From Thermotoga sp. KOL6 (lineage in GTDB: Bacteria > Thermotogota > Thermotogae > Thermotogales > Thermotogaceae), in the NCBI RefSeq assembly GCF_002866025.1, contig NZ_LNDE01000001.1, forward strand, positions 1 to 64,000: a stretch of 64,000 nucleotides of DNA. The letters are read 5' to 3'. The notes beneath the pieces were generated by a model. It had not been told where the DNA came from, searched no databases, and saw only the letters and a list, made by a program, of their open reading frames with translations. The translations under genes and the position numbers were made by a program. Position 1 is the first letter of the stretch; each line of letters starts with the position of its first letter. Of this stretch, positions 1-64,000 are shown piece by piece.

Positions 1-1
1 G

Positions 2-154
2 AAGGTAGTAGAGGGAGTGGTTGAGAGTCTTGGTAGGATGGAAGAACTCATCGAAAATCAAGCTTCTTCTTCTGCCAAAGTGAAAGATGCTGCCGATAAA
101 CTCGCCAGCGTCTCTGAAAAACTCTCTTCTTTGGTCCAAAGATTCAAAGTGTGA
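2..154 (+). CDS. Methyl-accepting chemotaxis protein, C-terminal end only
   Basis: The gene is cut by the left edge of the window; only the last 50 codons are present, ending at TGA 152-154. The visible tail is a low-complexity helical segment rich in Glu, Ser, Lys and Leu and ends in [18 protein letters not shown]. This resembles the distal signalling helix of a chemoreceptor: the intact receptor at 26498-28231 ends in a similar way ([12 protein letters not shown]). No signalling hairpin or ligand domain lies inside the window, so the assignment rests on the tail alone. Confidence 0.6.
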
Positions 155-164
155 GGTGGAGAAA

Positions 165-581
165 ATGCAAGCCCGTTGGATAGGAAACATGATGTTTCAT
201 GTGAAAACGGATTCAAATCATGAAGTCCTCATGGACACAAGAGAAGAGGTTGGGGGCAAAGATGCTGCCCCCCGACCTCTTGAACTTGTCCTCACAGGTT
301 TAATGGGTTGTACGGGAATGGATGTAGTTTCCATTCTAAGAAAGATGAAAGTGATCGATGATTTGAGGGATTTCAGAATAGAAATAGAATACGAGCGTGC
401 CAAAGAACATCCAAAAATTTTCACAAAAGTGCATTTGAGGTACATTTTCAAATTCGAAGGTGAGGCACCAAAAGACAAGGTAGAGAAGGCTGTTCAATTG
501 TCTCAAGAAAAATACTGCAGTGTGTCCGCTATATTGAGGTGTTCTTCAAAGGTAACCTACGAAATTGTTTACGAAAATTGA
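165..581 (+). CDS. OsmC/Ohr family protein
   Basis: A 138-aa protein of normal OsmC size. The family reduces organic or inorganic hydroperoxides through a reactive cysteine pair on the dimer interface. The conserved first cysteine sits in the helix motif GLMGCTGMD (C49) and the second in [10 protein letters not shown] (C118); a further cysteine is C126. The ATG at 165 is chosen because GAGGTGGAG lies just upstream (153-161) and the protein then begins directly with the family's first strand. It starts 10 bases after the chemoreceptor stop codon and is followed 10 bases later by the alcohol dehydrogenase, so the genes are probably co-transcribed. The gene matches T. maritima TM0919 from memory. 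The peroxide substrate cannot be read from sequence. Confidence 0.9.
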
Positions 582-591
582 GGTGGCGATC

Positions 592-1674
592 ATGTGGGAA
601 TTTTACATGCCTACAGACGTTTTTTTTGGAGAGGGCGTTCTATCTGAGAAAGGGGCTATTCTGGATGCTCTCGGGAAAAGGGCACTAATCGTAACAGGAC
701 GGCGTTCTTCCAAAATGAACGGTTCACTCGATGATTTGACAGATCTCTTGAACAGAATTGGTGTCCAATACACCATTTTCGACAATGTGGAAGAGAATCC
801 TTCTTTTGATAATGTAACGAAAGCCGTTGAATTTCTCGAAAGTGAAACTTTCGATTTCGTAATCGGTCTCGGCGGTGGGAGCCCCATGGATTTTGCCAAA
901 GCAATTGCCGTTCTTTTGAAGGATAAGCATCTCACAGTCGAAGATCTCTACAATAAGGAGAAAATAAACTATTGGCTCCCAGTTGTGGCGATTCCCACCA
1001 CTGCCGGAACCGGTAGCGAAGTGACTCCTTATTCAATTCTCACGGATCCATCAGGAAACAAGCGAGGATGCAGATTGATGTTTCCCGTTTACGCTTTCCT
1101 AGATCCAAGGTACGTTTACTCCATGCCCGGACCTCTGACTCTTTCCACAGGAGTGGATGCCCTTTCGCATGCTGTGGAAGGTTTTCTATCCAAAAGAGCC
1201 ACACCACCATCGGATGCCCTTTCCATCGAGGCCATGAAAATCATTTATAGGAATCTCAAAAAAGCAATTGAAGGAGACAGAAATGCTAGGGAGAAGATGC
1301 TTATTGCGTCTTGCCTTGCGGGGATGGTGATTGCTCAAACCGGAACAACACTAGCACACGCCATGGGATACCATCTCACCATAGAGAAAGGAATAAAACA
1401 CGGCAGAGCAACCGGTATAATCCTTCCTTTCGTGATGGAAACCATGAAGGGAGAAATACCCGATCGGGTTGATACTGTTAACAAGATATTTGGAGGAAGC
1501 CTTTTGAAATTTCTCAGAGAAGTGGGGCTCTATGAGGAGAAAGTGATTGTCACCTCAGATGAAATAGAAAGATGGGTAAATACCGTTTTAAAAGCAAAGC
1601 ACATTTTGAATACTCCTGGGATTTTCACTCCGGAAAAGATCAAGAGGATTTACGGGGAGGCCTTGGAAGTGTGA
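592..1674 (+). CDS. Iron-containing (group III) alcohol dehydrogenase
   Basis: A 360-aa NAD(P)-dependent oxidoreductase of the Fe-ADH family, which interconverts alcohols and aldehydes or ketones. The nucleotide-binding GGGSPMD motif is at residues 94-100. The four iron ligands expected for the family are visible: D189 and H193 in DALSHAVEGF, H256 in LAHAMGYH and H270 in KHGRATG. The start at 592 follows GAGGTGG (580-586); an in-frame start 27 bases upstream would overlap the osmC-type gene and lacks a ribosome site. The last codons overlap the next gene by four bases. It corresponds to T. maritima TM0920 from memory. The physiological alcohol is unknown; ethanol or butanol cycling is possible. 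Confidence 0.93.
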   Translation: MWEFYMPTDVFFGEGVLSEKGAILDALGKRALIVTGRRSSKMNGSLDDLTDLLNRIGVQYTIFDNVEENPSFDNVTKAVEFLESETFDFVIGLGGGSPMDFAKAIAVLLKDKHLTVEDLYNKEKINYWLPVVAIPTTAGTGSEVTPYSILTDPSGNKRGCRLMFPVYAFLDPRYVYSMPGPLTLSTGVDALSHAVEGFLSKRATPPSDALSIEAMKIIYRNLKKAIEGDRNAREKMLIASCLAGMVIAQTGTTLAHAMGYHLTIEKGIKHGRATGIILPFVMETMKGEIPDRVDTVNKIFGGSLLKFLREVGLYEEKVIVTSDEIERWVNTVLKAKHILNTPGIFTPEKIKRIYGEALEV

Positions 1675-2138
1675 GGTCTCTCTTCCTTTGCTTTCTTTTG
1701 GTTCTAATGTTTCTTGTGAATCTCTATAGAACATTTCCAGACAATTACTACGAGTTTATATCGAATTATTCTTACGACATAGATCCTAGACTCGTTCAGA
1801 GTATAATTTGGGTGGAAAGCAATTTCAATGAGAAAGCAGTTTCTCCTGCTGGTGCTTTTGGATTGATGCAATTAATGCCTTCAACTGCCGAATGGTTGCA
1901 GGAGAGGTTTTCTTTGGATGGAAATTTTCAAGATCCTGAATGCAACATATTGTACGGGATCTTTTATCTTAGATTTTTGAGAGATTTGTACGGTGGTGAT
2001 ATGGATAAAGCTATCATGGCGTATAACGTTGGTCCTACGGCTTTGAGGAAAGGGAAAAATCTTGAAAGTGCAAGGAGATATCTGAAAAAGGTGAAAAGAA
2101 CGTACCTCATCTATCGGTTTCTCTATCATGAGAGGTGA
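1671..2138 (+). CDS. Small membrane-anchored lytic transglycosylase (SLT domain)
   Basis: A 155-aa protein with an N-terminal hydrophobic helix (residues 3-18) and one goose-type lysozyme/SLT domain. Such enzymes cleave peptidoglycan glycan chains to 1,6-anhydro products. The catalytic glutamate is E49 in [16 protein letters not shown] (64-70) and AYNVGP are the other signature blocks. It is close to the minimal size for an SLT domain. The start is a GTG overlapping the stop of the alcohol dehydrogenase (GTGA), with GGGGAGG at 1654-1660. It is probably held at the outer face of the inner membrane and acts in wall turnover. Confidence 0.9.
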
Positions 2139-2143
2139 TAAGC

Positions 2144-3640
2144 GTGAAAGTGACAACGTCTCAAGAAATGAAGAAAATAGATGAAATTACAATAAAAGAT
2201 TTCGGTGTAGATTCGAGAATTCTGATGGAAAGGGCGGGCCTCTCTGCTGTTCTTGCTATGGAAGAAGAGTTGGGGAATCTTTCAGAGCATAAATTTCTTG
2301 TTTTTTGTGGTGGAGGAAACAACGGTGGAGATGGTTTCGTTGTGGCAAGAAATCTTCTTGGAATAGCCAAGGAAGTTTCTGCTGTTTTTCTTGGAAGGAG
2401 AAAAACACCCGATTGTGAGTACAACTACAATCTTTATGTAAAATTTGGAGGGAAGCTTCTTGAGCAATTTGATGAATCGATTTTGGGAGAGTACGATGTG
2501 ATCGTTGATGCTATCTTTGGGACAGGTTTAAAAGGAGAGATCACAGGGGAATACGTGAAGGTGATAGAATCGATAAATCGTTCGAATGCATATGTTGTTT
2601 CTATCGATATACCCTCTGGTGTAAGTGCAGACTCTGGAAAAGTAATGGGAGTCGCTGTTAGAGCGGATCTCACAGTTACCTTTGGTGCACCGAAAATAGG
2701 GCATCTTCTTTTTCCTGGAAGAGAACATACCGGGAAATTGAAAGTCGCAAACATAGGGCATCCATCTTCGCTTTTTGACTCGATCAAGAGACGTGTTATA
2801 ACCAAAGAATATGTGAGTTCTTTGTTGCCAAATAGGCCTAAAGATTCACACAAAGGGACTTACGGTAAAGTGCTAATAATAGCTGGTTCAAAATTTTATT
2901 CAGGGGCTCCTGTTCTCTCTGGGATGGGAGCACTCAAAGTAGGAGCTGGTTTGGTTACGCTTTTGACACCTTTTCCGCAGAATCTTGTCGCTACTTCCAA
3001 CTTCCCTGAACTCATCTCCGTTCCCATAGAAACGGATGAAGGTTTTTTTGGAAAAAGGAACGTAGAAGAATGCTTGAAACTTTCAGAAAAAGTAGATGTG
3101 GTAGCTATAGGTCCCGGTCTTGGCAATAACGAGCAAACAAAAGAGTTCGTAAACGATTTTCTGAAAAGACTCGAGAAGCCAGCTGTTGTGGATGCGGATG
3201 GAATAAACGTTCTCGACCCGTCTATTCTCGTGGAAAGAACCCATCCGACGGTGATCACTCCTCACCCCGGTGAGATGGCAAGACTTTCAAAAAGATCAGT
3301 TGAAAACATCAAGTACAATTATGCTTTTGCAGAAGAATTTGCTAGAGATCATCATTGTGTTGTTGTTCTGAAATCGGCTACCACCATAGTGACGGATGGT
3401 GAAAGTACTTACTTTAACATAACTGGTAACACAGGTCTTTCAAAGGGAGGAAGCGGTGACATTCTAACAGGAATGATTGCAGCTTTCATGGCACAAGGGT
3501 TGAAACCTCTTGAGGCCAGTGTTAGTTCTGTCTTTCTACATGGTTTTTCTGCGGAATTCTACGAACACAGCGAAAGAGGTCTCACAGCTTCGGATCTTTT
3601 GGAGCTGATACCCAAAGCCATAAGGGGGCTGGAAAAATGA
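2144..3640 (+). CDS. nnr: Bifunctional NAD(P)HX epimerase / ADP-dependent dehydratase
   Basis: A 498-aa fusion of two repair enzymes. The N-terminal YjeF_N domain (about 1-210) epimerises R- and S-NAD(P)HX; its GGGNNGGDG loop is at 56-64. The C-terminal ribokinase-like domain (about 225-498) dehydrates S-NAD(P)HX using ADP; its catalytic block GGSGD is at 435-439. The pair rescues heat-damaged hydrated nicotinamide cofactors, which matters at high growth temperature. I chose GTG 2144 because GAGGTGAT lies 4 bases upstream and the protein then starts [10 protein letters not shown], as I remember for T. maritima TM0922; GTG 2135 is in frame but has no ribosome site. Fusion of the two domains is usual in bacteria. 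Confidence 0.95.
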
Positions 3641-4776
3641 ACATCTTAGAGAAAGTGGTGAGGGATCTTTTGAGTGAGAAGAGAATATCTGAAGCCAGAA
3701 ATCTTCTTTCGATTTTCCCAGGAGAATATCCTCATCTTGAATTGGAAGTGGAGTACGCGGCCAGGAATTGGAAGGCGGTGAAGAAGTTATACGAATCTTT
3801 ACCTGATGAGCTCAAAGAACGATATTCTGAGTACTACAAGCATGCAAGCGAGCAATATAACATAGACTATTCCAGAGAAGCGGAAGAGGCTTTGAAAGAG
3901 ATTGAAAGAAGGAACCTCCAGGGGGCAATTTCTATCATCGAATCCATTGTTAAGGACTATCCAGAGTTAGTTGAGGTAATAGCCTTAAGATACAAGCTTG
4001 CTAAGCAGAGAAACGACAAAAAAGCAGCGGAAAGGTACAGGAAAATTCTCATGAACCTCGATAGAACACATCCCGTTCTGATGGAGAAAGATCTGTCAAC
4101 ACGGAAAATCGGGATTTTTGAGATCTTGATAGTATTTCTCTTGGTAACGGTTCTTTTCGTTTCGATTTTCGCTATCTTCGCGATACCCCCTCGTGTTGCA
4201 AGTAACATAGAATTGCCGGTTTCCAATCAGAAAGTTGACATAAGACCCGTAGAGCAACGTGTTGAAGATGTATTAGCGAATATAGCAATTCTCACTGAGA
4301 ACGTTGGAAAGTTGAACGATGTTCTTCAGGATCAGATCAGCAGTTTGAAAAAGAATGCGGATTCTTTCTCGAACGAACTTGAAGCGATCAAAGAGGCGCT
4401 GAACGATTTGAATCTCAGACTTTCTGGAATCGAATCCACTATTGTTTCTTTGATGAAAGGGAAAACTACTTCCGTAGTTTACGTTCCACTCCAAAAAAAT
4501 CGAATAGAGAGAGCAAAAAGTTTATGGTTTCTCGGGTACATGTTCTACTTGAGGAGAGAGTACGATGAAGCTATAAAAAGGTTTGATATCGCTATAGAAG
4601 AAATAGGAGAAGAGGATGTTTATTTCAAAGACGACGTTTATTATTATCGAGCGTTATGTTACTATTTCAAAGGGGACTTATCAAAAGCTCGTTCTTTGTT
4701 CGAAAGGTTTGTAGAAGAATTCCCGAACAGTGAATACACTGATGATGCCGAATACTTCCTAAGAAAGATAAAATGA
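3637..4776 (+). CDS. Single-pass membrane TPR / coiled-coil protein
   Basis: A 379-aa protein that I cannot name. Residues 1-148 are helical and repeat-like. A single transmembrane helix follows at about 158-181 ([18 protein letters not shown]), then a heptad-rich segment (about 200-285), then two C-terminal TPR-like units. The last repeats ([14 protein letters not shown] and [20 protein letters not shown]) resemble the CpoB/YbgF-type TPR used in envelope complexes. It overlaps the preceding gene by ATGA and the next gene by ATGA, so it belongs to the same transcript. It may be a scaffold linking cytoplasm and cell wall, but no partner is evident. Confidence 0.8.
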
Positions 4777-5636
4777 GAAAGAGTGATTTGCTTTACCAAA
4801 GATTGGAAAAGTGTGATCTTTGTCCAAGATCGTGTGGAGTGAATCGATTGAAAGGTGAAATGGGGGCCTGTGGTGTGCTCGACAGGCCCGTTGTTTCTTC
4901 GTGGGGGCCGCATTTCGGTGAAGAGGCGATTCTTGTTGGCAGACACGGAAGTGGAACGGTTTTTTTCACTTCCTGCAATTTAAAGTGTGTTTACTGTCAA
5001 AACTACGAAATAAGCCAGTTGGGTCTCGGCAAAGTGATTACCGTTGAAAGACTTGGAAAGATATTCTTCTCGCTTCAAGAAATGGGAGTAGAGAATTTGA
5101 ATCTGGTAACTCCCACCCATCAGGTTCCATTCATTGTTAGAGCTTTGGAAAAACTCGAAAAGACCATTCCCGTTGTTTACAATTGTGGAGGGTACGAATC
5201 CGTTGAGACAATCGAACTCCTTGAAGGATTTGTTGATATCTATATGCCAGATTTCAAGTACGGAGATCCAGAGCTTGGGGAAAGGTTATCGGGTGTGAAA
5301 AATTATCCTCAAATTGCCTTCGAAGCACTGAAAGCGATGGCAAAGCAGGTGGGGGAACCTGTTCTAGAAGACGGATTGATGAAGAAGGGTGTTTTGGTCA
5401 GGCATCTTGTACTACCAAATTTTCTTGAAAACAGTTATCGTGTAATAGATTTTCTTGCTCGAATCGATCCAAAACCTTTGGTGAACATCATGGCACAGTT
5501 TAGACCTGAGTACAGAGCATGGGAATACGGATTAAATCGAGTGATCACCAAAGATGAATTTCTAAAGGTTTGGAACTATGCACGAAAGAAAAAATTGAGA
5601 TTGATAGAAATTGAGAGGTGGCTCAGATGGTTGTAA
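4773..5636 (+). CDS. Radical SAM protein of the PflX type
   Basis: A 287-aa radical S-adenosylmethionine protein. The cluster-binding motif is CNLKCVYC (C68, C72, C75), the standard CxxxCxxC. A second cysteine group lies at the N-terminus (C14, C17, C21, C33), as in the uncharacterised PflX family (COG1313) of pyruvate-formate-lyase-activase relatives. The family's substrate is not established; no glycyl radical enzyme gene lies next to it. It overlaps the TPR gene by four bases and its end overlaps the ribosome site of trmB. Confidence 0.85.
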   Translation: MRKSDLLYQRLEKCDLCPRSCGVNRLKGEMGACGVLDRPVVSSWGPHFGEEAILVGRHGSGTVFFTSCNLKCVYCQNYEISQLGLGKVITVERLGKIFFSLQEMGVENLNLVTPTHQVPFIVRALEKLEKTIPVVYNCGGYESVETIELLEGFVDIYMPDFKYGDPELGERLSGVKNYPQIAFEALKAMAKQVGEPVLEDGLMKKGVLVRHLVLPNFLENSYRVIDFLARIDPKPLVNIMAQFRPEYRAWEYGLNRVITKDEFLKVWNYARKKKLRLIEIERWLRWL

Positions 5637-6556
5637 CAGACTACGAATTAAGACCTCAAAATTTCGATTTCTTTCCACTGGATTGGTCGAAAATTTTCGG
5701 AAGAACCTCGAAGTTGATCGTCGAAATAGGTTTCGGAAATGGAGAATTCTTGGCAGAAATGGCTCGAAAATATCCTGAAAAAAATTTCGTCGGTTTTGAA
5801 GTTTCCATAACGTCTTTCGTTAAGGCACAAAAGAAATTCAAGAGGTACGGTTTAAGAAACGTGAAACTCGTAAAAGTCGATGGCAGATTCGGATTGAGAG
5901 AACTCTTTCCGAACAACAGTGTAGAAAAGGTTTATGTCAATTTCCCTTGTCCGTGGCCAAAGAAAAAGCATGAAAACAGAAGAATTACCAGTCACGATTT
6001 CATTCAAACACTTTCCGCGGTTTTAGAAATGAATGGCACTCTCGAACTTGCAACAGACGAGGAATGGTATGCGAGAGAAGTTTTTGATAAATTCAAAGAA
6101 ACTGAATATTTCGTGGTAGATTCGTTTCTGAAGAATTTTCGAAGAGAAGTGGAAACACGTTACGAGAGAAAATGGAAAGCTCAAGGTAAAAAAAACTTCT
6201 TGATAATCGTTCGGAAGGTCAAACATGGAACGGTAAGAAGATTGCTGGAGGGAAAAAGTGCCATGGCTCATACGACATTCGTTGGTACTGTTACATGGGA
6301 AAGATTGAAAAACTTGGAAGGGAAGGTCTACAAAGAAAAAAGCAAAGTGTTTGTTGTGAAAAAAGTATACAGGGATGACGACTTTTTGTTGAAAATAATC
6401 TCAACTGATGAAGGCGATTTCCAGCAGGTGTACTATCTGAATCTCTCTGAAAGAAATGGGAAATGGATTTTGAAGCTAGACGATGGTTCTGACCCCTACA
6501 GAACGCCCGCTCTGAAATGGTCTCTCAGGAAGATTGCAGAGGAATTATCCATTTAG
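5627..6556 (+). CDS. trmB: tRNA (guanine-N7)-methyltransferase with C-terminal extension
   Basis: A 309-aa SAM-dependent methyltransferase that makes m7G46 in the tRNA variable loop. The SAM motif VEIGFGNGEFL and the family signature NFPCPWPKKKHENRR are visible. Typical TrmB proteins are about 210-240 aa; here about 100 extra C-terminal residues form a separate basic/beta-rich region, which I recall as typical of Thermotogales. ATG 5627 is chosen because GAGAGGTGG precedes it by 5 bases; an in-frame GTG nine bases earlier sits inside that ribosome site. The stop codon region overlaps the convergent dnaA gene by 12 bases. Confidence 0.92.
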   Translation: MVVTDYELRPQNFDFFPLDWSKIFGRTSKLIVEIGFGNGEFLAEMARKYPEKNFVGFEVSITSFVKAQKKFKRYGLRNVKLVKVDGRFGLRELFPNNSVEKVYVNFPCPWPKKKHENRRITSHDFIQTLSAVLEMNGTLELATDEEWYAREVFDKFKETEYFVVDSFLKNFRREVETRYERKWKAQGKKNFLIIVRKVKHGTVRRLLEGKSAMAHTTFVGTVTWERLKNLEGKVYKEKSKVFVVKKVYRDDDFLLKIISTDEGDFQQVYYLNLSERNGKWILKLDDGSDPYRTPALKWSLRKIAEELSI

Positions 6557-7867
6557 AGCCCTTCGCGAAAGTTCTCCAACCACTTCATCGATGATCGATT
6601 TCAATTGTCTGTTCCCCTTGAGGAGGGAATTTTTGACCCTTTTTACACTGTCAGCAACCACAGGATGTGATCTGTTGAATTTCTCTGCTATAGATCTTAG
6701 AGAGTTTTTTAAATATGTTTTTGCCACGTACATTCCCACTCTTCTGGCCGTGATTGCTTTTACGTTCCGACTGCTCGACAAGATTTCTTCTTTTGGAATC
6801 CCCATTATTCTCGACAAGATGTCCAGCAATTCATCCATGGGATCTAAAATCTTCATTTCACGAGGCTTTATGAAGTCTCTCAAAAGGGAAACTGCTTCTC
6901 TTAAATTTATTTCCTTTCCGGTGGTTTCTTTGTAAACAAGTAGCTTTATAATTGCTCCTTTCAACCTTCTCAAATTGTCATCTACATTTTCAGCTACGAA
7001 ATTCAAAACTTCTTCAGGAAGTTCACCGTTTTCTATCTCGAGCATCTTTTTTGCAATGTTTTTTCGTGTTTCTTCATCAGGGGGCTCTAACTTTGCGACA
7101 AGTCCCATTTGGAATCTTGAAATCAACCTGTCTTGAAACTCTTTCAGCATATGTGGTTCCCTGTCTGAACAAATGACGATCTGCTTTCCGGAGTCGTACA
7201 ATTCGTTGAAAGTGTGAAAAAGCTCAGTTTGAACACCCGTCTTTCCCACCAAAAACTGGATGTCGTCTATAAGAAGAATGTCAACTTTTCTTCTGTACTT
7301 TTCTCTGAACTCAGTAAGTTTTCCTTCTTTCATGCTGTCAACCAGATCGTTTAGGAATTTTTCACTCGTGATGTACATGACTCGGAGATTCGGTTCGTTT
7401 TGAACTACGTAATTTCCAATAGATTGAAGAAGATGGGTCTTACCTAATCCCACTCCTCCATATATGAAGAGTGGGTTGTACCTTCCCGGTTGTTTCGCTA
7501 CCTCTAGTGCGGCATGATAGGCGAAAGAATTTCCCGGTCCAACGACAAAATTTTCGAAAGTGTAATCGGGATTCAACGGTGTGAGGAGCACTGCTTTTCT
7601 CTTAACGAGAGGTTCGCTGTAGGAAACGTGTGGTTCAAAAGATTCAAAAGTCAACTCGTAAGAGGCATCGTTGCCAAGGATACTTTTTACAGCTTTGATA
7701 AGGACAGAGTGGTATTTTTTCTCTAACCACTCTTTTATAAAGAGATTACCTACCGAAAAGATCACTTTGTTGTTTTCTATCGACTTTACATCGAAAGAAC
7801 TAAACCAGAGTTCCCAACTTTTTCTGTTCACTCTGGCCTTTATTTCTTGAAGTATTCGATCTTTCAC
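6545..7867 (-). CDS. dnaA: Chromosomal replication initiator DnaA
   Basis: A 440-aa AAA+ initiator that binds DnaA boxes and opens the origin. Domain I is at the N-terminus. The ATPase core has Walker A GGVGLGKT (137-144) and Walker B ILLIDDIQF (D201, D202). The C-terminal DNA-binding domain contains SLRSIAEKFNRSHPVV, the helix-turn-helix signature. The inter-domain linker is short, giving the 440-aa length typical of Thermotoga. The start is a GTG with GTGGGGGT upstream. Neither dnaN nor a run of DnaA boxes is adjacent, so this is not a classical dnaA-oriC-dnaN locus. Confidence 0.97.
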   Translation of the reverse strand: MKDRILQEIKARVNRKSWELWFSSFDVKSIENNKVIFSVGNLFIKEWLEKKYHSVLIKAVKSILGNDASYELTFESFEPHVSYSEPLVKRKAVLLTPLNPDYTFENFVVGPGNSFAYHAALEVAKQPGRYNPLFIYGGVGLGKTHLLQSIGNYVVQNEPNLRVMYITSEKFLNDLVDSMKEGKLTEFREKYRRKVDILLIDDIQFLVGKTGVQTELFHTFNELYDSGKQIVICSDREPHMLKEFQDRLISRFQMGLVAKLEPPDEETRKNIAKKMLEIENGELPEEVLNFVAENVDDNLRRLKGAIIKLLVYKETTGKEINLREAVSLLRDFIKPREMKILDPMDELLDILSRIMGIPKEEILSSSRNVKAITARRVGMYVAKTYLKNSLRSIAEKFNRSHPVVADSVKRVKNSLLKGNRQLKSIIDEVVGELSRRALNG

Positions 7868-7964
7868 TTTGGAGAACCCCCACTAGAAGGATGTCAGGGA
7901 TAATTATCTAATGAATCTCCTTTTCGAGTCAACAGAGAAAAAGAAACAGATATGAAAAAATTCT

Positions 7965-7988
7965 AAAGGGGTGGAAAACCACCCCTTT
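7965..7988 (-). terminator. Intrinsic terminator of the ferredoxin gene
   Basis: A perfect 10-bp stem (AAAGGGGTGG and its complement) with a 4-base loop starts two bases after the ferredoxin stop codon. On the minus strand it is followed by TAGAATTTTTTC, a U-rich tail. It insulates the short ferredoxin transcript from dnaA downstream. Confidence 0.9.
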
Positions 7989-7989
7989 C

Positions 7990-8947
<958 letters not shown>

Positions 8948-8951
<4 letters not shown>

Positions 8952-10141
8952 GAAAGTACCACCACCGACTCTTTCCCATACATTTTTCTCGCTTCTTCTT
9001 GAAAGTCCTCGTTATGAAATTTTGAAAGGACGAAAAGAATTCTTCGCCTTGCAACGGGCACGTCAACGTGTCCATCGGTGAACACTACTGTTCCTTCTAC
9101 CCTAAGTATCCGCTCCGAATAATCAACGGCCGGCTGAAGATCGGTGCTTCCACCGCCCACGATATTCAAATCTTTCCAGTTTCCTGCTCTGTACTTGACA
9201 ACGGATGTGATACTTTTGTCAACTTGGATGAGCCAAATTTCTTCTCCCAAGATATCGACTATTCTTTCCAGCTCTGTGATGAACTTGTTTAATTCCTTTT
9301 CCACAATGCTACCGCTAGTGTCGATTACGACAGCCACTTTGGGTAGATACTCGTTCCTCCAGCCTGGCAAGTAATCGTATCTTCTATTCGGCTTCAAAGG
9401 TGTCGAATACCGATCGGCTTTGATGGAAACTCCGAAGAACCGTCTGAGAAGAGTTTTCCAATCGAGTTCAGGATTTTCCAAAAGAAGATGGACTTCTCGT
9501 TTGATACCAGAAGGAAGCGTATCTCCGAACAAATTGAAAGCTTTTTTTGTTCTATCTTTTGTGAGTTCCAATATCATTTCGATTGGAACGTCTTCTTCCA
9601 TTAAACCCGAGTGATCGTCTACGTTCTCTCGAAACTCTGCCACTGCCTCTACATCGTATCTCCCAAGTCTTTCCATTTCTTCCAAAATCCACTTGTGGTA
9701 TGCTTCTGCGTTCTCAAACATCATCCATTCGGGTGGTAAAACAAACAGTTTGTCGTTGTCTACAGCATGGTTTTCTTTGACTAAGACATCAAGGGGAACA
9801 CCAAAAGCTGCAAGTTCTGGAATATATTGATTTATAGCAGCATCCATGGCAAGATCCCAGATCTTTCTGTCTCTTTCGTTCTTCGGTTTGATTCTGAAAT
9901 GCTGAAGAACGATATGCATAACCTCGTGTAGCAGAAGGGCTTCTACCATCCTCAAAGGTTTTTCTTCAAAAGATTTGGGGTTGAAGAGAAGCATCACGTC
10001 TCCAGTTGACGAGAACGAAATTTTCAAGTTCTTGATGGAATCAGAAGGAATGATTTTCATTCCGAGGAGTACGTAGTAATAAAAAGGAGATTTCTTTCCT
10101 ATGTTTAAAAGAGCTCTTCTGATGATTTCCTCGGTGTTCAT
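8948..10141 (-). CDS. VWA-like domain protein with N-terminal HExxH metallopeptidase-like domain
   Basis: A 397-aa protein of the DUF2201/COG3864 type. The N-terminal half carries a zinc-protease-like HEVMH motif (72-76). The C-terminal half is a von Willebrand A-like domain with the MIDAS motif DTSGS at 274-278 and a later FTDGH block. Such proteins pair with MoxR AAA+ ATPases, and the ATPase gene lies directly upstream with an ATGA overlap. The pair is generally thought to remodel or mature partner proteins; no partner is known here. The start is ATG 10141. Confidence 0.85.
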
Positions 10142-11193
10142 AGTTCACTCACCATTCTTCTAACACTCTCTTTTTCCACTATCCGTTCGAGAATTTTGTC
10201 GAAAAGATCTGATTTCTCTCCGGCTTTTTGTGATTCATCCACTATGAATCTCAGAATTCCGTAGAAAGATTCTTTGGGGATTTTTTCCGACAGTTCTATC
10301 AAATTATGAGAGAAAGTTGCCAAGTTTTTTTCGAGAGTTTCTCTATCGATTTTGGAAAGAAAGTCTACGATTCTCAGAACAAGGGTATTCGCTGCGTGCA
10401 TGTCTTTCAATCTTTCAACTTTACCCTCAAGAAGAACGCTTTCCACAGAGGGAATTCGTGTTTTTTGGAAAAAAGAATCGTAGAAAGCTTTTGCAGCTTC
10501 TGGACCAACTATCCCCGCAGCTAGAATGTAACCGTACTTTTCTTTCTCCTCGTCCGTGAGAGTTTTTAGAACGTTCGACAGTTTGTACCAGCTTCGCGGA
10601 GATGGTTTCAAAGAAATCTTCAAGGAAAGATTCCGCTCGCTAAAAAGAAACTCTGGATAATTCTTTATGAAGTTCCTCACTTCTTCTGACACACCGTTTC
10701 GGCTCGCCCACTCCAACCATTCGGACGCGTTTGGATTGACTTCTAGGATAAAAAATCTGGATATGAAAGCAGGATCTGTGATCAAATCTGCTTGATCGTA
10801 CTCCTCTTCTGGTGGATTCATGGCGGCCATGATCCACGTTTCATTTGGAAGAACATGATTGTGAATTCTTTTGTCCACAAGGAGTTGCATAATGGCGTTT
10901 CGAACAGATCGATGCGCTCTGTTTATTTCGTCCAAGAAGACGATGGTGTTTCCATTCTCTGGCCACCAGTCGGGCTTCAAAAAGGTTGTTTTCTCTTCCG
11001 ATCTCGCAGGGAGACCTATCAAATCACCTGGTTCCATTTGGGAAAGAACCAAAATAATCAGATCTCTACCTGTCTCCTTGGCTATATCTTTGGCAATGTC
11101 GGTTTTACCAACCCCGAAATGCCCAACCAGAAGGGGAATTTCTCCTGCCATCATAATTTTCTTGGCCAGATACTTCGCCTCTTCTACCCTCAC
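10138..11193 (-). CDS. MoxR-family AAA+ ATPase
   Basis: A 351-aa AAA+ ATPase with Walker A GHFGVGKT (24-31), Walker B VFLDEINRA (D88, E89) and the sensor-like block AAMNPPEEEYDQADLITDPA. MoxR proteins act as chaperones that load cofactors or remodel VWA-domain partners; the next gene encodes exactly such a partner. The start is a GTG with GGAAGGTG upstream. It is the first gene of a minus-strand operon divergent from the Mrr-like pair, with only about 65 bases between them for both promoters. Confidence 0.9.
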   Translation of the reverse strand: MRVEEAKYLAKKIMMAGEIPLLVGHFGVGKTDIAKDIAKETGRDLIILVLSQMEPGDLIGLPARSEEKTTFLKPDWWPENGNTIVFLDEINRAHRSVRNAIMQLLVDKRIHNHVLPNETWIMAAMNPPEEEYDQADLITDPAFISRFFILEVNPNASEWLEWASRNGVSEEVRNFIKNYPEFLFSERNLSLKISLKPSPRSWYKLSNVLKTLTDEEKEKYGYILAAGIVGPEAAKAFYDSFFQKTRIPSVESVLLEGKVERLKDMHAANTLVLRIVDFLSKIDRETLEKNLATFSHNLIELSEKIPKESFYGILRFIVDESQKAGEKSDLFDKILERIVEKESVRRMVSEL

Positions 11194-11258
11194 TTTTTCA
11201 CCTTCCTTTCCTCAAAAAATAATATCACGTCTGTTATCATTGGAAAGGGTGATTCGAT

Positions 11259-11675
11259 GTGACTACCATCGTCGGTATCGCTCTTACCGCCTTTGTGATT
11301 TTTTATATCATCTTTTTGTCTTCCCAGGAGAAAAAGAAGGAGTTCACACCGGAATCCGTGGTTCAGAAGGTAAAAAGATACTATGAAAGGAAGGGATATC
11401 AAGTTTCCCATCAGATGGTCAACGACTGTGTGTTGCTTTTGGTAAAGAAAGGAGCTCGTAAAATCCTTTTGGTCGTTGGAACTGTAAATTTCGAAGTGGT
11501 GAAAGAAGTTCTTTATACGGCCTATATGAATAGGATCAGAGATGTTAGAGTGATACACACTTTCATAACAAAAGAAGCTCAGGAAGCCTTCGACAAGATG
11601 CAAAGAAGGTACAAGGTTCACAGGACGAAGGTGAAGAAAGATGAAATATCTCATTTTGAGTCTGTTGCTTTTTAG
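11259..11675 (+). CDS. Membrane-anchored degenerate Mrr-like protein
   Basis: A 138-aa protein with one N-terminal transmembrane helix (about 3-22) and a cytoplasmic domain. The order of predicted strands and helices (KRYYERKGYQV, then KILLVVGTVNFEVVKEVL, then VRVIHTFITKEAQEAF) matches that of the Mrr-like neighbour downstream, but the acidic residue and QxK of the nuclease core are missing. I read it as an inactive paralogue of its neighbour. The start is GTG 11259 after GGAAAGGGTGAT. Its end overlaps the next gene by 35 bases, so the two are translated together. The function is unknown. Confidence 0.75.
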   Translation: MTTIVGIALTAFVIFYIIFLSSQEKKKEFTPESVVQKVKRYYERKGYQVSHQMVNDCVLLLVKKGARKILLVVGTVNFEVVKEVLYTAYMNRIRDVRVIHTFITKEAQEAFDKMQRRYKVHRTKVKKDEISHFESVAF

Positions 11676-12099
11676 TTTTATTCTGTGGATATGGTTGTCG
11701 AAGAGCAAAAAAAAGAAAGAGCGATTAAAAGATCTCTTGAGAAAGGGGTTGAAAAACCCTTACCAGTTTGAGATGTTTGCGAGAGAGTATTTGAGGGAGA
11801 ATGGTTTCAAATCTGTTAAGACAACAAGAAAAAGTAAAGATTTTGGAGCCGACATAGTTGCAAAAAGGCATGGTAGGACGGTTGTTTTTCAGGTTAAAAT
11901 GAGAAGTTCCGTGGTGGAAAAAAGTGTCGTGAAAGAACTAATCGCGGCAGCTTACATCTACGGTGCCACCGAAGTGGGAATCTTTACCAATACCGAAATT
12001 TCAAAAGGGCTTGAGAGAGAATTGAAAAATCTTGAAGTGTTGAAAGGGTTCATAAAAAGGGTACACATTGTGAAGAATGTTACTCTGGAGGAGGTTTAA
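11641..12099 (+). CDS. Membrane-anchored Mrr/restriction-endonuclease-like nuclease
   Basis: A 152-aa protein with an N-terminal membrane helix (4-19) and a C-terminal PD-(D/E)xK domain of the Mrr_cat type. The core is visible as E44 in the first helix, D71 in DFGADIVA, and Q84-V-K86 in VVFQVKM. This is a compact, single-domain form without the winged-helix DNA-recognition domain of E. coli Mrr. It overlaps the preceding degenerate paralogue and ends 20 bases inside the convergent TolB-like gene. A role in DNA quality control or defence near the membrane is possible but not shown. Confidence 0.8.
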   Translation: MKYLILSLLLFSFILWIWLSKSKKKKERLKDLLRKGLKNPYQFEMFAREYLRENGFKSVKTTRKSKDFGADIVAKRHGRTVVFQVKMRSSVVEKSVVKELIAAAYIYGATEVGIFTNTEISKGLERELKNLEVLKGFIKRVHIVKNVTLEEV

Positions 12100-13252
12100 A
12101 TCTCACAATCCATATGTCGGGTTCCATATCCTTTCTGTAAACGGAGAAGGCAACGAGTTTTCCATCCTCAGAAAAAGCTGGGTAAAAGGCGTCGTATGGG
12201 AGAGTCTCCGTAAGGCACCACACTCTACCTGTTTTTAGATTCTTAGCGTATATTCTGAACACACCGTCTCTGTTCGAGGAAAAAATTAGGTAGTTGTCGA
12301 AAACGTCTGGATCGAATTCGTTGTAAGGACTGTCTTCCACTGTCGTCACAGTTCCATCGGGGAGAAGTTCGTATATTCCAAAATTGGATTCTTTGAGTCC
12401 AACGAAGATGATTCCTTTTCTTCCCTTCACGGGAGTGAAAACCCAATCAAAAGGTAGATAATAGCTCTCCTCTTTCATGGTCTTTAGATTCTTTACCACG
12501 AGATGATTCGATGTAGCATCTTCTTGAACATAAACTACGGTATTTTCATCCAGCCAGTTTGGATTGTAAGCGGCGTATTTTCCACGCGATATGAGCTTTA
12601 TTTTTGAAGAATAATCATCCGATATTGGCATGTAGTATATGTTCCAATTTCCATGGAGTGATCCTTGAAACAACAAATTTTTCCGATCCGGCGATATTCT
12701 GGGGAAATACTCACTACTTCCGTATATAGGCATATAGAACAGTTTCCCACTCTTTCTGTCTATCAGGAATAGATTTCTATTGCCAGAAAATCTCTCGGAG
12801 GAGAAAACTAAGTATTCATCGGAAAAATCACAGTACTCGTCCAATGCAGGATGAAATGTGAGTTGGAAGAGATCGGGAAATTCGTTCAACGAAAAAAGAT
12901 AAAAAGATGCTTTCTCCAAAGGAAAGGACGCACACTCCATTACAAAGTCCCTGTAATACTTGTATCCTTTGGGGCTGTATTCGTACCGTACGGTTTCATT
13001 TTTGTATTTCCATTCTCCAACATATGTATTCTCTGTCGAGTTGTAAGAAAGGAAGAAATTCATCGAAAAAGTTGCCGTTGCAAATTCTGTGATCGTTGCT
13101 TCTTTTGGAAGTAGTTCGAAGATCTTCATTTCGATGTCGTTTAACACAGGTGATGCCCCTATCGTGCTGCTCATACTTAAATTCAAAGTTACAATAGTGA
13201 AAGAGAATAGAGGTATAATAACGAAGATTGCGAAAAGCACCCTTTTCATCAA
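12080..13252 (-). CDS. Secreted TolB/PD40-type beta-propeller protein
   Basis: A 390-aa protein with an N-terminal signal sequence (KRVLFAIFVIIPLFSFTIV). From about residue 150 there are repeated PD40-like blades, seen as ISPDRKNLLFQGSLHGNWNI, PYNEFDPDVFDNYLIFSSN and YPAFSEDGKLVAFSVYRKD. The fold is that of TolB, but Thermotogales lack a classical Tol-Pal system, so a sugar-binding or structural role in the periplasm is equally likely. It overlaps convergently with the nuclease gene. The ribosome site is not strong, and the start could be either of the first two Met codons. Confidence 0.8.
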   Translation of the reverse strand: MMKRVLFAIFVIIPLFSFTIVTLNLSMSSTIGASPVLNDIEMKIFELLPKEATITEFATATFSMNFFLSYNSTENTYVGEWKYKNETVRYEYSPKGYKYYRDFVMECASFPLEKASFYLFSLNEFPDLFQLTFHPALDEYCDFSDEYLVFSSERFSGNRNLFLIDRKSGKLFYMPIYGSSEYFPRISPDRKNLLFQGSLHGNWNIYYMPISDDYSSKIKLISRGKYAAYNPNWLDENTVVYVQEDATSNHLVVKNLKTMKEESYYLPFDWVFTPVKGRKGIIFVGLKESNFGIYELLPDGTVTTVEDSPYNEFDPDVFDNYLIFSSNRDGVFRIYAKNLKTGRVWCLTETLPYDAFYPAFSEDGKLVAFSVYRKDMEPDIWIVRFKPPPE

Positions 13253-13276
13253 ATCGATACCTCCGGGGGAGATAGC

Positions 13277-14554
13277 TTGTTCGAAAATGCTACTGTCTCT
13301 CTTCTGATCTTTATAATAGTATACCTCTTTATCATCCTAGAGAAACACCATAGAGCTGTCATCACCATGTTAGGTGGGAGTGCCACTCTTTTTCTCGTGT
13401 TTAGAGATCCTCTTGAAGCTTTGGTCAAGTACGTGGATTTTAACACAGTTTTTCTTTTGATCGGCATGATGTTGTTCGTCTCTGTTACGAAAAGAAGTGG
13501 TTTGTTTCATTTTCTTGGACTCTACTCTATACGACTCTCAAAGGGTAACGTTTCCTCTTTCTTCCTCTCTGTGAACTTGTTTGTAGCTCTTCTTTCTTCT
13601 TTCTTGGACAATGTAACAACGATTCTTGTATTCGTCCCTGTGACCCTCGTTGTATGCGATACAGTTGATTTAAATCCTGTTCCTTTCGTGATATCCGAGA
13701 TCATCTCATCCAACATAGGTGGTACCGCCACGATGATAGGGGATCCTCCAAACATCATGATCGCTTCTGCTGCTAAACTTCACTTTTCAGATTTCGTTGT
13801 GAATGTAGCACCTGCTGCTTTCCTAACATTGATTGTGACACTGTTCTTTTTGTCTTTGGTGTACAAAAAAGAGGTCTTCAAGAGGGTACCCATAGAGATA
13901 GTCAAAGGTTTTGATCCGAGAAGGGCCATTGTCAACAAAAAATTGTTCTATTTGTCTATAACCTTGGTGTTTGTAGTCCTTGTCCTCTTCTCCTTACAGA
14001 AGATCCTGGGACTTGAAAGCTTCGAGGTAGCTTTGTTCGCCGGTTTCTTTTCATTGGCTTTCTTAGAAAAAAAAGAGATAGAAAGCGTGTTGAAAGAGAT
14101 AGAATGGGGCGTGATCTTTTTCTTCATAGGGCTCTTTCTTGTTGTTGGTGGTTTGGAAGAAACTGGGGTCTTGGAAAAGATTTCACAGTTTGTTTCAAGA
14201 ATGTCAGGTGGAAACACCGAGCGAGCTTTGATTTCAATTCTCGGTGTATCTGGACTCAGTTCAGCCTTCGTTGACAATATTCCATTCACCGCTACAATGA
14301 TACCAGTCATCAAGAAACTGACCATTTTAGAACCTGAAATCTTTTCAGATCTAAGACCTCTGTGGTGGGCTCTTTCATTGGGTGCTTGTCTGGGAGGAAA
14401 CGGGACCTTGGTAGGGGCTTCTGCAAACATTGTTGGAGTGTCTTTACTATCGGACAGGAAACATGTAACTTTCTGGGAATATTTCAAAGTGGGATTTCCC
14501 GTTCTTTTGATAAGCTTGCTTGTATCAGGGATTTACCTCATCGTTAGGTATTAG
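13277..14554 (+). CDS. ArsB/NhaD (ion transporter superfamily) membrane permease
   Basis: A 425-aa polytopic protein with about 11-12 hydrophobic helices. Two signature loops of the ion-transporter superfamily are present, one in each half: GGTATMIGDPPNIMIASAA and GGNGTLVGASANIVGV. They are shared by ArsB arsenite pumps, NhaD Na+/H+ antiporters and the P-protein family. No arsR or arsC lies nearby, so arsenite export is not indicated. The start is a TTG following GGGGGAG. The CBS-pair gene follows at once and may regulate it, since CBS domains often control transporters. Confidence 0.85.
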   Translation: MFENATVSLLIFIIVYLFIILEKHHRAVITMLGGSATLFLVFRDPLEALVKYVDFNTVFLLIGMMLFVSVTKRSGLFHFLGLYSIRLSKGNVSSFFLSVNLFVALLSSFLDNVTTILVFVPVTLVVCDTVDLNPVPFVISEIISSNIGGTATMIGDPPNIMIASAAKLHFSDFVVNVAPAAFLTLIVTLFFLSLVYKKEVFKRVPIEIVKGFDPRRAIVNKKLFYLSITLVFVVLVLFSLQKILGLESFEVALFAGFFSLAFLEKKEIESVLKEIEWGVIFFFIGLFLVVGGLEETGVLEKISQFVSRMSGGNTERALISILGVSGLSSAFVDNIPFTATMIPVIKKLTILEPEIFSDLRPLWWALSLGACLGGNGTLVGASANIVGVSLLSDRKHVTFWEYFKVGFPVLLISLLVSGIYLIVRY

Positions 14555-14568
14555 GGTGGTGAAAAGTC

Positions 14569-15006
14569 GTGAAAGTGGCGGATGTATACAAATTGATATC
14601 TTTAAGACCAACTGTCGTGGAAGAAAGTACTCCCATAGAAGAGATTGTAGAGAAGTTGCTGGAAGATCCTGTTACAAGAACGGTTTACGTTGTAAGAGAC
14701 GGTAAATTGGTTGGTATGATCCCCGTTCTCCATCTTCTGAAAGTCACGGGGTTTCACTTTTTTGGATTCATTCCGAAAGAAGAGCTTGTGAGTTCCTCTA
14801 TGAAGAGACTGATCGCCAGATGTGCTTCGGAGATCATGGTAGAGCCTGTCTACGTCTATCTAGACACGCCGGTCGAAACGGCTTTGAAAAAGATGATCGA
14901 CAACAACGTACAGGAGATTCCTGTTTTAAACGAGAAAGGGGAGATAATAGGAGATCTCAATTCCCTCGAAATTCTCTCTTCGCTTTGGAGGGCAAAAAGA
15001 AGATGA
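14569..15006 (+). CDS. CBS-domain pair protein
   Basis: A 145-aa protein made of two CBS motifs (about 1-60 and 85-145), a fold that senses adenine nucleotides or SAM-like ligands. It matches T. maritima TM0935 from memory. The conserved ends of the CBS units can be seen as RTVYVVRDGKLVGMIPV and QEIPVLNEKGEIIGDL. It starts with GTG 14569 after GGGTGG and lies 14 bases after the transporter gene. Its stop overlaps the SAH deaminase start (ATGA). A regulatory role on the upstream transporter is inferred from position. Confidence 0.92.
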   Translation: MKVADVYKLISLRPTVVEESTPIEEIVEKLLEDPVTRTVYVVRDGKLVGMIPVLHLLKVTGFHFFGFIPKEELVSSSMKRLIARCASEIMVEPVYVYLDTPVETALKKMIDNNVQEIPVLNEKGEIIGDLNSLEILSSLWRAKRR

Positions 15007-16223
15007 TTTTGGGAAATTGTTTGATACTGAAAGATTTCTCTTCCGAGCCGTTCTTCGGGGTTCTTGAGGTAGAGAACGGAATCATAAAGAGAGTATCACA
15101 TGGAAGGGAAAGCAACATAGATCTGGATCTTTCTGGTAAAATGATCATGCCTGCTCTTTTCAACACGCACACTCATGCTCCCATGGCGCTTCTCAGAGGA
15201 ATAGCAGAAGACCTTACTTTTGAAGACTGGCTGTTCTCTAAAATACTTCCTGTTGAAGAAAGATTGACCGAAAAGATGATCTACTACGGAACGATACTCG
15301 CACAGATGGAAATGGCGAGACATGGAACAGGCGGCTTTGTTGATATGTACTTTTATGAAGAATGGGTAGCAAAAGCTGTCAGGGATTTTGGAATGAGAGT
15401 GTTACTCACACGTGGGCTCGTTGATAATCAAGGAGACGATGGTGGAAGGTTAGATGAAAATCTGAAGCTCTATCATAAATGGAACGGATTTGAAAACAGA
15501 ATATTCGTGGGATTTGGTCCACATTCTCCCTATTTGTGCTCGAAATCTTACTTGAAAAGAGTTTTCGATACAGCGAAATCTCTGAATGTACCTGTAACTA
15601 TCCACCTCTACGAGAATCCCAAAGAAAGTTATGATTTAAAAGAACTCTTAAATCTTGGCATGAAAGATGTGAGAACTATAGCTGCCCATTGTGTTCATCT
15701 TCCTGAACAGTATTTCAACGAGTTGAAAGATCTTGCTTTCTTCGTTTCCCATAATCCCACGAGTAATTTAAAGCTCGGAAATGGAATAGCTCCTATTAAG
15801 AAAATGCTGGAAAGTGGCATAAAGGTTACCGTTGGAACCGACGGGGCAGCGAGTAACAATTCCTTGAATTTGTTTTTTGAAATGAGGCTTGCAAGTCTTC
15901 TTCAGAAAGTGAGTGACCCTCGTGCTATGAGCGTGGAAACATGTTTGAGAATGGTAACAACAGAAGGAGCAGAAGCCATGGGAATCAAGAGTGGAAGATT
16001 GGAAGAGGGCTGGAACGCAGATTTGGTGGTGATAGATTTAAAATCACCCAGCTTTTTTCCGGAAAAACATCTCAAAAATCACATTGTTCATGCTTTTTCG
16101 GGGGAAGTCTTTGCCACTATGGTTTCAGGGAAGTGGATCTACTATGATGGTTCGTATCCCACTATAGACGAACACGAAGTAGTGAAAGAACTGAGGAGGA
16201 TAGAAAAAGAACTTTACTCTTGA
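15003..16223 (+). CDS. mtaD: 5-methylthioadenosine/S-adenosylhomocysteine deaminase
   Basis: A 406-aa amidohydrolase that deaminates S-adenosylhomocysteine and methylthioadenosine to the inosyl products. It closely resembles T. maritima TM0936 as I remember it, the protein whose function was found by substrate docking. Metal ligands are visible: H56 and H58 in NTHTHAP, the histidine of VTIHLYE, the histidine of IAAHCVH and the aspartate of VGTDGAASNN. The ATG at 15003 overlaps the CBS gene stop; longer in-frame versions lie inside the CBS gene and are not credible. Its end overlaps the padR gene convergently by 10 bases. Confidence 0.95.
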   Translation: MILGNCLILKDFSSEPFFGVLEVENGIIKRVSHGRESNIDLDLSGKMIMPALFNTHTHAPMALLRGIAEDLTFEDWLFSKILPVEERLTEKMIYYGTILAQMEMARHGTGGFVDMYFYEEWVAKAVRDFGMRVLLTRGLVDNQGDDGGRLDENLKLYHKWNGFENRIFVGFGPHSPYLCSKSYLKRVFDTAKSLNVPVTIHLYENPKESYDLKELLNLGMKDVRTIAAHCVHLPEQYFNELKDLAFFVSHNPTSNLKLGNGIAPIKKMLESGIKVTVGTDGAASNNSLNLFFEMRLASLLQKVSDPRAMSVETCLRMVTTEGAEAMGIKSGRLEEGWNADLVVIDLKSPSFFPEKHLKNHIVHAFSGEVFATMVSGKWIYYDGSYPTIDEHEVVKELRRIEKELYS

Positions 16224-16567
16224 ACTACTTTTTTTACTCTCTCCGCGAAGTTCTCCATTCTTCTTTTCATACTTTCTATGAACTTCAGAGTCTCCTTCAA
16301 GTAGAGTTTCCCTCTCGGTGTGATTCTGTAAACTTTTCTCGGGGGACTTACCGAAGTGTCCCACTCAGTACGAACCAATCCGTTTTCTTCTAAATCTGAG
16401 AGAACGCGGTAAATATTCCCCATATGACCTATTCCGGGTATCTCTATTCCAAACTCAGAAAGTCTTTCTGCCAGTTCGTACCCATGTGAAGGTTTTTCTG
16501 CTATGAGGAGAAGAAGGGCACTGGCTATCCACCATCCTCCGAATCCTCTACCCCCGCGAAACCTCAT
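16214..16567 (-). CDS. PadR-family transcriptional regulator
   Basis: A 117-aa winged-helix regulator. The PadR core is clear: a short helix, the LIAEKPSHGYELAERL block, the GNIYRVLSDLEENGLV recognition helix and the wing GLVRTEWDTSVSPPRKVYRITPRG, followed by a C-terminal dimerisation helix. It overlaps the methyltransferase start region by ATGA and is co-transcribed with it. PadR proteins usually repress their own operon or a nearby transporter; the target here is unknown. Confidence 0.9.
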   Translation of the reverse strand: MRFRGGRGFGGWWIASALLLLIAEKPSHGYELAERLSEFGIEIPGIGHMGNIYRVLSDLEENGLVRTEWDTSVSPPRKVYRITPRGKLYLKETLKFIESMKRRMENFAERVKKVVQE

Positions 16568-17319
16568 TCTTTTGTCTCCTTTCTAGCAACACACCAGAGT
16601 CTTCGTGTAAATCGGGACAACAGTGTTTTTTTCAAAAGATCTTCGTAAAAGGAAAACGTAAATCCTACCGTGCTCAAAGCAGAAGCGATCTCCTTTATCT
16701 TGTATCCCTTTTCTCTGTGTATTTCATCGAATCTCTCCCAAAGATTCTCTTTTCTTCTTTCGAAAACAGTTACATAAAAAGTTGCCACAGAGCTTTCTAG
16801 ATCGAACTCTATATCTTGAACCTCGAAAATATTCTCTCCGCTCTGCTGGATGTATATGGGCCCCTCCTGACTTGCCATAAACAAACCGTACACTGTGTTC
16901 ATATCGAATAAGAACACCCCACCAGGTTTTAACGCATTCCAAACACCTTCAAATGTAGCTTTTAGTTCATTATAATCGAGAAGATAGTTCAAACTATCAA
17001 ACCAACACGTGGCAATATCAAATTCTTCTTGAAAATCTAGATTTCTCATGTCCTTTCTCAGGAAAACAACTGACACTTTCTCTTTTTTTGCTCTTTTTTT
17101 AGCAAATTTGAGCATCTCTTCAGAAATATCTACTCCCACCACTTCGAACCCCTGTTTTGCAATCGCGACAGCAAACGTGCCTTCACCACAAGCTACATCG
17201 AGTACTTTGTTTCCGCGGATGTAAAAATTCTTGAGGATTTTAATGAAATTCTGCGCTATTCTTCTGGAAAAGGCAGTGTAAGGTCCTTCGTGAAACACAC
17301 GAGCGAATCGCTCGTAGAT
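16564..17319 (-). CDS. SAM-dependent class I methyltransferase, probably with an AUC start
   Basis: A methyltransferase of about 252 aa with motif I VLDVACGEGTF and motif II GVDISEEML, followed by the AT-CWFDSLNYLLD block typical of small-molecule methyltransferases. The first standard start codon (GTG 17298) has no ribosome site. A perfect GGAGGGG lies at 17325-17332, seven bases before an in-frame AUC at 17319, and reading from there adds residues IYERFAR that join smoothly to VFHEGPYTAFSRR, as expected for this family. I therefore give the extended form. The substrate is unknown. It shares a transcript with padR. Confidence 0.75.
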   Translation of the reverse strand: MYERFARVFHEGPYTAFSRRIAQNFIKILKNFYIRGNKVLDVACGEGTFAVAIAKQGFEVVGVDISEEMLKFAKKRAKKEKVSVVFLRKDMRNLDFQEEFDIATCWFDSLNYLLDYNELKATFEGVWNALKPGGVFLFDMNTVYGLFMASQEGPIYIQQSGENIFEVQDIEFDLESSVATFYVTVFERRKENLWERFDEIHREKGYKIKEIASALSTVGFTFSFYEDLLKKTLLSRFTRRLWCVARKETKE

Positions 17320-17400
17320 TTTCTCCCCTCCCTAGGATGAGTCCCTATGCAAAATCATATCACAGCCTTACGTGGTAAAATCTTTCGGGAGGGTGAGATA

Positions 17401-17745
17401 ATGTTGAACATATATTTGAAGTCGAAAATACACATGGGAACGGTAACAAAAAAGAAGCTCTTCTACGATGGGAGTATAGAAATAGATGAAGAACTGATGG
17501 AGAAGGTAGGTATTTCAGAAGGGGAGATGGTTCTGGTGGTCAATCTCAACAATGCGGAAAGATTCATAACATACGTTATAAAAGGGAAGAGAGGAAGTAG
17601 AGAGATCAACCTGAACGGAGCAGCGGCTAGACTCGCTGAAGAGGGTGACAGGGTGATCATCATGGCCTTCACGATAAATGAAACACCTGTGAAAGCCAAA
17701 ACGATTATTTTGAATGAACAAAACGAAATTGTGCAAGAGAAGTGA
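17401..17745 (+). CDS. panD: Aspartate 1-decarboxylase proenzyme
   Basis: A 114-aa pyruvoyl-dependent enzyme that makes beta-alanine from aspartate for pantothenate and CoA synthesis. The self-cleavage site is G24-S25 in [10 protein letters not shown]; the serine becomes the pyruvoyl group. KIHMGTVT at 9-16 and [16 protein letters not shown] are the other conserved blocks. The start at 17401 follows GGGAGGGTGAG. No other pan gene is adjacent. The following pseudouridine synthase overlaps by four bases and is co-transcribed. Confidence 0.94.
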
Positions 17746-18668
17746 AAAAAGACATGAGGATAGAAGTTACAAAGGAAAACCATTACAGAAGATTAGATAA
17801 GTTTCTGAGAAACAGGTTGAAAGAAATCCCACTTTCTGTTGTCTATAAACTCATACGGAAGGGAAAGGTATACGTCAACGGTCGGCGTGTGAGAGACCCA
17901 GGATTCGATTTGGAGGAAGGAGACGTTGTCGAGATCAAATACGTCAACCTTGATAATCTTCCTAGAAGGGCTGAAAAGAAAGGGCTCACACCAATTCCCA
18001 TGAAGCTTAATATTCTCTATGAGAATGAACATTATCTCGCCTTGAACAAGCCCCCAGGTGTTGCCATACATCCTGGAAAAGGTGTACATGTCGCTACATT
18101 AATAGAGGGACTTCTCTATTACGGTCGGGAAAAAGATTTCGAACCCTTCTTGGTCCACAGACTCGACAAAGACACTTCTGGCCTTTTGATTGTAGCGAAA
18201 AATAGAGAAGCTGCTAGGATTCTTTCTAACATGTTCAGGGAAAGAAGGGTGGAAAAGGAGTACATCACTCTCGTGAAGGGACATCCGGAGAACAACCTGA
18301 AAATTATCGTTCCTTTGGACGGTCAAGAAGCGATCTCAGAGATTGTTGCTGTGAAACCCTTGAAAAATCTCTCTTTGTTGAGAGTGAGAATATACACTGG
18401 GAGGAAACACCAGATAAGAAGACACCTGGCCCAAATTGGCTTTCCTGTCATCGGAGATAATACCTATGGGGACAGACAGCTCAACAGAGAGATTAGGAAA
18501 AAATATGGTTTGAAAAGGATCTTTCTTCACAGTTATCGAATGAATTTCATCGATCCCTGGTTCGAGGAAGAGAGAGAAATAAAAGCTCCGCTCACATCGG
18601 ATCTTCGAGATGTTTTGGAATTTTTGAAAGAGAGGAGTGATGAATGGTTAGAAAAATTTCTTTCATGA
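17742..18668 (+). CDS. RluD-type pseudouridine synthase with S4 domain
   Basis: A 308-aa enzyme that isomerises uridine to pseudouridine in RNA, most likely large-subunit rRNA. An S4 RNA-binding domain (about 8-75) precedes the catalytic domain. The catalytic aspartate is D142 in HRLDKDTSG, followed by the [11 protein letters not shown] block. The GTG at 17742 overlaps the panD stop; an ATG 12 bases later is an alternative start. The exact target uridine (RluC- or RluD-type) cannot be decided from sequence. Confidence 0.92.
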
Positions 18669-19888
18669 TCCTTTTCTTTTCACTTTTAGTTGTTCCCATC
18701 TCTCTTTTTTCATCAAAAGTGGTATTCAACGAGTACAATCATACGGGTATTCTTTCCCCATCAAGAGAGATTTTCTCTTTTGACGTGATTGGTACTGTTG
18801 AGCCATTTGTGTCGAGGTTCGAAACTGTTTACATCCCTCCGAAGGTGAGAGGTCTCTCCTTAGATCTTCCTGAAAGTACAGCTATAGTCTTGGAAAACGG
18901 TGTGACGATTGGAGTGGATGTCGGTGATATTCGTGTTCCTAATGATATTCTGAATGAACTTTTGAGCTGTACCGATTGCACTTTCACCTACGATAACTTT
19001 CCTGTTGAAGTGTTTTCAATCGATAGGGTTGTTATAAAAGGGGATATCGACAGAAAAAAGTTGAGGGAATACTTATCACTCTTTTTCGAATCTTTCGAAC
19101 TCCCGGGAAGAATCGAAGAAACCATCAACGTCACACCTACTCCTCCGACAGTGGACGTTTATAAAGCGTATCACCCCCTCGTTGGAACGGTTGTGCTTTT
19201 GAGAGTAACAGACGAATCTACTTTTACCGTTCTTTGGAATGAAAGAACGGGCAAGCTGTGGTATCAAACCATTGAGGCAACAAGTTTACATATAAAAGTG
19301 GTGGATTCTTTGGGACTTGATACCGATGTATCACTGAATACATTATCCAGATCCTACACGATGAAAACATTCCAATCTTTCCTGGAGTTTGGACATTCCC
19401 TTATCCTTCCTTCCTACGTTGTGTGGTACAATCCCGCAACTGGAGAAAAGCTTGAGGTTTTCTCCCCGGGGTTTCCTGGCGTTTATCACCTCATAGGCTA
19501 CGACGAAAGCGGAAACTTTCTGGTGTTGAGAGTATTGGTGCAAGATACAACTCCTCCTGCTATTCTCTCTCCTGAGGAAATAACAGATTTTTCATCGTTC
19601 CATGTGAAAATATTTTGTGATGGGCAAGAAAGCGAGAGAATACCCGAAGGTCGCCACGTTGTTTTTGTGAAAGCTGAAGACAATTTTGGAAACGCAAGCA
19701 GTGCTTTCTTTGTAACGAACAAACCACATTCGATAAAAATCCGCGAAAATCCCGTTTTGATCTACTTTGGCTCGAAAAAACGGATAAGCGTTGGAGAATT
19801 TTCAACAAAAGGAAACATAGTTTTTGGATGGACACGAGAAAAAAACGAGGTGAAGGTAAATGGAGAAATTTTTGAGCTTGAGAGATAA
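18644..19888 (+). CDS. Secreted protein of unknown function, beta-rich
   Basis: A 414-aa protein that I cannot place in a family. It begins with a signal sequence ([20 protein letters not shown]) and has no further membrane helix. The sequence is strand-rich; the segment GVYHLIGYDESGNFLVLRVLVQ followed by DTTPPAIL and HVVFVKAEDNFGNASSAFFV resembles bacterial Ig-like (HYR-type) domains near the C-terminus. It overlaps the pseudouridine synthase by 25 bases and the next gene by 29 bases. It and the following membrane protein are probably partners in the envelope. Confidence 0.75.
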   Translation: MVRKISFMILFFSLLVVPISLFSSKVVFNEYNHTGILSPSREIFSFDVIGTVEPFVSRFETVYIPPKVRGLSLDLPESTAIVLENGVTIGVDVGDIRVPNDILNELLSCTDCTFTYDNFPVEVFSIDRVVIKGDIDRKKLREYLSLFFESFELPGRIEETINVTPTPPTVDVYKAYHPLVGTVVLLRVTDESTFTVLWNERTGKLWYQTIEATSLHIKVVDSLGLDTDVSLNTLSRSYTMKTFQSFLEFGHSLILPSYVVWYNPATGEKLEVFSPGFPGVYHLIGYDESGNFLVLRVLVQDTTPPAILSPEEITDFSSFHVKIFCDGQESERIPEGRHVVFVKAEDNFGNASSAFFVTNKPHSIKIRENPVLIYFGSKKRISVGEFSTKGNIVFGWTREKNEVKVNGEIFELER

Positions 19889-21131
19889 TCTTTATCTGAT
19901 GTTTTTTGTAAGTTCCATCATCCTCGTTGTTTGCTTTCTTCCGGCAAGAATCATTGTGGATCGAGAAGGAATGATGTTTTCCTTTCTGTTCGACGACATG
20001 ATAGATGGAAAAAAAATCGTCCTTTTTGATCTTGCAGATGACGAAAGTATCCCTCATGACGCTGATGTTGTAATTTTGAAAGGAGAACCTAACTCCTGGA
20101 ATCCAAAGGATCTCGCAAAAGATCTCAAAGGAAAATGGGTAGGGATTCTGGAATTCGACCCGTCTCTTGACTTCGCGAGAAAAGTTGTTCTCTTGAAAGG
20201 AGACAACAAGTTCTTTCGTGTACACACTGTGAAGCAAGAGGAAATCAAAAAGCTCCAACTCGACGAAGAAAGCTTGTTTCATAGATATAAAAGGGCGGTG
20301 ATCGAAAGGAGTGTTGAGGTGTTGTGGATAAGGAATATAGAATCAAAGGATATTTTAGTCGAAAGATTGACCAAATATTTTGAAGGAAAAATCACTTCTT
20401 TCCCTGCCCCTCCAGCGCGAGCCCCCAAATTTCCTAGATGGACGCTCCTCATTCCTCCTCTTTTTCTTCTGGCGTCGTTGAATCCTTTGTTGATTCTTGT
20501 TGCGATCGTTTCCATCTTTTCTAAGGAATGGTTCGTTTCTTTACTCTTTTCCATCAGCACTTTGGGAGCTTATATAATTCCTAAGGAAAAATGGTTGAAG
20601 TTGTTCAGCTTCTTGCTTCTTTCCGTTTCTCTTTCCTTGAGTCTCAGTGATGTTTATCACATAAATCAAATCATGGATTTTCGTGGTGTAAAACTCTCAC
20701 TTGTTCTTCTGCCTGGTTTCATCCTTTTGAAAGGACTTTGGGAAAACAGAAAAAACTGGAAAAAGTTTCTCCCTGTTCTCCTTCTTTTTGTACCCGTTGG
20801 TTTTTATTACGTTGTACGATCTGGAAACAGCGGTTGGATTTTGAACTTGGAAAGGAAATTCAGAGATTGGCTTGAAGCGGTTTTCATAGTTCGTCCGAGG
20901 TTCAAAGAAATTATTTGTTATCCTTTCTTTTGGTTAGAAGGGTTTAAAGAATACGATTTTCTCAGAGAAAGTTTTGGAAGCATAGCCCTTGTTTCTTTGT
21001 TCAATACTTTCTGTCACATAAAAACACCTGTGGTAGTTTCCCTGTATAGAAGTGCTCTTGGGATTGTCATTGGTTATGCAGTATATCTCGTTCTGAAGAG
21101 AATCTTAAAACGCTTCTTAACCTCCAAATAA
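19860..21131 (+). CDS. Polytopic membrane protein of unknown function
   Basis: A 423-aa protein with one helix near the N-terminus (LYLMFFVSSIILVVCFLP), a soluble segment of about 150 residues, and then a cluster of seven or eight hydrophobic helices from about residue 200 to the end. I see no transporter or enzyme signature. It starts inside the preceding secreted-protein gene (ATG 19860 after GAGGTGAAG), so translation is coupled. The soluble segment lies between the first helix and the cluster and may face the periplasm. Confidence 0.75.
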   Translation: MEKFLSLRDNLYLMFFVSSIILVVCFLPARIIVDREGMMFSFLFDDMIDGKKIVLFDLADDESIPHDADVVILKGEPNSWNPKDLAKDLKGKWVGILEFDPSLDFARKVVLLKGDNKFFRVHTVKQEEIKKLQLDEESLFHRYKRAVIERSVEVLWIRNIESKDILVERLTKYFEGKITSFPAPPARAPKFPRWTLLIPPLFLLASLNPLLILVAIVSIFSKEWFVSLLFSISTLGAYIIPKEKWLKLFSFLLLSVSLSLSLSDVYHINQIMDFRGVKLSLVLLPGFILLKGLWENRKNWKKFLPVLLLFVPVGFYYVVRSGNSGWILNLERKFRDWLEAVFIVRPRFKEIICYPFFWLEGFKEYDFLRESFGSIALVSLFNTFCHIKTPVVVSLYRSALGIVIGYAVYLVLKRILKRFLTSK

Positions 21132-21233
21132 TTTCTTCTTCACAAATCACTGATATATTCTATGCATAAAGATTCAAAAGCAAAATCTTCTGTCTCCAGG
21201 GGACAGAAAGGTTATTTGTTTTTTGGCTTTTCA

Positions 21234-21247
21234 TCGAGCCGGCTCGA
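21234..21247. promoter_or_regulatory. 14-bp perfect palindrome upstream of glnA
   Basis: TCGAGCCGGCTCGA is perfectly palindromic, and short T and A runs extend the symmetry with small mismatches on both sides (TTTTC before, GAAAA after). It lies 76 bases before the glnA start, just upstream of the AT-rich stretch TAATAATTATAC that could hold the -10 box. A second, 7-bp hairpin (CTGTCTC with GGGACAG) is at about 21190-21206. A nitrogen-responsive operator is one reading; a leader hairpin is another. Confidence 0.4.
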
Positions 21248-21323
21248 GAAAATTCCTCAGTGTTAGGGATAATAATTATACCACAAAGATTACAAGTGTC
21301 AATTAGGGTTAGGAGGTGTTTTC

Positions 21324-22643
21324 ATGGATATCGAAGTTGTAAAGAGTATCATTGACAAAGAAAATGTCCGCTTCATAAGGTTACAATTCACAGACATAAA
21401 TGGTGTTCTGAAAAACGTCGAAGTGACTCCAGAAGTATTTTTGAACTCATGGGAAGAGGGTATCATGTTCGATGGCTCTTCAATTGAAGGTTTTGTGAGA
21501 ATTGAGGAATCTGACATGTATCTAAAACCGAATCTGGATACCTTTGCAGTCCTTCCTTGGACAGTCGACGGAGCAAAAAGTGCTAGAGTCATTTGTGATG
21601 TTTATACTCCAGACGGGAAGCCATTTGAAGGTGATCCAAGATACAGGCTTAAACGCATGATGGAAAAAGCCAAGGAACTTGGTTACACTCCGTACGCAGG
21701 TCCTGAGATGGAATTTTTCATCCTCCCGACCAGCGAAAAAGGAGAACCCGTCCCAGAGTTTCTTGATCATGGTGGATACTTCGATCTTCTTCCATTGAGT
21801 AAGGCCGAAGAGATCAGAAGAGATATCGCTATCGCTTTGGAAAAAATGGGGGTTATCGTTGAAGCTACGCACCATGAAGTGGCACCCTCCCAGCATGAAG
21901 TCGACTTCAAATACGACAACTTCTTGAAAACTGCTGATAACGCTCAAACCGTCAAACTTGTGATCAAAACCATGGCTATTTTCCATGGATATTATGCCAC
22001 TTTCATGCCTAAACCGTTCTTCGGAGTCAACGGTTCCGGCATGCATGTTCACATGAGTCTTTTCAAGGGAGATCAGAACGCTTTCTATGATCCGAACAAA
22101 CCTCTTGAACTCTCTGATGATCTAAGATACTTCGTTGGAGGGATTTTGAAACACGCAAAAGCCCTTGCAGCGGTTACCAATCCAACTGTGAACAGTTACA
22201 AAAGACTTGTTCCCGGATACGAAGCACCGGTTTACATTAGTTGGTCTGTAGGGAACAGAAGTGCTCTCATCAGAATCCCAAAAGCAAGAGGGCAAGCTAC
22301 AAGGATAGAATATAGATCACCGGATCCGTCCTGTAATATTTACTTGGCCTTCGCAGCTGTTCTTGCCGCTGGATTGGACGGCATACGCAACAAGATTGAG
22401 CCACCTGCTCCAGTTGAGGAAAACATATATCACATGTCGTTGGAAAAAAGAAAGGAGTTGAGTATAGAATCCTTGCCTGGGAACTTGAAAGAAGCTATTG
22501 AAGAACTGAAGAAGGATGATGTTATAATAGATGCGTTGGGAGAACACATCTTTGAAAAATTCGTGGAGGCAGCGGAAAAAGATTGGAAGGAATACAGCAC
22601 CTACGTTACAAACTGGGAATTGCAGCGTTACTTGTATCTCTGA
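21324..22643 (+). CDS. glnA: Glutamine synthetase type I
   Basis: A 439-aa enzyme that makes glutamine from glutamate, ammonia and ATP. The beta-grasp N-domain is followed by the catalytic domain with GPEMEFFIL, HHEVAPSQHEVDFKYD, FGVNGSGMHVHMS and KAATR-like KARGQATRIEYRSPD blocks. The length is that of the GSI-alpha (Bacillus/Thermotoga) class, which lacks the 25-residue insertion and adenylylation site of enterobacterial enzymes and is regulated by feedback. AGGAGGTG lies at 21310-21317. The following gene begins inside its last codons. Confidence 0.97.
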   Translation: MDIEVVKSIIDKENVRFIRLQFTDINGVLKNVEVTPEVFLNSWEEGIMFDGSSIEGFVRIEESDMYLKPNLDTFAVLPWTVDGAKSARVICDVYTPDGKPFEGDPRYRLKRMMEKAKELGYTPYAGPEMEFFILPTSEKGEPVPEFLDHGGYFDLLPLSKAEEIRRDIAIALEKMGVIVEATHHEVAPSQHEVDFKYDNFLKTADNAQTVKLVIKTMAIFHGYYATFMPKPFFGVNGSGMHVHMSLFKGDQNAFYDPNKPLELSDDLRYFVGGILKHAKALAAVTNPTVNSYKRLVPGYEAPVYISWSVGNRSALIRIPKARGQATRIEYRSPDPSCNIYLAFAAVLAAGLDGIRNKIEPPAPVEENIYHMSLEKRKELSIESLPGNLKEAIEELKKDDVIIDALGEHIFEKFVEAAEKDWKEYSTYVTNWELQRYLYL

Positions 22644-23614
22644 CAATTTTACTCAATGCGGCAAAGATCCTCGAGATAGCGAGGATAAATCTCGGAGTTA
22701 ATCCCATGAGAGGAACGATCAACGAGGGTGTCATCACCCTCGTTGATTCTTTAAAAGGAACGATTGTTGCGGTGAATGTGAAAACAAAAAAAATAATAGC
22801 TCGTTTTTCGGGATTTTCCTATCCAGTTTGGGGAATGTACGTTGACGGAAACTGGTATATCACCGACATGTTCGAAGGAAAATTCTTGGAACTTTCTTTT
22901 TCTGGACAAGCAAAGAGGTGGATCGTTCTTGGAGGAGATCCCACTGTCTTTATCTACCATCAAGGTGTCTTTTATGTCTCCCTTTTCTCTCAAGGAACAC
23001 TCATAGGAATTGACAAACAAAGTTTCAGAATCGTGGAAAGGTATCGGACAGGAATTTCGAGCACTTATTTCACTCCCACGAGCAAAGGAATCGCTTATTT
23101 ATGTTATTGGAAGAATGAAGGAGAACCTGATGTTTATTACCTCCATTATGGCAGTATGAATCCGATTTATCTGGGTCTTTCTCGCCCTCTACGTTACTTA
23201 GAAGGAGCAAGTGGTGATTACGTTCTTGATTACAAGAACGGTTGGCTTGTTAAATTGGTCAAAGGAAAGATCGTGTGGAAGAGGAATCTACCAGACTTTG
23301 CATACGATCTTTCTTTCTATGGAACCGACATAGCAATTGGTAGTCTCGTCTCTCCTGTAATCTCCGTTGTTGACAAAAACGGTAATGTGAGGAAAATCGA
23401 TGTTCCTCATCCTGTGTTGTGCCTCGAAGAGTTTGGAGCGTATCTGGTCGCACTCTCTGTAGAAGCAGAAGAGATATACCTCATAAAAGATGATGAGGTT
23501 GTTGAGACCAGAAAGACGGGGAAGTACCCTTTGAAGATCTTCAAGATATCAGAAAATGAGCTTGCGATTCTCTGTTCCGATTCGGGAGAGCTGGTGTTTT
23601 ATAAGATCTTTTGA
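22583..23614 (+). CDS. Exported protein with propeller-like repeats, unknown function
   Basis: A protein of up to 343 aa. An export signal (KLGIAALLVSLTILLNA) is followed by about seven short strand-rich repeats such as GVITLVDSLKGTIVAVNVKTKK, GNWYITDMFEGKFLELSF and GVFYVSLFSQGTLIGIDKQSF, the pattern of an NHL/YVTN-like beta-propeller. The start is unsure: a TTG at 22583 lies within glnA and has GGAGG 14 bases upstream; no ATG or GTG precedes the signal sequence. The deep overlap with glnA implies translational coupling. Its role is not apparent. Confidence 0.7.
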   Translation: MEGIQHLRYKLGIAALLVSLTILLNAAKILEIARINLGVNPMRGTINEGVITLVDSLKGTIVAVNVKTKKIIARFSGFSYPVWGMYVDGNWYITDMFEGKFLELSFSGQAKRWIVLGGDPTVFIYHQGVFYVSLFSQGTLIGIDKQSFRIVERYRTGISSTYFTPTSKGIAYLCYWKNEGEPDVYYLHYGSMNPIYLGLSRPLRYLEGASGDYVLDYKNGWLVKLVKGKIVWKRNLPDFAYDLSFYGTDIAIGSLVSPVISVVDKNGNVRKIDVPHPVLCLEEFGAYLVALSVEAEEIYLIKDDEVVETRKTGKYPLKIFKISENELAILCSDSGELVFYKIF

Positions 23615-23617
23615 CGA

Positions 23618-24889
23618 TCAACGTACTATCATTTTACTACACAACATTAACTTGAGTTCGTTGATTTTCAATGTGATCCTCACGAAATAAGCCAGATGGT
23701 AACCTTCAAACTCTCCGGGAGGCGTTCCAATGAACATGTCTTCGTGAACTTCCACAGATTTTTTCAACCAAATTGAATCTCTGAAATCCAGATTCTTCGA
23801 TCTTGAAAACCATAACTCCGCAGATATCACTTCCTGAGTTTTTGGTACCATAATTTTTCCATCTTCGTAAACAAAATTTACCTTCGGCAATTTTGGGTAA
23901 AGTTTGAAAAATGAAGACAGAGTTTCTACGATTTCTTTAGTATTTTTCAAATGATGTTTGTCATTCGGAGAATAGAAGAGAAATGTCTCACTTGGAAGAT
24001 CGTCGACGTAGAGATTTGCAGAATCGACGGTCCAATACTCATCGTTCGTGCCAAGGATCAAAATCTTCGGTAGATTGAGTCTGAGACGCATGCTGTATGG
24101 ATCCACAATGTCCAAAAGCCCTTTGACACGCTCATCATCGAGAAGATCAAAAAGTCCTCTATTTTCGTAATCTTTCAACTTTTCACTGGGGGTTCCATAA
24201 TAAGCCCTCTGCTGGGAAATTTGGGCTGGTATGTTCAGGTTGTCGTAAACCATTGGTGCTATAGCAAAAACTCTTGGGTCGAATATAGAAACAAGGTATG
24301 TGGTCCAACCCCTCTTTGATGCACCAGAAACCATGAAACCTTTTACTTCGTATCCTTTCTCTTTTTCTAAGAAAACTTGCACAGTATCCATGGCTTTGAT
24401 CACTCCGTAAGTCATAGGAACGAGGAGCGGAAGAAAAGGATCGGGGTTTTCCAGATACATTTTGAAAGTTTCGGAAATCAACGCATCTTCCTTCAAGCCA
24501 AATATAGGCTGATTGGGCACATCTCCTACTACAATAAAAGGAGCTTCGAAGGCATGAGCTACCCATAAGTACTCCATTATATCTTCAAGGAATGAACTGT
24601 AATAACTTTCATTTTCTTCTCTCCGGCTCCCTCCCGTGATTATCAAGAAAGCTCTATCTTGAAACGTTATCTTCGATGGGATGATGATTCCAATTCTGTG
24701 GAACCATCCCATGTTCTGCCACTCCATACCTTGGGATTTGAGAACGTATATTTCGTCTCCCTCGGTGGTCACAGTTGCAATCTTTGTTTCAAAAACTGGT
24801 TTCCCTCTCTCGCGTATGAGAATGTCCAACGGGTGCATCGCTAGAGCAAAACTCGTTACAAAGATAAGAAAGGTGACAATAGCTTTCAT
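23618..24889 (-). CDS. Secreted PhoPQ-activated-type (PqaA) alpha/beta hydrolase
   Basis: A 423-aa protein with a signal sequence (AIVTFLIFVTSFALA). It matches the PhoPQ_related family (PqaA), a group of alpha/beta-hydrolase-like proteins. The nucleophile elbow is GFMVSGASKRGWTTYLV, with Ser before Lys-Arg as in that family. The acid is in the NDEYWTVD segment and the histidine in PNDKHHLKN. The ATG at 24889 is preferred over 24892 because GGAGGG then has a seven-base spacing. It is convergent with the propeller gene with three bases between stops and no terminator. The substrate is unknown. Confidence 0.85.
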   Translation of the reverse strand: MKAIVTFLIFVTSFALAMHPLDILIRERGKPVFETKIATVTTEGDEIYVLKSQGMEWQNMGWFHRIGIIIPSKITFQDRAFLIITGGSRREENESYYSSFLEDIMEYLWVAHAFEAPFIVVGDVPNQPIFGLKEDALISETFKMYLENPDPFLPLLVPMTYGVIKAMDTVQVFLEKEKGYEVKGFMVSGASKRGWTTYLVSIFDPRVFAIAPMVYDNLNIPAQISQQRAYYGTPSEKLKDYENRGLFDLLDDERVKGLLDIVDPYSMRLRLNLPKILILGTNDEYWTVDSANLYVDDLPSETFLFYSPNDKHHLKNTKEIVETLSSFFKLYPKLPKVNFVYEDGKIMVPKTQEVISAELWFSRSKNLDFRDSIWLKKSVEVHEDMFIGTPPGEFEGYHLAYFVRITLKINELKLMLCSKMIVR

Positions 24890-25046
24890 CATGATCCCTC
24901 CTTTTGTCAATTTTTGAGTATAAAATCATCTAACCCTTTTAAATTCTATCTCTTTTAAAATGTAATAGGATAAACTCGCCCTTCGCTCCAAAAAAAATGT
25001 AGAAATAAGTATTATGTTAGAATGAAAACAGGAAGGAGGGATTCCT

Positions 25047-25610
25047 GTGAAGAAAAGCCTTGTAGTTCTAATCGTCGTTTTGGTCATGGTAGTTGTTCTT
25101 ATAGGAACGATTGCCGGATATTACAACTATCTTGTTTCGCTAGAACAAGAAGTGGAGGAGAAATACAGTCAGATACAAAATCAACTTCAAAGGAGAGCTG
25201 ATCTCATACCGAATCTCATTGAGACGGTAAAGGGTTACGCAGCCCATGAGAAAGAAATTCTCGAGGAAATCGCCAACGCTAGGGCTAAGCTGATCGGTGC
25301 GAAAGCACCTCAAGAAAGTGCCCAAGCCGATGCAGAACTTTCTTCCGCGTTGGCAAGACTCCTTGCTATTGTAGAGAATTACCCAAATTTGAAAGCAGAT
25401 GCTAACTTCAGACAACTCATGGATGAACTCGCAGGAACGGAGAACAGGATAGCAGTGGCAAGAAGAGATTACAACCAAGCGGTGAAGAAATTCAACACAG
25501 CAATAAAACGATTTCCAGGAGTGGTATTTGCTCGTATGTTTGGTTTTGAGGAAAAGCAATACTTTGAGGCTCAAGCAGGGGCCGAACGGGTTCCCGAGGT
25601 GAAATTCTGA
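25047..25610 (+). CDS. LemA family protein
   Basis: A 187-aa protein with one N-terminal membrane helix (LVVLIVVLVMVVVLIGTIAGYY) and the long helical LemA domain. Signature blocks are NQLQRRADLIPNLIETVKGYA, ENRIAVARRDYNQAVKKFNT and PGVVFARMFGF. The molecular function of the family is not settled. The start is a GTG after GGAAGGAGGG. It shares a TGATG junction with the TPM-domain gene; LemA and TPM proteins are commonly paired in bacteria and probably act together at the membrane. Confidence 0.95.
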   Translation: MKKSLVVLIVVLVMVVVLIGTIAGYYNYLVSLEQEVEEKYSQIQNQLQRRADLIPNLIETVKGYAAHEKEILEEIANARAKLIGAKAPQESAQADAELSSALARLLAIVENYPNLKADANFRQLMDELAGTENRIAVARRDYNQAVKKFNTAIKRFPGVVFARMFGFEEKQYFEAQAGAERVPEVKF

Positions 25611-26326
25611 TGAGAAGAATTCTTACGATCCTAGTTTTATCTTCTGTTTTGACTTTGTTTTCTGTCAATCTTCCGAAACCTACCCCATATAAGTATGTGA
25701 ACGACTACGTTGGAGTTCTCGATGAAGGCACTGTGAGAAAAATCGTTGCCGTTGGAAAGGAATTGGAAGAGAAAACGACCTCTCAGGTGGTTGTGGTAAT
25801 CATACCATCATTGTCTGGAATCACAATCGAGGAATATGCCAATCTTCTTTTTCGTGAGTGGGGAATAGGACAAAGGGATAAAAACAATGGAGTTCTGATG
25901 CTTATCGCCATGAACGATAGAAAAGTGAGGATAGAAGTTGGTTACGGGCTCGAAGGTACTATTCCAGACGGTAAAGCAGGTAGGATCCTTGACGAGTACG
26001 TGATTCCTTATTTCAAAAACGGTGAGTACTCCAAGGGAGTATACTATGGCTATCTCGCGATTGTAAACGAGGTAGCAAAAGAATACAACACGGAAATTTC
26101 TGGAACAGAAGAGTTACCCAACAAAGATTCAGATGTGAGCGGCCTTTCCATAATAATTATCGTCTTAGCGTTCATCATTCTTTCATCCGTTCTTGGAAGA
26201 GGTGGTTACTGGTACAGAGGACCAAGATTTCCTGGTGGGTTTGGTGGTCCTAGGGGAAATTCCGGTGGTTCCGGAGGATTCGGGGGAGGATCTTCTGGAG
26301 GCGGAGGAGCATCAAGAGGATGGTGA
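25610..26326 (+). CDS. TPM-domain (YgcG-like) membrane protein with Gly-rich tail
   Basis: A 238-aa protein with a signal peptide (1-18), a TPM domain (about 25-150), a transmembrane helix (SIIIIVLAFIILSSVL) and a C-terminal tail of Gly, Ser and Arg repeats. The TPM core is recognised by YVNDYVGVLDEGTVRKI, REWGIGQRDKNNGVLML and VEIGYGLEG-like VEVGYGLEGTIPDG. The tail after the helix is typical of YgcG proteins. It is translated directly from the LemA stop. The family has been linked to phosphatase activity in chloroplast relatives, but that is not shown for bacteria. Confidence 0.93.
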   Translation: MRRILTILVLSSVLTLFSVNLPKPTPYKYVNDYVGVLDEGTVRKIVAVGKELEEKTTSQVVVVIIPSLSGITIEEYANLLFREWGIGQRDKNNGVLMLIAMNDRKVRIEVGYGLEGTIPDGKAGRILDEYVIPYFKNGEYSKGVYYGYLAIVNEVAKEYNTEISGTEELPNKDSDVSGLSIIIIVLAFIILSSVLGRGGYWYRGPRFPGGFGGPRGNSGGSGGFGGGSSGGGGASRGW

Positions 26327-26452
26327 GCTTCTGTTAAAAGAACACCTTCTGATTTTTGAGGTCGTCCAGTTTTTATTATTCTTCATACCAGGATATATTA
26401 AACTTCACTTCATTTCATTGAGGTAAAATTTTTTCTGTGGAGGAGGTAAACT

Positions 26453-26464
26453 ATGAGGTTATAG
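26453..26464 (+). other. Three-codon minicistron in the chemoreceptor leader
   Basis: ATG AGG TTA TAG is preceded by a strong ribosome site (GGAGGAGGT, five bases away), 34 bases before the true chemoreceptor start with its own GGAGGTG. It would be translated as Met-Arg-Leu. It may be a chance occurrence or a translation-control leader. No gene-length frame begins here. Confidence 0.3.
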
Positions 26465-26497
26465 AAACCACCCGATATCGAAAAGGAGGTGAAAGAG

Positions 26498-28231
26498 ATG
26501 AAGAAGAAGCTGTCCCTGAGGTGGTATGTGGTGGTGTTCAGTGTTTGTTTGATCGCCGCTCCAACTGTTTTGTTCTACTTCTTTGCAGCGCAAAGTACTC
26601 AGAACGTTTTAGCGGATGTTACGGAAAACATGTACTCAGACAAAATCACTGGTGCTATGGAGGTTTTAAAAGAGTATATCAAGCAAGAATACGGTTCTTT
26701 GAAACTTCAGAATTCGCAGCTTGTGGATGAGAACGGTAGACTCGTTGAAGGTAGAACGGATGTTGTGGACAAGATCAGTCAGCACATGAATGTGATTGCA
26801 ACGATTTTCAAAAAGAGTGGGGAAAGATTCGTGGGAATTGCTACTTCCATCCGTGAAGATGGCAGGGCCACTGTCTACCTTGAGAAAGATAATCCAGCAT
26901 ACAAGTCCATTTTACAGAAGAAAAGATACATTGGAGAAGCAGAATTTTACGGTACCAGGTACATAGTATGCTACGAACCTGTTTTGGACGAAAAGGGAAA
27001 TATCATAGGTGCTCTGCTCGTCGGAACTCCTAAAACTGCTGTGAATAAGATAATTTCAAGTGCGAAGAGCGTGTTTTTAAAACAATCTCTGATCCTCATA
27101 GTGATTTTGACCGGCGTAGGTGTGATCCTTGCAAGTTTGCTCATGTACAATATTTTGGTGAAACCGTTTGTGCGAATACTGGAATCTGTCGAAAAAGTGA
27201 CACAGGGGGATCTGACTTACAGAATATCCACCGAGTACACTGCTGAAGAATTCGAAAGACTTGCGGAGAACTTAGATCATATGGCTGATGAGTTGAGTAC
27301 CATAGTCAGGAACATTGTAGACAGTTCAAAGACGATTTCGGAAGCGGTTGAAACTCTCATGTCGACCACTGAGGAGGTAGGAGCTACCGCAGAAGAGTTA
27401 TCGTCGCAGATGGAGGGAATAAACCAAGCTGCTCAAAGTGCTTCTGCATCAATAGAGGAACTCTCAAGTGGAGCCGAAGAGGTAGCGGCCAGTGCACAGA
27501 ACGTTTCCAATGCTGCACAAACTATAGATGAAAAAGCAGGATCGGTGAGAGAAGCGGCGAGTAAAGGTGACGAAGCGGTGAAGATCATATCTGATATGGT
27601 ATCTCAGATTCAAGAAAGTGCTACAAGCACCCAAAAAGTCATGGAAGATTTGTTGAAGAGTGCTGAAAACATCAATCAGGTAGTGGAAGTGATAAGTTCT
27701 ATAGCAGAGCAGACGAACTTGCTTGCCCTGAACGCAGCGATAGAGGCAGCAAGGGCTGGAGAAGCAGGTAGGGGATTCGCGGTAGTAGCTGATGAAATAA
27801 GAAAACTAGCGGAAGAAAGTAAGGATGCAACAGTGAGAATATCTCAGATACTTTCGGAAGTACAGAAAGGAGCCGTGGAAGCAAATGAAGAAATGCAGAA
27901 AACAATCGATAACGTGGTGAAAACAACCGAACAATCTAAGAAGGTAGTCGATGAGCTTGCGAACATCCTGAGAGAAGTTGGAGAAATTAGTGGAATGATA
28001 GAAAACCTGGCAGCAAGCTCTCAAGAGTTGAGCGCAGCAGCAGAGGAAATGAGCAGTGCTGCAGATACAGCCGCAAAATCGGTGACAACGATAGCAGAAC
28101 AGATGGAAGAGATGGACAGAGCTTTGAAGCAGCAAGCGGACGCAAATCAAAGTATTATAAGTATTGCTGAAAGACTTTCAAACATTGCTCAAATACTCTC
28201 TGAAAGGGTGAAAAGGTTCAAGATAGAGTGA
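26498..28231 (+). CDS. Methyl-accepting chemotaxis protein
   Basis: A 577-aa transmembrane receptor. The first membrane helix is at about 8-30 and the second at about 190-212. Between them is an extracytoplasmic sensor domain of about 155 residues that looks like a single Cache type ([33 protein letters not shown]). A HAMP domain follows, then the methyl-accepting signalling helices with the invariant hairpin tip [22 protein letters not shown] 26498 follows GGAGGTG; an in-frame GTG at 26489 overlaps that ribosome site. It relays ligand binding to CheA/CheW. No che genes are near, so it is a stand-alone receptor; the ligand is unknown. Confidence 0.95.
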
Positions 28232-28235
28232 ATAT

Positions 28236-28261
28236 AAAGCACGACCGAACGGTCGGGCTTT
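28236..28261. terminator. Bidirectional terminator between chemoreceptor and pepF
   Basis: AAAGC and CGACCG pair with CGGTCG and GCTTT around a two-base loop, with one A-G mismatch. The hairpin lies 5 bases after the chemoreceptor stop and 8 bases after the convergent pepF stop. The plus strand continues GATTTTC and the minus strand ATATTC, so the U tails are modest in both directions. Confidence 0.75.
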
Positions 28262-28268
28262 GATTTTC

Positions 28269-29915
28269 TCACATATCTTTTTCCAATTTTTCGATTTCTC
28301 CCGCCACGAAATCTACGATGTTTTTCAAATAATCTCTGGAGAAATTGAGTTCTATACCTGCTGTTTTGTACACTTCATCTATCGGAGCGGAACATCCCAT
28401 CGCCAAGAATTTCTGATAATCCTCCAAGGTTTTTTCCGGATTTTCTAAGTAATTTCTGTAGATTGCAAGGGCTCCTATCTGGGCTATACCGTATTCGATG
28501 TAATAAAACGGAACCTCGAAAATATGAAGCTGGAACAACCACCGTGTTTTCTTCTCCTCATCTAATCCTTCCCAATCGACGCCAGGGTTGAACCTGTCCA
28601 TAAGATAGGCGAAGTATTCTTCCCTTTCCTTTGAAGTGTGGTTGGGGTTGGTGTAAATCCAATGTTGAAAAGCATCAACGGTCATGCACCAGGGCAGGAA
28701 ATAAAGAGTCCCCTCGAGTTCCTCTATTTTCGCTTTTTTCAAATCACCATCTTCATAAAATTCGTCCCAGTACTTCATCGATATCAACTCCATCGACATC
28801 GAAGCGAGCTCTGCAACTTCCATTCTATGTGGTCTGTAGAAAACTGGTAAACTCAATGTTTCAAAAGAATGCATTGAGTGACCAAGCTCGTGAAATAGAG
28901 TTCTCACATCGGCAGTTTGACCTACCGCGTTCATGAAAATGAACGGTGCCCCTGTCTTTGGAAGTGTATGGTTGTAACCGCCTGGAGCTTTACCTTTTCT
29001 GTTCTCTAGGTCCAACAATCCTTTTTCTTTCATGATCCGAAGTCTCTCCGCAAAAAGAGAGTTCAATTTTGAAAGAGCTTTTTCAGTCTTTTGAACGAAC
29101 TCATCAATAGAAGAGAATGGTTTCAAAACTTTTCCATCCACATCTACAACGGTGTCCCAAGGTTTGACGCTGTCTACTCCGAGTTTTTTCTGTCTGATCT
29201 TTGTTCTTTCCACCAGATACGGTATGACTTCTTTTTCGACAGCTTCATGGAATTCGTACAGGTCTTCTGGAGAATATTCGAATCTCCCTTTCAATTTGTG
29301 CATATAATCTCTGTAATTGGAAAAACCAGCATACAAAGCTTGTTGATGTCTTAACTCTTTGAGTTCATCGAAAAGATGGTTCAATCTATCTCTCACTTCC
29401 CATATTCCCTCGTACCTTTTCCGCCAAGCTAGTTCTCTCGTGGATCTATCAGGATCCTTTAAATAAACAGAGAGTTGTTGTACAGTCTTTTTCTCACCTC
29501 TGAATTCCACCTCGATGTTTCCAACAAGAGTTCCGTAGTTTTTCGCCATGATCGCTTCCTTCACCTGTAGAGGAACATTTTCCTCTCTGAAGAGCTCCAC
29601 GTCGTTCCTGAGAATTTTCACCATGTACTCGTAACCTCGTGGAGCAAATCGTTCGTTTTCTACTATTTTTTCTTTTATTTTTTGTTCGTAAGGTTTCAGT
29701 CGTGCAATGACATTTTTTTGGAATTCTTCGTACGCTTTTGCATATTCCTCTTTGTCTGCATTCACAGTCATTTTGATGTAAAGCCATCCAGCCTCTTCTC
29801 TCACATTATCGAAGAAATTCGTTACCCTGTTGATAAAGCTTCTGAACTCCTCTGATGAATTTATAGGCATCTCCAAGAGTTCCTTCACCACGGGTTCAAC
29901 CTCTTCCCAACGCAT
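28269..29915 (-). CDS. pepF: Oligoendopeptidase F, M3 family
   Basis: A 548-aa zinc metallopeptidase that degrades short peptides in the cytoplasm. The zinc site is HELGH (342-346) in TLFHELGHSMHSF, with the third ligand in the MEVAELASMSMELI helix. The length and the M3B-like arrangement fit PepF. ATG 29915 is chosen because GGGGGTCTC precedes it; a longer frame starting 69 bases upstream has no ribosome site and no family similarity. It is monocistronic between a terminator and the lar operon promoter region. Confidence 0.95.
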   Translation of the reverse strand: MRWEEVEPVVKELLEMPINSSEEFRSFINRVTNFFDNVREEAGWLYIKMTVNADKEEYAKAYEEFQKNVIARLKPYEQKIKEKIVENERFAPRGYEYMVKILRNDVELFREENVPLQVKEAIMAKNYGTLVGNIEVEFRGEKKTVQQLSVYLKDPDRSTRELAWRKRYEGIWEVRDRLNHLFDELKELRHQQALYAGFSNYRDYMHKLKGRFEYSPEDLYEFHEAVEKEVIPYLVERTKIRQKKLGVDSVKPWDTVVDVDGKVLKPFSSIDEFVQKTEKALSKLNSLFAERLRIMKEKGLLDLENRKGKAPGGYNHTLPKTGAPFIFMNAVGQTADVRTLFHELGHSMHSFETLSLPVFYRPHRMEVAELASMSMELISMKYWDEFYEDGDLKKAKIEELEGTLYFLPWCMTVDAFQHWIYTNPNHTSKEREEYFAYLMDRFNPGVDWEGLDEEKKTRWLFQLHIFEVPFYYIEYGIAQIGALAIYRNYLENPEKTLEDYQKFLAMGCSAPIDEVYKTAGIELNFSRDYLKNIVDFVAGEIEKLEKDM

Positions 29916-30061
29916 TTCTTGAGACCCCCTTTTGAGAGTTCTACAACGTATATTTTGTACCCTCACGTTACTGGAATGGTTCATTTTAATCCAGATGTTA
30001 CTTAGTTAGGTGATAGAATTAGTATATACTCATTGATTTTTTTCCCGGAGGGAGGGATTGG

Positions 30062-31264
30062 ATGAAGAAAATTTTGTATCTCGATCCTTTTTCTGGTATA
30101 GCGGGTGATATGTTTCTCGGTTTGCTTGTGGATCTCGGTGTGGATCTTGAACACCTGAAAAGGGATCTTTCGAAAATGGAAGTGGATTTCGATTTTGAGG
30201 TGAAGAAAGTCAACAAAAAAGGAATAACCGCTACGAAAGTTACTGTAATTTTCCCGGGGAAGGAACATCATGAGGATCACCTGATTCATAATCATCACCA
30301 TCACGGAAAGCATCTCTCGGACATTCTAGAAATTTTGAGTAGGCTCGACAGTCCTCTCAGAGAAAAAGCAACAGAAATGTTTGAGGCGCTTGCGGAAGCT
30401 GAAAGTAAAGTACACGGTCTCCCAAGGGAGAAGGTACATTTTCACGAGGTAGGAGCTTTAGATGCCGTTGTGGAGATAGCGGGGGCAGTTGCTGGTTTGA
30501 AACATCTCGGTGTGGACGAAGTGTTATGTGGTACGGTGAACGTTGGAAGTGGTTTCGTTATGACGGAACACGGAAGGTATCCTGTTCCCGCACCTGCCAC
30601 AGCGGAACTCTTAAAAGGCATACCAGTTTACATGGATCAAAAAGTACGCGCAGAACTTGTCACTCCAACGGGAGCAGTTATATTGAAAACATTAGTCAAT
30701 GAATTTCATACTCCTCTTTTAAAGATTGAAAAAATTGGTTATGGAGCAGGGACTATGGATCTTGAGATACCCAATGTCCTTAGAGGATATTTGGGGTACG
30801 TTGAAGACACAGGGAAAGGAAAAGACGTTCTAATAGAAACCAATATTGACGATATGAATCCTCAATTTTTTGGATATTTAATGGAAAGACTCTTTGATGC
30901 TGGAGCCAAAGATGTTTTTTACACATCCGTGTATATGAAGAAGAACCGACCCGCCATAAAAGTTTCTGTCCTTTGCTCTGTGGAAAAGAAAGACGATATA
31001 TTGAAACTTCTTTTCAAAGAAAGCACAAGTATTGGCGCTCGTGTCTTTTATCCAGAGAAAATAGAAGCGCTTCGTGAAATGAAAGTTGTGGAGACCGAGT
31101 ACGGTAAGATACCGGTAAAGGTAGCGAGTTTCGATTCCGAGATCGTGAATATCGCTCCCGAGTATGAAGCTTGCAAACAAATTGCTCAGGAAAGAGGAAT
31201 TCCTTTGAAAGAGATTTATTCCACTGTTTACAAAAAGGTGTTGGAGGGTCGAAGAAATGTTTGA
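30062..31264 (+). CDS. larC: Nickel-pincer cofactor biosynthesis protein LarC
   Basis: A 400-aa protein that inserts nickel into the pincer cofactor of lactate racemase-type enzymes, using CTP. The start [21 protein letters not shown] is the LarC signature. A His-rich loop (about residues 68-87, with ten histidines including HNHHHH) probably stores or delivers nickel. In Lactobacillus, larC is expressed as two products by frameshifting; here the frame is continuous. GGAGGGAGGG lies upstream. It is the first gene of larC-larB-larE, which overlap in series. Confidence 0.93.
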
Positions 31265-32051
31265 GGATGTACTGCGTTCTTTCTTAGAAGGGAAAATTTC
31301 GTTGAGCGAGACAGAACAGGTGATTTTGAGAAGATTCTATGAAAAAACAGAGGAACTCTTTTTAGATCTGGAAAGAGACAAAAGACAAGGTTTCCCGGAG
31401 GTTATCTTTGCCGCAGGAAAAACCGTCGACCATGTACTTTCAGCAGTGGGAAAATTTTTGGAGAAGAAAGGAATTGCCTTTGTTTCAAATGTGGACGATG
31501 AGAAAAAAAACGCTATAAAAAGTAGATTTGGGAATCATCATATTAAGGAAGCTGGAAGACTTCTTGTGATAAAGAAAGAAAAAAACAGTTTGGAGAAAAC
31601 GATTGGAACGGTGGGTGTGATCACTGCCGGAACCTCCGATGTTCCTTTTGCAGAGGAAACCTCCCTCATATTGGAAGAACTAGGCGTTTTGGTGAAGAAG
31701 AGTTACGATGCGGGAGTAGCAGGGATGCACAGACCATTCTACGCACTTAAAAGGACTAAAGACTCAGATCTTCTAATCGTTTTTGCAGGAATGGAGGGGG
31801 TCCTTCCATCTTTAATTGCTTCCGCTACAGATCTTCCCGTGATAGCAGTTCCCACACCTGTTGGTTACGGTTTTGGAGGAAACGGGATAGGGGCTCTTAC
31901 CACAATGCTTCAATCGTGTGTAGCGGGTCTTCTTGTAGTGAACATAGGTAATACAGTCGGAGCAGCAGCGGCAGCCGTGAGGATTTTGAGGAAAATAAGG
32001 GGTGTTCAAGGTGGAAAAAGTGCAAGAGATTCTGGAGTCAATAAAGAATAA
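31257..32051 (+). CDS. larB: Pyridinium-3,5-biscarboxylic acid mononucleotide synthase LarB
   Basis: A 264-aa protein of the LarB family, which carboxylates and hydrolyses nicotinic acid adenine dinucleotide in the first step of the pincer cofactor pathway. The C-terminal two thirds resemble the PurE (AIR carboxylase) fold: [23 protein letters not shown] and [30 protein letters not shown] are clear. The ATG overlaps larC by eight bases. It is the middle gene of the operon. Confidence 0.94.
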
Positions 32052-32802
32052 AAAAAGACTCGTTGTAATGTTTTCGGGTGGTGTGGACAGTACATTACTG
32101 GCAAAATTGGCTTATGAGGCCCTGAAGGGTGAGGCGATAGCTTTAACTATAGATTCGCCCGTTATACCACGAAGAGAGATAGAGGAAGCAAAGAAACTAG
32201 CGAAATTCATTAGAATAAAACACGAAATAATAAAATTGAATGAACTCAAAAGCAGACATTTGATAGAAAATCCGCCGGATAGATGTTACATTTGTCGAAA
32301 ACTCAGAGATTCAGTTGTGAAAAAATGGGCCGAAGAAAACGGCTTTGAATATGTAGCAGACGGCTTGAACTTCTCCGATCTCAAAGATTATAGGCCTGGT
32401 TTAAAAGCATCCACTGAAGATGGTATTTGGCATCCGTTTATTGAATTTGAAGTCACAAAGGAAGAAATCAGACATATTTCGAAAGAATTGGGTCTTCCCA
32501 CGTGGGATAAACCTGCTATGGCATGTTTGTGCTCACGTTTTCCTTACGGTCTTGGCCTCGATAGGAAGAAAGTAAAAATGGTGGAAACAGCGGAAGATTA
32601 TTTAAGAGATCTTGGATTTTTAGAGATTAGGGTGAGGTTCTTCCCTTACAAAACCGCAGTTGTAGAGACAAACGAAATAAAACGAACTATCGAGCTAAGA
32701 GAAAAGATTGTATCCAAGTTGCGAGAGATAGGTTTTTCCTTTGTAGTCCTGGATCTTGAAGGGTTTATAAGTGGAAAACTTAACAGGGCAATTGGTGAAT
32801 AA
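32020..32802 (+). CDS. larE: Pyridinium-3,5-bisthiocarboxylic acid mononucleotide synthase LarE
   Basis: A 260-aa ATP-pyrophosphatase-type sulfur transferase that converts the two carboxylates of the cofactor precursor to thiocarboxylates. The PP-loop SGGVDST is at 19-25. Four cysteines stand out: C89 and C92 (CYIC) and C169 and C171 (CLC). This suggests the Fe-S-cluster subclass of LarE rather than the sacrificial single-cysteine type. I prefer GTG 32020 because AAGGTGG lies five bases upstream; GTG 32002 or 32011 would give 266 or 263 aa. The gene starts within larB. No larA (racemase) lies in the window. Confidence 0.92.
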   Translation: MQEILESIKNKKRLVVMFSGGVDSTLLAKLAYEALKGEAIALTIDSPVIPRREIEEAKKLAKFIRIKHEIIKLNELKSRHLIENPPDRCYICRKLRDSVVKKWAEENGFEYVADGLNFSDLKDYRPGLKASTEDGIWHPFIEFEVTKEEIRHISKELGLPTWDKPAMACLCSRFPYGLGLDRKKVKMVETAEDYLRDLGFLEIRVRFFPYKTAVVETNEIKRTIELREKIVSKLREIGFSFVVLDLEGFISGKLNRAIGE

Positions 32803-32987
32803 TACACGAAATTTTTTAGTAACTTATGGGTAATATTAGTTTACAAATATATCTTGTGTAAATAAAAGATACTAAGTTATATTAGGAAAGATTTTACAAC
32901 AAAATAAAATGTATATTGAAAATCTTAGATAGTATAAAATTAAGCATTCCATACAAAAAAATTTATGTAAATGATCAATATAAGCTA
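32803..32987. other. AT-rich spacer between larE and the Xer gene
   Basis: 185 bases of very AT-rich DNA with no credible gene. Short imperfect inverted pieces (TAACTTA and TAAGTTA; TAATAT and ATATTA) are present, but no hairpin-plus-T-run terminator is clear. It lies between two converging genes. Confidence 0.5.
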
Positions 32988-33749
32988 TTAAACAATTTTG
33001 GGGATTTCTATTCCCTCGCTGGCTATCTTTAGATATATGGAGGTTGTGGAGATGTTGGCGTGTCCGAGGAGAGCTTGTATCTTGTTCAAGGGAACTCCAC
33101 GCTCGATTAGAGCCACAGCGAAGGAGTGTCTGAATACATGAGGAGTTACCTTCTTTTTTATCCCTGCTTTACGAGCGTATCTTCGTACTGCTCTCTGAAT
33201 CGATCGGACAGATGGTTTTTTTTCGAAAAAACCTGAATTTATAAGTTCTTCTATCAAGTCCTTGGTGACGTTTATTATCCGTTCTTTGTTTCCTTTTCCT
33301 TTTATTCTTATTCGCGCAGAATCGTTTAATGAGATATCTTCTTTTTCTAGATTGATCAATTCTGAAATTCTCATTCCCGTGTTGGCCAAGATTTTAAAAA
33401 TAGCCTTGTACATGGGATGATCACATATCTCTATGATTTTGCGAACCTCTTCAATCTCTATTGCTTTGGGAAGAACATGATGTTTCGGTGGCTCCGCCTC
33501 ATTCCAGAAGCGATTCTCTACATTCATCATCCCTCTGTCGACTTTCCAGTTCAGATAGTTTTTCACCACAACTAGTTTGTTTCTTTGAGTTGCTGGAGAG
33601 TTCATAGATATGGAATGTAGATATTCTCTCCAAGTTTCTGGAGTGACAGGTTCAAATTTACTGAATTCTTTTAAAATGGAGTGATACTGATACAAAGTTC
33701 GTTCGCTTCTCTTTTTCACTACTCTGAGATATTCTAAGTACTCTTTCAT
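32988..33749 (-). CDS. xer: Tyrosine recombinase of the XerC/XerD/XerA type
   Basis: A 253-aa site-specific recombinase with an N-terminal SAM-like core-binding domain and the catalytic domain. All catalytic residues are visible: R127 (TGMRISEL), K152 region (KGKGNKERI), H204 and R207 (HVFRHSF), H230 (LLGHANIS) and Tyr239 (TSIYL). It is shorter than XerC/D (about 300 aa), as in single-recombinase systems of archaea (XerA). It is the likely chromosome dimer resolvase, since no phage or integron genes surround it. GGTGATCACC, a perfect palindrome, lies directly before the start codon. Confidence 0.9.
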   Translation of the reverse strand: MKEYLEYLRVVKKRSERTLYQYHSILKEFSKFEPVTPETWREYLHSISMNSPATQRNKLVVVKNYLNWKVDRGMMNVENRFWNEAEPPKHHVLPKAIEIEEVRKIIEICDHPMYKAIFKILANTGMRISELINLEKEDISLNDSARIRIKGKGNKERIINVTKDLIEELINSGFFEKKPSVRSIQRAVRRYARKAGIKKKVTPHVFRHSFAVALIERGVPLNKIQALLGHANISTTSIYLKIASEGIEIPKIV

Positions 33750-33846
33750 GAGGTGATCACCGGCCTTTCCTATCTTCGAATCTGTTAACTATTATAACCA
33801 CATCCGTGACGTAGAAAGTACAAGGAGTATCATATATTATATGAAA

Positions 33847-34254
33847 TCATTCTTGCCAGATTTCTTTTGTTAAGGAAAAACATTCTAGCATGATCAAAAG
33901 AGCAAATAAATGGTAGAAAAAGATAAACATGACAACCATGAAAAGGTGATCCCTTATGGAAGACTCTCCATGCGCGAGTCCTGAAAAATTTGCATACACT
34001 TGTGATATTACGAGGTTCAAAAGGCTCAACACAAGCAATACGATGAGTTTTTTCACTCTCTTTTGAGATATGGATCCCAAAATGATCATGCTGAGAGCCC
34101 CTGCTAATGTAAAAGGAAAAAGTTCTGCGGGCATCAAAAAATCGTACACGATCTTCCCTCGAAATATCAAAATTATAATTGAAAGAATGATCGGGAGAAC
34201 AATGGGTATAGCAGCGAGCGATGAAGATACCAGGCTGAGGATCTTTTTCAGCAT
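33847..34254 (-). CDS. Small four-helix membrane protein of unknown function
   Basis: A 135-aa protein with four hydrophobic segments (about 8-30, 38-58, 65-85 and 105-125). I recognise no family. ATG 34254 is chosen because GGGGGTG lies six bases upstream and the protein then starts MLKKILSLV; a longer frame would have no ribosome site. It is divergent from the DMT transporter, with 50 bases between the two starts that must hold both promoters, including TATACT on the minus strand. Confidence 0.65.
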   Translation of the reverse strand: MLKKILSLVSSSLAAIPIVLPIILSIIILIFRGKIVYDFLMPAELFPFTLAGALSMIILGSISQKRVKKLIVLLVLSLLNLVISQVYANFSGLAHGESSIRDHLFMVVMFIFFYHLFALLIMLECFSLTKEIWQE

Positions 34255-34304
34255 GTTTACACCCCCTTCTTGAAAGCAGTATACCACTCGAACGGAGGTG
34301 TGTT

Positions 34305-35177
34305 ATGACAGCGAGAGTTGTGATAGCCGGCCTTCTAAATTCTCTCATATTTGGCTTCTCATTTCTGTTCACAAAGAACGCTCTTGATTTTGTGTCACCG
34401 TTGAATTTCCTGTCGTACCGTTTCACCGTTGCTTTTTTGTCATACATCGTATTACTTCTTTTCGGTGTTATAAAACTCAAAAGGAAGCCCTATTGGAAGT
34501 TGTGGAAACTCGTTCTTTTCCAACCTGTCCTCTATTTTTTGTTCGAAACTTTCGGTATCCAAAGAATAAATTCTTCCGAAGCGGGTATGATAATCGCCTT
34601 CATCCCCATCGTCGTCAACGTTCTGGCGATTTTTCTTTTGAAGGAAAAAGGTGACTTTGTTCATTATCTTCTTGTTGGACTCGGTTTTCTAGGGGTAACT
34701 TTGATTGTTGGAGTCAACATCACACCAGGCAATGTCATCGGGAAGGTTTATATGCTACTTGCGGTTTTCTCTGGTGCAATGTACAGTATCCTTTCGAGAA
34801 AACTTTCCAAAGAATTCGCTCCAAGTGAGATCACATTTTTCATGATGATGGCGGGTGCCGTGTTCTTCAATCTTTTGCGATTTGTCGAAGGAGATTTTTC
34901 GTTTGTTTTCAACGTATCTGTAATTGTTGGAGCCCTTTATCTTGGGATACTTTCATCTACCGTTGCTTTCTTCCTTCTCAACTACATGATAAACAAAGTC
35001 TCACCCATCGTAACTACTTTGTTTTCGAACTTAACCACTGTCATTTCTGTGATAGCAGGGGTTCTCTTCAGAAACGAAACAGTCAAAGTTCAGCAGATTT
35101 TGGGAATGATCACGATAATATTTTCGTTGGTCGTTGTAAATCTTAGGAAAAATGTGGATCAATCTTATTCGAGGTGA
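34305..35177 (+). CDS. DMT-superfamily (EamA) transporter
   Basis: A 290-aa integral membrane protein with ten predicted helices arranged as two EamA repeats (about 5-135 and 145-285). The motifs FSFLFTKNALDFVSPLNFLSYRF, SSEAGMIIAFIPIVVNVLA and STVAFFLLNYMINKVSPI are typical. EamA proteins export or import small metabolites such as amino acids; the substrate is unknown. GGAGGTG lies ten bases upstream. The next gene begins within its end. Confidence 0.92.
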   Translation: MTARVVIAGLLNSLIFGFSFLFTKNALDFVSPLNFLSYRFTVAFLSYIVLLLFGVIKLKRKPYWKLWKLVLFQPVLYFLFETFGIQRINSSEAGMIIAFIPIVVNVLAIFLLKEKGDFVHYLLVGLGFLGVTLIVGVNITPGNVIGKVYMLLAVFSGAMYSILSRKLSKEFAPSEITFFMMMAGAVFFNLLRFVEGDFSFVFNVSVIVGALYLGILSSTVAFFLLNYMINKVSPIVTTLFSNLTTVISVIAGVLFRNETVKVQQILGMITIIFSLVVVNLRKNVDQSYSR

Positions 35178-35182
35178 TTGTG

Positions 35183-36265
35183 TTGCTCTTCTCACTCATT
35201 CCAAAAGCAAGGAAATCAGATCTTTTTGGTAGAGAAAAAGAGTTAGAGGAACTCAACAAACTTATTAATATCTATCCTATCGTCGTTGTTACAGGTGTCA
35301 GAAGGGTGGGGAAGTCTTCATTGATTAAAGTATTTCTAAATGAGAAGAGAATACCACACCTGATCGTAGATGGGAGAAAACTCTACGAATCTTCACATGG
35401 TCACATCTCTTCAACACATCTTTGTAAAGTTCTGAGCGATGAATTATCCAAATTCTCTAAATCTCAAGCGATATTGAACCTTCTTAAAAGAATCCGTGGA
35501 ATCAGTGTGAGCGGTACTTCTTTGGAAATCAATCCAAAGGAGCTTAGTCTTACAGATTTGATCGAGAGATTCAACACAATTGTTGAGCATCAAAAGAAAC
35601 CATTTGTTTTCTTTTTCGACGAAGCTCAGTACTTCAAGTATTACGGCTCAAGGGGTGGGAATGATCTTCTGGCTCTTTTTTCTTATTCTCATGATCAGCT
35701 CGAGAATGTACGCATCTTAATCACGGGATCTGAAATCGGAACACTTCACGATTTTTTGAAAATCGAGAATTACAAATCTCCTCTATACGGGAGAGGTGTA
35801 GGTTTTCTCAATTTAGAGCCGTTTTCCCTAGAACAGAGTGTGAAGTTCTTGAAAAAAGGATTCGAAGAACTTAACAGAAAAGTCAATTTCGATCTTGAAG
35901 AGACGGCTAGAAAGATGAATGGGATACCAGGTTATCTTGTTTTGTTCGGGATAAAATATCTGGAAACTGAAGATGAAAGAGTAGCTTTCGAAGAAGTCTT
36001 CCATACAGCAAGTCTTCTGTTTGAACAGGAGCTCATTGAATTAGGGAAAAGAAGTCCTCGTTATATTTTCTTACTCAAACAGATTGCCAAGGGAATAAAC
36101 ACCTGGTCCTATCTGAAAAGTTCGTTTCATGCGAAAGGAGACAGAATTGGAGATTCAAGATTGTATTCACTACTCAAAACGTTGGAAAGGATGTCTTTCG
36201 TGAAAAAAGAAAATGGGGTCTACAAAATAGTAGACCCCATCTTGGAGAGAATTCTAAGGGATTAG
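35183..36265 (+). CDS. Archaeal-type AAA ATPase (ATPase_2 family)
   Basis: A 360-aa P-loop ATPase common in archaea and Thermotogales. The N-terminal consensus (LIPKARKSDLFGREKELEEL) is followed by Walker A GVRRVGKSS and Walker B PFVFFFDEAQYF; the C-terminal third is a winged-helix/DUF234-like region. I chose TTG 35183 because the family normally starts MLF(x)2-4PK and GAGGTGAT lies five bases before it; GTG 35174 is an alternative. It follows the DMT gene directly. The family often co-occurs with mobile or toxin-antitoxin genes, but the function is unknown. A degraded paralogue is at 43030-43648. Confidence 0.88.
   Translation: MLFSLIPKARKSDLFGREKELEELNKLINIYPIVVVTGVRRVGKSSLIKVFLNEKRIPHLIVDGRKLYESSHGHISSTHLCKVLSDELSKFSKSQAILNLLKRIRGISVSGTSLEINPKELSLTDLIERFNTIVEHQKKPFVFFFDEAQYFKYYGSRGGNDLLALFSYSHDQLENVRILITGSEIGTLHDFLKIENYKSPLYGRGVGFLNLEPFSLEQSVKFLKKGFEELNRKVNFDLEETARKMNGIPGYLVLFGIKYLETEDERVAFEEVFHTASLLFEQELIELGKRSPRYIFLLKQIAKGINTWSYLKSSFHAKGDRIGDSRLYSLLKTLERMSFVKKENGVYKIVDPILERILRD
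36203..36240 (-). terminator. Terminator of the DUF505 gene, embedded in the convergent ATPase gene
   Basis: ATGGGGTCTAC (36213-36223) pairs perfectly with GTAGACCCCAT (36230-36240) around a six-base loop. On the minus strand the stem is followed by TTTCTTTTTTC, a full U tail, while the plus strand has none. It lies 27 bases past the DUF505 stop and within the last 18 codons of the ATPase gene. Confidence 0.85.
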
Positions 36266-36266
36266 T

Positions 36267-38036
36267 TTAAATTTCAACCCAAGGATATTCTCTTTTCGCC
36301 AATTCATCGATCGCCATGAGAAGAGCTGTTCCTGCTTCAGTGAGAGCATTTTCCGTGATGAATTTAGAGATTCTGCAGAGGTTGATAGTATCGTCGAATG
36401 TCTCAGGATCAACACCCAATTCTCTCTCAATGAATTTCCAACTTTCGGGGTTTATTCTGATCCTTTTCTCCTTGGGTTGAACCCCTATTTTCCTAATAGA
36501 TTGCAATAATCTTATAACCAAAGGCGTCACTGGAGATTCAACATCATCGGGCGCTGCGGAAAGAGCTCTCTTCATGAGCTGACCCGCCGTTGTCAGTGTG
36601 ACAAGATTTGTTGGAAAGATTTCCACCAAGTTCTTAGCTTCAAGGCTATCTAAAGCTATTCGTTCATCTTCGCTGAGATTCAAATCTTCAACAAAAACCC
36701 CTGTTTTAAACGGTATCTTTCTCAGAACTTTCATTTCCGTTTTAGTGATCAGTGGCCTTCTTTCTACAGTTGTTGAGAGTTTTGCATAGAGGTATCCAGA
36801 GGAAGTGGGAGCGCTGTCACTTACCAGTCCTTCCACTCTTGCCTGTTCGTACCATTCTACATTAGGAGCCGCAAATTCTTTCCTTGTCATCGTGATCGAC
36901 TTTACACCCATTCCTGTTATCGTTCTCAGCCTGCTCTTTTGATCTTCAAGAACTTCTTCGCCGTGTTCCGTGAGTTCGTACACAAGGGTTTTTCGACCAC
37001 CATGTGTGTGTTCCCGCGATTTCAAAAGCCCAAATCCCTCCAGATTGTAAAGAGCCAGTTTTATCGTTAAATCCTTTCGTTTCCACTCCCAATTTACTCT
37101 TTCCTTTATCTGCTTTTCTTCCGGGAATATATCTGGATTTTTTTCGTGTTCTTTCCAAAGGGTCTTTATTAGCCTCAACACTTGTACTTCGTCTTCGGAA
37201 ATTTGGAAAGAAGGAGTTGTCATATATGGACCCTCTCTGTAAATCCTCCACGCAAGATAAAGATGTTCTGCCATCGGATGAAGCTGACCGGTCCAGTCGA
37301 TAAGACCACGTTCAAACAACACGTTTTTTTCAAAATCGCTCACATTTTCTCCCCTGTAAACCTTTGCAACGGTGTCAAGCACAATTTCGTTAAGAACGAG
37401 TTCATCTGTCACAACAAGTCCTTTCAGAAGAGCAGCCCTTATTTGCTGTCCGAGACCAGTTAGAGCGTAAATGTCGGATTTTGGCACAGAGAATGCTATC
37501 ATCCTCATTGACTCAAGTTGAAGGAGAACTTCTCCTTCCAAAGGTAACGAATTGGATTCTCCAGGTCCCGGTAGAAGTTTCCTCAAGTAATTCGCTATTT
37601 TCGAGTTTATAACGAGTCTAGGATGGGCAGCATTGTAAATCTCATCGAGAGTGTGTGCGTAAGGGGTTAGAATGCCTTCCTTGGCAAAACCACGTTTCTC
37701 TAAGGCTTCCATAATATTTCCTCGCACCTTTGACAAGGCGGATTTAGAGTAACGTATCATAGAAATAACTTCTGATCCAATCCATCTGAATGAATCATCC
37801 CACTCTTGAGGATCCTTTAAAATCCTTCGTTCGACCATTTCAATGAGCGTCTCACCTAAGATGTTCCCTGCAAATGTTAAATCGTACATCTCCACCCCCA
37901 CAGGTTTTACCAATCCTGCTAGCTCTAAATGCCACAGTGTTTCTTTGTCAAACGTCTCCCAACTGCTCACATCGAACTCTGTACCGCTTTCGTAAAGCTT
38001 CTTTAATAATGTCGCGTGTCGCTTTGTTATTACCAT
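36267..38036 (-). CDS. DUF505 family protein
   Basis: A 589-aa protein made of repeated winged-helix-like segments, as in the DUF505 family of Thermotogales and hyperthermophilic archaea. Similar helix-strand blocks recur: ATLLKKLYESGTEFDVSSWETFDKETL, EMKVLRKIPFKTGVFVEDLNLSEDER and ITKTEMKVL. It has no signal peptide or membrane helix. ATG 38036 follows GGAGGGGCGAGA. The family's function is unknown; the winged-helix character suggests nucleic-acid binding. It is divergent from the ABC importer, with about 420 bases of regulatory DNA between them, and ends at its own terminator. Confidence 0.85.
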   Translation of the reverse strand: MVITKRHATLLKKLYESGTEFDVSSWETFDKETLWHLELAGLVKPVGVEMYDLTFAGNILGETLIEMVERRILKDPQEWDDSFRWIGSEVISMIRYSKSALSKVRGNIMEALEKRGFAKEGILTPYAHTLDEIYNAAHPRLVINSKIANYLRKLLPGPGESNSLPLEGEVLLQLESMRMIAFSVPKSDIYALTGLGQQIRAALLKGLVVTDELVLNEIVLDTVAKVYRGENVSDFEKNVLFERGLIDWTGQLHPMAEHLYLAWRIYREGPYMTTPSFQISEDEVQVLRLIKTLWKEHEKNPDIFPEEKQIKERVNWEWKRKDLTIKLALYNLEGFGLLKSREHTHGGRKTLVYELTEHGEEVLEDQKSRLRTITGMGVKSITMTRKEFAAPNVEWYEQARVEGLVSDSAPTSSGYLYAKLSTTVERRPLITKTEMKVLRKIPFKTGVFVEDLNLSEDERIALDSLEAKNLVEIFPTNLVTLTTAGQLMKRALSAAPDDVESPVTPLVIRLLQSIRKIGVQPKEKRIRINPESWKFIERELGVDPETFDDTINLCRISKFITENALTEAGTALLMAIDELAKREYPWVEI

Positions 38037-38085
38037 TCTCGCCCCTCCTTTCTGTTTTTGTTGGTGCATTCACTTCTCCATAAAT

Positions 38086-38114
38086 ATGATAATACTCTCA
38101 ACCTGACTTGTAAA
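38086..38114 (-). promoter_or_regulatory. Promoter of the DUF505 gene
   Basis: On the minus strand TTTACA (-35, 38114-38109) and TATCAT (-10, 38091-38086) are 17 bp apart, and a transcript would start about 40 bases before the DUF505 ATG. The inverted repeat at 38133-38158 lies just upstream of the -35 box. Confidence 0.55.
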
Positions 38115-38132
38115 ATGGGGACGGGAACATTA

Positions 38133-38158
38133 TGTCGTAAAATGTCAATTTTACGACA
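38133..38158. promoter_or_regulatory. 26-bp inverted repeat, candidate operator
   Basis: TGTCGTAAAA (38133-38142) and TTTTACGACA (38149-38158) are perfect 10-bp inverted arms around a six-base centre (TGTCAA). There is no T run on either side, so it is not a terminator. It lies between two divergent transcription units, close to the DUF505 promoter, as expected for a dimeric repressor or activator site. I cannot name the regulator. Confidence 0.6.
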
Positions 38159-38458
38159 GAATAATACAAAAAAGGAGAATAATACGGAATTGAGCACGTT
38201 TTCTAAAAAGGCGTTGTATGAGAGAGGTACCAAATAAAGAGTAGAGGTTTCATCATTTTTGTACACCTTGTCTTCATATTCGGACAAGAAGAGGTTTTTT
38301 CGCTTTTGGAATGAAATGTTTCGGTGAGAAAAACCTCTCTTTCCCCATTCAAATCTATTAAAACCATCTCATGCGCTAATTCTTAATTTTCCTATAATAC
38401 TTATGATATAATATTCATAATATTATAACGATCCAAAAGCTTGAAGGGGGTGTAAAGC
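38159..38458 (+). promoter_or_regulatory. Leader/promoter region of the ABC importer operon
   Basis: No credible gene lies in this 300-base stretch. A promoter-like pair, TTAATT (38383-38388) and TATAAT (38407-38412) with 18-bp spacing, precedes the binding-protein gene; a second TATAAT is at 38393. Further upstream AGAGGTTTTT (38290-38299) and AAAAACCTCT (38329-38338) are perfect 10-bp inverted arms separated by 29 bases. They could form a looped operator or an RNA stem if transcription starts earlier. Confidence 0.45.
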
Positions 38459-39469
38459 ATGAGGAGATTCGTTCTTAGTGTTCTTATCATCAGTGTTCTC
38501 TTGGTTTCCGTGGTTATTTTTGGTGCAGGCAGAAAATACGAAATAGCGGTCGTTGTAAAAATAGCTGGTATTCCCTGGTTCAATCGAATGGCTGAAGGTG
38601 TTGAGCAAGCCGCCAAGGAACTCGGAGTCAACGCGTATTTGATAGGCCCCGCAACAGCAGATCCAGCACCTCAGGTTCAAATGGTGGAGGATCTCGTAAC
38701 TCGTGGAGTCGATGCGATATGTGTCGTTCCAAACGACGCAAAAGCTTTGAAACCCGTTTTTAACAAAGCAAGAGAAAAAGGAATCGTTGTATTAACTCAT
38801 GAATCGCCTTTCGAAACTGAAGCGATAGATTGGGATATTGAAACCATCGATAGTGTGGAATATGGAAGAATGGCGATAAACGAGATAGTAAGAGTGATGG
38901 TTGAAAACGGAATACAGTGTACTGAGGAAAATCCATGTGGATTCGTTATGCTCGTTGGGAGTTTAACTGTTCCTCTTCACAATTACTGGGCAGATGTTGC
39001 TCTAGAATATGCAAAGAAATACTTCCCATTCCTGAAGGAGCTCACATCTAGACTTCCAACTGCAGAGAGTGTTGAGGATTCAAGAGCAGCTGTTCTGGAT
39101 CTTATAACGACTTATGGAGACAAACTTAAAGCGGTCATCGGTTGGGGAAGTTTAGGTCCGATAGGTGCAGCACAAGCGGTGTATGAAAAAGGACTTCAGG
39201 ATAAGATAATCGTCGGTGGAAGTGCGATACCTTCAACTGCGATTCCCTATCTGAGTACAGGTGCAATGGATTGGGCTCAACTTTGGGATCCTAAAGATGC
39301 TGGATACGCGATGGTGTACATAGCAAAACAGATCCTCGATGGAAAGAAAATAGAGCCAGGAATGGAGATACCAGGGCTTGGTCCTATAAACATAAAAGGA
39401 AAGGTCATATACGTAAATCAGATCAAACTCATGAGAACACCTGAAGATGCGGAAGCATTGGGGTTCTAG
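38459..39469 (+). CDS. ABC sugar importer, periplasmic binding protein (RhaS/LsrB-like)
   Basis: A 336-aa exported receptor of the periplasmic-binding-protein type 1 (Peripl_BP_4) fold. The signal peptide is about residues 1-23. The conserved start KYEIAVVVKIAGIPWFNRMAEGV, the ARG-like segment VTRGVDAICVVPNDAKAL and the late block LWDPKDAGYAMVYIAK resemble the rhamnose (RhaS) and autoinducer-2 (LsrB) receptors more than ribose receptors. GGGGGTG lies upstream. No sugar kinase, isomerase or regulator gene is present, so the substrate is open: a deoxy-sugar, AI-2 or a related small sugar. A terminator-like hairpin follows, as is usual for high receptor-to-transporter ratios. Confidence 0.9.
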   Translation: MRRFVLSVLIISVLLVSVVIFGAGRKYEIAVVVKIAGIPWFNRMAEGVEQAAKELGVNAYLIGPATADPAPQVQMVEDLVTRGVDAICVVPNDAKALKPVFNKAREKGIVVLTHESPFETEAIDWDIETIDSVEYGRMAINEIVRVMVENGIQCTEENPCGFVMLVGSLTVPLHNYWADVALEYAKKYFPFLKELTSRLPTAESVEDSRAAVLDLITTYGDKLKAVIGWGSLGPIGAAQAVYEKGLQDKIIVGGSAIPSTAIPYLSTGAMDWAQLWDPKDAGYAMVYIAKQILDGKKIEPGMEIPGLGPINIKGKVIYVNQIKLMRTPEDAEALGF

Positions 39470-39490
39470 AATAGATCTCCTTATGTAACC

Positions 39491-39526
39491 AGGGGGGAAA
39501 GGGGGAACTCTTTCCCCTCCGTTTTT
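39491..39526 (+). terminator. Attenuating terminator after the sugar-binding protein gene
   Basis: GGGGGGAAAG (39492-39501) pairs with CTTTCCCCTCC (39510-39520), with one G-U pair and an eight-base loop, and is followed by GTTTTT. It lies 22 bases after the receptor stop and before the ATPase start. It should stop most transcripts and give partial read-through into the ATPase and permeases. Confidence 0.85.
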
Positions 39527-39563
39527 GATAAAATAGAGAAATCATAGAAAACGAGGTGATACG

Positions 39564-41054
39564 TTGTCCAATGTTTTGGTTTCCTTGAGAAATGTGAGTA
39601 AAAAATACGGAGGAATTGTTGCGTTGAAAAACGTGGATTTGGAATTGTACAAAGGCGAAATTCATGGACTAGTTGGGGAGAATGGCTCTGGAAAGAGCAC
39701 ACTCGTTAAGGTAATAACAGGTGTTGTCGAACCAGAGCCAGGCGCGAAGATCATCATAGAAGGAAAGGAATATTCGCGCTTAACACCCCTGCTTGCCCTC
39801 AAAAAAGGAATACACGTTGTCCACCAAGATTTATCACTCTTTCCCAACCTTACAGTAGCAGAGAACATAGCGATACACATGTACGTTGAGAGAGGAAAAA
39901 GCCTTGTCAATTGGAAGGATATAAAGAAAGTCGCGAAAGAAACATTAGAAAAACTTGGAATAGATATCGATGTAGACATAGAAGTTGGAACCCTTTCCCT
40001 TGCAGACCAACAACTCGTTGCAATATGCAGAGCCATAGCAGGTGAAGCCAAACTTGTGATCTTGGATGAACCCACCTCTTCTCTCACAAGTAGAGAGGTT
40101 GAAAGACTTTTTGATTTTTTGAATCGTTTGAGAGAACATGGAATAACTGTCCTTTTCATAAGTCACAGGTTAGATGAGATCCTCGAGATAACTCAAAGGA
40201 TCACTGTTTTGAGGGATGGGGAAAAAATAGGAACTTTTGAAAGAAAGGAAATGGACAAGAGAAAACTTGCGTATCTGATGACCGGAAAAGAGGTATCTTA
40301 CACGTTTTCGGAACGCAGTTTAAAGAGTGAAGAAAAGGTTCTTGAGGTTAAAAATCTCACAAAAATGGGACAATTTGAAAACATCAGTTTTTCACTCTAC
40401 AAAGGAGAAGTTCTGGGAATAATCGGACCTCGTGGCTCTGGAAGAACAGAACTTGCCCTTTCCCTTTTTGGAATGAATCCACCAGATTCAGGGGAAATAT
40501 ACATAGATGGAAAAAAGGTTGATATAAAAACAAATCAAGAAGCCATTCAGCTTGGTATAGGGTACGTTCCGGAGAACAGGCTTTTACAGGGATTGGTTCT
40601 AGACCAATCTGTTGTTCATAACATAGTCATAACGAATCTCAGGAAGTTACTCGGGAAATTCTATTTGATAGATAATACGAGAAAGAAAAGTTTTGCTGAA
40701 AATGCCGTGAAAACCTTTGGTATAAAGACATCCAGTATAGAGGTTCCTGTGAAAACTTTATCTGGGGGGAATCAACAGAAAGTGGTCCTTGCAAAATGGA
40801 TCCTCACTGCTCCTAAGATATTGATTTTAGACGGTCCAACAATAGGGATAGATATCGCTGCCAAAGAGAGTATATACAAATTGATCAGGAAGCTATCAGA
40901 AAAAGGTGTAAGCTTGATTCTTATATCGGATGAACCATCGGAAGTTATAAACAACTGTGATAGGATTCTCCTTATGAAAAACGGGAAAATACAGGAGGAG
41001 TACTTGCCAGGTCAGATAACGGAAGAAGAATTGGATAGAAAAATTAAAGAATGA
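39564..41054 (+). CDS. Sugar ABC importer, double ATPase subunit
   Basis: A 496-aa protein with two ABC domains in tandem (RbsA/MglA/LsrA type). The first domain has a full Walker A GENGSGKST and Walker B KLVILDEPTSSL. The second has the usual degenerate Walker A GPRGSGRTE but intact LSGGNQQKVVLAKWI and Walker B KILILDGPTIGID. It starts with TTG 39564 after GAGGTGAT. It energises the two permeases that follow. The domain order and degeneracy are normal for the family. Confidence 0.95.
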   Translation: MSNVLVSLRNVSKKYGGIVALKNVDLELYKGEIHGLVGENGSGKSTLVKVITGVVEPEPGAKIIIEGKEYSRLTPLLALKKGIHVVHQDLSLFPNLTVAENIAIHMYVERGKSLVNWKDIKKVAKETLEKLGIDIDVDIEVGTLSLADQQLVAICRAIAGEAKLVILDEPTSSLTSREVERLFDFLNRLREHGITVLFISHRLDEILEITQRITVLRDGEKIGTFERKEMDKRKLAYLMTGKEVSYTFSERSLKSEEKVLEVKNLTKMGQFENISFSLYKGEVLGIIGPRGSGRTELALSLFGMNPPDSGEIYIDGKKVDIKTNQEAIQLGIGYVPENRLLQGLVLDQSVVHNIVITNLRKLLGKFYLIDNTRKKSFAENAVKTFGIKTSSIEVPVKTLSGGNQQKVVLAKWILTAPKILILDGPTIGIDIAAKESIYKLIRKLSEKGVSLILISDEPSEVINNCDRILLMKNGKIQEEYLPGQITEEELDRKIKE

Positions 41055-41067
41055 AGGGGAGATAACT

Positions 41068-42069
41068 GTGAATCACTCTTCTTTAAAACGGCTTCTAAGA
41101 AGAACCGAGATATATTTATTGGGTATTTTGGTAGTTCTTTCCATAGTACTGGCTATTGTGAATCCAAAGTTTTTAACACTGGAGAACATTTTTGATCTTC
41201 TAAGAAACAACTCTTTTCTCGGGATTTTAGCTCTTGGAGAACTTGTCGTTCTGATTTCAGGAGGGATCGACGTATCTTTCACGGCGATCGCTACTGTTTC
41301 TCAATATGTCATGGGAGTAATAATAAGCAAGTACTTCATAGATAACATCCTCGTTGCCCTTCTGATACCTATCCCAGTAGGAATATCTCTTGGAGCTATA
41401 AACGCTATCCTGATAAATTACACCAAGGTTCATCCTGTCATAATAACTATCTCAAACCTCAACGTTTTTTATGGTCTTCTGATCTTCATAACTGGCGGAA
41501 AGTGGATATACAGGTTTCCCCATTCTTTTAGAACATTCGCCAAACTCAAACTGGTGACGTTGGTAAACGAAAGAGGGATAGAGTACGGTCTTTCCGTATT
41601 CACAGGTTTCTGGATACTCATAGCCATTCTGACTTGGATTATCTTGAAATATTTTCCAATAGGAAGGAAAATATACGCCGTTGGAGGTAACATGGAGGCA
41701 GCTCGAAGAGCTGGTTTCAACATATTCAAGGTACAGTTGTTTGTGTACTGTTACATTGGGGCTTTGGCAGGACTCGCTTCGTTCGTTCAAGCCCAGCTCG
41801 CTCAGATAATCCAACCCAACGCGATAGTGGGACGAGAACTCGATGTTCTTGCAGCAGCCATCCTTGGAGGTGCCAGTGTTTTTGGAGGATCCGGCACAGT
41901 CATAGGAACCGTTCTTGGAGTTCTTCTAATAGGTATCATCAAAAACGGCTTGATATTGATGAAGATACCCGCTTACTGGCATCAAGTTGTCATAGGTCTA
42001 ATAATTGTGATAGCAGCGGGTATAACCGCATACCAAAGAAAGTTGAGAAAAAAGAAGGGGCTGGTTTGA
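41068..42069 (+). CDS. Sugar ABC importer permease 1
   Basis: A 333-aa inner-membrane permease of the BPD_transp_2 family with eight to ten hydrophobic helices. Signature blocks are LVVLISGGIDVSFTAIATVSQY, YAVGGNMEAARRAGFNI and AAAILGGASVFGGSGTVIGTVLG. It starts with GTG 41068 after GGGGAGATAAC. Its TGA is followed immediately by the ATG of permease 2, so the pair is made together and probably forms a heterodimer, as in LsrC/LsrD or RhaP/RhaQ rather than the RbsC homodimer. Confidence 0.94.
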   Translation: MNHSSLKRLLRRTEIYLLGILVVLSIVLAIVNPKFLTLENIFDLLRNNSFLGILALGELVVLISGGIDVSFTAIATVSQYVMGVIISKYFIDNILVALLIPIPVGISLGAINAILINYTKVHPVIITISNLNVFYGLLIFITGGKWIYRFPHSFRTFAKLKLVTLVNERGIEYGLSVFTGFWILIAILTWIILKYFPIGRKIYAVGGNMEAARRAGFNIFKVQLFVYCYIGALAGLASFVQAQLAQIIQPNAIVGRELDVLAAAILGGASVFGGSGTVIGTVLGVLLIGIIKNGLILMKIPAYWHQVVIGLIIVIAAGITAYQRKLRKKKGLV

Positions 42070-43014
42070 ATGAAGGTTAGAAACTATCAGATAATCGTTC
42101 TAAATAGTATTCTTGTGTTTTTGATAGTTATAATGACTATTCTTACAAAAGGTAGGATACTTCGTCTTGAAAGTTTGCAAGCTGTTGCTTTTCAAATGCC
42201 ACTTCTTGGACTTTTAACACTCGCTCAGATGGTTCCAATGCTCACAGGCGGGATCGATCTTTCCATAGTATCGAATGCAAATCTTGCGGGAATAATAGTG
42301 GCACTGATTCTAACGAAATTATCAGGTTGGTACACTGTACCTCTTGCCATATTAGCAGGAATAGGTACGGCTCTTCTGGTTGGTGCTTTGAATGGGTTTC
42401 TTGTGGCTTTCGTTATGATATCTCCCATCATCGCAACTCTTGGAACGATGATTTTGATAAAAGGGATTTCTCTGGGAATAACGAAAGGTTACATAATAGC
42501 GGGGTTCCCAAAAGAGTTCCTTTTCATAGGTGATGGAGCGATCCTTGGAATACCAATGCCCTTCATAATCTTTCTTGTTTCCATATTCATGGTGTCTTTA
42601 CTTTTGAACAAAACCATCTACGGTATCTCAGTCTACATGCTTGGTTCGAACCCGATTGCCACTGAATTTTCTGGTGTTAACATAAAATCGGTTCTTTTCA
42701 GAACTTACCTTCTCTCAGGTTTTCTCACAGGAATAGCATCGCTCGTCATGATAGCACGTTTCAACGCAGCGCAAGCTGCCTACGGAGAATCCTATCTCCT
42801 CCTCACAGTTCTTGCATGTGTTCTTGGGGGAGTTAATCCTGCAGGGGGTTTCGGAAAGGTTTCAGGCCTTTTCGTAGCTATTATCGTTCTGCAAGTTGTT
42901 GCAACGGGGTTTAACCTTCTAAGGCTGAGTTCCCACCTTGCAAACGCTCTTTGGGGACTGATACTGATATTCGTAATAACTATAAACAGAACCATCACAG
43001 GAAAATGGATTTGA
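42070..43014 (+). CDS. Sugar ABC importer permease 2
   Basis: A 314-aa BPD_transp_2 permease paralogous to the preceding gene. Conserved blocks are QMVPMLTGGIDLSIVSNANLAG, YMLGSNPIATEFSGVNI and LACVLGGVNPAGGFGKVSGL. Two unlike permeases fit the rhamnose/AI-2 type of importer. It is the last intact gene of the operon; no catabolic gene follows. Directly downstream lies decayed DNA, so a former operon tail may have been lost. Confidence 0.94.
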   Translation: MKVRNYQIIVLNSILVFLIVIMTILTKGRILRLESLQAVAFQMPLLGLLTLAQMVPMLTGGIDLSIVSNANLAGIIVALILTKLSGWYTVPLAILAGIGTALLVGALNGFLVAFVMISPIIATLGTMILIKGISLGITKGYIIAGFPKEFLFIGDGAILGIPMPFIIFLVSIFMVSLLLNKTIYGISVYMLGSNPIATEFSGVNIKSVLFRTYLLSGFLTGIASLVMIARFNAAQAAYGESYLLLTVLACVLGGVNPAGGFGKVSGLFVAIIVLQVVATGFNLLRLSSHLANALWGLILIFVITINRTITGKWI

Positions 43015-43029
43015 AAGGATTTCACAACC

Positions 43030-43648
43030 TTTGTTAGTGAATACTACCACTATTTTCTCTGCTAGTTCTATCACCCGTTGAACATCTTCCTCATCAAAGG
43101 TTGTCGAAGGAATCCTCCGGGCAAGGCATCTAGACAACAGATTGGTATGTTGTATTTGTCCAATGAACTGGCTTCTTATCCTATAACTTTGAACTCTTTG
43201 TCGAAAGATTGAACATCCTTATATTCCTTCAGTTCCACTTTTCAAGAAAAAACTCTTCAGCACTTTTTCTGTGAATTGTTATGCCAGAAAACATACGATA
43301 TTGTATCGTTTTCCAAAGAGGTTGAACCTCACATCTTCCATATCCTATAATCCTTGCAAAAGCCAGTGCTTACTTTCTTTGTTTCTCATACAGTATTCTT
43401 CAATCTATCAAGAAATCTCTTATATAACGATGAAATCAACATCACTCGATTTGTGAACTTTTCCAAGCATGAAACCAAACTAGAATGACTTTTTCTACAT
43501 CTAGTTCCACAATCCTTGGTAACAATCTTCTCAAGCTCATTACGAGAACAAAAGAGTATTTCGGAAGAAAACGTTTCAACTTTTCTAACTTTCCATTTCT
43601 GTCGAAAAGGTCAGGTCTTCTCATCTTGGATTCATGGAGGAAAAGCAA
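43030..43648 (-). pseudogene. Remnant of an archaeal-type AAA ATPase gene
   Basis: The minus strand carries broken pieces of the same family as the intact gene at 35183-36265, in the right order. Near 43648-43540 the translation reads SKMRRPDLFDRNGKLEKLKRF followed by FVLVMSLRR, which matches the family start up to the P-loop, where the GKS is lost by a shift. Near 43330-43300 MEDVRFNLFG matches the LENVRILITGSE block, and near 43110-43050 FDEEDVQRVIEL matches the helix before the GIPG motif. Stops and shifts separate the pieces. Confidence 0.6.
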
Positions 43649-43729
43649 GGATATATGCTATTGTAACACTTTCAGAAAAATTCAATGAGTGGCTTTAGAA
43701 AAAACCATGAAGGAGGTAAGAACCGATTC

Positions 43730-44005
43730 GTGAAAGAACAAGTAAATACTATCGTATTTGATCTAAGGCGTGTTCTAATCCATTGGAATCCGTATGGATA
43801 TATGGCGAAACGTTTTGATGAGAAAGCCGCAGGGTTCTTGAATGAGAACATTTTCGATTCTCATGAATGAATGATCATCGACAGAGGAAATTTTGAAAAG
43901 AACAAGTTTTGGAAACTCATGATCGATAAGTATCATCAATACAAAAAGTACATTGAGTACACGAAAGACGCATCATTTGATCTTTTCAAACTTATTACAA
44001 CATAG
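43730..44005 (+). pseudogene. Remnant of a HAD-superfamily hydrolase gene
   Basis: The translation TIVFDLRRVLIHWNPYGYM matches the first motif of HAD hydrolases (normally FDLGGVLIDWNP), though the two Gly are now Arg. The frame continues through IFDSHE to a TGA at 43868-43870. The family has Glu-Trp here, so this is probably a TGG-to-TGA change, because downstream MIIDRGNFEKNKFWKLMIDKYH keeps the family pattern until TAG 44003. GGAGGT remains upstream. The catalytic core beyond motif I is lost. Confidence 0.65.
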
Positions 44006-44226
44006 ACTCAAACGCATTCGAAGAAGTGCCCCAAAATTTTGTGTATGTCTTCATTTAGAAAGCTTTGATAATTCTGTTCTTCCCCGTCTTTTCAGCAGTT
44101 TGCAGGGAGGCCAGGTAGTATCCTGTAAAGTAACAAAAATCGTTATTCAATACAGGAAAAATTTGGAGATAGACGATTTTGCGTGATTTCGTATATCGAT
44201 GATCAAAGAGTTTCTTAAATTCATTA
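44006..44226. other. Non-coding remnant DNA
   Basis: No gene, hairpin or repeat can be supported here. Stops occur in all frames. It is probably a further decayed part of the HAD gene or of a lost neighbour, between that remnant and the stop of the permuted mutase gene. Confidence 0.5.
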
Positions 44227-45804
44227 TCATCTCGAAGAATTTCTATCAACGCTCACTTTTATACCTTTCCCATAAACCAGTGCGTTGTAAGCTATCTTCG
44301 TTCTATCGTAGCGTTTGTCCCTATCAAGAGCCCATTTCCTACCAACACCGGTGACTATGTAGACTCCTTCATAACGCTCGACCTTTTCACTCAAGATCCT
44401 TAGAAGTTCGGATGCTTTCATATTTTCAACACCGTGGCGGTTAAATATGACATGGATAAATATATCTTTGATACCCATGGATTTTGCTTTTTCAACCAAA
44501 GCGATGGGATAATCTATGGTTCCATGAGAACTTTTTGTTGAAAGCATCGATATGAGATGGAGTTTCTTGTTCTTTCTCAAAACTCGTTTGAAGGCTTCCA
44601 CGAACACCTTTCGTTCGGCGAATGTTCCTTCTTTTAAAGATCTCTCTATGATAACCTCGTCTTGAATAACAACTCTTCCAGCACCTAAATTCATATGACC
44701 CGCTTCTGAATTCCCTGGTCTCCCCTTCAAAAGTCCAACATCTTCTCCGGATGCGGAAAGCTCTCCATGTTCGTATTTTTCAATCAGTTCGCACCAAAAT
44801 TTTGGTTTTGCAATATATATAGGGTTTCTTTCATCTTTAGGCCCTATTCCCCAACCATCCATGATGATGAGAATCACCCTATAGCTTCGCGTGGGTTTTT
44901 CAAGAAGAAGGCTCTCAATCATTTCATCAGGTTTTTCAAGTCCCATCAGTTTCAGAACAGTGGGGGCGACGTTCGATATTCTCCCACTTTTCTTAAAAGC
45001 GATTTTATCATCTGGAAGGATGAGAAAAAAAGGAACAGGATTCGTCGTGTGACCTAGATTTGGGACAGGAGGATTCAAAGATTTCATACCAAGCTCTATG
45101 AGTCCATGATCTGCTGTTATTAAAACCGCATAGTCGTTACTTAAAGCGGTTTTCACTGCTCTTTCAAGCGCTTTGCTTAGATGTTTAACACATTCTACTT
45201 TTGGTTCCATATCGGGAAGATGGCCTATTACGTCAGCGTTTGCAAAGTTCACAAGTATGAAATCGTATTCTTTTCTTTTAATTTCTGTGGTTAAAACTTC
45301 AACTAATTCGTAAATGGAAAGCTCGGGGATTTTTGAAAGATCTTCAAAACTGGGGGATTCCACTAAAACATCTGTTTCATTCGGAAAAGGAGTTCTCCTT
45401 CTTCCATTGAAAAAGAACGTAACATGGGCATATTTTTCAGATTCCGCCATGTGGAGTTGCTTCAGATCGTTTTGTGAAATAACCTCGGATAAAGTGTTCT
45501 TAAGGGGAGGAAAATCGAAAGCCACTTTGACATTTTTGAATCTTTCATCGTATTTAACCAAGGTCACAAATTCCAAATCTTTGAATCTCTTAACCCTGAA
45601 TTTTTCGAAATCTTCCATCACAAAGGCTTCAGTGAGTTGAATTTCTCTTTCACCTCTTCTGCAACAGAAAATCACTGTATCCCCATCTTCTATTCTTCCG
45701 AAGGGCTTACCACCTAAATAGGCAACAATAGGTTCTATATCTTCATCTCTTTTTCCAAGCTTATATAGCTCTTCCAGTTTATCAGCTATAAGTGTACCGG
45801 TCAT
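44227..45804 (-). CDS. Circularly permuted 2,3-BPG-independent phosphoglycerate mutase homologue
   Basis: A 525-aa protein with all parts of a cofactor-independent phosphoglycerate mutase (GpmI), but in swapped order. Residues 1-297 match the normal C-terminal half (GRIEDGDTVIF, SEKYAHVTFFFNG, NFANADVIGH, TADHG, HTTNPVP, MGLEKPDEM). Residues 308-525 match the normal N-terminal half (LIIMDGWG, GNSEAGHMNLGAGR, DRDKRYDR). The predicted metal and phospho-serine residues are all present: D191, H195, D232, H233, H252, D316 and S366. The new ends fall in the middle of the normal transferase domain. The usual DGRD substrate motif is replaced by NRHG and one His of the HSH motif by Thr. It is the last gene of a transporter operon and overlaps the gene before it by ATGA. 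Confidence 0.9.
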   Translation of the reverse strand: MTGTLIADKLEELYKLGKRDEDIEPIVAYLGGKPFGRIEDGDTVIFCCRRGEREIQLTEAFVMEDFEKFRVKRFKDLEFVTLVKYDERFKNVKVAFDFPPLKNTLSEVISQNDLKQLHMAESEKYAHVTFFFNGRRRTPFPNETDVLVESPSFEDLSKIPELSIYELVEVLTTEIKRKEYDFILVNFANADVIGHLPDMEPKVECVKHLSKALERAVKTALSNDYAVLITADHGLIELGMKSLNPPVPNLGHTTNPVPFFLILPDDKIAFKKSGRISNVAPTVLKLMGLEKPDEMIESLLLEKPTRSYRVILIIMDGWGIGPKDERNPIYIAKPKFWCELIEKYEHGELSASGEDVGLLKGRPGNSEAGHMNLGAGRVVIQDEVIIERSLKEGTFAERKVFVEAFKRVLRKNKKLHLISMLSTKSSHGTIDYPIALVEKAKSMGIKDIFIHVIFNRHGVENMKASELLRILSEKVERYEGVYIVTGVGRKWALDRDKRYDRTKIAYNALVYGKGIKVSVDRNSSR

Positions 45805-46943
45805 AGAATCGCCTCCATGTCGATGAATTCTCCTTTTTTTGGTATCAGAACTTTAGAACCATTCTTTTCGAGGAAACATTTCACACTATCAAGATCTTCT
45901 CTTCTCGAATGGAAGGGTATAACAACTCTGGGAGCCACGGTATCAATTATTTTCAAAAGATCTTCAGCATCCGGATGAACCTTCCATACGAAAGAGATCG
46001 CCCTTCCATCTTCGTTCAAAAGTTTCCATCCCGGAGTTCCTTCTTCAACGTGTCCAGTGATGACAAAAGTAGTGTTTTTCTCTTCCTTCAACAACTCAAA
46101 AAGTATTTTCGATGTACCTGATGTTATCATTCCATCAGTTGCAAGGTATATCCCATAAGGTAATTTTTTCGGAATAGAAGAGTTGATTCCAGACATATCT
46201 ACTCTCACTTTTGTACTTTCGTGTTTCTCCAAAAATTCAAAACCCTTCAATATATTCTCATCAACAAAGACTGGTTCCATCCCGTTTTCCAAAAGTTTCA
46301 CTAATATTTCCTGTGATCTTCCAATCTCCGGAACAGGAAGAACTATCCTTTTATCTTTCACATCAAGGAGATTCAAAAGTTCTTCTCTTTTTCTTAGCTT
46401 CTTTATCCCGTAAGCTGTATCCACAACTAAAACATCGGCTTTTGGGAATGGGTCAAACGTGTAGAGTGGGGAGTCCAGGGTAACATCTCCTGTGTACAAA
46501 AAGGAGTATTTTTTCAAAAAAATCCATCGCGAACCTACCACATGACCGCTTCTTCCAATCTTCACAGGTAAATCCATTGGGCGTTCTTTGAAAACAGGTG
46601 AACTTTCAAGGAATCTTTTATACCTTCCTTCGTCCTTCAAAAGTTTTCCAGCTACACTCATCCAATTTCTAACCTGGGATTCCAAGAGAATAGAAGTTGG
46701 TTTTGAACAAACAATATAAGAAAAATCAAGAAGGGGGATCGCTCCAACGTGATCCAGATGAGAATGGGAGATAAACAAAAAATCGAGAGGGCCAGATGGT
46801 TCCATAGGATACACTTCATCAACATTGCTCCCAAATTTTCGTTTCACGCCATAGTCGAACACGATTCTTTTTTTATCTATCAGTATTTCAAACCCTACTC
46901 GCCCTTTTTCACCTACTCCTCCAAGGACTCTGAATTTCAGCAT
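45801..46943 (-). CDS. Metallo-beta-lactamase fold hydrolase, beta-CASP-like
   Basis: A 380-aa protein with the metal motif HSHLDH (H60, H62, D64, H65), a second histidine in RSGHVVGS, the aspartate of LYTGDVTLDSP and a final histidine in VVIPFHSRRED. The long segment between the third and last ligand, with GMITSGTS and GHVEEGTPGW, resembles the beta-CASP arrangement of RNase J/CPSF-type nucleases. An alternative is a phosphodiesterase for small molecules. It sits between the ABC ATPase (three bases) and the permuted mutase (ATGA), so it belongs to the operon. Its substrate is unknown. Confidence 0.82.
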   Translation of the reverse strand: MLKFRVLGGVGEKGRVGFEILIDKKRIVFDYGVKRKFGSNVDEVYPMEPSGPLDFLFISHSHLDHVGAIPLLDFSYIVCSKPTSILLESQVRNWMSVAGKLLKDEGRYKRFLESSPVFKERPMDLPVKIGRSGHVVGSRWIFLKKYSFLYTGDVTLDSPLYTFDPFPKADVLVVDTAYGIKKLRKREELLNLLDVKDKRIVLPVPEIGRSQEILVKLLENGMEPVFVDENILKGFEFLEKHESTKVRVDMSGINSSIPKKLPYGIYLATDGMITSGTSKILFELLKEEKNTTFVITGHVEEGTPGWKLLNEDGRAISFVWKVHPDAEDLLKIIDTVAPRVVIPFHSRREDLDSVKCFLEKNGSKVLIPKKGEFIDMEAIL

Positions 46944-46946
46944 TTT

Positions 46947-48008
46947 TCAATCCTCCACAATCACTGCCTTCTTTATCTTCAGTTTGACATATTCTCCTTC
47001 CTCAAAAATTTGGTACTTAGGAGCTTTGATTCTAATTTCTTTTCCGGCGAAGATGATGTAATCTATGTGATCTCCAAGAAACGTCCTTTTCTTGATCTTG
47101 GCTTTGATATTTCCCTTCGGTGTTATCTCCAAATCTTCGGGTCTTATCACAACAGTTACTTCTTTTTTCAAATTTTTCAGCTTGTGACATGCGATCACAA
47201 TTGGTTTGTCTGCCAGTTCTAAAAGCTTAACTTCGACATCATTTCCGATTACTTCAATTATCTCGCCTTTCAAGAAATTGGATATGCCTATGAAACCAGC
47301 TACAAATCTGTTTTTTGGAAATTCGTATATCTCTGCAGGAGAACCTATTTGTTGAATCACACCGTCTTTCAATACGACTATTCTGTCCGACATGACCATG
47401 GCTTCGGATTGATCGTGTGTTACATACACAACGGTAACACCTATTCTTCTTTGAATATCCTTTATCTCAAACCTCATTTCTTCTCTGAGTTTTGCATCCA
47501 AATTGGAAAGAGGTTCATCCAAAAGAAGGATTTTTGGAGAGTAAACCAAAGCCCTTGCAAAAGCCACCCTTTGTTGTTGTCCTCCAGAAAGTTGGTAGGG
47601 AAAGCGCCCTTCAAGTCCTCTTAATTTCACTACTTCTATTATCCTTTCAACTCTTTCCTTTATCTCATCTTTTGGCATTTTCCTTATTTTCAGAGGATAG
47701 GCTATGTTGTCGAAAACACTCATGTGAGGCCACACAGCATAATTTTGGAAAACCATACCGATGTTCCTCTCTTCGGGAGGAACGTTGATTTTCCTTACCT
47801 TTGAGAAAACGCATTTCCCGTTTATGAGTATCTCTCCGGAAGAAGGAGACTCAAATCCTGCTATCATCCTGAGAGTTGTAGTTTTACCACATCCAGAGGG
47901 CCCTAAGAGAGTCACGAATTCTCCGTCTTCTATTCCTAAGTTCAAATTCTTTATGACATGATTTTTTCCGAAGAATTTCTCTATTTTGTTTAAAACTATC
48001 CTGGCCAT
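46947..48008 (-). CDS. ABC importer ATPase, FbpC/PotA type
   Basis: A 353-aa single ABC ATPase with Walker A GPSGCGKTT (36-44), signature LSGGQQQRVAFARAL, Walker B ILLLDEPLSNLD and switch histidine VTHDQSEAM. A C-terminal TOBE-like domain (about 245-353) is present, as in the iron(III), sulfate, spermidine and 2-aminoethylphosphonate groups. The ATG overlaps the permease stop (ATGA). It works with the fused permease upstream. The sequence alone does not tell the substrate. Confidence 0.93.
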   Translation of the reverse strand: MARIVLNKIEKFFGKNHVIKNLNLGIEDGEFVTLLGPSGCGKTTTLRMIAGFESPSSGEILINGKCVFSKVRKINVPPEERNIGMVFQNYAVWPHMSVFDNIAYPLKIRKMPKDEIKERVERIIEVVKLRGLEGRFPYQLSGGQQQRVAFARALVYSPKILLLDEPLSNLDAKLREEMRFEIKDIQRRIGVTVVYVTHDQSEAMVMSDRIVVLKDGVIQQIGSPAEIYEFPKNRFVAGFIGISNFLKGEIIEVIGNDVEVKLLELADKPIVIACHKLKNLKKEVTVVIRPEDLEITPKGNIKAKIKKRTFLGDHIDYIIFAGKEIRIKAPKYQIFEEGEYVKLKIKKAVIVED

Positions 48009-49654
48009 CAGGTTCTCTCCCTTCCGAGGAGATATCTGTTCACGACATATTGAAGAATAAAAGCTATTACAAGGACAAAAACTGCAAAAGCAGATGCCAT
48101 TTGATACTCTCCGCCCTCTTGGAGTTCGTAAATCGTAACTCCTATTGTTCTTGTCTGAGGACCGTACAGTAAAATCGATATAGTGAGTTCTCTGAAAGTC
48201 GGCATGAAAACAAGAGCCCACGATGAAAGTAGGGCGGGTTTCAATATGGGAAAGGTTATATCTTTCAGAACTCTTAGTTGCTTGGCACCAATCGATCTTC
48301 CAGCTTCTTCAAGAGATTCATGAATCTGCCTTACAGCTCCAGAAACCGTTCTTACGGATAAAAACATGTACCTAGCGGTATAAGCAACGATGATTATCCA
48401 CATTGTGTTGTAGAGGTTTATACCAAACTTACTGGACCACATGAGTATCATGGCAACTGCAAGAGCAGTTCCAGGGATGGCTTGAGGAAGGGTCGACAAC
48501 CCATCCATAAATTTCGAAACTAGACTCTTAACCCTCACCGAAAGGTATGCAACTACGGATCCCAATATAGTAACGAAAGTTGCGGAAAGTATGGCGAAGA
48601 CAAAACTGTTTCTAATTGCGCTCTTCGTGTTCTCATCGACGAAAAGAACTTTGTAAAAATTTCCAAAAGTAAAACTTGAGAATTTAAAGGGAAGCCCCCA
48701 TGCTTTCCAAAGCGATGTCAGAGAGAGAGAGAAAAGAGGTAGAAAAACTGCAAAGATAACAAAGATCCAAACTGCAAAGCTTGTGATCATCTTGAATTTC
48801 CCAAGTCTTATCTCAGTTGGTCTTGTAGATTTCCCAGTTATGATTGTGAATTTGGATTTTGAAACGAAAAGGTTGTTCAACGTGAGTCCTGTTATTGCTA
48901 TACCTACCAATATCACAGAAAGAGAAACTGCTCTGCTTAATCCTTTTTCCGTTCCCGATGCTATGTAGGACATTATCCTCGTGGTAAGAACATGAATTCT
49001 AGCAGGCATTCCTATCAGAGCCGGTATTCCAAAATTCGCGGACGTCATTGCAAATACCAAAAACGCACCTGATAGTATACTGGGAAGAACTAAAGGAAGA
49101 GAGATCGTTCTCATAACCCTGAAAAGTCTAGCGCCACACACCCTACCTGCTTCCTCCAAAGATGCGTCCATACTCATAAGGGCCGTGTGAACAGTTATGA
49201 AAACAGGTGGATACATATACATTGTCATCACAAGAACGAGACCAGGAAAGGAATGGACATTGAAGAGAATATGACCGAAGAATTTTTCCCATAATTTATT
49301 TAAATAACCTGCCCTTCCAAAAAGAAACATCCATCCCATAGCGCCTATGAAAGGTGGTATCATGTAAGGCACCATGAGAAGTGTTTTTAGAATCGATTTC
49401 CCGGGAATATCCGTTCTTGCGATAAGCCAAGCAAGGACAGATCCTATAAGAGTGGCAAAGAATGTGGTTGAAATTGCAAGATATAAGGTGTTCAAAGCAC
49501 TTTTTATGTTGCTTTTTCTGGTGAAAGTATCGATGTAATTTTTCAGAGTGAATAACGCTTCTTCTCCTTTGAAACTATCCAAAAATAGAAGAATCAATGG
49601 AATAGCTATCAAAATGAACATGACAACAAAGGTGATCCATAAAAGAACTTTCAC
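48008..49654 (-). CDS. ABC importer fused double permease, FbpB type
   Basis: A 548-aa inner-membrane protein with about 12 helices and two BPD_transp_1 domains, each with an EAA-type loop: MDASLEEAGRVCGARLFRVMRTISLPLVLPS and IHESLEEAGRSIGAKQLRVLKDITFPILKPA (given here only as landmarks; the EEAGR cores mark them). This fused two-domain form is typical of Fe(III)/AfuB/PhnU-like importers. GTG 49654 follows GAGGTGG by four bases. It is separated from the binding-protein gene by a terminator-like hairpin. Confidence 0.93.
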   Translation of the reverse strand: MKVLLWITFVVMFILIAIPLILLFLDSFKGEEALFTLKNYIDTFTRKSNIKSALNTLYLAISTTFFATLIGSVLAWLIARTDIPGKSILKTLLMVPYMIPPFIGAMGWMFLFGRAGYLNKLWEKFFGHILFNVHSFPGLVLVMTMYMYPPVFITVHTALMSMDASLEEAGRVCGARLFRVMRTISLPLVLPSILSGAFLVFAMTSANFGIPALIGMPARIHVLTTRIMSYIASGTEKGLSRAVSLSVILVGIAITGLTLNNLFVSKSKFTIITGKSTRPTEIRLGKFKMITSFAVWIFVIFAVFLPLFSLSLTSLWKAWGLPFKFSSFTFGNFYKVLFVDENTKSAIRNSFVFAILSATFVTILGSVVAYLSVRVKSLVSKFMDGLSTLPQAIPGTALAVAMILMWSSKFGINLYNTMWIIIVAYTARYMFLSVRTVSGAVRQIHESLEEAGRSIGAKQLRVLKDITFPILKPALLSSWALVFMPTFRELTISILLYGPQTRTIGVTIYELQEGGEYQMASAFAVFVLVIAFILQYVVNRYLLGRERT

Positions 49655-49670
49655 ATTACCACCTCTGTTG

Positions 49671-49693
49671 AAAAAAGGGAGGGACTCCCTCCC
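49671..49693 (-). terminator. Attenuating terminator after the binding-protein gene
   Basis: On the minus strand GGGAGGG (49693-49687) pairs with CCCTCCC (49683-49677) around a three-base loop and is followed by TTTTTT. It starts four bases after the binding-protein stop and should let only part of the transcripts continue into the permease, ATPase, hydrolase and mutase genes. Confidence 0.88.
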
Positions 49694-49697
49694 AACT

Positions 49698-50675
49698 TTA
49701 CTCAAATATGTCGGAGAAGGTATTTTTTATATCGTCGGAACTGTCTTTCAAATCTTCCCAATCAACCGTGTAAGATTTCTTGATAAGCTCTTCCAGTTTT
49801 GGAGCACCTTCAGGCATCTCAACATCAGCCCTTACGGGGATTAAACTGCCCTTTTCAACTAGAATCCTCTGCCCCTCTTTTGATAAGACAAAATCAACAA
49901 ACTTTTTAGCTTCATCCGGATACTTTGTTGTTGCAATTATACCAATTGGGCTCCATATAAGAATGTTGTTCTTTTCAGGATACACGAGGTCTACGGGAGA
50001 TCCCTTAGATTTTAAAGACCTTATCATGTAATCCAAAACTATCGCGATTTTGTAAGAACCGTTTGCTAGTTCTTGAGATGCTGTCTTATTTGAACTCACA
50101 ATTGTCAAACCATTTTCAGAGAGTTTTTCGAGGAAATTCCATCCGTAAAGTTTTACCATGGCGTAAAGCCAAACAAGATTTGTTCCCGAATACAGAGGTG
50201 AAGCACTCACTATCGAGTTTTTGTACTCACTTCTCAGAAGATCCTCCCATTTTTTTGGTACGTTTTCCTTTTTCAAAAGATTGGTATTGTACGCGATGAT
50301 AACGGACATTATTCTGGTCCCAGCGAAGTAACCATCTTTATCTTTGAATGAATCTGGTATATTCACGGATTCTGGCGATGTGTACTTCATGAGAAGGTTC
50401 TTTTCCTTAAGATAGATATAATACGATGGATCCGCAGTCCACAAAATATCTGCTTTTATTTCTCCAGCTTTCATTTCAGCGAGAATTTTGGCGGTGACTT
50501 TCGATGTTCCTGATCTCCAAACGATCACGTCGATATTAGGATACAACTTCTCAAAAGCTTCTTCCACTTCAGTTACAATAGACGAAGGAACGGATGTGTA
50601 AAGAGTTATCTGAGTTTTCGGGAAAACATAAGAAAGAGCTAGTGCAATCACCAAAAGAACAACGAACTTTTTCAT
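49698..50675 (-). CDS. ABC importer periplasmic binding protein, FbpA/AfuA/PhnS class
   Basis: A 325-aa exported receptor of the type 2 fold. A signal peptide (about 1-20) precedes TQITLYTSVPSSIVTEVEEAF, then WRSGTSKVTAKI and ADILWTADPSYY, the usual first half of the family. In iron-binding FbpA a Tyr pair lies in the C-terminal lobe; here the matching stretch (AIVLDYMIRSLKSKG) shows only one Tyr, so Fe(III) is not favoured. AfuA-type members bind sugar phosphates and PhnS members bind aminoethylphosphonate. ATG 50675 follows GGGGGAGATAGG. It is the first gene of the five-gene operon. Confidence 0.88.
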   Translation of the reverse strand: MKKFVVLLVIALALSYVFPKTQITLYTSVPSSIVTEVEEAFEKLYPNIDVIVWRSGTSKVTAKILAEMKAGEIKADILWTADPSYYIYLKEKNLLMKYTSPESVNIPDSFKDKDGYFAGTRIMSVIIAYNTNLLKKENVPKKWEDLLRSEYKNSIVSASPLYSGTNLVWLYAMVKLYGWNFLEKLSENGLTIVSSNKTASQELANGSYKIAIVLDYMIRSLKSKGSPVDLVYPEKNNILIWSPIGIIATTKYPDEAKKFVDFVLSKEGQRILVEKGSLIPVRADVEMPEGAPKLEELIKKSYTVDWEDLKDSSDDIKNTFSDIFE

Positions 50676-50750
50676 CCTATCTCCCCCTTTTGAATAGCTT
50701 ACACATTTAAAATTATACTCAATCAATGATTATCAAAAGTTATTTGTCCA
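50676..50750 (-). promoter_or_regulatory. Promoter region of the permuted-mutase ABC operon
   Basis: A consensus -10 box TATAAT lies at 50717-50712 on the minus strand, 37 bases before the first start codon. A clear -35 is not visible at 17 bp; upstream the repeats TTGATAATCA and TTGATTGA overlap the expected position and could bind a regulator. Confidence 0.5.
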
Positions 50751-53700
50751 TCATTTCACTGAAGAAGCGTAGACGAAAGGTATGGAAAGCATAATCAGAT
50801 TCTTGAAGATTGGCTCGTAAATCTTCATAGCTTCATGGGACGCGTTCACCTTATTTTCTACATTGTACGATATCGTTTCATCTCCAAAGTAAGGAGGGTA
50901 ATCGTTCTTCTTCCACTTTTTGATGTTGTTTAACTCAGCGGCACAAAGGAAGGCCAAATTATAGCCAGGGTGCTCTCCCAAGTCATAAGCTTGATAATCT
51001 ATCTTATGATCATCAGGATTCTCGCTCCCTGGATTGTTCCCAATGGCCAAGGTTCTTATATCTTCCATAACTTCTCTTACACCCTCCGGATCGTTTTCTT
51101 CCACTTTTGAGATCAAGATTGAGAGCTTTTCTTTCAAAACTTTCTCTATATTGACAACATCGTTAAAAATCTTGTGCTTTTCTGCCATATTGGAGAGTAA
51201 GGGTCCACTGTAAACCAAAGCAACACCTTCACCGACTACTTTGTAAACCCTTTGTGCCCAATCTCTTGCGTTTTTCAGCGTGTCGAAAATATCAAGATAC
51301 TCGTCTACAACGTCCTCTACGAGTTCTCCTGCAAACTTCTTCAAAGCTTTGAAGAGTTTCTTCTTTACGAAATCCTTTATTTTGTTTTCTATGAAACTTT
51401 TAAACGGTGAATCTTTCCAACCTGCTCTGTCGTCGAAGATTTCAAGGGCTTCCATTCCGTACCACACTATTTTGTTGAAAGCGAGAGTGGTTAAATTATC
51501 TCCAACTTCTTTAAGATAATTTCTCGCGTATTCACCGTAATCCAGCGCGTCTATGTTACCTTTTAAAGGATAAAGGAGTACAACTTGCTTTGCCTCCTTT
51601 TCATAACCCACCCAGTTAGATGGAAAGATCCATATCGTTATCTTCTTGTTTTTCTCGCTGTCCCCAGCTTTTGCCATAGCTTCTATGATGAACTTTGTAG
51701 GTTTGGCGATTTCAGATACGTTGATCGAGTCTCCCAGTTTTTCCTCTACATTTTCGCACAGTTTGTATATGTCACTTTCTTTGAAGGTCACAATGTTTTT
51801 CCCTTGATACTTTGAAAGATGAGCAACGACTTCATTTCCTTCCTTTGAAACCTCCGTAACCGCATCGTAACTCTTTTCTGAAAATATCTGTGAAATCACT
51901 CCCTCAGGATACCCAACTTTGTAAAGCATGTTGAAATAGATCTCTTGCGCGTTCTCCGGGATTATGTATATGGAATCGCTCACTTTGATCAAATTCCTCG
52001 CGCCTTTGAATTTTACGTTCAGTCTGTCACTCCAAGCATTTGCGTAATACGATTCAATGTAGACTAAAATAGCCCTGTAAGGTTTTACATCGAAAGACAC
52101 TTCTTTTGTATCACCAATTTCAAGGTGCACTTCTTTCTCTTCGGGTAAATACTTTGTTTTCGAGAAAGTGATTTTGTAGTGTCCTTTTTCCAAGTCATCA
52201 AAAACACAGGTTCCGTCGCTTCCCGTTGTGCGATACCAATCTTTCTTCTCTTCCCCAACTTTCGTGAGGTGTATGGTTATACCCTTTTTTGGTTTGCCGC
52301 CTTCTTGCACCAAAACATGTATACTGGAAGTGAAATCAACATCCATCGTGTAGGATGGATTCTGCTTGGTCAATTTCACAGTTTTTTGAGATCTCAGATA
52401 TTTTAATTTGAGAACAAGCGGTAATTCTGCAAAGCCCCTCGCTATTCCTTCTATCTTTATGGCATTCCCTTCTACAATTTTTGTGATATTTTTTATCTCC
52501 ACACCGTTTTTGTCGTATACGAAAAATTCATCTGGATCCGGTTTTATGTACTTTTGGGTTTTTCTGTCTCGAAACTTAACGGTTAGGCTGTACACAGGTT
52601 TCACTTCGAACGCTTTTTCCACAACTTTTTCGAGATGTCCTTTTTCGTAATTTAAAGATATCTTCAGACGAGCTTTCAAGCTGTATCCATTCCAAACTGC
52701 TTCGACGTTTGATGTATCGAATTTCATCTTCACTTCGAAATTCGCTTCGCAATTTTCACCCATTCTACTAGGGAAGGAACTTCTTAGGATCTCAGAATTT
52801 TCACTCTGAACGTTCCAATTCAAATTTTCAAAGGAAATGTTCGATTCATTTTTGATCTTTCCTTTCACGTAAAAAATCCAGGGTTCTTTCGAAGAAGAGC
52901 TCATCGTTTCTTCTATCGATTCTATAACTATGGGGTTTTCAAGCTTTTTCACATTGATGTAAAACTCTTTGGACAATGGACCGGACGATGTGGTCATTTT
53001 CACCTTCGTTTCGTCAACCGGTGTGTGCCACAGATACGTGTCTAGTCCCCAGGTCTCGCCTTTTTCCTTTAAGGAAAGATGCCCTTTGTCGACTGAAAGA
53101 TCTATTCCCATTTTCTCTAGAATACTTGTGTTGAATTTCAGCGTTACCTTCACATCCATATCGTTGTAGACCTCGAAAGGATTTCCTGTAGTTGGATCCA
53201 AATCCATGGAAACATCCAGCCAGCCAGGGGAGGATATGGGAAAAGAAAGAAGATCAAGAGTATATGGATTTCTATAGGACGGTGATATTCTTAGACCATA
53301 AACTTTCCCTTTGTAAAAACCTGCAAAGCTCACTCCATGCTCTATTGGAAATATGTACAAACCCTCAATATCACCATTTTTAAGAGATAGTTTTGCAAGA
53401 CTACTCATTCCATCCAAGAGAACGTGCCCATCGATTTCTTTTGAAATGGAAGGATGCTCCACGAATTGTTCCACAACTTTCTCGAACACTTTGTTACCCT
53501 CGCTGTCGTAACACACAAATTTGTCTTTTTTGCCTTCACCAATTCCTTCGATCGTCACCATGATTCCTCCATCTTTACTAAACCTTACGCTGGAAGTACT
53601 ACTTGGAAGCTCCAAAATTTTGTTTCCTTTTCTATCCACTACCCAGACGTTACTTCCATTGAAATTCAAAATGAGCCTGTCTTCTCTTTCGTCTTCTACC

Positions 53701-54515
53701 CAAAAAAGACCTCCAGGAACCTTCAATTTTTCAAAAGAAGTCACCTGACCTTTTGAATCCATAAAACCCAGTATGTGTCCATCGTTTTTAATTTTGTACA
53801 TCACAACGGGTATGGGGAACTTGCTGAGAATCCTTTCCCTTCTTGCATGAATGTTGCAATGTGGTATTATGTATTGTTGATACATATCGTAATCTATCGT
53901 GGCTGTTTCGCCTGTTTCGAAGTTAAAAATAAGGCATCGAAAATTTTTCTCGTTATACCCGTTATATAACACTTTGTCTTCAGCAACGAAAACTGCGTCA
54001 CTCCATGGTTTTACTAAACCTTCTGGATACCTGAAAGAAACCAATTTATCACCGCTCACTTTGTAAACATCCAGCCCGTTATCCTTGAAAACGAGTATTT
54101 TCTTTTTGAAAGGAACCAACATCCATTTTGAAAAAAAATGAGTGTTCAACAGTATGTTCCTTTTCTTGCCTGTTTCTAGATCGACAACTTTTAAAACGGT
54201 ATCTTCCACATCGTAAATGAGGAATCTGTCTTCTAATTTGGGTGAGTATATGTTTTTACCTTCATCCTCGTAAATCACCTTTTCTTCCTCAAGATCAATC
54301 ACTTTTATACGATCTGTTAATAGTTTTCCTGCTTTGTAAATTGAGTAATTTACGTACATGTATTTTCCTGACTGACCAGTATGGAGAATATAGAAAGTGT
54401 ATCTGTTTTCGTTCACATTCAATCTGTCGACCTGGAGAACCAACATATCATCGATGGAGAAAGACAGGAGGACAGTACCCAATAGCAAAAAGAAACTCAT
54501 AATGAGCCTTATCAT
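50751..54515 (-). CDS. Very large secreted propeller/Ig-like protein
   Basis: A 1254-aa exported protein. The signal sequence (IRLIMSFFLLLGTVLLSFS) is followed by a propeller-like region (to about 430) with repeated VYDVEDTVLKVVDLETGKK and LILNFNGSNVWVVDRKGNK units. Two or three Ig-like regions come next. A carboxypeptidase-regulatory-like domain (about 800-880) contains TTGSDGTCVFDDLEKGHYKI. The last 350 residues are helical. I cannot assign a function; it may act on surface polymers. ATG 54515 is preferred because GAGGGG lies nine bases upstream; ATG 54524 is too close to it. A strong hairpin lies in the leader. Confidence 0.8.
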   Translation of the reverse strand: MIRLIMSFFLLLGTVLLSFSIDDMLVLQVDRLNVNENRYTFYILHTGQSGKYMYVNYSIYKAGKLLTDRIKVIDLEEEKVIYEDEGKNIYSPKLEDRFLIYDVEDTVLKVVDLETGKKRNILLNTHFFSKWMLVPFKKKILVFKDNGLDVYKVSGDKLVSFRYPEGLVKPWSDAVFVAEDKVLYNGYNEKNFRCLIFNFETGETATIDYDMYQQYIIPHCNIHARRERILSKFPIPVVMYKIKNDGHILGFMDSKGQVTSFEKLKVPGGLFWVEDEREDRLILNFNGSNVWVVDRKGNKILELPSSTSSVRFSKDGGIMVTIEGIGEGKKDKFVCYDSEGNKVFEKVVEQFVEHPSISKEIDGHVLLDGMSSLAKLSLKNGDIEGLYIFPIEHGVSFAGFYKGKVYGLRISPSYRNPYTLDLLSFPISSPGWLDVSMDLDPTTGNPFEVYNDMDVKVTLKFNTSILEKMGIDLSVDKGHLSLKEKGETWGLDTYLWHTPVDETKVKMTTSSGPLSKEFYINVKKLENPIVIESIEETMSSSSKEPWIFYVKGKIKNESNISFENLNWNVQSENSEILRSSFPSRMGENCEANFEVKMKFDTSNVEAVWNGYSLKARLKISLNYEKGHLEKVVEKAFEVKPVYSLTVKFRDRKTQKYIKPDPDEFFVYDKNGVEIKNITKIVEGNAIKIEGIARGFAELPLVLKLKYLRSQKTVKLTKQNPSYTMDVDFTSSIHVLVQEGGKPKKGITIHLTKVGEEKKDWYRTTGSDGTCVFDDLEKGHYKITFSKTKYLPEEKEVHLEIGDTKEVSFDVKPYRAILVYIESYYANAWSDRLNVKFKGARNLIKVSDSIYIIPENAQEIYFNMLYKVGYPEGVISQIFSEKSYDAVTEVSKEGNEVVAHLSKYQGKNIVTFKESDIYKLCENVEEKLGDSINVSEIAKPTKFIIEAMAKAGDSEKNKKITIWIFPSNWVGYEKEAKQVVLLYPLKGNIDALDYGEYARNYLKEVGDNLTTLAFNKIVWYGMEALEIFDDRAGWKDSPFKSFIENKIKDFVKKKLFKALKKFAGELVEDVVDEYLDIFDTLKNARDWAQRVYKVVGEGVALVYSGPLLSNMAEKHKIFNDVVNIEKVLKEKLSILISKVEENDPEGVREVMEDIRTLAIGNNPGSENPDDHKIDYQAYDLGEHPGYNLAFLCAAELNNIKKWKKNDYPPYFGDETISYNVENKVNASHEAMKIYEPIFKNLIMLSIPFVYASSVK

Positions 54516-54538
54516 CTGTTTCATCCCCTCACGAAGAT

Positions 54539-54584
54539 TTTGGGTTCGATGATACCTCTGAGAGGTGAACATCGATTACCCAAA
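54539..54584 (-). promoter_or_regulatory. Structured 5' leader of the 1254-aa protein gene
   Basis: Three nested stems (TTTGGGT/ACCCAAA, TCGATG/CATCGA and ACCTC/GAGGT) form one 46-base hairpin with 18 base pairs and small internal loops. It begins a few bases after the predicted transcription start (-10 box TACAAT at 54598-54593) and ends about 10 bases before the ribosome site. It can protect the 5' end of the mRNA or regulate translation. Confidence 0.65.
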
Positions 54585-54598
54585 TTTTCTTGATTGTA

Positions 54599-54760
54599 TC
54601 ACAAACTTCTTTTGCTTTAATAGAATCAAACTGAAACTCTAAAATAACGCTAAGAGAGAATTTTTTGTAATAAAGGCATTAACACTGAAAATACTACTCA
54701 CCAAAGATATAGATTTAAATCAAAATAACAATAGTTTATTTAAATCAACTGATTATCCTA
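54599..54760. other. AT-rich intergenic DNA
   Basis: No gene. A direct repeat of ATTTAAATCAA is present at 54713-54723 and 54738-54748, 25 bases apart, upstream of the HD-GYP promoter; it may be a regulator site. Confidence 0.4.
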
Positions 54761-54819
54761 TTCTTCAGTCATTATCGATTATGATATAATAATATGTCGT
54801 TAATTTTATGATTGAAGAA
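54761..54819 (+). promoter_or_regulatory. Promoter of the HD-GYP gene flanked by an inverted repeat
   Basis: A perfect -10 box TATAAT lies at 54785-54790. Arms TTCTTCAGTCAT (54761-54772) and ATGATTGAAGAA (54808-54819) are inverted copies with 11 of 12 positions matching. One arm covers the -35 region and the other lies just after the start site. A dimeric repressor bridging both would block the promoter. The gene starts 53 bases further on. Confidence 0.5.
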
Positions 54820-54872
54820 TCTGGTAATGGGGTTAAATTTCATGTATGAAAAAGGTAGGGGAGAAGAGCTGT

Positions 54873-56138
54873 ATGAATCTGAATCTCACAGTTTCTTTGA
54901 ACGCTTTTGTGAACATGTTTAGAGAATTCGAAATTCACGAATATTCGTTTTTTATAAAGCACGCTTTTCGGGTTGCGAAAATAGTGAGGGAGTTGTCAAA
55001 ATTTTTGTCTCTTCCTGTGGATTCGGATTATGTTTATCTTATGGGATTGCTTCACCAGATAGGGTTACCTTTGATTGCAGCAACCGAGCATCCCGAATTC
55101 TTTAGACAAAAATTCGGTAAAATCTCAGATATGGAAGAACTTTCAAAAACATTCAGCGGTGGTGAGAAACATCCGATTGTTAGCAAACAGATTCTTTCTT
55201 CCGTTCGCTTCTTACCTCAAAACCTTTCAAATGCGATCTTCTATCATCGAGATCCGTCGAAATGTATGGACCTGGAAAGAACGCTTTCATACAGTCTGAT
55301 GACTGCGGATATAGTTGCCAGAAAAGCTGCGATGTACGAATCATTGCATAGTAAATTTTTGGAGGAGACAGTCTACGAGATAAAGGAGCATAAGGAAATT
55401 CCAGACACCGTTAAGGATGCCATGTTAAAGATTCTAAGCAGATACTCTTTCGCTTATCTTATAGACGATCAACCAAGATTTTTTTCAGAAAAAGAACTGA
55501 CTCTTGAGGAGTTCGGCTCACTCGCCAAACTTTTGGTCTTCCTTCTCGATTTCAGGAGTACCTTTACAAGGAACCATTCCATTTTGGTCGCAGAAGTGTC
55601 AAAAAAGATAGCAGAAGAGATTTTAAGTGAAGAAGATGGAAGACTCGTTTACATAGCAGGATTGTTACATGACATAGGAAAAATAAGGATTTCCCCGCAA
55701 CTACTCCACAAGGCAAGCAGATTGAATGAGCAAGAAATGTTCGTTATGAAAACCCACGTCTTGGAAACTTACAAGATACTATCGGAATCTGGAATTGCTC
55801 CATGCGTAACGAACATAGCTGCCGCTCATCATGAGAGACTCGATGGAAGCGGGTATCCTCTAGGATTGACTGCCAAAAATTTGATGATTCATCAGAGAAT
55901 TCTTCAAGTTGCCGATGTGTTCGTTGCTTTGATCGAGGAAAGACCCTACAGGAGAGCCCTTTCCGTTCCTGAAGCTTTTGAGATTTTGGAAAGTGAGATT
56001 GAACGTGGAAGATTAGACACAAGGATTTTCGAGGCGTTGAAACAAATAATAAATGAAGGAAATCTTAACATACCTGAATCTTTTCTTATCCCAGATTACA
56101 TTAGGTTTTCCTCTTCAAAATTTTCAGAAGGAAGGTAA
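54873..56138 (+). CDS. HD-GYP domain protein with a second, degenerate HD domain
   Basis: A 421-aa protein. The C-terminal half is an HD-GYP domain with H266-D267 (LLHDIGK), H319-H320 (AAHHERLDG), the GYP motif at 327-329 and QVADVFVAL, all needed to hydrolyse cyclic di-GMP. The N-terminal half repeats the fold, but its metal motif reads HQ (H61-Q62) in LMGLLHQIGLP, so it is probably a sensor or dimerisation domain. ATG 54873 is chosen because GGGGAG lies about ten bases upstream and the upstream alternative has no ribosome site. It overlaps the convergent vanZ-like gene by 38 bases. Confidence 0.9.
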   Translation: MNLNLTVSLNAFVNMFREFEIHEYSFFIKHAFRVAKIVRELSKFLSLPVDSDYVYLMGLLHQIGLPLIAATEHPEFFRQKFGKISDMEELSKTFSGGEKHPIVSKQILSSVRFLPQNLSNAIFYHRDPSKCMDLERTLSYSLMTADIVARKAAMYESLHSKFLEETVYEIKEHKEIPDTVKDAMLKILSRYSFAYLIDDQPRFFSEKELTLEEFGSLAKLLVFLLDFRSTFTRNHSILVAEVSKKIAEEILSEEDGRLVYIAGLLHDIGKIRISPQLLHKASRLNEQEMFVMKTHVLETYKILSESGIAPCVTNIAAAHHERLDGSGYPLGLTAKNLMIHQRILQVADVFVALIEERPYRRALSVPEAFEILESEIERGRLDTRIFEALKQIINEGNLNIPESFLIPDYIRFSSSKFSEGR

Positions 56139-56592
56139 CTAGTAAAGACAAAAACACTCCAAAAAGGGCTCCGTTCATATCTATCACCACATCGTAAAGA
56201 GACGAACCCCTTCCACGAAAACCCTGGTTGTACTCGTCCAGAACCGCTACCACAGTGGGTAAAGAAAAGCCAAGCAAAAAGGAAAAGAAAGTATTCTGCC
56301 CCCTGGAAACTGCGAACAAAAAAGCCAGGATTCCAAGAATGAAATACAAAATGAAATGAGCTGACTTTCTGACGAGATCTTTAGGTTCTTTTTCAGGAAA
56401 CCACCATTTCTCCAGGATGAATCTTAGTTTGCTATACCACTCAGTTTTGGTGAAGTCTAAAATGTTGTCCACTTCTTTCAAAAATTTGTAAACTTTCCCC
56501 GACTGAACACTCGATTGGTAAGGGGGTTGGGATGAAAAATAAAACACGATAACTATCCAGATGATCAACACCACCACCAGAATTTTTTTCAT
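56101..56592 (-). CDS. VanZ-like membrane protein
   Basis: A 163-aa protein with four hydrophobic helices. The VanZ family signature is present: RKSAHFILYFILGIL (His after a basic pair) and VLDEYNQGFRGRGSSLYDVVIDMNGALFG, with DExxQ-x-F-x-R-x4-DV-x4-G. The family includes a teicoplanin-resistance protein, but most members have no known role and occur in genomes without resistance. A hydrophilic loop of about 50 residues follows the first helix. It overlaps convergently with the HD-GYP gene. Confidence 0.9.
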   Translation of the reverse strand: MKKILVVVLIIWIVIVFYFSSQPPYQSSVQSGKVYKFLKEVDNILDFTKTEWYSKLRFILEKWWFPEKEPKDLVRKSAHFILYFILGILAFLFAVSRGQNTFFSFLLGFSLPTVVAVLDEYNQGFRGRGSSLYDVVIDMNGALFGVFLSLLVTFLLKILKRKT

Positions 56593-56713
56593 ACAGTATC
56601 ACCAACCATTGTTTTGATCAAAAAAATCTTATCATAGCTTTTCGACTTGTGCGGAATAACTGATAAAATTTTGTTGGATCTATAAACTGTCATCGTGAAG
56701 GAGGGAGACTTGA

Positions 56714-57475
56714 ATGCACTTTCCGAAGTGTTCCACCGTGAAGAAATCCCTTCCTATCTTTCTAGAGGGTGGCGAAGAAGGCGTTCTGTTTATTCACGGT
56801 TACACGGGCTCACCGCATGATTTCGAGTATATGGCGAAAGAGTTGAACAGGGAAGGATTCACTGTGTCTGTTCCAAGACTTCCCGGACATGGAACCTGTG
56901 GAGAGGATTTTCTCCTTTCGGGAGCGCGAGATTGGCTTAGACGAGCGTTCGATGCCTATTATGATATGAAAGCGATTTGCAAGGAAGTGCATGTGGTTGG
57001 GCTTTCAATGGGAGGAGTCATTGCGATCATACTAGCCGCTCGGATGAAACCTCGGAAATTGGTAACTCTCGCCGCTGCTACACATGTTTTCGACAGAAGA
57101 ATTGCTTTAACACCTATATTAAAGCCTTTCACTAAAAAGATGCCTCGAGAAAACTTGGAAACGTATGACGATTCGGATCTCGAGTATCTCAGAAAAGAAT
57201 ATTGGTCTTACAACTGGCCTAAACAGGCAGCAGAGCTTTACAAGCTCATGAAACTTTCAAGGAAAGTGGTAAAGGAAGTCACATCCGAAATCCTCGTTGT
57301 GGCTGCCAAAAACGATAACGTAGTTCCAATGAGAGCGGCAGAGTTCATCTACAACAGTGTACGATCGGAAAAAAGAAAATTACTCGTCTTTGAAAAATCC
57401 GGACATGTTTTGAGTAACGACGTGGAGAAAGAGGACGTTACGAAGGCAGTGATCGATTGGTTGAAGGGGGAATGA
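56714..57475 (+). CDS. Carboxylesterase / lipase-like alpha/beta hydrolase
   Basis: A 253-aa alpha/beta hydrolase of the small Est30-type carboxylesterase group. The oxyanion region is LFIHGYTGSPHDFEYMAKEL, the nucleophile elbow GLSMGG, the acid in AAKNDNVVPMRAA and the catalytic His in KSGHVLSNDVEK. No signal sequence is present, so it is cytoplasmic. GGAGGGAGACTTG lies upstream. The MFS gene begins three bases after its stop, so the two may be functionally linked. Substrates are probably short-chain esters. Confidence 0.9.
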   Translation: MHFPKCSTVKKSLPIFLEGGEEGVLFIHGYTGSPHDFEYMAKELNREGFTVSVPRLPGHGTCGEDFLLSGARDWLRRAFDAYYDMKAICKEVHVVGLSMGGVIAIILAARMKPRKLVTLAAATHVFDRRIALTPILKPFTKKMPRENLETYDDSDLEYLRKEYWSYNWPKQAAELYKLMKLSRKVVKEVTSEILVVAAKNDNVVPMRAAEFIYNSVRSEKRKLLVFEKSGHVLSNDVEKEDVTKAVIDWLKGE

Positions 57476-57477
57476 AG

Positions 57478-58758
57478 ATGGCAGTTCTCTTCATTCTTGT
57501 GCTTATGGTTCTTCTGAATGCAGATCAGATGGTTATGTCTCCGAATATCGGTGCGATAGAACAAGAATTTAGCATCAGCGATGCCCAGATAGGACTGGTC
57601 GCTTCTTCTTTCACCGTAATCGGGGCTTTAGTAAGTCTTGTTTGGGGTTATCTTGCCGATAAATACAATAGAAAGAACTTGCTCATCTACTCTATTCTCG
57701 TGGGAGAGATCCCGTGTCTCATGAGTGCCTTCTCTAAGTCTTACGGTGAACTCTTTTTCTGGAGGGCTCTCACCGGTATTGGTGTTGGAGCATCTTTTCC
57801 CATTGTTTATTCAATGATCGGAGATATGTTCGACGAGGTGCGAAGGGGAAGGGTTGTGGCCCTCATTTCCTCATCTATATCCATAGGGAGTGTGTTTGGG
57901 ATGATCGTTGGGGGTTTTCTGGGACCGAAATACGGTTGGAGAATACCATTCATCGTAGTTTCGGTTCCTAACATAGCCCTCGCCATACTGAGCATTTTCG
58001 TTTTAAAAGAACCAAGAAGAGGGGCTTTCGAGAAAGGAATCGGCGAACTCGTCCAGTCCGGTTATGTCTATCCCAAGATACCAAAACCTTCAGATTATGT
58101 AAAGTTGATCAAGGTCAAAACAAATTTACTTCTTTTTCTTCAAGGAATTGCGGGGACGATTCCATGGGGAGCTATTCCATACTTTCTCGTGGAATTTTTT
58201 AGGAGAGAAAGAAGTCTTTCTGTCGAAACAGCAACGCTCGTGTTTCTCGTCTTCGGCCTTGGAAACATTGCGGGAATAATCTTGGGAGGAATGTGGGGAA
58301 GTAGTTTATACGCACGATCGAAATCTTTACTTCCCATTTTTTGTGGAACGACAACGGCCCTCGGTGTTCTATTCACCATCGTCACCTTAAACTACTTGGG
58401 AAGTCTAGTTACTCTGATGCTTCTTGGATTCATAGCATCTTTCACGGCGAGTCTTACGGGTCCCAACGTGAAGTTCATGCTCTTGAACGTGAACGAACCT
58501 CAAGACAGGGGGAGAATATTTTCCATATTCAACCTCACAGATTCTCTGGGAACGGGTTTTGGAAAATTCGCCGGGGGAATGATGTCTGTCGCTCTCGGTT
58601 CCCTGGGAGCTGCTTTGAAAGTATCTGCCTACTTTTGGTTGATATGCGCTGTTCTTCTGTTCGTTCTCGTTTTTTACTTTTCCAAAGATGTGGAAAAGCT
58701 TCAGAAAAGTATGATGGAACTCGCCAAGACTTCATACACTTCAAAGACTTCTGGATAA
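57478..58758 (+). CDS. Major facilitator superfamily transporter
   Basis: A 426-aa permease with 12 predicted helices. The MFS loop 2-3 motif is SLVWGYLADKYNRKNLL and a similar motif appears around residues 120-130 (DMFDEVRRGRVVAL). The N-terminus LNADQMVMSPNIGAIEQEF resembles transporters of the sugar-phosphate/anion or spinster-like groups. ATG 57478 is preferred: GGGGG is seven bases upstream, while ATG 57472 overlaps it. The gene is coupled to the esterase. The substrate is unknown. Confidence 0.92.
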   Translation: MAVLFILVLMVLLNADQMVMSPNIGAIEQEFSISDAQIGLVASSFTVIGALVSLVWGYLADKYNRKNLLIYSILVGEIPCLMSAFSKSYGELFFWRALTGIGVGASFPIVYSMIGDMFDEVRRGRVVALISSSISIGSVFGMIVGGFLGPKYGWRIPFIVVSVPNIALAILSIFVLKEPRRGAFEKGIGELVQSGYVYPKIPKPSDYVKLIKVKTNLLLFLQGIAGTIPWGAIPYFLVEFFRRERSLSVETATLVFLVFGLGNIAGIILGGMWGSSLYARSKSLLPIFCGTTTALGVLFTIVTLNYLGSLVTLMLLGFIASFTASLTGPNVKFMLLNVNEPQDRGRIFSIFNLTDSLGTGFGKFAGGMMSVALGSLGAALKVSAYFWLICAVLLFVLVFYFSKDVEKLQKSMMELAKTSYTSKTSG

Positions 58759-58768
58759 CAGACAGAGA

Positions 58769-59725
58769 TTAATTCAAAAACTTGAACCTGTAAAATCCCA
58801 GAAAGTATGGATTCATCTTTATAGGAGCCCACGAAGGATCGTAGTGTATGAGCTCTGAATATCTTACGAATCTCAGCTCCCCATCGTTTCCGTTTAAAGG
58901 ACCTGTATGATAGGCGAACCATCCTTCATCGCTGGACATGTTCATGTTCCCAACGTAGATCATCAAGTGATAAGGCATCTCGATATCCTCAGGATGATAA
59001 AAGACAGCGATATCACCCGGTAACGCCTGAGATACATCCTTCGTGATGTAGTCCATTGAACATTCAACCAATATCCGAGCAACAGCAAAGTTAGAAAACT
59101 CATCAACACTCTTGTAAGGACCTTTCGTTATTCTGAAAATTTTGGTGCCAACAAGAGGGATGTTCGGATAATTGTATTTTTCCACGTCCTCCCAAACGGG
59201 GCCTTCGTACCGAGACAGAACAAACCAGTCCTCTGTGTGTTTTTTCAGAGCCTCTTTTGCACAGTATCTAATAAACCCCGAACAATCTCTTTCACTTTGT
59301 GGCCAGATGGGAGGGTCGTTCCTAAAAGCAGATATTGCGATCCAGACGAACCAGTTTCTGAACCGTTCGCTATCGGTTTTGTTCAGTTCCAGAGAATCTG
59401 GGTATCCATCCCCATCGGTATCTTCCTCGCTTGGAAGAATTTGGATTACGTAATCTTTCTTTTTCTTAAAGATTCCACCGCCTTCAAAAGAGAGTACAAC
59501 AGTTTCACCAGGTTTCGCTTTCTTCAACAAAATTCCGTCAGCTTTCAAAATGAAATCCTTTGAACTTCTCAGAACGGCACCTCTTATCTTTGAAGGGATA
59601 AAGACATTCTGGACATCCTTTAGAACGAACGTGTTTTCAAATATTTGAACATCGAATCTGAATATCTCAACGATGTTCCAAATGAGAACGCCTGTAACGA
59701 TCGACAAAATGAGGAATTTCTTCAT
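58769..59725 (-). CDS. Exported DUF1175 (YfaT-like) protein
   Basis: A 318-aa protein with an N-terminal membrane anchor or signal ([18 protein letters not shown]). A beta-rich region (about 25-110) is followed by the DUF1175 domain: [15 protein letters not shown] carries a Cys like the NlpC/P60 peptidases, and YHLMIYVG carries a His. In E. coli yfaT lies beside the macroglobulin gene yfaS, and here too it follows a macroglobulin gene. The ATG at 59725 has GGAGGTT upstream and lies inside the metalloprotease gene. It is the last gene of this operon. Confidence 0.82.
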
Positions 59726-60227
59726 ACGTAACCTCCTCTGAGAATCTCAACAAACATTCTCTGTGGTAACCGAAAATTTCCTCTGGTTTCGTTCCTAAAA
59801 GAGTGAGAATGATCCCCTCTTCTGCCCAATGTGGAAGATGAAAATTGAGCTGCAAAACATGGTGCAAAAGTTCGTGGAGAATGATATCTTCAAAACACTC
59901 TTTTTTCTTCAAAATTGCGAAAGGTTGAGTGTAAACAACCCCGTTCACGTAGACAGCACCTATATGATACCCCATACCCGTCATTTGATTGAATTCTTCC
60001 AGACTAGAGCATTCAAAAACTGTCACGTTCAAATCAGGTTCAACACCGAGAAACTCGCATATTCTTTCAAAGCGATCTAAAAAATCCTGTCCCACTTCAA
60101 GGCTGATCAGATCGGTCATCGACAGAATACGAGGAGTCAATGCTGAGTACATCCGGATCTGTGTGAGCGTAAAGATCATGAGAATACATAGGATAAGCCC
60201 TCGCCGGAAGAACCTGATACTTTCCAT
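59667..60227 (-). CDS. Secreted HELLHH zinc metalloprotease-like protein
   Basis: A 186-aa protein. The zinc motif HELLHH and the following WAEEG segment fit the peptidase-MA-like fold. I chose ATG 60227 because GGAGGG lies nine bases upstream (60237-60242) and reading from it gives a signal sequence, [17 protein letters not shown], which a periplasmic partner would need. The price is a 131-base overlap with the end of the macroglobulin gene in another frame; a start at 60119 would avoid most of it but has no ribosome site and no export signal. It lies between a macroglobulin and a DUF1175 gene and probably works with them. Confidence 0.75.
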
Positions 60228-63200
60228 TTGTTGTCGCCCTCCAAACGTAACTGAATTTTCCGTTAGAAGCGTGAATCGCAAAGAAAGCTATTCTGTTTCT
60301 GTGAAGTTCTCTGGCTGAATACCACTCGTTCCATCTGGTGTACCAGCCGTAGGTAAATTTTCCGTCGTTCAGGTCTTTTTCTCTGTAATTGATGATCACC
60401 TGGGCACACGAAGGGAAGAAATCTTCTACTATGAGATAGTCTCCTTCACCCTTGAGGTCAATAACGGTTTTCAATATATCACCAGCTTTGGCACCTACCT
60501 CTTCGACTTCAAAATCTATCTCGAAGATCGAGCCCGCCAATTCATAAGAGCATCCGCTGAATCTAATCCCCTTAGCTACAAGTTTCCTTCCGTTCCATAG
60601 GAAGATCTTCCTTGCAACGAAAGGAAGTTTCACGAACTTTCCGTCCTTGTACCAGTACGCCTCATTTTCCCCTTTCAACAGTATTTCATCTTTTGTACAA
60701 GTCAAAGCCGTTACATCCTCTGGGATAGAAACTTCGACACCGTTCACAACTAGACTGTGATCTTTTAGGAGTACCACTCCTTCTCGTGTGAGATCTGCGT
60801 CCTTTACATTCATATACTTGCTTACAACTTCTCTTTTTGGGTCGTACAGAAGTGCCTCTTTCTTAAGACATACGAGAATCAAACCGTTCAGGGTTTTGAT
60901 TTTTGAAAATTCATAAGTCTCACCGTTCATTCTCAATTTTGATCCTGTCACTTCGAACTGAGTACCATGATACTTGAAGCTTTCCCCCCAGTACTCGAAA
61001 GGAAGTATGAAGAGCTCATCAGTTGATTTCTCTTCGATTGTGCATATCGAACGTGGAACGTAGCCTTTTCCCAGAGGAACGAAAACGTCCACCAACTTCT
61101 TTTCGTTCTCAAGGAAGAGTTCATATCTTTTATAAAATCTCCTGCTCAATTCGATACCTTTCTTTACTGCGCTTTTTGGTTTCTCGGAGTGTATCACATG
61201 TATTTCCACAAGCCCCCTACCGGATATTGTGAGTGAACCCGGTACCAGAGATGCCTCCTCACCGGGTTTCAGTTCAAAGGTATTTGAGTTGTTCTTCACC
61301 TTCAAAGAGATAGAGTCGAACCTAGGAAGGGCATCAAGAAGTGCAAGAATCGCAAAAGAAGTGTCTTTAGTGGAAGTCCAAAAGTATCCATCTTTTTTGT
61401 AAAGAAGGTAGTTTATCAACTTTTCTCTCAGTTGGGGGTAAACCTTCCACTTCACAAGAGATCTGAGCAAAACGCTGTTGAGTTGGGCCTCACTGATGAG
61501 GGGATCTTCCGATTTCAGTTCTAAATGAGCCGTTTGATCGTCTTGGACCAGAAATTTTACTACCTGTTCCAAAGCCTCTTTAGAATTCAAGCTCAAAAAA
61601 ACTAAATCTATTTCACTTTTCGGCTTATACGGCTTATGCTCTACTCCGTACAGATCCAAAACGTAAGAACCATAAGCGGAAAGATGTTTTTTCAGGTAAT
61701 CAATCCCTCTCTCTATAACACTCTCTGCCACATCGTATCCTGCTCTCTTTGCAAAGTACAATCCTTCCATAACATAGCATGTCATGAAATCTCTACTCTC
61801 ATCGAAAAACCACCATCCCCATCCTCCATCGCTGTGTTGATAGTTATAGAGTCTGAAGAGACCCTTCTGGACCACTTCGTCTAAGTGTTCTATTTTCAAA
61901 CCCAAATTCGCGGCAGCCACTGCCGGAAAGAAGCTGCTCATTGTCTGTTCCACACATCCATATGGGAATTCTATGAGTCTTTCGATACTGTCCTTGATTA
62001 TTGGGATGATATCATCAGAAAATCTGATTCTTGAGAAAAGATACGATCCTTTCGGAAGATCTATCGTTTCTTTCCCGTTCAGGAATCTCAAAAGGTAAAA
62101 CTCCCTTTCGAAAGAAAATTGCTCGATTGGTAAGATCATGGAAACTGCGTCATTCCATTCATCTCCTGTGGTCACAAACTTGATTTTGGCATCTTCGGAA
62201 GGAGTTATAGCTTTTACAGTCCACACTTCTATGTGCGATGAGTTCGGTTTCATGACAAAATCTTTCACCGATTTTCCTTCAACGAATTTCAAGTTTTCTG
62301 GAAGTTCTACCCACAACCTCACGTTCAATTCGCTTTCAGTCCTGTTGAAAACAGTTGCAGATAGTTGAATAACATCTCCTTCTCTCAAAAAAGAAGGTAG
62401 ATGGGGTAATACGTAGAATTTTTTGGAAACCACCATTTTTCCTTCAGCTTGAGCGAATTGATCCCTCGAAAAACCATAGGCCGTGGCCTTGAATGTTGTG
62501 ATACTATCAGGAACCTTAAAACTGACTTTGGCGATCCCATTTTGAAGTTCTAGAGAAGGTATCCAGAGGGCGGTATCTGGAAAGTATTCTCTAACGTTTA
62601 GTTTGGTTGGAAACGCTCTTTGTTTAAAGTCTGCAAACTTTTTTTCTTTGGGCAGCGCCGCGAGTTGTTCTCTGAAGGAATTTCTCGAAACATAGAGCCT
62701 CCAAGTGCGCACGAAATCGTAGTAAACTTGGGGATAATCCAGAGATGGATAGAGAAAGTCTTCGAGGTTGGGAGGTTCTGTTCCAACGAGAGCGTATATT
62801 GCTTCATCTACCAAGAAAAGACACACTTTATCGACATTGGATCTTATTGTAATCTGGGCCAAATCCCCTGGTTCGTATTGATCTTTGTCAAAACTCAATG
62901 TCATTTCGGTGGAATTTGTAGAAAGAATGGCATCTAACTTCTCGGTACGGAAAACTCGGAAATCATCTTCGTACCCGATGAAAACGAGGAAGAGGTTTTT
63001 TTCGATGAGTTTTTCGGGAATGTCGAGATCTAATTCGACGGAGCCATTGAAAGTGAGGGGAATCGTTTCATGTATTTTGCTCGAGATAATTCCCAAAACT
63101 CCCGTTACCCGACCCGGAGCGAGAAATCGAACATGTAACTTGTCGCCAGGTTTTACCTCTTTTTTTTCTGGAAGGATCACAAATTCCCTACTCATGTTGG

Positions 63201-64000
63201 CTTCATGGTATGCATATATATAGATGTAAGTTTTTGCTTTTCCGAAGGACAGTTTTACTCTGTAAGTTTTCGATTCTCTGGGAACGAAGTTGACCAACGC
63301 TTTGCCGTTCACCACGCTTACTGTACTCGTCGAATCTTCACACGTGACATTGAGATTGCCGTTCAAAGGATTTCCTTCGAGGTCTGTTACTCTCACCGTG
63401 ATATTTACAGGTTTTCCCGGGACCGCGAAAAACGATTGATCGGATGGTAATATTAAGACATCATCTGCGTACACTTTTACAGTCTTTGTTTCTTCAATCT
63501 GCCGTTGGCTTTCATCCACGGCGATTACTTCTATTTTGTAGATCCCTTGAAAACCATCAAGGATTTTCACACCAACATTGAGAATCCCGTTGTTATCTGT
63601 GAAATCTACCTTTCTATAAGCTAGAAAGTTTTCTCCGGATTCGGAAAAGGCATAAACGTAAAGAGCAACCTGCGCTCGTACAACTGGCTGATCGTTGAAG
63701 TATTTCACCTTGATTCGACAGTTTATTGTTTCATTTGACAAATAAACATCCTTATCTGTTTCTATTTCTGCTTTGTATTCGGGTTTTCTATACTCCTCCA
63801 CCAAAAAATATTCACTGTATTCTCTCCCGTCTCTCTCGACTTTCACTTTGTACAATCCAACGGGGGCAGTCTCCGGAAGTTTTACAGATCCGTAGAACCC
63901 TCCCAGTTCGTCTGTTTTGAATTGGGACTTATAGACTTCGTTATCTTTCGTATCAAAAATGGTAACAGTTACTTCTGTTTCTTCGATAGCTCTGTAAACA
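60097..64000 (-). CDS. Alpha-2-macroglobulin-like protein, N-terminal part beyond the window
   Basis: A protein of at least 1300 aa in this window; the frame stays open to the right edge, so the start is outside. Visible parts are MG (macroglobulin) domains, the YFPDTALWIPSLELQNGIAKVSFKVPDS-type segment before the thioester domain, and the thioester motif GCVEQT at about 61940-61960 (CVEQ at 61945-61956). An alpha/alpha-toroid follows (HSDGGWGWWF, TKDTSFAILALLDAL). The C-terminal receptor-like domain ends with [16 protein letters not shown]. Bacterial macroglobulins trap attacking proteases in the periplasm. It leads an operon with a metalloprotease and a DUF1175 protein. Confidence 0.93.
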   Translation of the reverse strand, partial: VYRAIEETEVTVTIFDTKDNEVYKSQFKTDELGGFYGSVKLPETAPVGLYKVKVERDGREYSEYFLVEEYRKPEYKAEIETDKDVYLSNETINCRIKVKYFNDQPVVRAQVALYVYAFSESGENFLAYRKVDFTDNNGILNVGVKILDGFQGIYKIEVIAVDESQRQIEETKTVKVYADDVLILPSDQSFFAVPGKPVNITVRVTDLEGNPLNGNLNVTCEDSTSTVSVVNGKALVNFVPRESKTYRVKLSFGKAKTYIYIYAYHEANMSREFVILPEKKEVKPGDKLHVRFLAPGRVTGVLGIISSKIHETIPLTFNGSVELDLDIPEKLIEKNLFLVFIGYEDDFRVFRTEKLDAILSTNSTEMTLSFDKDQYEPGDLAQITIRSNVDKVCLFLVDEAIYALVGTEPPNLEDFLYPSLDYPQVYYDFVRTWRLYVSRNSFREQLAALPKEKKFADFKQRAFPTKLNVREYFPDTALWIPSLELQNGIAKVSFKVPDSITTFKATAYGFSRDQFAQAEGKMVVSKKFYVLPHLPSFLREGDVIQLSATVFNRTESELNVRLWVELPENLKFVEGKSVKDFVMKPNSSHIEVWTVKAITPSEDAKIKFVTTGDEWNDAVSMILPIEQFSFEREFYLLRFLNGKETIDLPKGSYLFSRIRFSDDIIPIIKDSIERLIEFPYGCVEQTMSSFFPAVAAANLGLKIEHLDEVVQKGLFRLYNYQHSDGGWGWWFFDESRDFMTCYVMEGLYFAKRAGYDVAESVIERGIDYLKKHLSAYGSYVLDLYGVEHKPYKPKSEIDLVFLSLNSKEALEQVVKFLVQDDQTAHLELKSEDPLISEAQLNSVLLRSLVKWKVYPQLREKLINYLLYKKDGYFWTSTKDTSFAILALLDALPRFDSISLKVKNNSNTFELKPGEEASLVPGSLTISGRGLVEIHVIHSEKPKSAVKKGIELSRRFYKRYELFLENEKKLVDVFVPLGKGYVPRSICTIEEKSTDELFILPFEYWGESFKYHGTQFEVTGSKLRMNGETYEFSKIKTLNGLILVCLKKEALLYDPKREVVSKYMNVKDADLTREGVVLLKDHSLVVNGVEVSIPEDVTALTCTKDEILLKGENEAYWYKDGKFVKLPFVARKIFLWNGRKLVAKGIRFSGCSYELAGSIFEIDFEVEEVGAKAGDILKTVIDLKGEGDYLIVEDFFPSCAQVIINYREKDLNDGKFTYGWYTRWNEWYSARELHRNRIAFFAIHASNGKFSYVWRATTNGKYQVLPARAYPMYSHDLYAHTDPDVLSIDSSYSVDDRSDQP

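Follow-up and report, generated by a model that had tools for sequence, protein, structure and literature searches.

An overlapping gene pair in Thermotogales for a putative membrane-anchored Mrr-like nuclease and its catalytically degenerate homologue

The DNA analysed here (the window) comprises the first 64,000 nucleotides of contig NZ_LNDE01000001.1 from Thermotoga sp. KOL6. It contains two overlapping genes, the second of which encodes a protein with the full set of catalytic residues of an Mrr-like nuclease and the first of which encodes a predicted homologue that has lost them. The explanation that we prefer, and to which we give a probability of about one half, is that the two proteins form a membrane-tethered heterodimer of an active nuclease and a pseudo-nuclease, which has one active site and acts on DNA at the inner face of the membrane.

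In this mechanism, the overlapping genes would ensure that both proteins are made together and side by side in the membrane. The product of gene 1, an ancient inactive homologue of gene 2 kept as an obligate partner subunit, would join the product of gene 2 in a heterodimer with a single active site, to which the dead subunit would contribute DNA binding and restraint. A PD-(D/E)XK dimer that has two sites cleaves both DNA strands, and one site would nick or trim. At the inner face of the membrane, the proposed heterodimer would nick or trim its substrate, expected to be branched, replicating or incoming DNA, without making double-strand breaks. The pair lets one ask why a bacterium holds a nuclease at its membrane and what a pseudo-nuclease does. 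Inactive nuclease twins are well known in eukaryotic repair. Among the titles and abstract openings retrieved, we found no description of inactive twins of bacterial membrane nucleases and no literature on this gene pair.

The gene pair and its products

Gene 1 (11259-11675, plus strand, GTG start) encodes a protein of 138 amino acids and gene 2 (11641-12099, plus strand, ATG start) a protein of 152 amino acids, as given in the list of open reading frames. The end of gene 1 and the start of gene 2 share 35 nt on the plus strand (11641-11675), an overlap that is consistent with coupled translation of the two genes. The pair is chromosomal and single-copy in a genome of 1.71 Mb, and by gene order it would correspond to TM0931 and TM0932 of Thermotoga maritima. 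A gap of 65 nt (11194-11258) separates it from a divergent MoxR-type ATPase gene, which lies with the genes for a DUF2201 VWA-like protein and a third protein on the minus strand (8211-11193). Beyond gene 2, a TolB-like propeller gene faces the pair (12080-13252, minus strand). A dnaA-like gene, named from its sequence, lies 3.4 kb from the pair (6545-7867), and an Fe-alcohol dehydrogenase gene is found in the window 9.6 kb upstream of it.

Gene 2 matches the Pfam family Mrr_cat (PF04471) over residues 39-127 with an E-value of 5e-15 and a score of 56 bits against a cut-off of 21; the genome contains two other Mrr_cat places. E44, D67, D71, Q84 and K86 are invariant in all 19 orthologues; thus, the retention of E44, D71, Q84 and K86 that the sequence-only reading had noted in this one protein extends to the whole orthologous set. 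F43, G55, T62, F68, E99, Y107, G108, G113, T116 and F137 are also invariant among the 19. In the AlphaFold model of gene 2 (pLDDT 88.5), a long helix at the N-terminus precedes a domain of the PD-(D/E)XK type. Its best solved match is AF1548 (Z 11.8, rmsd 2.5, 105 residues aligned), AspBHI and EndoMS are among its other best structure matches, and MspJI and Hjc resolvases are near the top in Foldseek. A sequence search of the PDB with gene 2 returned a single match, which we judged to be due to chance, and neither gene of the pair had an NCBIfam match over the cut-off. In total, gene 2 is best explained as encoding a cytoplasm-facing, membrane-anchored, putative Mrr-like DNA endonuclease.

Gene 1 fits no family in Pfam, NCBIfam or PADLOC, and Mrr_cat was absent from the Pfam matches of 18/18 members of its family. 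Its product is predicted to have one N-terminal transmembrane (TM) helix (approximately residues 3-23) followed by a PD-(D/E)XK-like domain that is catalytically degenerate. At the positions of the catalytic E, D and QxK residues, no acidic residue, Q or K is conserved in the orthologues, and no catalytic residue is kept in any of them, so the missing acidic and QxK core first noted in the single sequence is a property of the family. The only invariant columns are A110 and H121 (19/19, one sequence being partial). H121 (11619-11621) stands out as an invariant histidine in otherwise fast-evolving proteins.

The AlphaFold2 model of gene 1, for which the input was gene 1 sequences only, has a pLDDT of 84.8. 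Its elements follow the order helix, helix, three strands, helix, strand, helix, strand, as in gene 2. The model matches EcoT38I (Foldseek E 5e-4; Z 9.2, rmsd 2.9, 105 aligned), EndoMS (Z 9.2, rmsd 4.1, 94 aligned) and AF1548 (Z 8.3, rmsd 4.2, 95 aligned). RPB5 subunits of RNA polymerases tie with the nucleases in the same Z range, which counts against the heterodimer, and unrelated alpha/beta proteins rank below RPB5. RPB5 has a related fold, is devoid of nuclease activity and serves as a structural part. We conclude that gene 1 is predicted to have the PD-(D/E)XK core fold, as a degenerate homologue and not as a member of Mrr_cat. Thus, the description of two overlapping genes that each encode a membrane helix and an Mrr-like fold agrees exactly with the reading frames and, for gene 1, with the modelled fold; an unrelated fold of the first protein, which had been named in advance as the outcome that would speak against it, is not what the model predicts.

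HHalign comparison of gene 1 with gene 2 gave a probability of 87% with the TM helices included and 19% without them (E 0.0012 for one comparison), the lower value being a second point against the preferred explanation. Without the TM helices, the domain profiles aligned over 86 collinear columns with a score of 24.5, which was reached in 0/200 column shuffles (mean 11.5, maximum 18.7); the reversed-profile control scored 18.5. Profiles and predicted folds together support a distant homology of the two genes. Alternatively, gene 1 could have an unrelated alpha/beta fold, with its likeness to gene 2 arising from chance and the common membrane helix. The lack of a family match and the modest profile score without the TM helix would suit such a protein; however, the model is confident, its elements are in the PD-(D/E)XK order, several nucleases are among its top fold matches, and shuffled profiles failed to reach the real scores both with gene 2 and with the dead protein family of Bacillaceae described below (0/100). 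We therefore regard an unrelated fold as very improbable.

By hydropathy, one N-terminal hydrophobic segment was found in 18/18 gene 1 proteins and 18/18 gene 2 proteins scored. It is preceded by 0-1 K/R residues and followed by 3-10 within 15 residues, and because of this excess the domains of both proteins are predicted to be cytoplasmic. Both genes are under purifying selection, with dN/dS values (Nei-Gojobori, overlap included) of 0.13-0.41 for gene 1 in 10 orthologue pairs and of 0.08-0.26 for gene 2 in nine pairs, the tenth being saturated. Given these low values and its conserved columns, gene 1 is not a decaying pseudogene.

Conservation of the pair and its genomic neighbourhood

Gene 1 and gene 2 were found as a unit in the same 19 of 45 Thermotogales genomes (strong matches, with E <= 8e-16 for gene 2 and, by profile, E <= 8e-24 for gene 1). 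The pair is present in 7/7 genomes of the genus of the window and in 1/1 of a second genus, in 0/6 other genomes of that family, in 11/11 genomes of a second family (one locus of which is titled Pseudothermotoga) and in 0/20 of a third family; thus, its presence follows genera. In all 19 genomes gene 1 directly precedes gene 2, with a spacing of -35 to +2 nt; the value of +2 (G008) depends on the choice of start codon, and an alternative open reading frame overlaps by 4 nt. Gene 1 of G010 was missed by the single-sequence search and taken from the list of open reading frames. Among 103 Thermotogota genomes, gene 1 matched in those 19 and, weakly, in one more (G079, E 0.003), and a clear gene 1 was in no case found without gene 2. 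Weak matches at other loci were left out, for gene 2 in G014, G022, G023, G029, G032 and a second place in G041, and for gene 1 in G018, G023, G033, G034 and second places in G000 and G008. Five of the weak gene 2 places were rejected, their open reading frames resembling other Mrr-like proteins, YraN-like proteins or nothing.

Over 18 genomes, the pairwise distances of the gene 1 proteins are correlated with those of the gene 2 proteins (0.96), a value that was calculated without a background gene and that is explained in part by the species history common to both. Gene 1 is the more diverged of the two (mean protein distance 0.68 vs 0.57). This divergence, together with A110 and H121 as invariant residues of its own and with RPB5 among its fold matches, could indicate that gene 1 encodes a nuclease-derived, membrane-bound scaffold for DNA or RNA that acts in the same pathway as gene 2 but forms no heterodimer with it. 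The strict adjacency in 19/19 genomes and the lack of a clear gene 1 without gene 2 in 103 genomes argue against such a scaffold, which we consider rather unlikely.

We compared the neighbours of the pair in six of eight regions, one of the six from the family of the window, with Pfam applied to the genes of G002 and G003. In the second family, a lysine 2,3-aminomutase gene follows the pair and a sliding clamp gene lies further on, and on the divergent side there are genes for a LytR-type protein, endonuclease V and an Fe-alcohol dehydrogenase; in G002, the sliding clamp gene is directly after the pair. Two such regions, with the pair near the sliding clamp gene and divergent to the LytR-type and endonuclease V genes, are L102:7099-8731 and L103:8966-12676. 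The Fe-alcohol dehydrogenase gene of the window is possibly a trace of an ancestral region common with the second family. The pair was kept despite the changed neighbours between Thermotogaceae and the second family, and this suggests that the two genes belong together.

According to PMC7159879, MoxR-vWA conflict systems can have Mrr-like nucleases as effectors. With this report in mind, the pair could be an anti-invader system, acting in phage defence or as a check on transformation, possibly together with the MoxR and VWA genes. Gene 2 moreover has partial PADLOC matches, confined to the Mrr domain, to the candidate PDC-S02 (E 3e-11) and to ZorD (E 6e-7). However, a MoxR gene is present in 10/10 relatives tested irrespective of the pair: it occurs without the pair in 6/6 Thermotogaceae genomes that lack the pair and lies far from the pair in 3/3 second-family genomes examined. 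PADLOC had no match for gene 1 or for the VWA protein, the presence of the pair follows genera, and its second-family neighbours are the endonuclease V, sliding clamp, LytR-type and lysine aminomutase genes. Because MoxR and the pair separate in other genomes, we rejected the pair as part of a MoxR-vWA ternary conflict system or of a unit with the propeller gene, and an anti-invader function appears quite unlikely. The earlier proposal that the proteins may act on phage gained no support: no match to the pair was found in 50,697 phage records or 72,556 plasmid records, the genes are inherited as single chromosomal copies beside housekeeping genes, and no defence genes were seen near them. Taken together, the genomic setting suggests a role in ordinary DNA metabolism more than in defence, because the genes are single-copy, follow genera, have no mobile copies and lie near replication and repair genes, although the latter are two neighbours that may be there by chance.

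Solo relatives and known nuclease systems

A search of genome contigs with one peptide pattern gave 26 loci, to be taken as a sample, of which 21 are outside Thermotogota. All 21 encode a hydrophobic N-terminal segment (one marginal), and the gene 1 profile matched none of these 21 loci at E-values up to 10. Further relatives were found at 11 loci in three other Thermotogota families, with no gene 1 match alongside. Membrane-anchored Mrr proteins of approximately 145-240 residues are thus common, contrary to the sequence-only reading, in which membrane-anchored nucleases of this size were called unusual; the special feature is the dead partner. These Mrr_cat (PF04471) single-TM proteins of Firmicutes and Thermotogota share with gene 2 the layout of a TM helix plus domain and the catalytic set, but they are mostly solo, and the overlapping dead gene 1 is found only in the Thermotogales families f1 and f2. 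That active relatives manage without a dead partner speaks against the heterodimer. At five loci in another Thermotogota family (L187, L189, L191, L192 and L193), a small gene for a multi-helix membrane protein overlaps the end of the TM-Mrr gene, and this protein is a possible different membrane partner of TM-Mrr proteins.

Combinations of one active and one inactive subunit are found in the PD-(D/E)XK-type heterodimers XPF-ERCC1 and Mus81-Eme1, which follow the same logic as the proposed heterodimer. By contrast, those enzymes are soluble, eukaryotic or archaeal, and have an ERCC4 motif and HhH domains; the likeness considered here is one of subunit logic. Among solved structures, the archaeal nucleases Hjc, AF1548 and EndoMS are some of the nearest in fold to both models; they are soluble, unlike the pair, and Hjc and EndoMS are homodimers of active subunits. 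The subunits of R.BspD6I (2p14, 5liz) also resemble the gene 2 model (Z 9.6, rmsd 3.3, 122 aligned, and Z 8.8, rmsd 3.3, 129 aligned). In R.BspD6I, each subunit of the heterodimer has catalytic activity, and one of the two is a large, site-specific nickase.

Linked active and degenerate genes in Bacillaceae

Next to the active gene, four Bacillaceae loci carry a gene for a degenerate TM-Mrr protein, and the two genes are divergent (L096:3057-4468, L091:3182-4468, L097:3173-4576 and L086:3319-4594). A profile search detected such a dead Mrr paralogue in 21 of 41 genomes of one Bacillaceae family (21 genes); 37 of the 41 matched either kind, and the sorting into active and dead profiles covered 29 loci. 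E, D67, D71, Q and K are all kept in 17/17 unbroken active proteins and in 0/21 dead proteins; none of the latter retains Q, 2 retain E, 13 retain D71 and 16 retain K. An active-family match is divergently linked to the dead gene in 20/21 genomes. The arrangement is divergent in 17/17 genomes with both on one contig, with gaps of 73 nt to 20 kb as measured between the matched stretches, and in three further cases by coordinates (G104, G136 and G113); in G130, the two are on different contigs. In G126, G127, G128, G131 and G137, the active partner is identified by its profile match.

Like the Thermotogales pair, these pairs link an active TM-Mrr protein to a catalytically degenerate membrane paralogue. 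No name is known to us for such genes, and the linked pairing in Bacillaceae is new here. That the pairing is kept across the relatives of Thermotoga and also occurs in some Bacillaceae suggests that the dead twin has a genuine function, and the heterodimer proposed in the sequence-only reading, a reasonable idea, thereby gains comparative support from two phyla. Pairing that is strict in one phylum and linked in another makes the system a clean, small and thermostable model of a pseudo-nuclease. More generally, TM-Mrr nucleases may repeatedly, at least in Thermotogales and Bacillaceae, have gained a dedicated dead membrane paralogue and so represent an unrecognised class of membrane-tethered split nucleases, in which an enzyme that would otherwise cut both strands is converted by its dead subunit into a guided one-site enzyme at the inner membrane, a generalization that we put forward tentatively and to which we give less than even odds.

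The dead gene is broken in 2/21 Bacillaceae genomes (stops in G109 and G137) and the active gene in one. The latter is G136 (L154:2093-2721), in which the active TM-Mrr coding sequence is distributed over two frames and its divergent dead partner is open; the split could be either an assembly error or real decay. These broken genes indicate that the pairing is looser in Bacillaceae than in Thermotogales and that the dead partner is dispensable there, which is a further point against the preferred explanation. They also bear on an alternative in which gene 1 serves as an inhibitor, or as a partner of the immunity type, that, like an antitoxin encoded first, holds the nuclease inactive at the membrane until a trigger releases it. 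Such a role would fit the position of gene 1 ahead of gene 2, overlapping or abutting it in 19/19 genomes, and the catalytic loss, which would leave gene 1 as a competitor for the dimer surface. However, Firmicutes and other Thermotogota have close relatives of gene 2 as solo genes, an active-family match is still linked to the dead gene in those Bacillaceae in which the latter is broken, and the single-copy pair without plasmid or phage matches is unlike typical toxin-antitoxin loci. The solo relatives and lost partners thus argue against an antitoxin role, and we consider it unlikely.

In a tree over all groups, a branch with support 99/94 has the Thermotogales proteins, dead and active, together on one side; within the other, Firmicutes side, the dead proteins of Bacillaceae form one group (100/99). 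The tree thus favours separate origins of the dead partners in the two lineages. A topology that unites all dead proteins in one clade is not rejected (p-AU 0.31), and long branches meet. Moreover, the gene 1 domain scored 29.3 with the Bacillaceae dead profile, slightly higher than with gene 2, which argues against two origins. Against the Bacillaceae active profile, gene 1 scored 10, no better than shuffles; like the HHalign value without the TM helices, this counts against the preferred explanation. Finally, the Bacillaceae pairs differ from the Thermotogales pair in that their genes are divergent and sometimes 2-20 kb apart, in that solo active genes are common, and in that the dead protein seems to have two hydrophobic segments whereas Thermotogales gene 1 has one.

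Follow-up and report, generated by a model that had tools for sequence, protein, structure and literature searches.

Cofactor-independent phosphoglycerate mutases (iPGM or GpmI; TIGR01307; structures 1EJJ, 1O98 and 2IFY) are encoded by lone glycolytic genes and have a canonical order of parts: the first metal Asp and the nucleophile, the transferase domain, then the remaining metal ligands. In the B. stearothermophilus enzyme, residues S62, H123, R153, D154, R185, R191, R261, R264 and K336 contact 2PG/3PG (PMC3886921). The protein described here, P0001, shares with these enzymes the pieces of the fold, the two-metal site, the nucleophile Ser and the phosphate-binding Arg and Lys residues, at about 38% identity in Foldseek alignments. 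It differs from them in that its halves are swapped, in that D154 and N259 are replaced throughout its family (and R153 as well in P0001 itself), and in that its gene is an importer-linked accessory gene. Archaeal-type phosphoglycerate mutase (ApgM; TIGR00306, PF10143) belongs to the same alkaline-phosphatase superfamily, but P0001 does not match PF10143 and scores 34.7 bits with TIGR00306, whose cut-off is 320.

Layout and predicted fold of the permuted protein

The P0001 gene occupies 44227..45804 (-) of the window, the whole 64,000-nucleotide stretch of Thermotoga sp. KOL6 DNA that was analyzed, and encodes 525 amino acids. It starts with an ATG at 45804 that shares a 4-bp ATGA overlap with the stop codon of the upstream gene, and a Shine-Dalgarno-like GGAGG (45812..45816 (-), read directly) lies 7 nt before the ATG. 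A phmmer search of the PDB matched P0001 to cofactor-independent phosphoglycerate mutases only (whole-protein E = 6.9e-93), as two pieces that are each collinear with 1EJJ but come in swapped order. Residues 10-300 (44905..45777 (-)) match canonical residues 220-508 with 190 bits and comprise the remainder of the transferase domain plus the C-terminal phosphatase part; residues 310-514 (44263..44877 (-)) match canonical residues 6-210 with 126 bits and comprise the first metal Asp, the nucleophile Ser and the first half of the transferase domain. Between them, at residues ~299-309 (44878..44910 (-)), a linker connects the original C-terminus with the original N-terminus. Pfam and NCBIfam matches likewise fall in swapped order. 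The equivalog model TIGR01307 matches as two such stretches at 449.4 bits, above its cut-off of 330.65, and the equivalog NF003897 (PRK05434.1-5) gives 335.8 bits, below its cut-off of 862. P0001 is an iPGM-fold protein with swapped halves; the order given by the first-pass annotation, C-terminal half ahead of N-terminal half, is borne out by the swapped 1EJJ matches and the two-stretch TIGR01307 match.

The AlphaFold2 model of P0001, made with the permuted-protein alignment as input, is one complete, closed alkaline-phosphatase plus transferase fold (mean pLDDT 94.0, pTM 0.89), the outcome that the annotation had said would support its claim. The model is confident through the linker (pLDDT ~96), with no low-confidence break there, and residues 523-525 are the sole stretch with pLDDT below 50. 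Together with the alignment, it agrees with two further features read from the sequence beforehand: the old ends are connected by a short linker, and the new ends fall within the transferase domain. Foldseek returned 22 matches to the model at E < 0.001, all of them iPGMs with probability 1.00; the alignments span ~250-310 columns, about half of the chain, because Foldseek aligns in sequence order and the chain is permuted. No earlier description of a permuted iPGM was found among the CC0, CC BY and CC BY-SA papers in PMC; subscription papers may hold one.

Catalytic and substrate-contact residues

The putative catalytic residues of P0001, all encoded on the minus strand, are the metal ligands D191 and H195 (1EJJ D403 and H407; 45220..45234 (-)), D232 and H233 in ADHG (D444 and H445; 45103..45114 (-)), H252 (H462; 45049..45051 (-)) and D316 in DGWG (D12; 44848..44859 (-)), and the nucleophile S366 in GNSEAGH (S62; 44695..44715 (-)). 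All seven had been assigned in the first-pass annotation, and none varies among 40 aligned permuted proteins. The same picture came from aligning 53 permuted with 116 canonical iPGM sequences: S62 and the ligands D12, D403, H407, D444, H445 and H462 are retained in P0001 and in 53/53 permuted proteins, as are H123, R261, R264 and K336 (53/53), and R185 and R191 are retained in every permuted protein that has letters at those positions.

Other positions on the glycerate-contact side have changed. Residue 154 is D in 115/115 canonical proteins with that position and in none of the 53 permuted ones (49 S, 4 G), and residue 259 is N in 116/116 canonical proteins but in none of the permuted ones (52 C, 1 D); D263 and A265 are both replaced by E in all permuted proteins. 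In P0001 the affected blocks read NRHG (44431..44442 (-)) instead of canonical DGRD, so that substrate residues R153 and D154 are both gone, and CRRGERE (45643..45663 (-)) instead of canonical NFRPDR(A), with N259 gone and R261 and R264 retained. The DGRD block is DGRS elsewhere in the permuted family; the two nearest relatives of P0001 share its loss of R153. Eight of the nine substrate-contact residues are thus retained in the permuted family in general, and seven of nine in P0001 (R153 to H, D154 to G). Because the metal ligands and S62 are retained while D154, N259 and R153 are changed, the chemistry side of the permuted enzymes is intact and the acceptor side altered. The earlier statement that no conserved block is missing is therefore inexact: it holds for the nucleophile, the metal ligands and the residues of the phosphate site, and fails for DGRD, which has become NRHG, and NFRPDR, which has become CRRGER.

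Genomic context and proposed function

The permuted gene comes last in an operon that begins with a solute-binding protein (49698..50726 (-)), followed by a fused ABC permease (48008..49705 (-)), an ABC transporter ATPase (ORF 46947..48221 (-), with a true start probably near 48011 when the sequence is read directly) and an MBL/beta-CASP-type hydrolase (45801..46943 (-)), which shares 4 bp with the permuted gene. The best NCBIfam matches of the permease and the binding protein were PhnU2 (202 bits; cut-off 593) and phnS2 (148 bits; cut-off 392.75), making the importer nearest to a putative 2-aminoethylphosphonate type, below curated cut-offs. PDB relatives of the binding protein are mostly named iron-binding, but also include the PLP-binding P5PA (6wce) and 4r72-4r75, which we take to be the hexose-phosphate-binding AfuA. 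From this family resemblance we infer an importer of organophosphate/phosphonate type. On the other side of the permuted gene, positions 43015-44226 (1.2 kb) hold short ORFs only and lie between convergent operons; a broken HAD gene was considered there (stretch near 43700-44000) and had no Pfam support.

Among Thermotogota, the importer permease (E < 1e-60) occurs in 9/11 genomes with the permuted gene versus 1/92 without it (Fisher p = 2e-10, uncorrected for relatedness), and the window-type beta-CASP gene occurs in 3/103 genomes, all three of which have the permuted gene. Neighbor genes vary from lineage to lineage. Across 57 permuted loci, many of which end at contig ends or have small flanks, the permuted gene has as neighbors an importer permease (24 loci), HAD phosphatase (23), ATPase (22), RpiR regulator (20), ApgM (16), solute-binding protein (14), PRK/uridine-kinase-like kinase (14), cyclic 2,3-diphosphoglycerate synthetase homologue (10), xylose-isomerase-like TIM barrel (9) and beta-CASP hydrolase (5). 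In Anaerolineae an ApgM gene lies within the permuted-gene cluster. In the same class, one or two genes next to the permuted gene (L010:7535-8752 and relatives) encode a ~400-residue protein whose PRK/uridine-kinase-like C-terminal half is preceded by 195 unassigned N-terminal residues.

Cyclic 2,3-diphosphoglycerate synthetase is thought typical of methanogens. Its homologues beside the permuted gene (L004:3051-4379, L028, L029 and L166-L172) are full-length (E = 1e-135 to 8ORK/8ORU) and come mostly from Bipolaricaulota, plus one contig binned as Thorarchaeota that is possibly misbinned. The synthetase fold is unrelated to that of P0001, and the window operon has no such gene and has the beta-CASP-type hydrolase instead.

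A housekeeping role for the permuted enzyme is unlikely because 33/37 genomes carrying the gene have another phosphoglycerate mutase, whether ApgM above its cut-off, dPGM or canonical iPGM. The resident enzyme of the window genome is an ApgM, above cut-off (G000:C1:464543-465661). The four genomes outside this count were G104, G107, G119 and G554, the last being covered only partly for canonical iPGM.

Taken with the residue changes, this context leads us to favor, with reasonable though not strong confidence, an importer-linked permuted iPGM subfamily of one origin that acts as a phosphomutase or phosphotransferase on a related phosphorylated acid and is not a housekeeping enzyme. The fold would close as usual, bringing together the two-metal site, the nucleophile Ser and the phosphate-binding Arg and Lys as in GpmI, and for this reason phosphoryl transfer would be expected to proceed via phosphoserine (Ser366-P). 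Every permuted member has changes on the glycerate-contact side, so a different substrate seems likely; the enzyme may move or remove the phosphate of a related acid or sugar acid that is phosphorylated and taken up through the linked importer. Counting against this reading are the mostly iron-binding names of the nearest solved binding-protein relatives, the importer matches below cut-offs and the variation in neighbor genes among lineages. Since the substrate-contact residues are always changed and genes for import of phosphorylated molecules often adjoin, the permuted enzyme is probably distinct from GpmI and has so far been mislabelled.

The main rival reading is an ordinary 2PG/3PG mutase, incidentally permuted, that serves imported or glycolytic phosphoglycerate and in which the replacement of D154 and N259 is neutral or compensated; the serine in place of D154 could compensate partly. 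A phosphoglycerate importer would make sense of the operon, and H123, R185, R191, R261, R264 and K336 are all retained along with the metal ligands and S62. Plain mutase activity is possible given the retained ligands, the eight of nine contacts kept (seven of nine here) and the TIGR01307 score above cut-off. A working 2PG/3PG mutase is less likely, however, because D154 and N259, invariant in the canonical proteins, are replaced in every permuted one, R153 is also gone in the window subgroup, a second mutase is usually present, the gene sits in an importer operon and ApgM can lie in the same cluster. On balance we consider the ordinary-mutase reading unlikely.

Improbable, in our judgment, is a phosphatase that does not hold an acceptor, so that the phosphoserine is hydrolyzed and phosphate is released from an imported organophosphate. 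The retained metal site and nucleophile, the changed acceptor-side residues and the adjoining importers would suit such an enzyme, and HAD phosphatases are frequent neighbors, but these would make its activity redundant; moreover, the acceptor-side residues R153, H123, R185 and R191, needless for a plain phosphatase, are retained in most members.

Returning to the phosphomutase or phosphotransferase that we favor, a bolder version can be entertained only tentatively: the permutation may have accompanied the birth of an enzyme that acts on an imported phosphorylated acid in an undescribed way and that is found in at least five phyla and annotated as a glycolytic mutase. Its substrate might be, for example, bisphosphoglycerate or cyclic phosphoglycerate.

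Distribution and origin of the permuted order

That P0001 is two genes joined in assembly, an outcome that the first-pass annotation had named as fatal to its claim, or the product of a frame artefact, or that its order is due to chance, is ruled out for practical purposes because the same C-half-first order is found in one open frame at 57 loci. They come from independent assemblies, with Levilinea saccharolytica KIBI-1, chromosome CP070811.1 and the single-contig genome G023 among them; purifying selection on permuted genes (dN/dS 0.06-0.12 in four close pairs) also speaks against an artefact. These loci fall in Thermotogota, Anaerolineae, Spirochaetota, Bipolaricaulota/Acetothermia and Clostridia. 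Carriers in Thermotogota include two more lineages near P0001 and a genus with genomes of ~3 Mb, KIBI-1 and CP070811.1 are among those in Anaerolineae, and those in Spirochaetota are Sphaerochaeta and relatives.

P0001 has the features that define the permuted subfamily: the C-half first in one frame, the motif FCCRRGERE, the absence of D154, and a place in a single clade. In the tree of un-permuted sequences, the 41 permuted rows form one clade (SH-aLRT 99), as the permuted rows do in the C-half tree (SH-aLRT 99); the N-half tree groups 40/41 at 97, the exception being a long branch, L120. Judged by these trees, the permuted subfamily is of single origin; it would have arisen once, when the old ends, which both lie in the phosphatase domain, were linked and new ends opened in the transferase domain at about canonical residues 210-220, and then spread between phyla. 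L120:1501-3048 (-), from a Chloroflexota genome, is the most divergent permuted relative (35% identity), with altered blocks FYDLRGERE and GRRG, and its enzyme perhaps uses yet another substrate.

Six genomes from the genus to which the window belongs contained no permuted gene, no close beta-CASP match and no close importer-permease match, for which reason lateral gain or repeated loss of the window operon is probable. In one genome of the Thermotogota genus with ~3-Mb genomes, the only match to the permuted gene (L092; G025:C1:1607628-1607789) is short and stop-interrupted, perhaps what is left of a lost copy.

Under the duplication-then-trimming model, permutation has to start from a head-to-tail pair, AB-AB. 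Two complete canonical iPGMs arranged head to tail at most 200 bp apart were found at 33 loci, mostly in Patescibacteria, a frequency that is a biased estimate since a query spanning the joint selects for tandem loci. Such pairs correspond to the starting state of the model, each copy being canonical, unlike the permuted gene. The tandem copies (most of L034-L081) are often in the same frame with one stop codon between them; L070 has three canonical iPGM genes in a row, and in L051, L069 and L079 one of the copies is broken into a pair of open frames, which may reflect a pseudogene, a sequencing error or a real split. Tandem copies 1 and 2 form separate clades. Derivation of the permuted C-half from copy 1 and the N-half from copy 2 gave AU p values of 0.41-0.54 where tested, and the PERM+PT1 grouping in the N-half tree had a support of 87, unstarred. 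By these measures the tandem pairs are neither favored nor rejected as direct source of the permuted clade.

Few central metabolic enzymes with a mobile two-domain active site are known to be naturally circularly permuted. Because the permutation and the substrate-site change coincide across at least five phyla, a link between rewiring of the chain and new function becomes testable in this family, and the AB-AB pairs of Patescibacteria provide a living example of the intermediate needed by the duplication model. For genome annotation, the NCBI equivalog model labels the permuted genes as glycolytic phosphoglycerate mutases although their genomes usually have another, which would mislead pathway models.
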